NCBI RefSeq assembly: GCF_024220515.1
Contig: NZ_JAMXOT010000231.1
Location: 1 to 32,700 of the forward strand
Direction: 5' to 3'
From: Oscillatoria sp. HE19RPO
GTDB taxonomy: Bacteria; Cyanobacteriota; Cyanobacteriia; Cyanobacteriales; Laspinemataceae
DNA: 32,700 nt
Part shown: positions 1-32,700 of the stretch, piece by piece
Position numbering within the stretch: position 1 is the stretch's first letter
Layout of the letters: every line of letters begins with the position of its first letter
Notes under the pieces: model-generated
Told to the model about the DNA's origin: nothing
The model's database searches: none
Seen by the model: the letters and a program-made list of their open reading frames with translations, nothing else
Made by a program: the position numbers and the translations under genes

Positions 1-446
1 TTCTTCGGTTGGCATGAATTCGGAAACGACTGAAGTCGTTACTACCAACTAAGAAAATCCTTCTTCTGTTCGTAGTAACGACTTTAGTCGTTCTTCGGTT
101 GGCATGAATAGGGAAACGACTGAAGTCGTTACTACCAACTAAGAAAATCCTTCTTTTGTTCGTAGTACCGACTTCAGTCGTTCTTCGGTTGGCATGAATT
201 CGGAAACGACTGAAGTCGTTACTACAAACTTGGAAAATCCTTCTTTTGTTCGTAGTACCGACTTCAGTCGTTCTCCCTGAGTAAAGGATGAATCTGGAAA
301 CTACAAATTTGGAAAATCCTTCTTCCGTTCGTAGTAACGACTTTAGTCGTTCTTCTGTTGGCATGAATTGGGAAACGACTGAAGTCGTTACTACAAACTT
401 GGAAAATATTTCTTCCGTTCGTAGTAACGACTTTAGTCGTTCTTCT
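1..446. repeat. 90-bp tandem repeat array of nested palindromes
   Basis: Units begin near 1, 91, 181, 271 (a degenerate 79-bp unit), 350 and 440 (partial). Each unit carries two 21-base arms facing each other across about 26 bases, differing at one position. Each arm holds a smaller palindrome (ACGACT..AGTCGT), so a unit can fold as one large hairpin or two small ones. The array may continue left of the window. It lies downstream of the Hsp70-like gene on the minus strand. No reading frame is convincing here. Confidence 0.9.
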
Positions 447-473
447 GGAGTGTGAGCATCTTGCTCACGCTCC
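447..473. repeat. Hairpin at the end of the 90-bp array
   Basis: Arms GGAGTGTGAGCA and TGCTCACGCTCC pair over 12 positions, with one G-U type mismatch and a 3-base loop. It lies about 70 bases past the stop of the minus-strand Hsp70-like gene and could end that transcript, although no T-run follows on that strand. Confidence 0.6.
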
Positions 474-541
474 ACATCGGATTTATCACCGCACTCCTGA
501 TCCCAATCTGTCCCTCATGAGTTGGGGAAGCGCTCTATTAT

Positions 542-2134
542 TTAACTCAATTGAACGACAGCTTGATCCTCTAACAGGATTTGATTGGTGAATAAATCTT
601 CCACCGTAATTCGCAAAAAGCGCTGTTCATCCACTTGAAATAACACCTTGACCCGATCGCTCCCTGGATGTCCCGGAGGATTGAGCTTGGCAATACTTCG
701 GGCCCCCTCTTTATCATTCAGGGGTTGCACGGCTATTTTGCCGGTTTCCAATCGCTTAGTTACCAGCCGATCGCCATCAAAATAAACCTCGGTTCCCCCC
801 GTATCTGCTCCTAATTCCCCAATAATTAACTCAATACTCGGCTGATTCTCCAAGGATGCACCGAGCATTAATTCCACAGGTTCACTCATGGGATAGGGTT
901 GTCCTTCCCGCACCAACGGATGCCAATTATGGCATTGATTGCGCCGGTCCCAGTAGCGGATGCCGTAACTGTGATAGAGAAAATCTTTGATTTCTATCCC
1001 TTGACTCAGTTGCAGGGCACCTTGAGCAACCGCTTCAAATGGGCGATCGCACCGAATCTTGGTTTCATCAAAATATTGTTTGACCCAATTCTGAACCGCT
1101 GGAATCAGTGCCGTTCCCCCCACCAACAACACCGCATCAATATCAGCAAAATCCAATCCCTGACGCCGCGCTTGTTGACTCACCTGATTCATGGCATCAT
1201 CTAAAGATTCAAAAAACTGATGTTGGGCCAGAATTTCCTCAAACCCACTGCGGTCTAATTCTAAGGAATAGGTTTCCAATGTTTCATCATTAAAATAAAC
1301 CTCTTTCCCTTGTTTTTGTAAAGAGAGTTGAATTTTTAAGCGTTCTGCCAAGCGGGTTGTTAGGGGGGTTTTTGCCATGCCTTGAGTTTCGGCAAAATAA
1401 TCGACCAACCAATTATCCAAATCAGTGCCGCCTAAATTTTTGCCTGCTTTGGCTAAAACCCGAGCGGTTTTAACTTTTTGTCCTGAACTTTCTGCAAATA
1501 GTTTATCCCCCCATTTGAGGAGAAATCCTAGGGGTTGTTTCCCGGCAGTTTTATCCAGTTGCACTAAGGATAAATCCAGGGTTCCACCCCCAAAGTCTAC
1601 AACGAGCAAGTTTTCGCCGTCGGTGAGTCCATATCCCAAGGCAGCAGCAGTGGGTTCATCGATGATCCGGACTTGTTCGACTTGCAGGGATTGGCAGACT
1701 TGTCCCAACCAGTGGCGATAGGCTTCAAAGCTATCCACGGGAACGGTTAGGATTAAGGAGTCTACGGGAAGTGGGATTTGGCGCAGGGAGTCCACGAGTC
1801 CGGTGAGGAACCATTCCCCGACTTTTTCAAAGGTGACGATTTCGCCATCGAGTTCCGGGAGGAACCCTTGGATATCGGTGCCGATGCCGCGTTTAAAGCT
1901 ACGGAAGAACCGGGGGTCCGTTTTGAGGTCCAGACCCTTATCGCGGACTTGTTGCGCGATCGCCACTTGTTTTCGGGTGGCATTTTCGACGTAGAGTAAG
2001 CTGGGAATTAAGGGTGGATTTTGACCCAACTGCCAGGATAATCCAGGCAGTTTCAGGGTTTCCGGTTGCTGGGTTGCACTATTCCAGCGGGAGATAACGG
2101 TGTTGCTTGTTCCAAAATCAATTGCGATCGCCAT
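542..2134 (-). CDS. Hsp70 family (DnaK-like) ATPase with short C-terminal region
   Basis: An Hsp70/actin-fold ATPase of 530 residues. The phosphate-1 loop IDFGTSNT is at residues 5-12, the connecting motif IIDEPTAAALGYG at 157-169, the phosphate-2 motif VVDFGGGTLDL at 178-188 and the adenosine motif VLLVGGTALIP at 335-345. The nucleotide-binding domain ends near residue 385, leaving about 145 residues. That is shorter than the substrate-binding domain plus lid of a housekeeping DnaK of about 630 residues, and there is no EEVD-like tail. This is therefore one of the divergent Hsp70 paralogs common in cyanobacteria, and its client is unknown. The ATG at 2132-2134 directly precedes the conserved AIAIDFGTSN start. 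It is transcribed alone, away from the downstream chemotaxis genes. The family call is secure; the role is not. Confidence 0.9.
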   Translation of the reverse strand: MAIAIDFGTSNTVISRWNSATQQPETLKLPGLSWQLGQNPPLIPSLLYVENATRKQVAIAQQVRDKGLDLKTDPRFFRSFKRGIGTDIQGFLPELDGEIVTFEKVGEWFLTGLVDSLRQIPLPVDSLILTVPVDSFEAYRHWLGQVCQSLQVEQVRIIDEPTAAALGYGLTDGENLLVVDFGGGTLDLSLVQLDKTAGKQPLGFLLKWGDKLFAESSGQKVKTARVLAKAGKNLGGTDLDNWLVDYFAETQGMAKTPLTTRLAERLKIQLSLQKQGKEVYFNDETLETYSLELDRSGFEEILAQHQFFESLDDAMNQVSQQARRQGLDFADIDAVLLVGGTALIPAVQNWVKQYFDETKIRCDRPFEAVAQGALQLSQGIEIKDFLYHSYGIRYWDRRNQCHNWHPLVREGQPYPMSEPVELMLGASLENQPSIELIIGELGADTGGTEVYFDGDRLVTKRLETGKIAVQPLNDKEGARSIAKLNPPGHPGSDRVKVLFQVDEQRFLRITVEDLFTNQILLEDQAVVQLS

Positions 2135-2892
2135 TGGGCTCTAGTTTCAGGGACAGTTAGGAATGCTTTAGCTAATATCCTATCGAAGTACAGGACTGGG
2201 TAATTCTCTCCCCCAGTTGAGATGGGGTTGATTCCCTCGGAAGTCAGACGCTGTAAGGGGGTATCAACAATCCTGAATTATTTATCCCCAATCAGAGATA
2301 AATTATAAGCGCTTCAGGGCATCAACTGGGGCTTGGAAAACAGAGGATTCAGGCAGCCCACAATCCGGGGCATCCAACCGAGTCTTTCCTGGGGAACAGG
2401 GACTGTAACGAGGTTTGAGTGGGTAGAAACAAAAAAACTTTCTAAAAAATTGTTAAAAGATAATGCGAATTGTAAACTATCCTGAATGGTTGGGATATCT
2501 TTCCCGATTTTGGGCAATAATTAATATGGAGTGTAAATGCGGGTTAAATCGGGAAATTAAGGCGGATTGAGTTGACAGTCTATCCCAATTGTACTGGGGT
2601 TTTATAGTCGGCTGAACGCTAGAAAATTAGGGGTCTGAAATCGAGTAACGATCGGCAGTAAAATCATGCAACCTTGAGCCAGATGGCTGACCGAAGGATT
2701 GACCCTTGATGAGGGAGTGGTTTTAAGCCCATCATGACTGGATGCCGGGGATGTAGCTGCACTTCACTCGACTGATCACAGCTCTAAACGTATTTAGCTA
2801 GTGCATTTTTACTTTTTAGGTCAATGCAGCAATGACTCAAAGTTTGAAATCAAGTCATTATTTGTTGTATTAAAAAAGGAAAATCACAGACT
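2135..2892. other. Intergenic region between the Hsp70-like gene and the first MCP
   Basis: This 758-base divergent region should hold the promoters of both flanking genes. A TTGACA hexamer lies near 2572 on the plus strand without a convincing -10 partner. An imperfect hairpin lies near 2276-2305. A minus-strand frame at 2314-2517 (67 codons) shows no recognisable protein features. A possible ribosome binding site (AAAAAAGGAAAA) precedes the MCP start at 2893. No riboswitch consensus was recognised. Confidence 0.4.
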
Positions 2893-4434
2893 ATGTTTGC
2901 TAATTTAAAGCTCCGAAATCAGATGGTATTAGGATATGGCATCCCCATCGCCCTTGCCATCACCGGATTTATGATCGTTACTTATGCATCCTCCCAAAAA
3001 GTCAGTCGGTCCTTTGAAAATGTGGAATTGATTCAAGCCCGACTCATGACCTTAAATGATATCACCAGCACCGCTTTAGGGCTAGTGAGAGAGCCCCGAG
3101 GGTATCTCGTGAACGGGAATCCAGAATATCTCAACCGATATTATAACGCAGTCAGCGACTTTGATCGCCTCGTGGATGATGCAAAGGAACTTTATGTACT
3201 TCCCGAAGATCAAGAAGTGATTCTGGAGATGATTGACTTAACGAGAAACTACATCACCTTCTTTACTGAGGTAAGAAACCTTTATGATGCCGGGAAAAAA
3301 GAGGAGGCAATAGCCCTCTGGTCTACTCAAAAAGGCAACCAATTAGTGACTCGATTTAAAGAACTGACCGACGAGTTTGAAGCCAAGCAAAAAACTTTGT
3401 TGTTAGCAGAAAATGAGGAGTCTACCCGAACTTTACAAGCCCTCGTGATATGGATTACCCTGGGCTGTTTATTATTAGTCGGCATTGCGGTGGGAGTGGC
3501 CCTCATTATTTCCTCTAGTATTGCCCGAGTTATCCGCCAAGAAACCAATGCGATCGCCTCCGCATCTAGCCAAATTGCTTCCACTGTCGAGCAACATGAA
3601 CGCACCCTCTCTCAACAAGCCACCTCAGTTAACGAAACCACTGCCACAATGACCGAATTAGGCTCCTCCTCCACCCTCACCGCCGAGCAAGCCCAATTCT
3701 CCGAAAACAACGCCAATCAAGTCTTACAGCTTGCAGAATCTTCAGTACAAGGCGCTCAAGAAGTCTTAACCCTCGCCGATCGCGGCATCCAAGCCGTGGA
3801 ACGCACTCAAGAAGGAATGTTAGTCTTAACCGACAAAGTAGAAGCAATTTCTCTCCAAATTCTCCGATTGAGTGAACAAACCAACCAGATTAGCAACATT
3901 ACCAGTCTCGTCAGCGATCTCGCCGGACAAACCAATATGTTGGCTCTCAATGCGGCAGTAGAAGCGGTTCGTGCCGGAGAAAATGGTAAGGGATTTAGCG
4001 TCATTGCCACAGAAATTCGTAAACTGGCAGACCAAAGTAAAACCTCCGCACAAAAAATTAGTACCCTCGTCGTTAATATAGAATCCGCCATTAATTCAAC
4101 GGTCACGGTTACTGAAGATGGCAAAAGAAAAGCTGAGGAAAGTATCACCCTCTCTCGGGAAACCTCCGACGCATTTTCTAAGGTTGCAGAAGCGATCAAT
4201 GACGTAATTCTGACCAATCAAGAAGCGTCGCTCAATGCCATTAATGATGTAGTCCTCAACTCTCGGCAAATTTCCTTGACCACCAAACAGCAAGCAGTCG
4301 CCATTAACCAGGTAGTTACCGCCATGAATGACCTCAACCAAGGTGCCACAGAAACCGTCAACGGTATTAATCAAACCAAAATCGGCATTCATAAATTAAA
4401 TGAAACTGCCCAAAATTTGAATGCTTTGGTCTAA
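2893..4434 (+). CDS. Methyl-accepting chemotaxis protein (CHASE3-like sensor)
   Basis: A 513-residue transmembrane chemoreceptor. Membrane segments are at about 11-33 and 183-208. The stretch between them would be periplasmic and has the [15 protein letters not shown] pattern of CHASE3/four-helix sensor domains (about 45-175). The cytoplasmic part is a methyl-accepting coiled-coil hairpin. Its tip at about 327-385 contains [24 protein letters not shown] and KLADQSK, the contact surface for CheA and CheW homologues. No clear HAMP domain separates the second membrane segment from the signalling helices. There is no CheR-binding pentapeptide at the C-terminus. A pair of 15-residue repeats occurs at about 434-463. 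The next gene is a paralog on the same strand after a terminator-like hairpin. The ligand cannot be read from sequence; phototaxis or chemotaxis of gliding filaments is a reasonable inference. Confidence 0.92.
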
Positions 4435-4453
4435 GTAATATTTCGGATATTTC

Positions 4454-4489
4454 ATTTCATTTTCTCCGGTAAAATGAAATAATTTTTTT
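4454..4489 (+). terminator. Rho-independent terminator after the first MCP
   Basis: A perfect 10-bp stem (ATTTCATTTT / AAAATGAAAT) with a 7-base loop is followed by AA and seven T residues, 20 bases past the stop codon. It suggests the two MCP genes are at least partly separate transcripts. Confidence 0.85.
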
Positions 4490-4669
4490 ACAGAGAGACA
4501 GCCTGTGTGTACACTATTTTTTTCCTAAGTAGGTCCACCTATTGGGTTAAGTTTATGGTTTTTCCTCTTTACTTCAAAAAGATTCGACTCCCTGTCTAAG
4601 TCCCGGGGGGTAGTCTACAATATTTTTAGGATAAAAGATAGGAGCCATTGGCTGAAGGAGACTTTCCCC

Positions 4670-6301
4670 ATGTTCACAGATTTGAAGTTAAGGGGCCGCA
4701 TTTTTTTAGGCTTTTCAATTCCAGTCTTCTTAATTGTGGTATTTAGTGGGTTTGTGTATTCCGTAATGGGTGAAATATCTCACAAATTTAGTGAAGTGAA
4801 TAGAGCCCAAAGAATTTTATCTTACACCGATGAGATGGTTTTAAGTACGGCCTTGATGGCGCGGCAAGTTCGGGGATATTTACTCATCCAGGGCGAAGAT
4901 GCTTTATTAGAATTTAGTAACCAAAAAGAACGGTATGATACTGCCGCTAGGATAGTAGAGCCTCTGATCCAAGATCCGGAACAGAAAGAACTTTTTAGAT
5001 CCATGATTCTGACAGGACAAGATTATTATCAGATGTCTCTGAGGACGATTGAATTAAAAAATGAAAACAAACATGATGAAGCCGTCACGCTCTACTTGCG
5101 AGAGTCTAAAACCCTCGTGGGAAGGTTGGATAACCTAGGAAAAACCTTTAATGATAATGAGCAAAAGATTCTGGATGACTATACAGACCAAGCCCAGGAG
5201 ATTATCCAATTTTTGATTGCCTCGGCAATTGTAACGACCTTATTAACGTTGTGTTTGGGGACTGTGGCTGCTTCTTTGATTTGGTCAACGATCGCCAACA
5301 CCAATCGAACTATTAATGAAACGGTTAATGCGATCGTCACCTCTTCCAACGAAATCTCGGCCACGGTGGAACAACAAGAACGCAGTGCCAGCTATCAAGC
5401 CTCTTCTGCCCATCAAACCACGAACACCATGCATCAACTAGGGGTTTCTTCGGCGCAAACCGTCGAACAAGCCGAGTCGGCTGCGGAAAATGCCCGTCAA
5501 ATCTTAGGATTAGCGGAATCATCGGTGGTGGGTGCGCGAGATGTCTTATCCTTAGCCGAGTCTTCCGCCCAGGGGTCCCGTCAGGTCCTCACCTTAGCCG
5601 AAGGTGGAAACAAAACCGTAGGCCGGACTTTAGAGGGAATGTCTATCTTAAAAGAAAAAGTCGGGGCGATCGCCGAACAAATCCTCCGTTTGAGTGAACA
5701 AACCAATCAAATCGGTTCGATTACCAATCTGGTCAGCGATCTGGCCAATCAAACCAATATGCTCTCTCTGAATGCAGCAGTAGAAGCGGTCCGCGCCGGA
5801 GAACATGGGAAAGGGTTTGGAGTGGTTGCCAGTGAAATTAGAAAGCTGGCAGACCAAAGTAAAAAATCTGCCGAGAAGATTAATCAGTTGGTGTTTGCGA
5901 TTCAGGGTGCGATTAATTCTACGGTGATGGTGACTGCTGAAGGGCGCAAAACTGCCGAAACTAGCATCGAATTGTCCCGAGATACGGCAGATGCTTTTAT
6001 GAAGGTCACTGAGGCGATCGAGGAAATCGTTTTAAAATCCTCGGAGGGGGTTGTCCAAGCGATTAATGAAGTGGTGTTGCAAAATCAACAAAATTCCCTA
6101 GCAGCGGTCAATGAGGTGGTGGTTAACAATCAACAAATTTCGTTAACGGCTAAACAGCAAGCGATCGCCATTCAAGAAGTGGTTGAAGCGATGAATAATC
6201 TTAATCAAGGCGCAGTCCAAACCGCTAGTGGGATTACCCAAACCAAAGTAGGGATTCAAAAGCTCAATGAAGCGGCTCATAGTCTCAAAACCATTGTCTA
6301 G
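4670..6301 (+). CDS. Methyl-accepting chemotaxis protein, paralog of the preceding gene
   Basis: A 543-residue chemoreceptor with the same architecture as its upstream neighbour. Membrane segments are at about 11-33 and 180-206. A CHASE3-like periplasmic domain carries [16 protein letters not shown] near 65-80, and a methyl-accepting hairpin has its tip near 341-400 ([24 protein letters not shown]). GAAGGAG lies just upstream of the ATG. It is 30 residues longer than the first receptor. Fourteen extra residues lie on the descending arm (a repeated LAESS unit near 281-300) and fifteen on the ascending arm (two similar 15-residue units near 462-491), so the signalling rod is extended on both sides. 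The gene most likely arose by tandem duplication. No HAMP domain is evident. The input signal is unknown. Confidence 0.92.
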
Positions 6302-6306
6302 CGATC

Positions 6307-6328
6307 GGGGCAATTGGTAAATTGCCCC
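6307..6328. terminator. Hairpin between convergent MCP and HIT genes
   Basis: A perfect 9-bp stem (GGGGCAATT / AATTGCCCC) with a 4-base loop starts 5 bases after the MCP stop and 27 bases before the convergent HIT gene stop. There is no clear T-run, so it may be a two-way pause or stabiliser rather than a strict terminator. Confidence 0.5.
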
Positions 6329-6355
6329 TAGAATTGAGGGAACTCTACAGTCGCC

Positions 6356-6697
6356 TCATCCGGGAGGCCAACCTAGGGACCGTCCAGCGAGAAGATGCAG
6401 GTGTAAATGATTCACCGTCTGACCCCCATCCTCACCGCAGTTAATCACCACCCGATAGCCATTTTTGAGTTCGAGTTGTTCGGCGACGCGCTTAACGGTT
6501 AAGAGTAAATGACCCATCAAAGCATGATGGTTTGATTCGGCATCGGATAATTTGGCGATCGGTTCCTTGGGAATTACCAAGACATGAACCGGCGCTTGAG
6601 GATTGACATCTCGGAAGGCGAGGCACAAGTTATCCTCATAAACGATATCTGCCGGGATTTCCCGACGGATGATTTTACTAAAAATTGTCTCAGTCAT
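6356..6697 (-). CDS. HIT (histidine triad) family nucleotide-binding protein, HINT type
   Basis: A 113-residue HINT-type protein, the usual family size. Such proteins hydrolyse nucleoside phosphoramidates or adenylylated substrates. The ATG at 6695-6697 gives the conserved start MTETIFSKIIRREIPADIVYED. The frame is open 21 codons further upstream, but that extension has no family similarity. The catalytic HxHxH triad is at residues 97, 99 and 101 (NHLHLHLLAGR), preceded by NCGEDGGQTV, and the family signature QAPVHVLVIPKEP lies near 34-46. It converges with the second MCP gene. The Psb34-like genes upstream are separated from it by a terminator, so it is probably transcribed on its own. Its cellular substrate cannot be inferred. 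Confidence 0.93.
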   Translation of the reverse strand: MTETIFSKIIRREIPADIVYEDNLCLAFRDVNPQAPVHVLVIPKEPIAKLSDAESNHHALMGHLLLTVKRVAEQLELKNGYRVVINCGEDGGQTVNHLHLHLLAGRSLGWPPG

Positions 6698-6773
6698 AAA
6701 CGGTGGTTTGTTGTAAGTGCCGCTAGTTGCCATCTTACGGGAACAGGCGATCGCTGACAATTTCCACCAGCCT

Positions 6774-6801
6774 AAAAAAAAGGCCCCTAACCAGTAGGGG
6801 C
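6774..6801 (-). terminator. Rho-independent terminator of the Psb34-like gene pair
   Basis: Read on the minus strand, GCCCCTA and TAGGGGC pair around a short loop and are followed by eight T residues. It lies 36 bases after the stop of the second-transcribed Psb34-like copy. Confidence 0.85.
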
Positions 6802-6836
6802 GCTTAATAGAGGAGAGTTGAATCGAAACTTGAGGA

Positions 6837-7007
6837 TTAGCTGATGGCGACTGCGGTAAAAATCGTCAAGGCTACGAGTAAAGCGGAGGCCGCACCGTAA
6901 GCAAGGTAACGCTTTTGTTGCTCAGGAGAGGGATACTCGGCGCGGTACATTTTGGGCTCGGTGGCAAAGTTGTTCAGAATTCCGTTTTCGTCAGTGCTGG
7001 TGTACAT
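6837..7007 (-). CDS. psb34: Psb34 / ssl1498-family small thylakoid protein, copy 1
   Basis: A 56-residue single-span membrane protein. The soluble N-terminus MYTSTDENGILNNFATEPK resembles that of high-light-inducible (Hli) proteins. A hydrophobic helix spans about 36-55 and the chain ends right after it. This fits Psb34 (Synechocystis ssl1498), known to bind photosystem II assembly intermediates containing CP47 and to influence Hli protein binding. The protein is identical to that of the copy at 7127-7297; the two genes differ at seven bases, all silent. GAGGAAAA forms a ribosome binding site before the ATG. A perfect HLR1 motif lies 20 bases upstream of the start and a strong terminator follows. 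Family assignment rests on memory of the N-terminal motif, length and topology. Confidence 0.8.
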   Translation of the reverse strand: MYTSTDENGILNNFATEPKMYRAEYPSPEQQKRYLAYGAASALLVALTIFTAVAIS

Positions 7008-7027
7008 TTCGTTTTTCCTCGGGGGCT

Positions 7028-7045
7028 TATGTAAATTAATGTAAC
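7028..7045 (-). promoter_or_regulatory. HLR1 motif (RpaB-type site) upstream of psb34 copy 1
   Basis: The minus strand reads GTTACATTAATTTACATA. This matches the HLR1 consensus (G/T)TTACA(T/A)(T/A)NN(G/T)TTACA(T/A)(T/A) at every constrained position. HLR1 is the known binding site of the response regulator RpaB at high-light and photosystem genes. A third, weaker half-site (TTAACATT) sits at the same 10-base spacing just upstream. Confidence 0.75.
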
Positions 7046-7126
7046 TGAATGTTAAGAAGTCTTGCCATAACTTGACTCATGCGGTTAAGTGTGGTATATA
7101 AACCACTCTTCATTAACCTTTGTAGA

Positions 7127-7297
7127 TTAGCTGATGGCGACTGCGGTAAAAATCGTCAAGGCTACGAGTAAAGCGGAGGCCGCACCGTAAGCAAGGTAGC
7201 GCTTTTGTTGCTCAGGAGAGGGATACTCGGCTCGATACATCTTGGGTTCGGTGGCAAAGTTGTTCAGGATGCCGTTTTCGTCAGTGCTGGTGTACAT
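7127..7297 (-). CDS. psb34: Psb34 / ssl1498-family small thylakoid protein, copy 2
   Basis: The second gene for the identical 56-residue protein, exactly 290 bases from the first. The ATG at 7295-7297 was chosen rather than an upstream in-frame start (14 codons earlier), because the same ATG and ribosome binding site (GAGGAAAA) are conserved in both copies. Seven third-position differences separate the two reading frames, all silent. About 88 bases upstream of each gene are also similar, so the duplicated unit includes the control region with its own HLR1 site. No terminator is visible between the copies. Transcription from this promoter could therefore run on into copy 1, giving a two-dose operon. 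Confidence 0.82.
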   Translation of the reverse strand: MYTSTDENGILNNFATEPKMYRAEYPSPEQQKRYLAYGAASALLVALTIFTAVAIS

Positions 7298-7317
7298 TTC
7301 GTTTTTCCTCGGTGTCT

Positions 7318-7335
7318 TATGTAAATAAATGTAAC
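7318..7335 (-). promoter_or_regulatory. HLR1 motif (RpaB-type site) upstream of psb34 copy 2
   Basis: The minus strand reads GTTACATTTATTTACATA, again a full match to HLR1, at the same distance (20 bases) from the start codon as in copy 1. The two spacer bases differ between copies (TA versus AA) while both half-sites are unchanged. Confidence 0.75.
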
Positions 7336-7431
7336 GCAATGTTAAGAAGTGTTGCCGTGACTTGACGCACGAGGTTAGGTGATGCTAGTCACAACGGGCT
7401 AAAGTTGAAGCTGGGAGGGAAAGATGGAGTG

Positions 7432-7561
7432 ATACGGAATCCGGTTGGGATAGGTCGGTAAAAACCCACACCCGTTAACGGTGGGACACTCGCGGATTGA
7501 GCGGAGCCCCACCGTTAACGGGTGCGGGTTTTTATAGACCTTTGAATGCCGGAATCCGTAT
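7432..7561. mobile_element. Family A miniature inverted-repeat element, copy 1
   Basis: The ends are ATACGGAATCCGG and CCGGAATCCGTAT, inverted repeats with one mismatch. The inside is one long hairpin: 27-base arms (7459-7485 and 7508-7534) pair with one mismatch. It is about 130 bp with no coding capacity. Its right half matches the left halves of the copies at 14344 and 31811, so it is inserted in the opposite orientation. Confidence 0.8.
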
Positions 7562-7983
7562 TAGGTGCAGAATTTCCCCCGTGAGGTTTAGGAGTCAAAT
7601 CACCCATCTTTTTATATTTTTTGAGAAGTTTTTAAACAAAACTTTTAGTGACGGCAAATCGTGACGCTATTTGTCAGATTGATTGATTTTCTTCTTGAGA
7701 GAGGGGGATGATTTTTTCCAAAAGTCTAGGGAGTAGGGTTTCCGGGTAGATTCCGATCGCGAATAGGAGTCAGTTTTCATCATGTATTGGGCCTGATGAG
7801 TCCACCGAAGCCCTAAGAGCTGCCTGGGGATGGGTGCGATCGCCACTCCCGGAAGCTAGATATAGCCGCCTGAGTGGATTTGATGTTATCAATAAGAAAT
7901 GATTAGTTGGGTTTGTGTGATTGTCCGTAGAAAGGCCCTGCGGTTCGAGGGTCTAATTCCTGGGGAAGATTCACCATCGGAAT
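7562..7983. other. Intergenic region upstream of the hps genes
   Basis: These 422 bases presumably hold the promoter of the hps genes. The stretch is AT-rich near 7600-7740 and has one HIP1-type site near 7837. No sigma-70-like -35/-10 pair, riboswitch or tRNA stands out. CGGAAT shortly before 7984 is a weak ribosome binding site. Confidence 0.4.
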
Positions 7984-9636
7984 ATGTTAAAAAACAAGCA
8001 AAAATCTAAGAAAAAGTCCCAAACCAATCAGGAGGCACAAGCGCCTTCTGTGAGTAAAAAAGAACTGGCTGCCCAACAAAAGAAAGTTGAGCGCGAACGC
8101 AAAGCGATGATTCAATCGTTTCAGACCTATGGAGGTCTGGGTGTGGCGATCGGGATCCTACTTTTTTTTGTCGCCGACCTGAAGTTAGCGATCGCAGGAG
8201 GCGGTGGAGTTGCGGTTTTATTACTATCCTACAAATACCCCCGGTTGGCGATGTGGGGCTTTCTCATCTATATGCCGTTCTCCGGGACCATTACCTACTG
8301 GATTGGCGGGGGAAATGCCATCTTTCAACTGGCTAAAGATGGGTTTTACATTCCCGGGGCGATCGCCCTGTATCAGGAGATCAAGCGCAAAAAACTCCCC
8401 TTCTTAATTCCCCCCCAACTGGGTCCAGCCATGAACATTCTGTTGTTGGTCTGCCTGATGACTCTGTTGTTTGTCAACGGCGCTCAACAGTTTGGCCCCA
8501 AACCCGATGGCAAGCCCCTCCCAATGGGACTACTGGGTCTGAAAGTCTTCCTCGGCTATATTCCCTTAATCGGATGCAGTTATTATCTGATCCGTAATAA
8601 AAAGGAATTTCTGTGGCTGACGCGCACCCATGTCGTTCTAGCCGTGATCTGCTGTGGACTGGGTGTTGTTCAGTATTGGCTCCTCTCCTCGGGTCGCTGT
8701 CCGGGTACAAGGGGCTATGTGGGCGCAGATTTATTTAAAGCCACCCTCGAAGCTAAATGCCTAGTGGGAGGTTCTCTGGTGTTTAGTCCCGAGGTGAACA
8801 TGATTCGCTTACCCGGGACCTTTGTCGCCCCCTGGCAGTGGGCTTGGTTCCTAATTGCCAATATCTTTTTTACCTTTGCCTCAGCCTTTAACGATCCTTC
8901 CTTAATCTGGAAGATCATCAGTTTCCTGGGAATGGCCTTAGTATTTGTCAATTCAGTGATCTCCGGTCAACGAATTGCGTTAGCCATTGTCCCCTTCATG
9001 ACGGTTATTCTCCTAGTCGTCACGGGTCAAATCACCAATCTGAAACGATTTATTCCCATCGCCGTCGGACTCTCCATCTTGGGATTTGGGGCGATGGCAC
9101 TCTTCCCGGAGGTGGTTACTGAACGGGTCGATAGTTTTGTCAGCCGCTGGAATGCCTCTCCACCTACAGATTTTATCGCCCACCAAGCAGAATTTACCTC
9201 AAAAGGACAGGCTGGATTTTTTGGGAATGGTTTAGGTCGAGCTACCAACTCCGCTCGGATGTTCGGAGAGACGAAGCTCATCGAAACCTACTATCCTAAA
9301 TTACTCTATGAAATTGGCCCGGTGGGAGTAATCGGGTTTCTGATTTTCGTGACGACTCTGACCTATCTCGCCTTTAAAACCTATCGGTCTGTCAAAGATA
9401 AAAATCTCCGAGGTTATGGCGCATCCTATTGGGTGTTTATCTTGTTTATCAGCTATAACACTTACTATTATCCTCTGGATGTAGACCCAGTTGCGGTCTA
9501 TTATTGGGTGTTTGCTGGGTTGCTGTTCAAGCTGCCCGACCTCGACCGAGAGGTGGCCCAGGAAAAACTCGAAGCGGAGGAACTCGGGTTGCTCGCTGAT
9601 AAAGGGTCCTCTAAAAAGAAACAGAAAAAGAAATAA
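7984..9636 (+). CDS. hpsL: Hormogonium polysaccharide protein HpsL, O-antigen-polymerase-like
   Basis: A 550-residue polytopic membrane protein with roughly ten hydrophobic segments between about 48 and 520. The layout resembles Wzy/O-antigen ligase polymerases: long hydrophobic helices and a large non-cytoplasmic loop in the middle (about 240-280, ISGQRIAL after it). Both ends are strongly basic: KNKQKSKKK at the N-terminus and SSKKKQKKK at the C-terminus, as expected for cytoplasmic tails. Similarity to HpsL is recalled from the basic N-terminus and from the gene order, a polymerase-like protein followed by one GT2 and two GT4 transferases as in the hpsL-P group of filamentous cyanobacteria. 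The proposed role is polymerising or exporting the gliding polysaccharide. The polymerase activity is inferred from topology, not from a visible catalytic motif. Confidence 0.72.
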   Translation: MLKNKQKSKKKSQTNQEAQAPSVSKKELAAQQKKVERERKAMIQSFQTYGGLGVAIGILLFFVADLKLAIAGGGGVAVLLLSYKYPRLAMWGFLIYMPFSGTITYWIGGGNAIFQLAKDGFYIPGAIALYQEIKRKKLPFLIPPQLGPAMNILLLVCLMTLLFVNGAQQFGPKPDGKPLPMGLLGLKVFLGYIPLIGCSYYLIRNKKEFLWLTRTHVVLAVICCGLGVVQYWLLSSGRCPGTRGYVGADLFKATLEAKCLVGGSLVFSPEVNMIRLPGTFVAPWQWAWFLIANIFFTFASAFNDPSLIWKIISFLGMALVFVNSVISGQRIALAIVPFMTVILLVVTGQITNLKRFIPIAVGLSILGFGAMALFPEVVTERVDSFVSRWNASPPTDFIAHQAEFTSKGQAGFFGNGLGRATNSARMFGETKLIETYYPKLLYEIGPVGVIGFLIFVTTLTYLAFKTYRSVKDKNLRGYGASYWVFILFISYNTYYYPLDVDPVAVYYWVFAGLLFKLPDLDREVAQEKLEAEELGLLADKGSSKKKQKKK

Positions 9637-9715
9637 ACCCGACCTCTAAACCGCCTGATTCCATTGCCGATCGCCTTCAACTCCTCTAAACTCTAACCGT
9701 TCAACCCTTAACTCC

Positions 9716-10708
9716 ATGTCTTTGCCCTCGATTTCTGTGATTATTCCCACCTACAACCGGGAAAAGGTACTCAGAGAGACTCTCGCCGATGTCCTCCAAC
9801 AAGACTACCCGGATTTTGAGGTCCTGGTGGTGGATCAAACCCCCACCCATGAACCCGAAACCGATGCCTATCTCCAATCCCTCGCCGAATCTAATCGCAT
9901 TCAGTGGTTGCGCCTGGATTGGGCGAGTTTACCCGGGGCTCGCAACTATGCCGTGCGCCGATCGCAAGGAGCCATTATTCTATTTCTGGATGATGATGTT
10001 CAACTTCCCCCGGGTTTTTTACACGCTCATGCTCGCAATTACCTGGATAACCCAGAAATCGGGGCGATCGCCGGTCGGGTTTTCGATCGCATGAAACTCG
10101 CCGACTCCGGTGGCGGTTTAACCATCGAGGATTTACCTCCAGAAGCAATGGACCCAGGAATTGCTTGGTATTATATCGACCTGGTGCATACCGTCAAACC
10201 TCAACAAGTCCTCTCCGTTCGCGGTTGTAATATGTCCTTCCGTCGCGAGATTTTTGACAAGTACGGATTACACTTTGACGAACGCTTCCGAGGCAGTGCC
10301 GTGCGAGAAGAGTCGGATTTTTGCTTGCGGTTGCGACAAACCGGATACAAAATCTGGTATGAACCGGATGCTCACTTAATTCATTTAGGAGAAGAAACCG
10401 GCGGCTGTCATGATATTAGCACTCGCTCAATCAGCTACCAAATCACCTTCTATCACAACCATTTTCTCCTGGGATTAAACAATCTCACCCTCTCCCAATG
10501 TCTGCGATTTTTTGCTCGCTTATTCGACTGCCATGTTCTGGGTCATCCCCCTTGCAACAAAAGTGGTTCGCCGATTAAAACCCTCGTGCGCGGGTGGTTC
10601 TATACCCTGGGATTTTTCAATGCCGTTGGCACAGTTCTGCAATCAAGCTTTCAGGATGGACAAATTTACAGCCAACAGGATGAACTAGCCCATTCTCAAA
10701 AAACCTGA
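9716..10708 (+). CDS. hpsN: Family 2 glycosyltransferase, HpsN-like
   Basis: A 330-residue GT-A fold transferase. It starts with SISVIIPTYNREKVLRETL (nucleotide-sugar binding, 5-23). FLDDDVQLPPG at 90-100 holds the metal-binding acidic triplet, and EESDFCLRLRQTG at 198-210 holds the acidic acceptor-side motif (ED/ESD type). A hydrophobic stretch at about 270-312 may associate it with the membrane. It lies 79 bases after the polymerase-like gene and 41 bases before the next glycosyltransferase, so co-transcription is likely. The HpsN name comes from position in the hps-like group; the donor sugar and linkage cannot be read from sequence. Another GT2 name from the hps set (HpsE) remains possible. 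Confidence 0.65.
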   Translation: MSLPSISVIIPTYNREKVLRETLADVLQQDYPDFEVLVVDQTPTHEPETDAYLQSLAESNRIQWLRLDWASLPGARNYAVRRSQGAIILFLDDDVQLPPGFLHAHARNYLDNPEIGAIAGRVFDRMKLADSGGGLTIEDLPPEAMDPGIAWYYIDLVHTVKPQQVLSVRGCNMSFRREIFDKYGLHFDERFRGSAVREESDFCLRLRQTGYKIWYEPDAHLIHLGEETGGCHDISTRSISYQITFYHNHFLLGLNNLTLSQCLRFFARLFDCHVLGHPPCNKSGSPIKTLVRGWFYTLGFFNAVGTVLQSSFQDGQIYSQQDELAHSQKT

Positions 10709-10749
10709 CCTATCAATTTATTGTAAATATCATAGAGATTGTAGATGCT

Positions 10750-11922
10750 GTGAAAATTCTAGTTGCCAGCCATACTTATATTGTTGATTTAAACCGGGAA
10801 AAGTTACGAAAACTGGCTCAACTTGCTCCCGATATTGAGGTTACCGTGGTAGTTCCTCGGCGATGGCGTCCCGGTGGGGTTCAAAATCAACTCATCGAAA
10901 CCCAATTCCTAGAAGAAGGTTCGTTTCGAGTGGTGCCAATTTCCAATTTTAGCCAGAACAATCAAGGATTGTTGACCTTTGGGGCGGATTTGATTTCTCT
11001 GTTGCGGCAGTGGCGTCCAGAGATTATTCAAGTGGAACAGGGTGCGAAGGCGATCGCCTACTCGGAATTTATCACCCTCAATCGATTGCTGGGATTAAAA
11101 GCCAAAAATCTATTCTTTACTTGGTGGAATCTCCCCTATCAATTAAAATTCCCGGTTTCTGTCTTAGAATCCTATAATTTGCGCCATACCGATGGCATTA
11201 TTGTCGGCAATCAAGATGGGGCGGAAATTTTGCGCGATCGCGGCTATTCCGGTCCCCTCAAAATCATGCCTCAACTCGGCGTTGATGAAACCCTCTTTCG
11301 TCCCCACCCTCAACCGGAACTCCGCACCCAACTCGCCATTCAACCGGAGGAATTTGTCGTCGGATTTGTCGGTCGATTTGTGGAAGAAAAAGGATTACTC
11401 ACTTTACTCCAGTCTCTATCCCATTTAGCCGATAAACCTTGGAAATTACTGTTATTAGGGCGTGGTCCTTTAAAAGAGACTCTGCTGCAAAAAGCTACAG
11501 AATTTAACCTAGAAAATCGGCTAATTTGGATTGAAAGCGTTCCCCACGATCGGGTCCAGGGTTATATTAATTTGATGGATGTTTTGGTGCTTCCTTCCCA
11601 AACTACTGACAAGTTTAAAACCCTAACCTCAGCGGGATGGAAAGAACAATTTGGTCATGTTTTAATTGAAGCAATGGCTTGTCAAGTTGCGGTTATTGGG
11701 TCGGATTCAGGGGAAATTCCCAATGTGATTCAAGATGCTGGATTAGTGTTTCCCGAAGGAAATGTGGCAGGGTTGCAAGATTGCCTATCTAAACTGATGG
11801 ATAACCCTTTATTTGCGGAGGAATTGGCGGTTCGCGGTTATCAACGGGCAATGGAACATTATACCAATCAGGCGCTTGCTCAACAACAGTTGGAATTTTA
11901 TCAGACCATTTTGGAGGAGTAG
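10750..11922 (+). CDS. hpsO: Family 4 glycosyltransferase, HpsO-like
   Basis: A 390-residue GT-B fold retaining transferase. The N-terminal acceptor domain begins MKILVASHTYIVDLNREKLR. The donor domain has VVGFVGRFVEEKGLLTLL at 203-220 and the GT4 EX7E-type motif EQFGHVLIEAMA at 299-310, followed by GSDSGEIPNVI. The start is GTG at 10750; the nearby ATG at 10744 is followed at once by a stop. It lies 41 bases after hpsN. Two hairpin repeats with identical loops follow it, and the first resembles a terminator. Naming as HpsO is from the recalled N-terminal sequence and gene order. The enzyme class is secure, the sugar specificity unknown. Confidence 0.68.
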   Translation: MKILVASHTYIVDLNREKLRKLAQLAPDIEVTVVVPRRWRPGGVQNQLIETQFLEEGSFRVVPISNFSQNNQGLLTFGADLISLLRQWRPEIIQVEQGAKAIAYSEFITLNRLLGLKAKNLFFTWWNLPYQLKFPVSVLESYNLRHTDGIIVGNQDGAEILRDRGYSGPLKIMPQLGVDETLFRPHPQPELRTQLAIQPEEFVVGFVGRFVEEKGLLTLLQSLSHLADKPWKLLLLGRGPLKETLLQKATEFNLENRLIWIESVPHDRVQGYINLMDVLVLPSQTTDKFKTLTSAGWKEQFGHVLIEAMACQVAVIGSDSGEIPNVIQDAGLVFPEGNVAGLQDCLSKLMDNPLFAEELAVRGYQRAMEHYTNQALAQQQLEFYQTILEE

Positions 11923-11927
11923 GAGTT

Positions 11928-11947
11928 AGGAGGCAGAGCCTCCTTTT
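11928..11947 (+). terminator. Hairpin repeat after hpsO, possible terminator
   Basis: AGGAGG and CCTCCT pair around the loop CAGAG and are followed by three T residues, 6 bases after the hpsO stop. The stem is short, so termination may be partial and could lower hpsP expression. Confidence 0.5.
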
Positions 11948-11952
11948 GAGCA

Positions 11953-11973
11953 TTCCTAGGCAGAGCCTAGGAA
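11953..11973. repeat. Hairpin repeat with CAGAG loop
   Basis: TTCCTAGG and CCTAGGAA pair perfectly around CAGAG, the same loop as the hairpin just upstream at 11928, but with different stem bases. It has the look of a dispersed cyanobacterial hairpin repeat. Confidence 0.65.
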
Positions 11974-12086
11974 CGAGAATTTAGGACGGTTTAGATATTT
12001 TAATTGTAGCGTTTTTTACAGTTATAATTTACCTTCTATTTTTCTCAAAACTATCAATAAAAATAGCAAATTCTTCTGTTAATTAG

Positions 12087-13286
12087 ATGAAAGTTTTACA
12101 AATTATTCCGTCTATTTCCCTGGTTTATGGAGGGCCGAGTCAAATGGTGTTGGGGTTGTCGGCAGCCCTGGCAAGACAAGGTGCAGAAGTAACCATATTA
12201 ACCACTAATTCTAATGGAGATGTGGGACAAGCGCCCTTAGATGTTCCCCTGAATTGCCCAGTAGAACAGGATGGATATCAAATCCGCTATTTTCCCTGTT
12301 CTCCCTTTCGTCGTTATAAATTTTCTATGGATTTATTGCAGTGGTTATCTCGACAGGGAAATGAGTATGATATTGCCCATTTACACGCCCTATTTTCTCC
12401 AGTGATTTCTGGGGCGGCGACGGTGGCGAGACTGCGGAAGATTCCTTATATTTTGCGTCCGTTAGGAACTCTAGATCCGGCAGATTTGCGGAAGAAAAAA
12501 CAACTGAAGCAGATTTATACGACATTGTGGGAACGGGGAAATTTAGCGGGGGCGGCAGCGATTCATTTTACGAGTGCAGAAGAGGCGAAAATTTCAGAAC
12601 GGTTTGGGGTAAAAACCCGGGATTTAATCATTCCTTTGGGGGTGAGTTTACCGGGTTTGGATGGGGAGTTGACTCCGGGGAAACGGCAGGAACGAGGGAA
12701 AAAGATTCGGGAGGAATTGGGAATCACAGGGAATCGACCCCTCGTTTTATTTCTGTCGCGGATTGAACCCAAAAAGGGATTGGATGTGTTGTTACCGGCA
12801 TTAGAAAAGTTACTTGCCCAAGGGTTAGAGTTTGATTTTGTGTTAGCAGGAAGTAATCCGCAAGATCCAGAGTATGAGGAAAAAATTAAAGCGCAAATTG
12901 CTGCCTCTGCTTTGGCAGATTGTACGATGTTGCCGGGGTTTGTGCGGGGAGAATTTAAAGTATCATTGCTTCAGGCAGCGGATATTTTTGTGCTGCCGTC
13001 TTATTATGAAAACTTTGGGATTGCGGTGGCGGAGGCAATGGCAGCAGGAACGGCAGTTTGTATTTCTCGGGGGGTTTATATCTGGGAGGATGTTTTGGAA
13101 GCGGGTGCAGGTTGGGTGGGAAATGGGACGGTAGAGGAAATGGCGCAGTTGTTATCGGAGGCAGTCGCTAATCCCCAGGAGTGTCAGAAGCGGGGAGAGA
13201 AGGGTCAAGGGTATGCCGCGACTCATTACGATTGGGATACGATCGCCCAGCAAACCCTCGCGGCATACCGAGAGATTCTCGCCTAG
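12087..13286 (+). CDS. hpsP: Family 4 glycosyltransferase, HpsP-like
   Basis: A 399-residue GT-B fold transferase. The acceptor side begins MKVLQIIPSISLVYGGPSQM with the GGPS loop typical of GT4 enzymes. The donor side has LVLFLSRIEPKKGLDVLLPAL near 218-238 and the EX7E-type motif ENFGIAVAEAMAAG near 326-339. It is separated from hpsO by 164 bases holding two hairpin repeats, so it may have its own promoter or be attenuated relative to the genes upstream. Naming as HpsP is from the recalled start sequence and gene order. Expected role: adding one sugar of the hormogonium polysaccharide repeat unit in the cytoplasm. Confidence 0.68.
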   Translation: MKVLQIIPSISLVYGGPSQMVLGLSAALARQGAEVTILTTNSNGDVGQAPLDVPLNCPVEQDGYQIRYFPCSPFRRYKFSMDLLQWLSRQGNEYDIAHLHALFSPVISGAATVARLRKIPYILRPLGTLDPADLRKKKQLKQIYTTLWERGNLAGAAAIHFTSAEEAKISERFGVKTRDLIIPLGVSLPGLDGELTPGKRQERGKKIREELGITGNRPLVLFLSRIEPKKGLDVLLPALEKLLAQGLEFDFVLAGSNPQDPEYEEKIKAQIAASALADCTMLPGFVRGEFKVSLLQAADIFVLPSYYENFGIAVAEAMAAGTAVCISRGVYIWEDVLEAGAGWVGNGTVEEMAQLLSEAVANPQECQKRGEKGQGYAATHYDWDTIAQQTLAAYREILA

Positions 13287-13416
13287 GGGTCAGGCGATCG
13301 CCCGATTTCCGGGATAAATCCCCTCAAACCCAGGCACATCAGAACCCTTGGATGGATTCGCTAAACTTAAAAAAATAAACAGATTGATCTACTGTCGAGG
13401 GTATGGGGAATGATCC

Positions 13417-14160
13417 ATGTGGAGTAACAGGAATTACGGACAAGCAGTCGGGGTGGCAATCTTGCTGAGTTTGGGGATAACCCCCAAGGTGCAAGCGATC
13501 GCACCCTCCCTGAGAGAGAATTTCGCGATCTCTCCAATCCCAGGGGTCGTTTGGGTGGCGCAGGGGATGGAGGAATTTCCGGAAGCGGAACGGTATTACA
13601 GCGAAGCCGCAAGACTTCAGGATGAGGGGAATTTAGAGGGGGCAGTCGTTTCTTATCAGCAAGCGATTCGGCTTAATCCTAATTTTACCGAAGCGCAAAT
13701 CAATCTGGGAGTTGCCTTAGTGAATCTGGGGCGAATTTCCGAGGCGATCGCCGCCTACCGAAATGCCATTGCTACAAATTCCCAATTACCTACCGCTCAT
13801 TATAATTTAGCCGATGCCTTGGCAAAACAACAGGAGTTCGATGCGGCGATCGCTGCCTATCAAGAAGCCATTCGTCTCCAGCCGAACTATGATAAAGCTT
13901 ATTATAATATGGCCAATATTTTAGTCAATCTCGGGGAAATCCCAGACGCCATATCTGCCTATCAACAAGCCATTAAAATTAACCCCAATTTTGCAGAAGC
14001 TTATGGCAATTTAGGAATAGTTTTATGGGGACAAGGCCATCCCCAGGAAGCGACTCCCGTTTTACAAACCGCCCGAGATTTATTCCGGCAACAGGGAAAT
14101 TTTCCGGCAGTGAGTCGCATCGATCGCTTCTTACAACAACTGGGTAATGGTTCTAATTAA
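13417..14160 (+). CDS. Secreted or periplasmic TPR-repeat protein
   Basis: A 247-residue protein with a signal-peptide-like start (AVGVAILLSLGITPKVQA, likely cut after about residue 27). Five tetratricopeptide repeats fill most of the mature chain from about residue 57, each with the 34-residue pattern ending in AI-x-x-x-P-N (for example YQQAIRLNPNF, YQEAIRLQPNY, YQQAIKINPNF). TPR arrays are protein-binding scaffolds; there is no catalytic domain. It follows hpsP by 130 bases on the same strand. A link to polysaccharide export is possible but unproven. The ribosome binding site is weak (GGGAATGATCC before ATG). Confidence 0.8.
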   Translation: MWSNRNYGQAVGVAILLSLGITPKVQAIAPSLRENFAISPIPGVVWVAQGMEEFPEAERYYSEAARLQDEGNLEGAVVSYQQAIRLNPNFTEAQINLGVALVNLGRISEAIAAYRNAIATNSQLPTAHYNLADALAKQQEFDAAIAAYQEAIRLQPNYDKAYYNMANILVNLGEIPDAISAYQQAIKINPNFAEAYGNLGIVLWGQGHPQEATPVLQTARDLFRQQGNFPAVSRIDRFLQQLGNGSN

Positions 14161-14194
14161 TTTCCTATTTTGGGATTTTCAGCGTAAGCCATTC

Positions 14195-14293
14195 AGAAAC
14201 CCGGTTTCTTAGTCCTGGGTAAAGGTTGAGAAACCGGGTTCCTTTCCTCAATCGGGTTCAATTGTCAACAATAGTCGCAGAAACCTGGTTTCT
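14195..14293. repeat. Three copies of a 15-bp palindrome (AGAAACC..GGTTTCT)
   Basis: Copies lie at 14195-14209 (AGAAACCCGGTTTCT), 14229-14243 (one arm degenerate) and 14279-14293 (AGAAACCTGGTTTCT). A related partial copy is at about 31942-31956. These are short palindromes of the dispersed type common in filamentous cyanobacteria, sitting after the TPR gene. They could act as weak transcript ends. Confidence 0.75.
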
Positions 14294-14309
14294 GGAGTGG
14301 CTTTTTATC

Positions 14310-14495
14310 GGGAGCATCTCAATTTGGCCTCAAAGGAGAATTTATACGGAATCCGGTTCTAAAAGGTCTATAAAAACCCACACCCTCAAGGGTGGGGCAC
14401 TCGCAGACGAAGCCCGCCTGCGCGGGCTGAAGAGAAAACGGACTTTTGACAAGCGGATTCCGTATTAGGTCTCTTTGCCAAATTGAGATGCTCCC
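14310..14495. mobile_element. Family B miniature inverted-repeat element, copy 1, carrying a family A element
   Basis: The ends GGGAGCATCTCAATTTGGC and its exact reverse complement form 19-bp perfect inverted repeats. Flanking 9-mers CTTTTTATC (14301-14309) and CTTTTTCTC (14496-14504) agree at 8 of 9 positions, as for a target-site duplication. A family A element (14344-14465) sits inside and splits it. The remaining family B sequence is only about 64 bp and has no coding capacity. The right end abuts the stop of the permease gene at 14504. Confidence 0.78.
14344..14465. mobile_element. Family A miniature inverted-repeat element, copy 2
   Basis: The ends are ATACGGAATCCG and CGGATTCCGTAT, exact inverted repeats over 12 bases. 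It is 122 bp, non-coding, with internal short hairpins (ACCCTCAAGGGT; AGCCCGC/GCGGGCT). It shares the block GGTCTATAAAAACCC with the copies at 7432 (inverted) and 31811. It lies within a family B element. Confidence 0.8.
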
Positions 14496-14503
14496 CTTTT
14501 TCT

Positions 14504-15529
14504 CTAATAGCGAATGCGCGGATCAATGTAAGCATTCAGCAGATCAATCCCAATACTGGCAATCACCACAATCCCGGCAAAAAAGACGACAATTCCCTGA
14601 ACTGTGGGATAATCCCGTAAGGAAATCGCCTCATAGAGTCGATTGGCTAATCCGGGCCAAGAAAAGGTCACTTCAGTTAAAATTGCTCCCCCTAAAAGGG
14701 CCGCTAAGGTCAATCCCATCACCGTAATCACGGGAATCATGGCATTTTTTAAGGCATGAGCGATCGCAATTCGAGTTTCCGATATCCCTCTGGCTCTAGC
14801 CGCTTCTACATAATCCGCCTGTAATGTTTGTTTCAAATTCACCCGGACAATCCGCTCAAAAATCCCACTAATTAGAATTCCTAGGGTCAAAGAAGGTAGG
14901 GCCAAATAGTGCAAAGTGGTGAAAAAATTCCCGAGATTTCCACTTAACAAGCTATCAATTAGATACAGTCCTGTCGGTCCCGAGGGTGGGGTTTGGGTAC
15001 TGGGAAAACGTGCGCCTACGGGAAACCACCCCAGTTGCACGCTAAAAATTAACTGCATAATCATCCCCACCCAAAATGCTGGCAGGGAATAGGTGATAAT
15101 GCCAAACATTCGTCCCCCGACATCCCATCCCGTATTGGGATTAGAGGCAGAAATTACCCCCACTCCAATGCCGACAATTAAGGCAACAGCCATACTCACC
15201 ACGGCAATTTCTAAGGTGGCGGGGAAATATTGACCGACGATTTCCCACACCGTTTGTCCTCGGGTGGTGAGGGATGTGCCTAAGTCTAACCTGAGCAAAT
15301 CTCCCATGAAACGGAGGTATTGTAACCACAAGGGTGCGCCTAAGCCGAGTTGTTCTCGCAACCGGATTTTTTCAATTTCTGGTGCTTTGGGGCCTAAAAT
15401 GGCATCAATGGGGTCGCCTGGGGTGGCCCGCAACAACAAAAAGACCAAGGTGGCGATCGTCCATAGCATCAAGGGTGCTAGTAGCAACCGCAGGAGAATA
15501 TAGGATTGAAGCGCTTTTGAACGGGACAT
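14504..15529 (-). CDS. ABC transporter permease, DppB/OppB type
   Basis: A 341-residue inner-membrane permease of the dipeptide/oligopeptide/nickel class. The N-terminal segment carries the family motif ATLVFLLLRATPGDP (about 26-40). About six membrane spans follow, and the EAA cytoplasmic loop EAARARGISETRIAIAHALKNA lies near 243-264, the contact for the ATPase. The C-terminus ends YIDPRIRY, typical of DppB. It lies 99 bases downstream of the binding-protein gene, so the two form an operon read leftwards. The partner permease (DppC type) and the ATPases are not in this window. The substrate is unknown. Confidence 0.9.
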   Translation of the reverse strand: MSRSKALQSYILLRLLLAPLMLWTIATLVFLLLRATPGDPIDAILGPKAPEIEKIRLREQLGLGAPLWLQYLRFMGDLLRLDLGTSLTTRGQTVWEIVGQYFPATLEIAVVSMAVALIVGIGVGVISASNPNTGWDVGGRMFGIITYSLPAFWVGMIMQLIFSVQLGWFPVGARFPSTQTPPSGPTGLYLIDSLLSGNLGNFFTTLHYLALPSLTLGILISGIFERIVRVNLKQTLQADYVEAARARGISETRIAIAHALKNAMIPVITVMGLTLAALLGGAILTEVTFSWPGLANRLYEAISLRDYPTVQGIVVFFAGIVVIASIGIDLLNAYIDPRIRY

Positions 15530-15628
15530 GGGTGATAAGTGAGATGCTAGGGTTGAGTAACGGGTGGAGGGATGAGAAGTTTAGGAAAACTCCAGCATCC
15601 CTGCATCCCATGATGGACATGATAGACT

Positions 15629-17332
15629 TTATTTTTTCAAGGTCCAAAATGGCACGGCTTGAGTCGATTCGAGGGTCGCGCCTTGGAGTCCCGGACGAGC
15701 AAAGAGATATTCTTTTCCTTGCCAAAGGGGAATAAATGGCACATCTTCGGAGAGAATTTGTTGGAGTTCGGTAAAAATTTGGAGGCGAGTTTCAGGGTTT
15801 TGTTCTTGGCGTTCTTGAGCAATTAATTGATTGACGCGATCGCTATAGTAAAAAGAACCCCACAATTTGCTTTCACCTTCTTCACATCCGGTTTCGACGG
15901 ACCCGGTGGCACAGGAAAGGAACGGCTGCATATAGTTATCCGGGTCGAAAAAGTCCGGGGTCCAATCTAGGATAAACATGGAATACACGCCTTTATCCAA
16001 ATTATTGTAAGCGGTGGCAGCTTCAACGCTTTGCAGTTCGATTTGAATCGCTCCCCCTAATTCCTGTTCAGCTAAGGCTTCGATCGTGGTGGCGACATCA
16101 GCATTGGTGCGAAGATTCGACCGATACCACAACTGAAGTTGCAAAGGATTCTCAGGGGTGTAACCGGCTTGCGCGAGGAGTTGTTTGGCTTGGTCAAAAT
16201 TCCCATCCCCATATTTATTGAGAAAGACGGGCTGATAATACCGTTCTAAGGTGGTGGGAATCAAGCTATACAGCGGTTCCATTTGTCCTTGAAAAATCCG
16301 CTGTTGCAAGAGGGGACGGTCAATGATAGAGGCGATCGCCTGTCGCACTTCCGGTTTTTTTAATGCCTCATCTTTCATGTTCAGGGTTAAGACATAAATC
16401 CCGTTACTGCGATTAGAAATCACTTGCCAACCTTGGCCAGGGGCTTGTCTTTGTAAACTGCTAATTTGATCCAGGTCTAATGTCCCGTAGGTCAGATCTA
16501 CAGCCCCCCGACGGAAGGAGTTATAAACGTTAGCAGGACTAGAGAACTGTTGAATATCAATGCCGGTATTGAGAGGTTTTTCTCCCCAGTAATCCTCGAA
16601 TACATCTAACTTGATAGTATCGGTTCCATAGCTGACCAATTTATAAGGTCCGGTTCCCACAAATGTATCCGGTTTAAATTGACCGGCTCCAATTTGATAG
16701 GCGGTGGGAGAGACAGCGACTAACCCGGAGAAGGTTAACAAATCGGGAAAGGCAGCAAAGGGCTGTTTAAGCTGAAGGGTTATTTCATATTCACCGCTGG
16801 CTTGTACCGATTCAACGATATTAGATAATAAGGATGAGGGAGCCCCGCCATTTTCCATGAATCGTTCCAGGGAAAATTTCATGGTTTCGGCATTGAAGGG
16901 AGTGCCGTCATGATAAACCACGTCGGAACGCAGAGGAATGGTATAGGTGACTCCATCGGGACTGATTTCGGGGAGTGCCGTGGCGAGTTGAGGTTTGAGG
17001 GTGGTGGTGCCGCTTTCGTAGGTGTAGAGGCGATCGCCTAGGTTGTACAGTAACATTCCTGCTGCATTTTCATAAGCATCGGCAGGGTCGATGGTTCTAA
17101 TTTTGGCGGTGGTGCCAATGGAGATCCGAGTGGGGTCGGTATTCTGGTTCATTTCGGGGCGATCTCCACAGCTAATCGCCAAAAGAGCACAGATCGAAAA
17201 CAATCCCACAAATTTAGCGAGTTTACGCCAGTGGCGATCGGCGTTCGCGAAGCGTCTCCAAAGGAGAATCGCCCGGAGAATGGATCCGGTGATACCCCGA
17301 TAGTTTACTCCAGTTGTCTGATTCGGCTTCAA
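15629..17332 (-). CDS. ABC transporter substrate-binding lipoprotein (SBP family 5)
   Basis: A 567-residue extracytoplasmic solute-binding protein of the peptide/nickel class. A hydrophobic signal segment at 42-54 is followed by Cys55 (LLAISC), a lipobox, so the protein should be lipid-anchored. The mature part starts TRISIGTTAKIRTIDPADAYEN and includes DGVTYTIPLRSDVVYHDGTPF, the SBP5 signature region. The start at 17332 is TTG, preceded by AGGGGA at good spacing. No ATG occurs in frame before the lipobox, so TTG is the best choice. The long N-terminal tail is odd: residues 21-34 are encoded by a palindromic repeat (17233-17272). It is transcribed ahead of the permease gene at 14504-15529. 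Confidence 0.88.
   Translation of the reverse strand: MKPNQTTGVNYRGITGSILRAILLWRRFANADRHWRKLAKFVGLFSICALLAISCGDRPEMNQNTDPTRISIGTTAKIRTIDPADAYENAAGMLLYNLGDRLYTYESGTTTLKPQLATALPEISPDGVTYTIPLRSDVVYHDGTPFNAETMKFSLERFMENGGAPSSLLSNIVESVQASGEYEITLQLKQPFAAFPDLLTFSGLVAVSPTAYQIGAGQFKPDTFVGTGPYKLVSYGTDTIKLDVFEDYWGEKPLNTGIDIQQFSSPANVYNSFRRGAVDLTYGTLDLDQISSLQRQAPGQGWQVISNRSNGIYVLTLNMKDEALKKPEVRQAIASIIDRPLLQQRIFQGQMEPLYSLIPTTLERYYQPVFLNKYGDGNFDQAKQLLAQAGYTPENPLQLQLWYRSNLRTNADVATTIEALAEQELGGAIQIELQSVEAATAYNNLDKGVYSMFILDWTPDFFDPDNYMQPFLSCATGSVETGCEEGESKLWGSFYYSDRVNQLIAQERQEQNPETRLQIFTELQQILSEDVPFIPLWQGKEYLFARPGLQGATLESTQAVPFWTLKK
17233..17272. repeat. Palindromic repeat inside the binding-protein gene start
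   Basis: Two small palindromes lie side by side: GCGTTCGCGAAGCG (imperfect) and TCTCCAAAGGAGA (perfect), bordered by GGCGATCG and GAATCGCC. Repeats of this style are dispersed in cyanobacterial genomes. Here it is in frame and encodes residues 21-34 of the lipoprotein precursor, in the part removed with the signal peptide. Confidence 0.6.
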
Positions 17333-17560
17333 TTTTTCTTCCCCTACAATTGATCGGCTTAAATTGGAACGTTTCTAAAGTGACAAAAGCGATCACCCAT
17401 TAGTTTATTTGCTTTCGGTCAGATTTAGGGGGTCACCGGACAAGTTCCTGGCTGCCAACCCTCTCTCCTTTGTGTTTTCACCTGTGAATCGACTTGAAGT
17501 CTAGCATGGATTTTACAATAAACTAGCCGGATCATTTTTGGCCCTAGAGTACCACCCCCA

Positions 17561-17585
17561 AAGAAAAATCCAGGCAGCCGCCTGG
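17561..17585 (-). terminator. Terminator after the adenylate cyclase gene
   Basis: Read on the minus strand, CCAGGC and GCCTGG pair around a 4-base loop and are followed by ATTTTTCTT. It lies 42 bases past the cyclase stop codon and separates it from the ABC transporter operon. Confidence 0.75.
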
Positions 17586-17627
17586 AAGAAAGATCCGGGT
17601 TTCCCGGGGAGATTGTGGACCCCTGGA

Positions 17628-19550
17628 TTAACCCAGCTTCCCGACTAGCCAATAGGTGAGCATTTCTCCTTTGCCTTTTACAGAAATCAGCCCCCGTTGT
17701 TCAAATTCAAATCGGGTTTTTAACCGTTCATAAACCGCCTCAGTCACCTGAATTTTCCCCGGCAATCCGCTGGATTCCATTCTTGAAGCGGTGTTAACCG
17801 TATCCCCCCATAAGTCATAGATAAATTTGCTCATGCCAATCACTCCGGCAATGGCGGGACCAATATGAATCCCTATTCTCAGTTGAAAGGTTTGTCCAGT
17901 ATGCTGATTTAACTGGGCTAATTCCTCTTGCATATCCAAGGCCATTTGAGCCACTTCAAAGATAGCATTGGCACAGGGAACAGGTAATCCCCCGACGACC
18001 ATATAGGCATCTCCAATGGTTTTGATTTTTTCTAATTTATGGTGTTGTGCTAATTTGTCAAACCGTGAAAAAATTTTATTTAACAATTCTAATAATTTTT
18101 TGGGGGATCGATTGGCTGCAAATTCCGTAAATCCCACTAAATCGGCAAAAATTACGCTGACGTCTTCAAAGTGGTCAGCAATGGGATTTTCTCCTTTTTG
18201 CAGCCGAGTGGCGATCGGTTGGGGTAAAATATTCAATAGGAGGGTTTCGGTTTGATTTTGTTGATATTTGAGTGCTTCCTGGGCTAACTTGCGTTCAGTA
18301 ATATCGGAAACAATGCCTTCATAATAGAGAATATTACCATTGGAGTCTCTCACTGCCCGGGCCGTTTCAGAAATCCAAATAATACTTTTATCTTTACAAT
18401 AAACCATTGATTCAAATCCAGAGACTGAATTGTTGGCAGCGATTGCCTCTATAAATTCTTGGCGGCGATCGCGATTGACATAGAGTTCGGTGTTGATATC
18501 TTTCAAACTCTGTTGTAATTCTTCCCCGGAATCATAGCCATAGATCTTCGCCAGGGCCGGATTGACGCTCAAATACTGTCCATCTACCGTGGATTGAAAA
18601 ATCCCGGCTATGGCATTTTCTACGATACTATGATATCGTTCTTCTGCGATTCTTAAGGCTTCTTCTGCTTGCTTGCGATCGCTAATATCTCGGGCTACCA
18701 CAATCACCGTATCTTCCCGCACCGGAGACACGGCTGCCGAAAACCACATTTCTTGACCATGAGCCGTAAGACAGTAATCAAAATGCAAAGTTTCTCTGTT
18801 CTCTAACACTTGACCAATAATATTCAACCAGCTTTCTGCCGTATCTGGGGAAAACAACTGTTCAATCGTTTGCCCTACAATGTCGGAATCGGGCTGATAT
18901 AAACGCATCCAATTACTGGGTAAAATATCCAGATTACTAATATTCCCCTCTTGAATACTAATTAAGGCAATAATATCAGTCATTGCCTCAAAAACAGCCC
19001 GCATTTTCTCCTCAGCGGACCTCAGTTTTTCCTCTAATAATTTTCGTTCATTAATTTCGGCTTGGAATTGGAGGTTTTGGTGAGCTAGGAGCTTACTCTT
19101 TTCTTGAAGTTGCTTTTGGAGTGCCCGTTGAGAGAGATGGGTTTCTAACCGCGCCAGAATTTCTTCCATTTGGAACGGTTTGCTAATGTAGTCAATTCCC
19201 CCGGATTTAAAAGCTTTTGCTTTATCAAATCCTTCGGTTAGCGCACTTAAAAATATAATAGGAATATCCTGGGTTTGAGGATTTTCTTTCAGTTTTTGAC
19301 AAACTTCATATCCATCCATCTCCGGCATCATAATGTCTAAAAAAATTAGGTCTGGCTGTTTCATTTCAACAAATTGCAAGGCGAGCGAGCCGTTCGTTAC
19401 CGCCCTAACGTTATAGTTGTGTCTTCTTAATAAATTAACCAATAATTTTAAATTATTAGGCACATCATCTACGATTAATAGATCGGCTTTATATCCTGAA
19501 TTATCTTGAGGATTAATCTGGTTAATTTCTGATGCACCTTGTTCGCCCAT
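17628..19550 (-). CDS. Response regulator-PAS-PAS class III adenylate cyclase
   Basis: A soluble 640-residue signalling enzyme making cyclic AMP. Numbered from the ATG at 19550: receiver domain at about 23-142 with phospho-acceptor Asp72 (LDIMMPEMDG), coiled coil at about 143-183, PAS-PAC 1 at about 183-298, PAS-PAC 2 at about 303-422, linker, then the cyclase catalytic domain at about 460-625. Catalytic metal aspartates are Asp470 (FADLVGF) and Asp514 (TIGDAYM). Lys510 and Asp579 occupy the two purine-selecting positions in the form expected for ATP, not GTP, and Asn586 and Arg590 are the transition-state residues (NTASR). There is no membrane segment. The frame opens ten codons earlier with TTG, but the ATG start keeps the whole receiver domain. 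A separate histidine kinase presumably phosphorylates it. Confidence 0.9.
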   Translation of the reverse strand: MGEQGASEINQINPQDNSGYKADLLIVDDVPNNLKLLVNLLRRHNYNVRAVTNGSLALQFVEMKQPDLIFLDIMMPEMDGYEVCQKLKENPQTQDIPIIFLSALTEGFDKAKAFKSGGIDYISKPFQMEEILARLETHLSQRALQKQLQEKSKLLAHQNLQFQAEINERKLLEEKLRSAEEKMRAVFEAMTDIIALISIQEGNISNLDILPSNWMRLYQPDSDIVGQTIEQLFSPDTAESWLNIIGQVLENRETLHFDYCLTAHGQEMWFSAAVSPVREDTVIVVARDISDRKQAEEALRIAEERYHSIVENAIAGIFQSTVDGQYLSVNPALAKIYGYDSGEELQQSLKDINTELYVNRDRRQEFIEAIAANNSVSGFESMVYCKDKSIIWISETARAVRDSNGNILYYEGIVSDITERKLAQEALKYQQNQTETLLLNILPQPIATRLQKGENPIADHFEDVSVIFADLVGFTEFAANRSPKKLLELLNKIFSRFDKLAQHHKLEKIKTIGDAYMVVGGLPVPCANAIFEVAQMALDMQEELAQLNQHTGQTFQLRIGIHIGPAIAGVIGMSKFIYDLWGDTVNTASRMESSGLPGKIQVTEAVYERLKTRFEFEQRGLISVKGKGEMLTYWLVGKLG

Positions 19551-20525
19551 AGTATCTACTAGAATAAGATGTTGTCTCAATCATTCAATCTGCTTTTCAG
19601 ACTGCTAAACTCTTAAAAAGATTCCCTTGACTTTGGGGATCTCAACCCCTTGAACCATTACCCTAAAATTCTCGAACATACATAGCCAGTTTAACCCTAG
19701 GAACCCCAAGGTCCCCGCTGGGAGTGAATGCGCAGCGACTCCCCCAGAATAAAAGCGCTCATGGCGATTCGACTCCAGCCGGACTTACGCATTGCCTTGA
19801 TCGCAGGGGCAGTCCATCAACGGCTCCTATCATATCGGATTGACATCCCTGTGAAGATCATAAGTTCTGTCGGTGGTTTCCAGAGGATATCTGCATATCA
19901 CTGTACTATAGAGCGCTTTAATCATTTGTACAATTTTTAATCCTTGACAAAAGCATCTCTCAACCCTTGGAACTATCACGGATTACCTATTCGCTATCTG
20001 CGATTTTAGGATAACCAGAGGTAGGGTACTGAGTTTGCCGAACTTATTCCCCTACCCAACCCATCGAGCCACGGCTCATCTCCAGATATTATCATCGGGA
20101 TTGATGGGGTAATCTCAACTCAATTAATTGGAGTTTTAAGCCCTAGGTTGAAGGATTCGGCTTAGAGGCAATCATCGAGCGTGGTAATAAGATAGAACAG
20201 GTTAACCCTCAGGAGAAAGCTCGACCCGATCGCCTGGGGATCGATCGGAGTATGCAACCTGGGGATAGCCCGGACGAGATAACTTTGAAGTTGCCCATCC
20301 CCAGTCACAACCGGACAGGTGTGATAAATTCCTCTAGTCACCTGTCCAAAGAGAAAAGCAGCGATCGCCCTTTTGAATTTACTACTCCATCTATATCTTA
20401 AGGCTGATGTATGTAGGCACAATCCCTTGATAACCTTAACTCAGATAAGGGAGGCCGAGAGGGTGCAAGACCTGCAACCCCCGAATTCCCATCCAATGGA
20501 AATTTTAGACCAGGAGAACCATAAT
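19551..20525. other. Long intergenic region upstream of the small secreted protein gene
   Basis: These 975 bases hold no gene I can support; frames at 19728-19940 (+) and 20162-20422 (-) look like chance. Near 19719-19742, GGGAGT and ACTCCC can pair. A perfect 9-bp hairpin (GGACAGGTG / CACCTGTCC) lies at 20313-20347 with a 17-base loop, and a second imperfect hairpin (GGGTGCA / TGCAACCC) lies near 20462-20480. The last two could form a structured leader for the gene at 20526. A TTGACA hexamer near 19944 has no clear -10 partner. Confidence 0.4.
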
Positions 20526-20882
20526 ATGCCGTCTATCAGCTTAAAATTACCGACTTTGCGTCCCCTACGCTTTTTGGTCGCAGTCTGCGTGTCTGCCCTA
20601 CTCTTTTTCAGCAGTGCCTTCCCTGCTTATGCAGCGAGTAGCAGCCCGACGAAAGGTGAAGATCAGATGCTGAAGATTGAGGAGAAATCCCTCAAAGCGA
20701 TCGGAGATGATCCTTATACCATGAACGATCAGGTTGATGAAACAAATCCCGGTTTGAATGCCGTTCAAGGAACTGCGGATCAAGATAAAATGATTTCCCC
20801 AGAAGATGCCAAATCCAGCGGGGCAACTTCCTTTACTGAGCAGGTTAAGAACGCCGTTGAAAACATCACGGGTAAAGATTAA
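20526..20882 (+). CDS. Small secreted protein, low-temperature-induced-like
   Basis: A 118-residue protein. The ATG at 20526 follows CAGGAG and begins directly with a signal peptide (PLRFLVAVCVSALLFFSSAF, cut likely after AYA at 36). The open frame continues upstream to 20373, but that part lacks a ribosome binding site and would bury the signal peptide. The mature 82 residues are polar, with KGEDQMLKIEEKS, NPGLNAVQGTADQDKM and a C-terminal amphipathic helix ending NAVENITGKD. From memory this pattern matches small cyanobacterial proteins annotated as low temperature-induced; that link is tentative. A very stable hairpin follows the gene, and the leader can fold. Export to the periplasm or thylakoid lumen is inferred. 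Confidence 0.7.
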   Translation: MPSISLKLPTLRPLRFLVAVCVSALLFFSSAFPAYAASSSPTKGEDQMLKIEEKSLKAIGDDPYTMNDQVDETNPGLNAVQGTADQDKMISPEDAKSSGATSFTEQVKNAVENITGKD

Positions 20883-20951
20883 TCTCTCAGCCGGATGGGG
20901 GTATAAAACATTCCGAAAAATCCCAAGTTAGAACAAGGTAAATTAGGGTAA

Positions 20952-21001
20952 GTTAGTCCCTCAAGAAAAAGATTTTGGATTCTTTTTCTTGAGGGACTAA
21001 C
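20952..21001 (+). terminator. Very long hairpin after the small secreted protein gene
   Basis: Two 21-base arms (20952-20972 and 20981-21001) pair perfectly with an 8-base loop, 70 bases past the stop. The stem includes an A-run/T-run (AAGAAAAAGA / TCTTTTTCTT), so it can act in either direction. No extra T-run follows; transcript stabilisation is an alternative role. Confidence 0.6.
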
Positions 21002-21034
21002 GCATTATTCCTTAAGTTTAAAGTCTGTTTTAGA

Positions 21035-21216
21035 GGGAGGATCTCAATTTTTCCAAGAGACCTAACCCCCGGTGCCCCCTTCCCTCAGAGGGAAGGGGGA
21101 GAAAGAGATTTATTCCCCCCTCCGGTGCATAAAAAATTTCCTGATTCTCCCTCTGCTATTAGGAGAGGGCCACCGGAGAGGTCCGCTCGGTTTTTAGGCC
21201 AAATTGAGATGCTTCC
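21035..21216. mobile_element. Family B miniature inverted-repeat element, copy 2
   Basis: The ends GGGAGGATCTCAATTT and AAATTGAGATGCTTCC are inverted repeats with small differences. They are bordered by direct repeats GTTTTAGA at 21027-21034 and 21217-21224, a likely 8-bp target-site duplication. The left end matches the reverse complement of the right end of the copy at 14310 (through AAGAGACCTAA). The interior differs: it holds a CCCTTCCCTC/GAGGGAAGGG hairpin of the dispersed type and further CCGG-rich arms. No coding capacity. Confidence 0.75.
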
Positions 21217-21362
21217 GTTTTAGACAGGAATTGTGGGTTCCGGGGTGGCCCCCGGGGAACAGACGTGACGGTTATCAGGAAGATGGAGTCACGAGCTAGA
21301 GCAATGGCATCACTCACCCGGATTGAGAGTGTTGGCTGTAGTTACATTTCACTACCCTACAA

Positions 21363-21863
21363 CTAACTACAACTGCCAAAGTCGCAGTCGGCACTCGAAC
21401 AATCCAGGGCGCTATCTTCCAGGGGATTACAGTCGCTGCAACTGATTCCACCACAACAATCCAAGAGGTTGAGGCATTCTAAGCTGTCCGTACAGGCATC
21501 GCAACCGACTCCGGGGTTTAATTCGCTACAGGCACAATCTCGGGTCCGGTTAGGACTGGAACGGTTGGGCTTTTTTTGAGGTTGAGCGGTGGCACAAACT
21601 TGGGACCGCAGAATGTGATGCGCTTCCTTGCAGGCGGCAAATCGGTGTTGAGATAAGGCGATCGCCTCGGATAAGCCCCTTTGAGCCACGGCGGTTTTGA
21701 TGTATTGAGAACAGGAGTCTCCACCGTAGAGGATTCGATGAGCGCAGGAAAAGCCTTTATGAGGGGAAAGGTGTTTTTGGTAGCCGGTAATCGAGGCGAT
21801 CGCGATCGCCCTCAACCGTCGTGAATCCAGGAACAGCCGCGCATCCAGTCCATTCGAGTTCAT
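21363..21863 (-). CDS. YidD-like protein with cysteine-rich C-terminal tail
   Basis: A 166-residue protein. Residues about 18-92 match the YidD pattern (small helper of YidC-dependent membrane insertion): ASITGYQKHLSPHKGFSC, then GGDSCSQYIKTAV, then ALSQHRFAACKEA, with Cys40, Cys51 and Cys78 in the places of the YidD cysteines. After a basic linker (QPQKKPNRSSPNRTR) comes a tail of about 58 residues with twelve cysteines (110-165), including CxC, CxxC and CC pairs. Standard YidD is about 70-90 residues without such a tail. The tail could bind metal or form disulfides; this is inference. The gene is divergent from chlP, with 207 bases between the two starts. Confidence 0.8.
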   Translation of the reverse strand: MNSNGLDARLFLDSRRLRAIAIASITGYQKHLSPHKGFSCAHRILYGGDSCSQYIKTAVAQRGLSEAIALSQHRFAACKEAHHILRSQVCATAQPQKKPNRSSPNRTRDCACSELNPGVGCDACTDSLECLNLLDCCGGISCSDCNPLEDSALDCSSADCDFGSCS

Positions 21864-22070
21864 GTTGTCCCAGGGAAGATGGCCCTTATTTTACGTCGAA
21901 GTTTATTCTTTTACCTGGACTAAATTCCAGCATCCGCCAAAGCGGGCTAATTATGTAGAAATATTAAGCTCTGTTTCATTTTCGTCACATATAGGGGGGT
22001 GACCCGACCAGAAGGGGATAGTCCGTGATACGATTGCTTTCCGTAACCGTGACAGATAGGGAGAACTTCT

Positions 22071-23291
22071 TTGGCACTACGGGTTGCTGTTGTTGGATCG
22101 GGACCGGCTGGTTCCTCTGCTGCCGAAACGCTTGCAAAAGCAGGGATTGAGACCTACCTGTTTGAGCGCAAGCTGGATAATGCGAAGCCTTGTGGCGGGG
22201 CCATACCCTTATGTATGGTGAGTGAGTTTGATCTGCCGGATCACATCATCGATCGTCGGGTGAGAAAAATGAAAATGATCTCCCCGTCCAATATCGAAGT
22301 CGATATCAATTTAGAAAAACAAGAAGAATATATTGGGATGTGTCGCCGGGAAATCCTCGATGGATTCCTGCGCGATCGCGCTGAAAAATTAGGCGCAAAC
22401 CTGATTAACGGTACCGTTCACAAACTGGATATTCCCACAAACAATACGGACCCCTATGTTTTACACTATGCGGACCATTCCGATGGCTCCGTAGCAGGGA
22501 CCCAAAAAACCCTAAAAGTGGATCTGGTCATTGGCGCTGACGGAGCGAACTCTCGCGTCGCCAAAGCCATTGATGCCGGGGACTATAACTACGCGATCGC
22601 CTTCCAAGAGCGCATTCGCCTCCCGGAAGACAAAATGGCCTACTACAATGACCTCGCAGAAATGTATGTGGGAACCGACGTTTCCCCCGACTTCTATGCC
22701 TGGGTCTTCCCCAAATACGATCATGTCGCCGTGGGAACCGGCACCATGAAAGTCAACCAAGCTCTAATCAAAAAGCTGCAAGCTGGCATTCGCACCCGGG
22801 CCGCCAAACGGCTAGAAGGGGGCGAAATCATCAAAGTGGAAGCCCACCCGATTCCGGAACATCCGCGTCCGCGTCGAGTGGTCGGTCGCGTCGCCCTCGT
22901 CGGAGATGCCGCAGGTACCGTCACCAAATCATCTGGGGAAGGGATTTATTTTGCAGCCAAATCCGCTCGGATGTGCGCCGAAACCATCGTCGAGTTTTCC
23001 GAAGGCGGGACCCGCGTTCCCACAGAAGAGGAACTGAAAATTTACCTGAAGCGCTGGGATAAGAAATACGGCATCACTTATGCAGTATTGGATATCCTGC
23101 AACGGGTGTTCTATCGCACCGATGCCACAAGGGAAGCCTTTGTGGAAATGTGTGCCGATATGGATGTTCAGCGCATGACGTTTGACAGCTATCTGTATAA
23201 AACCGTCGTTCCCGCCAATCCTTTCGTGCAGATGAAGATTACTGCGAAAACCATTGGTAGTTTGCTGCGGGGTAACGCCTTAGCCCCCTAG
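22071..23291 (+). CDS. chlP: Geranylgeranyl diphosphate/chlorophyllide reductase ChlP
   Basis: A 406-residue flavoprotein that reduces geranylgeranyl groups to phytyl for chlorophyll a, tocopherol and phylloquinone synthesis at the thylakoid membrane. The FAD-binding fold starts at once (VAVVGSGPAGSSAAE, GxGxxG), KPCGGAIP follows near 40, and VALVGDAAGTVTKSSGEGIYFA near 280 is the second FAD contact. Length and sequence are typical of the cyanobacterial/plant enzyme. The start is TTG at 22071: AGGGAG lies 7 bases upstream and the conserved N-terminus begins exactly here. A terminator follows. It converges with rpaA. Confidence 0.95.
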   Translation: MALRVAVVGSGPAGSSAAETLAKAGIETYLFERKLDNAKPCGGAIPLCMVSEFDLPDHIIDRRVRKMKMISPSNIEVDINLEKQEEYIGMCRREILDGFLRDRAEKLGANLINGTVHKLDIPTNNTDPYVLHYADHSDGSVAGTQKTLKVDLVIGADGANSRVAKAIDAGDYNYAIAFQERIRLPEDKMAYYNDLAEMYVGTDVSPDFYAWVFPKYDHVAVGTGTMKVNQALIKKLQAGIRTRAAKRLEGGEIIKVEAHPIPEHPRPRRVVGRVALVGDAAGTVTKSSGEGIYFAAKSARMCAETIVEFSEGGTRVPTEEELKIYLKRWDKKYGITYAVLDILQRVFYRTDATREAFVEMCADMDVQRMTFDSYLYKTVVPANPFVQMKITAKTIGSLLRGNALAP

Positions 23292-23406
23292 AACCGCCCA
23301 TCACAGGATCCAGCTAAAGCCGATGAATCGGGAAAGTTGGATTCTGTTGGGACTCATCCTGAAGCTGATCCGGACGATCAGTCTTTCTGGAATTTGTTAG
23401 AAAGAG

Positions 23407-23446
23407 CGCTCTCCCGCGACATTAAGCAGTTTGGGGGAGCGTTTTT
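23407..23446 (+). terminator. Rho-independent terminator of chlP
   Basis: CGCTCTCCC and GGGGGAGCG pair with one mismatch around a loop of 17 bases and are followed by five T residues, with another T-run a few bases later, 115 bases past the chlP stop. Confidence 0.75.
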
Positions 23447-23485
23447 CTGTTTTTAGAATCATGACCCGACCGGGATCAAAGCGTA

Positions 23486-23565
23486 GTATCACCCCACAGG
23501 GTAGAACTTCAGGGAGTTTAAACAGCCGAAACTCCCCATCCGGTTCTTCCTTCCTTGTGGGGTGA
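23486..23565 (-). terminator. Nested inverted repeat abutting the rpaA stop codon
   Basis: The outer arms TCACCCCACA (23489-23498) and TGTGGGGTGA (23556-23565) pair perfectly. The inner arms GGGAGTTT (23512-23519) and AAACTCCC (23529-23536) also pair perfectly. The structure ends two bases from the rpaA stop codon, so it forms the 3' end of that mRNA. No T-run follows, so it may protect or pause rather than terminate. Confidence 0.5.
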
Positions 23566-23567
23566 GA

Positions 23568-24302
23568 CTATACGGCTTGGGGGTTTTCATTAGCCGGTGC
23601 AGTGCTCGGTAACTCTAAGCAATAACCGGCACCATAGACCGTTTTAATGTAGCGAGGATGTCGAGGGTCGGGTTCGAGTTTCGTCCTCAGATGCCTAACA
23701 TGAACCCGAATCGTTTCGATATCATCATCGGGGTCATATCCCCAAACTTCTTTGAGAATTTCACTAGGAGAGACCGTTTGGCCGTGACGTTGCAACAAGC
23801 AGTGCAACAGTTCAAATTCCAAGTGTGTCAGCTTGACCGTGCGATCGAACCAAATGGCTTCAAACCGTTCGGGGACGAGAGTCAGGGGTCCATAGTTGAG
23901 AATCTCCGCGTGTTTGGCAGCCTGGGGAATGCGATCGGTGCGTCGCAACAAGGCTCTCACCCGTGCAAGCATTTCTTCAACTTCAAAGGGTTTAGTCAGG
24001 TAATCATCAGCGCCTGCATTGAAACCTTCGACCTTATCATGGGTTTGACCTAAAGCTGTCAGCATCAGGACGGGTATATCGGCAGTCCGCTCATCACGAC
24101 GAAGCCGTTGACATACGGTGAATCCATCCACCCGAGGCAGCATCAGATCGAGCATGATTAAATCGGGGATCAGTTGCAGTGCAAGCGCTTGACCTTTGAT
24201 GCCATCTTCGGCTTGACTGACTTCATAGCCAGCCATCTCCAGATTGACGGCGACTAATTCTGAGATTGCAGGGTCATCGTCAATGACGAGTATCCGGGGC
24301 AT
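23568..24302 (-). CDS. rpaA: Response regulator RpaA (circadian output, OmpR family)
   Basis: A 244-residue OmpR/PhoB-type transcription factor. The receiver domain at about 1-118 has acidic pocket D8-D10 and phospho-acceptor Asp52 ([10 protein letters not shown]). The winged-helix DNA-binding domain is at about 140-230, with [20 protein letters not shown] and [19 protein letters not shown]. The sequence [31 protein letters not shown] and the [14 protein letters not shown] linker match the highly conserved RpaA family, not RpaB. RpaA is phosphorylated by SasA under control of KaiC and drives dusk gene expression. The ATG at 24302 lacks a clear ribosome binding site; a 14-bp palindrome lies just upstream. 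It is monocistronic and converges with chlP. Confidence 0.95.
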
Positions 24303-24304
24303 GG

Positions 24305-24318
24305 TTCAAAATTTTGAA
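24305..24318 (-). promoter_or_regulatory. Perfect 14-bp palindrome next to the rpaA start codon
   Basis: TTCAAAATTTTGAA lies two bases upstream of the rpaA ATG, in place of a ribosome binding site. It could be an operator or a translational control element; no known regulator consensus was matched. Confidence 0.4.
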
Positions 24319-24379
24319 AGACTGGGTTGATTAAGGTTCATGAAGAACCATGTAGAGAATCGTAAAGATTCCTCTACAA

Positions 24380-24385
24380 ATTATA
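24380..24385 (-). promoter_or_regulatory. Candidate -10 box for rpaA
   Basis: TATAAT on the minus strand, 78 bases upstream of the rpaA start. No good -35 hexamer lies 17 bases further upstream. A degenerate HLR1-like pair (TTTACGAT, two bases, TCTACATG) lies between this box and the gene. Confidence 0.35.
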
Positions 24386-24597
24386 AGCAACGATTCTAAA
24401 ATCTTTCCAAAGAATTATTCCTGGATTTTAAGGGCTTAGATTCGGGGGAGGGTCCGGTATCGGATCCGCCCTATAATTTATCATCGAATGGATAATTTTG
24501 AATAAAATAAACCTATTCTCCGGGGTTCTCCCCCAGGATTAAAGGTACTTCTGCCCTCAAACCTCCCGGCGATCGCCTCAGGGCGACAATCCGGACA

Positions 24598-25227
24598 CTA
24601 CTCCAGACTAGGGCTGTGCAAATCCCCGGGGGTATTAAAATTTCTCAACATCCGGAATTCGGCAGTGCCTACCTCCAGGGGAGTAGCCCCAATCTGGGGT
24701 AACCACCGTTGAAACGATCGCCCCCCTTCCTCCAGAAACTGCCCCAACGGTTCTAAACCCGATCGCCGGTAAAATCCACACATCGGATGCCAAAGCGTTC
24801 CCTGCTGCGGAACCAAAGCCAGACTCTGCGGGGGTAGATTAGGCAGTTGATCGGCCCACTGTTGGACGATCGCCGGATCTAATAACGGTAAATCACAAGC
24901 TAACACCAACACCCACTCCGCCTCAATCTGACTCAACCCTTCCCAAAGGGCCCCTAAAGGACCCTTTTTGTGATCCGTCTCTGGCAGCGCCTGGACCGTC
25001 CGTCCCGAGAGATGTTCCGGACTCAGCATAGACTCATAGCGTTCTGGCCAAGGGGTGATGTAATAAACCTGGGACGCACAGTGACAGGCCACTTCACAGA
25101 CGCGCTGGAGTAAAGACTTCCCCTCCCAGAGGATTTGGGCTTTATCTTCCCCCATGCGAGAACTTTGGCCTCCAGCGAGGAGGAGGGCCGCGAGTTGGGG
25201 ATTGCTGGGACTGGATTTGCTCATCAT
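24598..25227 (-). CDS. mobA: Molybdenum cofactor guanylyltransferase MobA
   Basis: A 209-residue enzyme that attaches GMP to molybdopterin, giving the bis-MGD cofactor used by cyanobacterial nitrate reductase (NarB). The nucleotide-binding loop LLAGGQSSRMGEDKA is at 16-30, the metal-binding motif ACDLPLLDP lies near 114-122, and the family C-terminal motif RNFNTPGDL lies near 193-201. Length is normal. Two adjacent ATG codons (25227 and 25224) are possible starts. It lies downstream of cnaT and ntcB on the same strand but is cut off from them by a 320-bp repeat element, so it may have lost or changed its link to the upstream promoter. Confidence 0.93.
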   Translation of the reverse strand: MMSKSSPSNPQLAALLLAGGQSSRMGEDKAQILWEGKSLLQRVCEVACHCASQVYYITPWPERYESMLSPEHLSGRTVQALPETDHKKGPLGALWEGLSQIEAEWVLVLACDLPLLDPAIVQQWADQLPNLPPQSLALVPQQGTLWHPMCGFYRRSGLEPLGQFLEEGGRSFQRWLPQIGATPLEVGTAEFRMLRNFNTPGDLHSPSLE

Positions 25228-25262
25228 TTAGTAGGGTTTTAAGGACTAGCCCTGTCAAGGGG

Positions 25263-25515
25263 GTAAATTGAATGACGAAAAATCGTTATTTCTTGTAGGG
25301 GCGCAATGCTTGCGCCCAATTCAGGACGTAAATTTAATCACGAAAAATCGTTATTTCTTGTAGGGGCGCAATGCTTGCGCCCAATTCAGGACGTAAATTT
25401 AATCACAAAAAATCCTTATTTTTTGTAGGGGCGCAATGCTTGCGCCCAATTCAGGACGTAAATTTAATCACGAAAAATCGTTATTTCTTGTAGGGGCGCA
25501 ATGCTTGCGCCCTCT
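25263..25515. repeat. 65-bp tandem repeat, about four copies
   Basis: The block GTAGGGGCGCAATGCTTGCG recurs at 25295, 25360, 25425 and 25490, exactly 65 bases apart. Copies 1, 2 and 4 are near-identical and copy 3 has a few changes (AATCCTTATTTTTTG). Each unit holds a small hairpin GGGCGCA/TGCGCCC. The array lies inside the family C element. Confidence 0.92.
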
Positions 25516-25541
25516 TTTGGGCGCAAGCATTGCGCCCCTAC
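25490..25541. repeat. 23-bp perfect hairpin closing the 65-bp array
   Basis: Arms 25490-25512 and 25519-25541 are exact reverse complements around the loop TCTTTT. The left arm is the core of the last 65-bp unit, so the hairpin looks like a unit copied in inverse orientation. It could block transcription from cnaT into mobA. Confidence 0.85.
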
Positions 25542-25598
25542 AAATCAATACACCTTGACAGGGCTAGGTTTTAAGGACAAATGACTAATGACAAATGA

Positions 25599-26702
25599 CT
25601 AATCCAAAACCGATCGCGAACTGACCGCTTGAGTAATTTCCTGGAGTTTAGCAGCAACTCGACCACTCTTAAACCCTTCCCGCGCTTGATTAATGCCGCT
25701 GATTAAGTCTCCCACAACCCCAGAATGCCAGAGGTAAAACCCCCCACTCCAGACGGCAGACTCCATCAGTTCACTGGGTTCACCCCGCAGGACTCCTTGC
25801 ATTTGGGCCGGGAACGCTTCGGATTGGAAGGGGGGATTTTCCGGGGTAAATCCGTAGTCCCGAGGATGCAGAAGCAGGCGGTGGAACCGATCGGCATGGG
25901 GAGACTCAGACTCCGAGGTAGCAGGTGGGGGGGAAGTCTCGGAGGGATTGCTATATCCGATAATGGCGGTGCGTTCCCGAGGTAAATCGCAACTGCCTTC
26001 TAATCCTTTGACTGTGGTCAAGCGGGAGTCCCCGCGTAATCCTAAAGCATCGCGAAACATCAGTTCCGTGGGGGGATGAACGAACCCGGCGACGAGGTGG
26101 CGATCGCCTTGATATGGAGACCAAATCAGTTCTAAGGTAGCGACTGGCGGTCGTTTCCCCAGTTGTTCCCGGTAGGGAACCAGACCCTCCGCTTCGGGAA
26201 ACTGTTTGGGAAGATAGAGGAATCCGACTCCGGTGGTTTGCAAAACGGACTGGAGTTGTCTTAGGTCCATGTTCCGCCAACTCACCCCCAAGGCATCCCA
26301 AATTTCCACAAAAGGAATGCCATACTTAGTCGGCATTTGATCCCCGCCGTGGAGGAGTACAGGTTGACCGTAACTGGCGAGGAGGATGGCACTCAGGACC
26401 GTGACGGGTGCCGTGCGCGATCGCCCATCGTAGGGACATCCCCAGACCATTACCGGGGACGAGGTGGCGATCGGTCCCAGTTTTGGTCCGATTTCGTCAT
26501 AAGCATCCAGCATCCCCGCCAATTCTTCCCCTGTCGGACGCTTGATGCGGTGAGCGATTAAAAATGCACCGATTTGTGCCGGGGTCGCTTCCCCCACAAG
26601 CATCATCCGCATTGCGTCGGCGGCTTCTGTACGGGAGAGGTTTTGGCTGGTGTGGGGACCACTGCCGACTTTCTTGACAAATTCTCTGAACGCTGTACTC
26701 AT
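25599..26702 (-). CDS. cnaT: CnaT, TrpD-like protein required for nir operon expression
   Basis: A 367-residue member of the anthranilate phosphoribosyltransferase (TrpD) superfamily. The N-terminal helical domain is present (LSRTEAADAMRMMLVGEATPA, then AFLIAHRIKRPTGEELAGML, about 22-66). The PRPP-binding loop of true TrpD (GTGGDG) is replaced by WGCPYDGRSRTAPV at 87-100. This argues against tryptophan synthesis. A low-complexity Ser/Pro/Glu insert (about 251-270) is also unusual. The position directly downstream of ntcB (113 bases apart, same strand) matches Anabaena, where the TrpD-like gene cnaT is needed for nitrate-assimilation gene expression by an unknown mechanism. Naming rests on this pairing and the divergent active site. 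It is likely co-transcribed with ntcB from the NtcA-type promoter. Confidence 0.82.
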   Translation of the reverse strand: MSTAFREFVKKVGSGPHTSQNLSRTEAADAMRMMLVGEATPAQIGAFLIAHRIKRPTGEELAGMLDAYDEIGPKLGPIATSSPVMVWGCPYDGRSRTAPVTVLSAILLASYGQPVLLHGGDQMPTKYGIPFVEIWDALGVSWRNMDLRQLQSVLQTTGVGFLYLPKQFPEAEGLVPYREQLGKRPPVATLELIWSPYQGDRHLVAGFVHPPTELMFRDALGLRGDSRLTTVKGLEGSCDLPRERTAIIGYSNPSETSPPPATSESESPHADRFHRLLLHPRDYGFTPENPPFQSEAFPAQMQGVLRGEPSELMESAVWSGGFYLWHSGVVGDLISGINQAREGFKSGRVAAKLQEITQAVSSRSVLD

Positions 26703-26815
26703 GAGTGAGAGGGGGAATAAAGGGGGAATAAACGGGAAAAAACCGGGGAATCTGGAGTGGGGGTGCGGAATCAGTTCAAACGAACATCACAGAAATAGAG
26801 TAACAATTCCAGTTT

Positions 26816-27793
26816 TTAACCCGATGCCACTTTGAGGGGCAAAAAGTCATGAACCAGTTGCCAAAAGTGTTGGATGGGGGGAATTTGGAGGCGATCGCTC
26901 GTTGTGACAATCACCACTTGCCGATTCCACCCCAAATCCCCAGCCACTGTGGGGTAAATTCCATTCAATGGGGAGGGGGTGCCAGGGGAATCCATTTGAG
27001 CGACCGGGGGTAGAGAGCGAATGGCAAGTTTTGGGTCGCAACGGGCTTCAACTAAGGCCGATTCCGGCAACAGCGCGATCATCTCCCCCTCCTGGACTAC
27101 CCCACGAAATGCATCGGGAGTATTTAACTCCAACACCGCCCGCAAAGTCAGGTTGTATTTAGCAAAGATATCTTGAACCAACCGCTGCATTCCATAACCA
27201 TCTTTAAAGACAACTTGAGGATAGCGCGCTAATTCTTGCCAGGGTACGGGGTCATATTGAGCCAGGGGATGAGTGGCTGCCATTAATACTTGAATTGACT
27301 CATTGAAGAGAATGTCAACGACCATTTCTGCACTAGAGGTTAGGAGGCGATTATTCATGACGATCGCCAGATCCACGAGGCCATCTTTGAGGACTTTTAA
27401 AGCGCGATCGCTTCCTAATGCCGTCACCCGCAACTGAACCTCTGGATACTGCCGACAAAATTTTCTTAAAATAGGAGGTAAATAATAGGCACAAACCGAG
27501 TGAATTGCAGCGACACAGAGTTCCGGTTGTTTTCCTTCTAATAAATTGCTCAGTTCCTCTCGGGCGGTGTGCCATTCCTGACAAATTTTCCGGGCATGGG
27601 GGAAAAATCGCTCTCCGGGCAACGTTAATTTGGCCTGAGCACTGCGATGAAATAACTGCAAGCCCAGTTCTGATTCAAGAGACTGAATTTGACGGCTAAT
27701 TGTAGATTGGGTGACCCCGCATCGACGGGCGGCTTGTTGGAAGCTACCCGTATCAGCAATTGCCATAAAAGCTTGTAACTGCTCTAGGCGCAT
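26816..27793 (-). CDS. ntcB: LysR-type regulator NtcB, nitrate assimilation activator
   Basis: A 325-residue LysR-type transcription factor. The winged helix-turn-helix is at about 1-60 (MRLEQLQAFMAIADTGSFQQ, then CGVTQSTISRQIQSLESELG), followed by an effector-binding domain at about 90-310. Sequence features recalled for cyanobacterial NtcB are present: SVCAYYLPPILRKF and KDGYGMQRLVQDIF. NtcB enhances nir operon transcription in response to nitrite. A textbook NtcA-activated promoter lies upstream (27830-27871), as expected for ntcB, and cnaT follows. The usual divergent neighbour nirA is absent here; upstream lies only repeat-rich DNA. The ATG at 27793 has no clear Shine-Dalgarno sequence. 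Confidence 0.88.
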   Translation of the reverse strand: MRLEQLQAFMAIADTGSFQQAARRCGVTQSTISRQIQSLESELGLQLFHRSAQAKLTLPGERFFPHARKICQEWHTAREELSNLLEGKQPELCVAAIHSVCAYYLPPILRKFCRQYPEVQLRVTALGSDRALKVLKDGLVDLAIVMNNRLLTSSAEMVVDILFNESIQVLMAATHPLAQYDPVPWQELARYPQVVFKDGYGMQRLVQDIFAKYNLTLRAVLELNTPDAFRGVVQEGEMIALLPESALVEARCDPKLAIRSLPPVAQMDSPGTPSPLNGIYPTVAGDLGWNRQVVIVTTSDRLQIPPIQHFWQLVHDFLPLKVASG

Positions 27794-27829
27794 ATATGGA
27801 GAGATAAATAAGATTTTTCCGCATTTTTT

Positions 27830-27871
27830 ATATTACCTGAAAACCTTCAAATTTTTCGTACAAATTGATAC
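27830..27871 (-). promoter_or_regulatory. NtcA-activated promoter of ntcB (GTA-N8-TAC, N22, TAN3T)
   Basis: On the minus strand GTATCAATTTGTAC (27858-27871) is a perfect NtcA site. Exactly 22 bases further on is TAATAT (27830-27835), a -10 box of the TAN3T form. This spacing is the canonical class II NtcA promoter. Transcription would start near 27823, about 30 bases before the ntcB ATG. Confidence 0.9.
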
Positions 27872-28115
27872 CAGATTTTCCGGGATTTTCTCTATCCTTG
27901 GGTTGATATTGCGCTCAATTACATCGGAGTTCGGGACAACCCCTTCAGCGAGGGGACCGACAAGGCAAATTTCTTCCGGGCCAGACCCCACTCTCATCCC
28001 CTCCCCTTGGATCAGGAGAGGGGACCGGATGATGTAGAAGGGTTGGGTTTTTGGGGGTAAAAAAGTCTCCTAAATGCTCCGGTTCTGCTCGCCACTTTTC
28101 GAGAATTTGGGTAAT
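27872..28115. other. Repeat-rich spacer between ntcB and the porin gene
   Basis: With the ntcB promoter this makes a 322-base gene-free stretch. A hairpin at 27998-28023 (CCCCTCCCCT / AGGAGAGGGG, one mismatch) belongs to the CCCCTCTCC-type dispersed repeats also seen inside the element at 21035. No reading frame or plus-strand gene (for example nirA) is present. Confidence 0.5.
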
Positions 28116-29816
28116 TTAAAACGTAAATGTGGTTCGGAATGTCCCAATGAAAACATCACTGTTGTCATTATTTTGATTGGGAGCCGTCAACCAAATCAAG
28201 CCGGGGGTTAGGGAAATATTGGGAGTGATTTGATACTTATAAAGCCCTTCAACATGAAAGGGAGTATCTTTAGAAAAATCTGGATTTCCCGGTACATCCA
28301 AATCGGTCAAATGGGGTTCAGCCCCGACAATTAAGCTGGCAAAAGAACCGGGAGTTCCTAAATTCGGTAAAACCACTGTAGCGGCATAATTCCAAATATC
28401 AGCATCTCCCACTCCAATCAGTTCCGCATCGGTTTTAGCAATCCACCCACCCACAATTAAATTCGGAGTAATTCGCAAGGAGGTATTGACACTGTAGGAG
28501 TTGCTAACGACGGGAGTTGCTCGCAAGGAGGGACTGAGAGGATTCAGGGCTGCTGGGGAAAGATTCCCTAAATTTGTACCCGTTCCACCGTAACCAAATC
28601 GGGGAGCAGAGGTTCCTTCATAAGCATGAATGTAGGTCAAACCGACCTGAAATCGACTGCCAAAAACAATCTGTCCCAGGGCAGAATAGTTGCCATTAAA
28701 TAAACCAGCGCCTGATATGGGAGTTTTGGCTTCAGTGGCTAAGTAACCGGCATTAATTTCTAAATTATTGCCGAGGGTATATTTAACGCCTAAACCGGCC
28801 CCGCCCAGGGTAAAGCGATAAATCGGATTGCGTTCGGCGAAGCGGGATAATGCGCCGGTGGCACCGCCCCCGGATTCTAAGAAGGGGTTGAGGGTATTGG
28901 CATAAAATTGATGCCCTCCGGCATTGGCGAAAATCCGCACGCTGAGGTTGTCGCCGACGGGAAAGAAATAATGCAAGCGGTTGAGGGTAACGGTGTTATT
29001 GTTCGCACCATCAAAGGCAAAACGCCCTTCATTGGTCCCTAAGACGGGCTGAAAGGAGGGGCCGATATTGCCCATTTCCAGGCGAGTGTATAGGTTATCT
29101 CGTCCGGTAAAACTGGTGACGAAGTTGAGGCGAACGCGATTGCTAAAGACGGTTTCGGCGTCGGCATCATCGGTAAAGGCATCGGCGAGGATGAAAGCGG
29201 CTTCACCGGCGAGTTTCGTGGTGGGGGAGAACTGATTGGCTTCGATTTCAGCGGTTCGCAGTTCCAGGTTGTCTACGCGACCCCGGAGGGTGGCAAGTTC
29301 GGCAGAAAAGTCCTGGGTTAAGCGAGTGAGTAGGTCGAGATCGCCGGTGTTGAAGTCGAGTTCACTGATGCGATCGGTGATGACTTCGAGACAGGCGTTT
29401 AAACTGGCGGCAAATTCATAGCGGGTCATCGCCCGATCGCCCTGAAACGTTCCATTGCCATACCCCAAGAGGCAATTGTACTTGGAGGCTAGGTTCTGGA
29501 GGGCTTGGAAGGCCCAGTCGTTGGGACTAACGTCGGTGAATTCGGAAACTGAGTTGACTTGTTCTAAAGGACCTAACTCCAGATTCCCTTGGGAATAGAA
29601 GTCAATTTGTTGCAGAAGGTTAGTTGTCTCATCCCTAGGATTTTCCAGGGAAGGGGGGGCGATCGCCGAGGGTTCTGGGTCCCCGGGTTCGCTGAATGGG
29701 GTGGGGGAATGATTTAAGGGGAGAGGTTCAGCCTCAAGCGCCCCGATGCCCAGTAAGTTGAGCCCCAAAAGGAGTGGGGTAGTCAGGATGAAGATTGACG
29801 AGAGTTGAGACATCAT
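28116..29816 (-). CDS. Cyanobacterial SLH-OprB porin (iron uptake porin type)
   Basis: A 566-residue outer-membrane channel. It has a signal peptide (about 1-30, ILTTPLLLGLNLLGIGALEA). An S-layer-homology domain at about 92-147 (FTDVSPNDWAFQALQNLA, then YGNGTFQGDRAMTRYEFA) anchors it to the peptidoglycan-linked wall polymer. A short coiled coil follows (about 157-190, LDLLTRLTQDFSAELATLRG), then an OprB-like beta-barrel from about 197 to the terminal Phe (TFRTTFTF). This is the major porin architecture of cyanobacteria (Som type); related proteins are linked to inorganic ion, including iron, uptake. Two adjacent ATG codons (29816 and 29813) are possible starts. A hairpin lies in the leader near 29871-29905. 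Substrate specificity is not readable from sequence. Confidence 0.92.
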   Translation of the reverse strand: MMSQLSSIFILTTPLLLGLNLLGIGALEAEPLPLNHSPTPFSEPGDPEPSAIAPPSLENPRDETTNLLQQIDFYSQGNLELGPLEQVNSVSEFTDVSPNDWAFQALQNLASKYNCLLGYGNGTFQGDRAMTRYEFAASLNACLEVITDRISELDFNTGDLDLLTRLTQDFSAELATLRGRVDNLELRTAEIEANQFSPTTKLAGEAAFILADAFTDDADAETVFSNRVRLNFVTSFTGRDNLYTRLEMGNIGPSFQPVLGTNEGRFAFDGANNNTVTLNRLHYFFPVGDNLSVRIFANAGGHQFYANTLNPFLESGGGATGALSRFAERNPIYRFTLGGAGLGVKYTLGNNLEINAGYLATEAKTPISGAGLFNGNYSALGQIVFGSRFQVGLTYIHAYEGTSAPRFGYGGTGTNLGNLSPAALNPLSPSLRATPVVSNSYSVNTSLRITPNLIVGGWIAKTDAELIGVGDADIWNYAATVVLPNLGTPGSFASLIVGAEPHLTDLDVPGNPDFSKDTPFHVEGLYKYQITPNISLTPGLIWLTAPNQNNDNSDVFIGTFRTTFTF

Positions 29817-30154
29817 GGGTTGCAGATAGTCCTGAATGTAAGTCCTGAATGTCAGAGGAAATTCTAGGAACGAATCCGACTTGAGCCGCGGTTGGTTCGG
29901 ATTCGCGCCTTTGTTAACTGCATCTTAATCTCTCAACAAATCTCATCCTCAAGCGGTGGGTTTTGTAGCGATCGCTGCAAAAAACCGGGGGTTTATGCGT
30001 AAATACTTTGTAACTCATGCAAAATTCACATGAATAAATCCCTGGAAAGGGGGGAAAGGCGCAGGGGTGTTCTCTGGGGAATCCCTTGCCCAGAGGGTTC
30101 CACAGAGGATGGCTCATGGGCAAACCCAGGTCGATCGCCCCTTGTCAGAATTCC
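29817..30154. other. Intergenic region upstream of the porin gene
   Basis: It contains a 12-bp direct repeat AGTCCTGAATGT (29828-29839 and 29841-29852). A 9-bp hairpin CGAATCCGA / TCGGATTCG (29871-29905) would lie in the porin mRNA leader. A palindrome around a HIP1 site lies at 29959-29986 (GGTTTTG..CAAAAAACC). The palindrome may end transcription from the HEAT-repeat gene. No gene is supported here. Confidence 0.45.
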
Positions 30155-31555
30155 CTAACTTTTTACCCATTCTTCCAAAGCGATCGCCACCCCTTGTTGG
30201 AGAGAGGGACTGGCAGTGGGTTGATGGGAGAGGTCCAGCAGTTGCCGATAGGCTTGATCCGGCGCAATCTGTTTCAGGGCGGCGATCGCATGAAACCGAA
30301 CCCCCGCCTCCGAGGTGGCTAACAGTTGAATCAGGGGTTCTATGCTAGTTTTTTGTCCGAGATAACCCAATGCCGAAGCGATCGCTTGTTTGCTGCGGAT
30401 CAAGTCTTTCCCCTTGACTTTGGACTTGCTATTTAACCGTTCAATCAGCATCTGCGCCGCTTTCGGCTTCAACTGGGGCACTTGGACCCGTCCCAGGAGG
30501 GAGACAATTTCTGCAATCACTTCGGGACTGAAGCCATTCTGTTCGCGACTGACTAATGCTTTTTCTAAATACTCCAAGGCTTCGGGAGTTCCCATCCAAG
30601 CTAAGGCACGAACCGCATGAATTTGTAAGGGAATGGGAGTAGCTGGGGAGTCGAGAATTTCATCGAGGCAGGCTGCCGCTTTCGGCGTTGCCACCCGTCC
30701 CAGGGAAATCGCCGCCTGATGGGTGACCCCGGGGTTAAAGTCCCACAAACGCTCCTGGAGGAGTTCCTCGATTTCCGAGGCGATCGCCCGGTAGATCTCC
30801 TCAGTCTGGTTTTTGTATGAGGGTCGCATGGCGCATAATCCTAAGCCGATGGTGGCTTCCCGACGGACGGAGGCATGGAAGTCATGGATGGATTCCACTA
30901 GGACCTGGGCGTGAGTGGGGTCATCATAGCTATTCAGGGCGGCGATCGCCTCGGAACGCACCTGGGGGTCGCGATCGCCCACCACACTCAACAGGGGTTC
31001 GATAATTTGGGGATTGCGGATTTTCCCTAAAGAGCGCACTGCTAATGCGCGGGTGGTGGAGTCGGCTAACTGCTGAGTTAAAGCGGCGATCGCCGGTTCA
31101 CCCATTTGAGCTAAGGCAGTGGCTGCCATTGAGCTTAATTCTTCTTCTGGACTCTGGAGTAATTGAATCAAGGCGGCGATCGCCTCTGGGCTCTTAAACT
31201 CCGCCAGGATTCGACCCGCAAACCATTGCAATTCCACTTCGGCATCGGGATCAGCCAGAATCCCCAACATTGGGGCGATCGCCTCGGTTCCCAGACGAGG
31301 GAATAGTTTGGCAACTTCCCATCGTTGTTGAAAATCACCGTATTCTAAAACTTGATCCGCCAAACCGAGTAGAGAAGAGGGATTCAGATGGGGCGATCGC
31401 TCGTTCGGTTGCTCCGTGGAAACGGGTAAAGATTCAACTTTAGATGTCCCTGGGATTGTGGCTAGTTTTTCCAAACATTGGGTCACCAATTGCCAATCTT
31501 CTTGTTTTGCGGCTTCGTTAGCTTGTTCTAACAGATTAGAGAGAGTATGGGGCAT
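30155..31555 (-). CDS. HEAT-repeat protein
   Basis: A 466-residue soluble protein made largely of HEAT repeats, from about residue 80 to the end. Recurring units look like IAALIQLLQSPEEELSSMAA, PLLSVVGDRDPQVRSEAIAA and LIQLLATSEAGVRFHAIAAL. Such solenoids bind proteins; in cyanobacteria they include bilin lyases and regulators, but nothing here points to one of these. An N-terminal helical segment (about 1-35, LLEQANEAAKQEDWQLVTQCLEKL) is followed by a variable Ser/Pro-rich linker. The ATG at 31555 was chosen; the frame extends to a TTG at 31600, but that start has no ribosome binding site. GCGATCGC-type HIP1 sites are frequent inside the repeats (encoding AIA). Confidence 0.85.
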   Translation of the reverse strand: MPHTLSNLLEQANEAAKQEDWQLVTQCLEKLATIPGTSKVESLPVSTEQPNERSPHLNPSSLLGLADQVLEYGDFQQRWEVAKLFPRLGTEAIAPMLGILADPDAEVELQWFAGRILAEFKSPEAIAALIQLLQSPEEELSSMAATALAQMGEPAIAALTQQLADSTTRALAVRSLGKIRNPQIIEPLLSVVGDRDPQVRSEAIAALNSYDDPTHAQVLVESIHDFHASVRREATIGLGLCAMRPSYKNQTEEIYRAIASEIEELLQERLWDFNPGVTHQAAISLGRVATPKAAACLDEILDSPATPIPLQIHAVRALAWMGTPEALEYLEKALVSREQNGFSPEVIAEIVSLLGRVQVPQLKPKAAQMLIERLNSKSKVKGKDLIRSKQAIASALGYLGQKTSIEPLIQLLATSEAGVRFHAIAALKQIAPDQAYRQLLDLSHQPTASPSLQQGVAIALEEWVKS

Positions 31556-32369
31556 ATTGATGGGTAGGTTTTGAATGGGGCGGGGTGCAAGAGTTGCCAA
31601 AGTTACAAGGGTTCCACGCTAACTTTATATCCCTTTCAATTTATCCTCGGTTTGGCTAGATGTGCTAGTTGGTTTTGGCCCGGTGATACCTAAATCGAAT
31701 TCTACTCATCCGTAAATTGCATGATAACCGGACTTTGGTATCTAATTTTACCAAGTTTGTTCACAGGATTTGACACGCTTGCCTAGAAGGCTGGTACAGC
31801 TTGAGAACTCATACGGAATCCGGTTGTCAAAGGTCTATAAAAACCCGCAGGCTTAAACCTGGGGCTATACGGACGAAGCGGTGCCTGCGCGGGCTAAAAA
31901 CGAAAATCGACTTTTACCAACCGGATTTGGTATCAGGGACAAAAACCCAGGTTTCTTGACCCAATAAGAGCCTGCTTTGACTCCGGGCTTTAGAAAGAGA
32001 GTACGGGGTCTTGTCCCTCGAATCTAATCCTATCCCCATGCAATCGGTTTATGTTTTGTTTAAGAAAAAATTAAAGGTTAAAAAGGTATCAAATGCTGCT
32101 TAAAAATGTCTTAAAAGATGGTATGAATCTGCGTTTAGCGCGGGTTGCTCCAGTGCAGCCTCTCGGGGAGTTCTGATTCGACGGGAATTGCAGTCGCTTT
32201 TTTAATCCAAGAGTCAAGGGTGAGAAATAACCCTTAAATTTACGGGTGTAAGGATCAAAGTGACGGATAGTCTCAAGAATAAACATTGCATCAATGCTGC
32301 ATATAAGATAACCGAACAAACTAACAGCACGAACATCGGATCACCGCTTATAGATAGTAGAGATCATTG
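31556..32369. other. Long intergenic region at the right side of the window
   Basis: About 800 bases without a supported gene. It contains a family A element (31811-31933), a partial AGAAACC-type palindrome (about 31942-31956), and a small hairpin AAGGGT/ACCCTT near 32216-32235. A minus-strand frame at 32089-32319 (76 codons) shows no recognisable features. No tRNA or known small RNA was recognised. Confidence 0.45.
31811..31933. mobile_element. Family A miniature inverted-repeat element, copy 3
   Basis: The left end ATACGGAATCCGG is intact; the right end CCGGATTTGGTAT has decayed at two positions. It shares GGTCTATAAAAACCC with the other copies. The interior forms a different hairpin (CCCGCAGGC / GCCTGCGCGGG). 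It is 123 bp and non-coding, upstream of the HEAT-repeat gene. Confidence 0.75.
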
Positions 32370-32615
32370 ATGTACGATCTGGGCTACCGTGAGAGCTATA
32401 TTCCCCCCTTGGCCTCAGTGCGAACTCAAACCGAACCATTCCATTCCATCTCACTGAAAAACGGAAAACTGCTGAAAGCCGACAATACCGGCAGGATAGC
32501 CTCTCGTTATCAAAATACTGAAACAGAAATCAATGTAGAATCTTCGCTCCCATTCCTTATGGGAACTCCAAAAAATAAAATCTCCAAAACGTTCGTTTGT
32601 AGATCAACAGAGTAG
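32370..32615 (+). CDS. Possible small hypothetical protein
   Basis: An 81-codon open frame starting MYDLGYRESYIPPLASV. No domain, signal peptide or membrane segment is visible, and I recognise no family. The ribosome binding site is weak. A 52-bp perfect palindrome starts 10 bases after the stop codon, which could serve as a transcript end. The frame may be chance. Confidence 0.22.
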   Translation: MYDLGYRESYIPPLASVRTQTEPFHSISLKNGKLLKADNTGRIASRYQNTETEINVESSLPFLMGTPKNKISKTFVCRSTE

Positions 32616-32624
32616 CCCCGTCAA

Positions 32625-32676
32625 TGTCGGAGTAAATGCTTGCGCCCTCCGGAGGGCGCAAGCATTTACTCCGACA
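32625..32676. repeat. 52-bp perfect palindrome without loop
   Basis: The left half (32625-32650) and right half (32651-32676) are exact reverse complements, with the axis at CTCC|GGAG. The core ATGCTTGCGCCC / GGGCGCAAGCAT is shared with the hairpin in the element at 25247-25566, but the outer arms differ. Confidence 0.92.
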
Positions 32677-32700
32677 CATACCTTCCTTTCAGTTGAACGT

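Follow-up and report, generated by a model that had tools for sequence, protein, structure and literature searches.

HLR1 sites as predicted RpaB operators before the tandem psb34-like genes of Oscillatoria sp. HE19RPO and their relatives

The stretch of Oscillatoria sp. HE19RPO DNA analysed here, 32,700 nucleotides long and referred to below as the window, carries two psb34-like genes in tandem, each closely preceded by a match to the HLR1 motif. The question raised by this locus is whether these matches are operators of the regulator RpaB, or whether they owe their presence to promoter composition, to another regulator or to the duplication itself, and what such operators would mean for genes related to the photosystem II (PSII) assembly factor Psb34.

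The two psb34-like copies and their HLR1 sites

The genes and sites concerned are the following:

6837..7007, minus strand: psb34-like gene copy 1, 56 aa, MYT-type Psb34 clade
7127..7297, minus strand: psb34-like gene copy 2, 56 aa, MYT-type clade, protein identical to that of copy 1
6783..6801, minus strand: terminator-like hairpin and T run after copy 1
7028..7045, minus strand: HLR1 of copy 1, GTTACATTAATTTACATA, perfect consensus, no mismatch
7318..7335, minus strand: HLR1 of copy 2, GTTACATTTATTTACATA, perfect consensus, no mismatch
7048..7055, minus strand: third, weaker half-site of copy 1, TTAACATT, in 10-bp phase, one mismatch in eight
7338..7345, minus strand: third, weaker half-site of copy 2, TTAACATT, in 10-bp phase, one mismatch in eight

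The 56-residue length and the LNNFA.EP motif of the window proteins are Psb34-like traits. Both are shared with the PSII assembly factor Psb34 (Ssl1498/Tsl0063), as is a score above the equivalog cut-off of the NCBIfam Psb34 model NF033486 (92.2 bits vs 45, copies 1 and 2 alike). The only solved relative found for the window proteins is Tsl0063 (7dxa/7dxh/7nhp/7nhq; E = 3e-8), and Ssl1498 is described in PMC9458560 as binding CP47-containing photosystem II complexes. A similar N-terminal LNNFA.EP motif is present in HliA/HliB. In contrast to a Hlip, which is recognised by its chlorophyll-binding Cab domain, the window proteins are without that domain, since the Pfam search of copies 1 and 2 returned no match.

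The tandem copies form one direct repeat of 262 nt, 92% identical. The hairpin after copy 1 is one of two such sites in the window, against 1.0 expected, and is weak when taken alone. Upstream of copy 2, a large imperfect inverted repeat is found (7432-7485 and 7508-7561; 54-nt arms, 81% complementary). The third psb34 gene of this genome, which is of the canonical type, is located on another contig (G000:C202, L030). The window gene also occurs in three Laspinema records and one Phormidium pseudopriestleyi record, with 91-96% protein identity. A viral origin was considered and rejected: there was no match in the phage collection, and none of 122 candidate stretches from viral contigs was confirmed.

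The HLR1 consensus, KTTACAWWNNKTTACAWW, is printed in the review PMC13421787 and in the Acaryochloris study PMC11633204. Without mismatch it occurs exactly twice in the window, both times on the gene strand, and it is absent from 100 dinucleotide shuffles; both 18-mers end 20 bases before their ATG. This exact scan confirms the perfect sites that the first-pass annotation had reported before both copies. When up to two mismatches are allowed, five matches are obtained in the window versus 0.70 expected, two of which are the third half-site paired with the first. The weaker third half-site, likewise reported earlier as being in phase, is indeed present in both copies, but it is not strictly kept in the genus. 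Across the 13 genes of the window's genus it reads TTAACATT in 8, TTAATATT in 3 and TTAAAATT in 2; being altered in 5/13 genes, it is ruled out as a strict element.

The first-pass annotation had furthermore taken the combination of differing spacers and unchanged half-sites as a sign of selection. As an argument this is weak, because the spacer difference inside the 18-mer amounts to one base only and because both sites sit within the same highly identical repeat. Consequently, the two sites are not independent witnesses, and the window pair alone cannot show selection. Selection on the half-sites does receive support, but only from the wider comparison within the genus and across the phylum.

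A separate Psb34 clade and the conservation of its HLR1

Profile searches covered 386 genomes of the phylum, queried with the Psb34 model and with a window-type alignment, as well as 8 genomes from the window's genus. Two-profile scoring assigns at least 93 genes, from at least 56 genomes, 35 genera and 17 families, to the MYT type, which is the clade of the window copies; the smallest profile margin is 10 bits for the MYT type (L272) and about 32 bits for the canonical type. Since the 93 genes come from among the matches listed in the ranked results, divergent MYT-type members may be missing from them, and the 101 canonical genes used for comparison are the best-scoring ones plus 8 of the window's genus, not all those in the phylum. 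Before counting, truncated second views of counted genes (at L126 and L258) and two loci with no ATG near the model start (L257, L269) were dropped, and genes present under two loci were merged; a match with internal stops (G278, L265) lies outside the 93.

The two profiles were built from groups pre-sorted by their opening residues, so that the two-group split is partly built in. For this reason a tree was made, which is itself free of such sorting. Its 194 proteins split completely into 93 and 101 tips, with local support of 0.71-0.89 on either side of the root. The window copies thus fall into a clade separate from that of the characterised Psb34, with Tsl0063 and Ssl1498 themselves standing outside the tree; Tsl0063 reads as the canonical type by its letters alone (EGGRLNNFAIEPKVYQA). 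Among the genes fetched, 54/56 genomes with an MYT-type gene also have a canonical copy. Two or more MYT-type copies are present among those fetched in 24/56 genomes, and close pairs or triplets are seen in other genera too (G068:C2, G272:C5, G376:C1, G354:C312).

For the phylum set, HLR1 was scored as its 16-base core in the stretches upstream of the ATG of the 93 listed MYT-type genes. On the gene strand, at -100..0, a perfect core is found in 23/93 genes, a core with at most one mismatch in 80/93 and with at most two in 87/93. Leaving out the 13 genes of the window's genus gives 67/80 and 74/80 for the two latter thresholds, and 16/17 families hold at least one gene with a site of no more than two mismatches. 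The other strand yields 0/93, as does the interval -200..-100, and 3/93 matches are present at -300..-200. Dinucleotide shuffles of the same upstreams reach 0.2% (at most one mismatch) and 2.3% (at most two). With the upstream stretches reversed but not complemented, 16/93 and 34/93 are obtained; this control was judged unfit because the reversed site nearly fits the pattern, and the conclusion is based on the controls for strand, position and shuffling. The six misses comprise four genes with 3 mismatches and two with 7; the latter are L271, which encodes a longer protein, and L258, which comes second in a run of psb34-like genes in G354.

The canonical psb34 genes give only 5/101 matches under the same conditions (gene strand, -100..0, at most two mismatches). 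Their opposite strand carries such a match within 100 nt in 32/101 cases (at loci such as L106, L111, L060 and L166), which is a different arrangement, many of the matches starting about 80-98 or 41-46 nt before the ATG. The canonical gene of this genome, L030, differs from the window copies in having no HLR1 within 300 nt, the best match on either strand showing 5 mismatches.

Plasmid copies in named strains, including Nostoc PCC 7524, Gloeothece PCC 7424, Stanieria PCC 7437, Tolypothrix PCC 7601 and Planktothrix agardhii, were also inspected. HLR1 with at most two mismatches precedes 10/11 genes with their own ATG, versus 0/11 at -200..-100; these come from 15 of 21 records, those fetched, of which 4/15 were left out as having no ATG at the match, and the strains may overlap with the phylum genomes. 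On the plasmids of Gloeothece PCC 7424 (L345) and Aulosira laxa (L352), the Psb34-like stretch ends longer proteins, of 100 and 150 residues, and both stand near orange-carotenoid-protein genes.

A tandem pair is found in 6/8 genomes of the window's genus, and one may ask whether HLR1 is simply a functionless leftover of the duplication. The near-identity of the copies over the whole 262-nt repeat would fit such an origin, and so would the similarity of the gene copies: paralogues within one genome are 83-96% identical, the window genome having the highest value (96%), while orthologues average 87-88%. Paralogues being about as alike as orthologues, copying between copies is possible, most clearly in the window genome. 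What speaks against a leftover is that 16/18 HLR1 columns are invariant in 13 genes from 7 genomes of the genus, compared with 19/40 adjoining columns (Fisher p = 0.003), and that a site with at most two mismatches persists in 16/17 families. We therefore regard a functionless remnant as extremely improbable. HLR1 before the MYT-type genes is real and conserved and, as judged from sequence, is placed to repress.

Promoter anatomy and upstream elements

The promoter elements predicted around the two sites are:

7038..7043, minus strand: TACATT, the predicted -10 box of copy 1, lying within the first HLR1 half-site, from the 90-relative profile
7328..7333, minus strand: TACATT, the predicted -10 box of copy 2, lying within the first HLR1 half-site, from the same profile
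7031, minus strand: predicted start of transcription for copy 1, with -7 assigned to the final base of the -10 box, give or take a few bases
7321, minus strand: predicted transcription start of copy 2, from the profile, uncertain by a few bases
7061..7067, minus strand: weak, GGCAA-like -35 box region of copy 1, from the anchored profile and genus alignment
7351..7357, minus strand: weak, GGCAA-like -35 box region of copy 2, from the anchored profile and genus alignment
7071..7076, minus strand: GTCAAG box of copy 1, next to the -35 region on its upstream side, from upstream motif counts
7361..7366, minus strand: GTCAAG box of copy 2, next to the -35 region on its upstream side, from upstream motif counts
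7378..7393, minus strand: CRP-like palindrome of copy 2, TGTGACTAGCATCACC, from a motif scan

A profile anchored on HLR1 was compiled from 90 genes of 34 genera with equal weight per genus, the 3/93 poorly anchored genes being left out. It displays a TTGAC(A)-like hexamer at offset -21..-16 and, after 17 bp, TA[C/T/A]ATT at offset 2..7. The anchoring procedure in itself favours offsets 0 and 10; the -35 hexamer played no part in it. The location of TA[C/T/A]ATT, 17 bp after the -35 hexamer and on the first half-site, therefore suggests that the predicted -10 box and the first HLR1 half-site are one and the same. The C of the first half-site is relaxed (43%, with T at 33% and A at 23%), which is what the use of the same bases by a -10 box and a half-site would lead one to expect; the C of the second half-site is kept at 97%. 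In the window's genus the -35 is poor (CTGCAA, CGGCAA and the like), and a plain consensus promoter scan gave no promoter-like pair at either copy, so that the start stays a prediction.

With the last base of the -10 box set at -7, HLR1 spans about -14 to +4 relative to the predicted start. This corresponds to the published position for repression, as the rule given in PMC13421787 assigns repression by RpaB to sites at -38..+23 and activation to sites at -45..-66; in the Synechocystis scp genes, HLR1 is reported at 3-13 bp before the start (PMC6331805). Indeed, the hli (scp) RpaB operators of Synechocystis PCC 6803, as described in PMC6331805, resemble those of the window clade in the 18-base consensus, in a core promoter beside the start and in serving genes of the same pathway. 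The window clade may be distinguished by the first half-site coinciding with the predicted -10 box, and differs in the GTCAAG box and, in five families, the CRP-like palindrome at a set distance.

From the closeness of HLR1 to the start codon, the first-pass annotation had proposed repression at or downstream of the transcription start. Repression at the start is supported across families, but a site downstream of it is not, as the footprint lies over the predicted -10 box and start. It is this promoter footprint, and not the distance to the ATG, that places HLR1.

The same overlap invites a simpler reading, in which the conserved block amounts to no more than a strong, AT-rich core promoter, made of a TANATT -10 box and an A-rich leader, that looks like HLR1 by composition. 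The coincidence of the first half-site with the -10 box, with its C relaxed as in a promoter element, is what such a reading predicts. The second half-site, TTTACATA, however, is situated past the -10 box and shows the highest conservation of all parts (C 97%, central A's 100%, at a position that anchoring favours, as it does offsets 0 and 10 in general). Furthermore, shuffled upstreams, which retain composition at the dinucleotide level, reach 2.3% versus 87/93 for the genes themselves, and the canonical genes reach 5/101 on the same strand. Composition by itself is thus very unlikely to account for the site, and a core promoter fused to an operator is retained as the preferred reading.

Two further elements accompany this promoter. 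GTCAAG is present within 120 nt of the ATG in 71/93 listed MYT-type genes, versus 6/93 at -240..-120 and 5/101 canonical genes, and 65/71 occurrences (well-anchored genes) start 31 to 33 bases before HLR1. The box is rare before the Psb35-related (3/31) and 81-aa (4/30) genes discussed below. Its interpretation as a mere inverted HLR1 half-site is not favoured, the C being kept where HLR1 needs A. On the strength of these upstream alignments, the conservation of the GTCAAG box points to a further regulator.

The second element, the CRP-like palindrome, was found before copy 2 and not before copy 1, where a different dyad is present (GTGGTATATAAACCAC, 7091-7106). TGTGA-N6-TCACA with at most one mismatch occurs within 150 nt of the ATG in 16/93 MYT-type genes, belonging to five families, and in 0/93 at -300..-150; canonical genes have it in 2/101 cases at -150..0. 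The palindrome starts 58 bases before HLR1 in 14/16 genes and 38 or 48 bases before it in two, in which the anchor has seemingly slipped, and the 15 genes with both elements have palindrome and GTCAAG 27 bases apart, start to start. The Crp helix family has seven matches in the genome, one of them in a protein with a RETVTR helix (L339), which we take to resemble that of E. coli CRP. TGTGAN6TCACA is the cyanobacterial CRP consensus published in PMC2633013; in the known CRP promoters described there, the -10 box follows about 22 bp after the site, compared with 44 bp between palindrome and predicted -10 box in the present genes.

RpaB, the other HLR1 genes of the genome and the predicted light response

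RpaB is encoded in this genome (G000:C86:9603-10283) by the single match above the cut-off of its model (398.6 bits vs 330). A further 150 weaker matches, the best of which reaches 227 bits, are present, and some of these proteins could use similar half-sites. The window itself encodes an OmpR-type response regulator (23616-24290, minus strand), which with 222.8 bits scores well below the RpaB cut-off of 330.

Genome-wide, the 16-base core of HLR1 has 27 matches versus 5 for the backwards pattern. The sequence GTTACATTNATTTACATA accounts for five of the 27; these precede both psb34-like genes, one gene each of Hlip-like and Psb35-related type, and a gene for an 81-aa protein. Another core match precedes the ATG of a psbA fragment by 63 nt, and several others lie inside or far from open reading frames. 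The gene L024, with 71 aa, scores below both library cut-offs, and we take it to be Hlip-like from its sequence; it has the same operator as the window copies. The Psb35-related gene reaches 146 bits with NF047380, whose cut-off is 80. The 81-aa gene (L015/L279, G000:C283:13682-13924), preceded here by a perfect HLR1, has no Pfam or NCBIfam match and is found in 48/373 genomes.

The two latter genes were followed in relatives. Psb35-related genes are matched in 71 genomes; in a sample of 30 loci (31 genes) from these, HLR1 with no more than two mismatches is located at -150..0 in 24/31 genes, 16 of them perfect, with 3/31 on the other strand and 1/31 at -300..-150; 3/7 genes without HLR1 stand behind a same-strand psb34-like gene (G354 twice, G191). 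The corresponding sample for the 81-aa gene, 30 loci from the 48 genomes, gives 7/30, and 3/30 on the other strand. In G056, the 81-aa gene immediately follows a psb34-like gene. PMC9458560 proposes that Psb34 and HliA/B compete for a single position on PSII and that Psb35 stabilises Hlips, which makes a common switch for the psb34-like, Hlip and Psb35-related genes reasonable.

It has to be considered whether the main regulator acting at HLR1 is a different OmpR-type protein, namely RpaA or a paralogue, which would imply clock or salt control rather than light stress. Relatives of the OmpR type or with a receiver domain are numerous in the genome (the RpaB model has 151 matches, of which one exceeds the cut-off), and control of the scp genes by RpaA under salt stress is suggested in PMC6331805. 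Nevertheless, both the consensus and its place over the start are as published for RpaB at hli, nblA and psbA (PMC13421787, PMC11633204, PMC6331805), and the genes sharing the site in this genome include the Hlip-like, Psb35-related and psbA genes. Another principal reader is, in our estimation, quite unlikely. The assignment of HLR1 to RpaB and to light-stress control, as proposed in the initial annotation, is instead supported by the cross-family comparison and by the single RpaB-family gene above the cut-off.

Collectively, the data make it very likely that each of the two copies is driven by a separate core promoter into which an RpaB operator is built, and which is predicted to be repressed in low light and released in high light. 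The first HLR1 half-site would double as the -10 box and the second would cover the transcription start. In low light, RpaB seated on HLR1 would block RNA polymerase; in high light, or when the chain is over-reduced, RpaB would leave and the psb34-like protein would be made. The Hlip-like, Psb35-related and 81-residue proteins, which share the same operator in this genome, would be made together with it. Of this picture, the analysis itself shows the sites with their conservation and placement, the -35/-10 geometry in relatives, the clade and an RpaB-family gene; the transcription start, the binding of RpaB, the direction of the light response and the role of the protein at photosystem II are inferred.

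A literature search, with the published RpaB target list outside it, returned no paper joining psb34/ssl1498 with HLR1 or RpaB, and a search for psb34 paralogues or psb34-like genes returned none reporting a paralogue. The mechanism is the known one of RpaB; its association with a separate Psb34 clade and the architecture of the promoter are the apparently new features. A more far-reaching proposal, put forward tentatively and with more doubt than conviction, is that the MYT-type genes encode a second, stress-inducible family of Psb34 isoforms, repeatedly duplicated, whose members take the place of canonical Psb34 and HliA/B on CP47, or compete with them for it, when light is in excess. The promoter would then act as a compact integrator in which the -10 box forms part of the RpaB operator and an activator binds the GTCAAG/-35 dyad, at about -46 to -30. 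A CRP-type site would be added farther upstream in several families, and one small gene would in this way answer to light stress as well as to a second signal.

For the biology of these cyanobacteria, the psb34-like genes are probably repressed in dim light and derepressed in bright light. The prediction that follows is that a widespread clade of Psb34 paralogues forms part of the RpaB high-light set alongside Hlip and Psb35-related genes. Whether isoforms are exchanged on CP47 while photosystem II is being repaired thereby becomes directly testable, with exact bases available for mutation.
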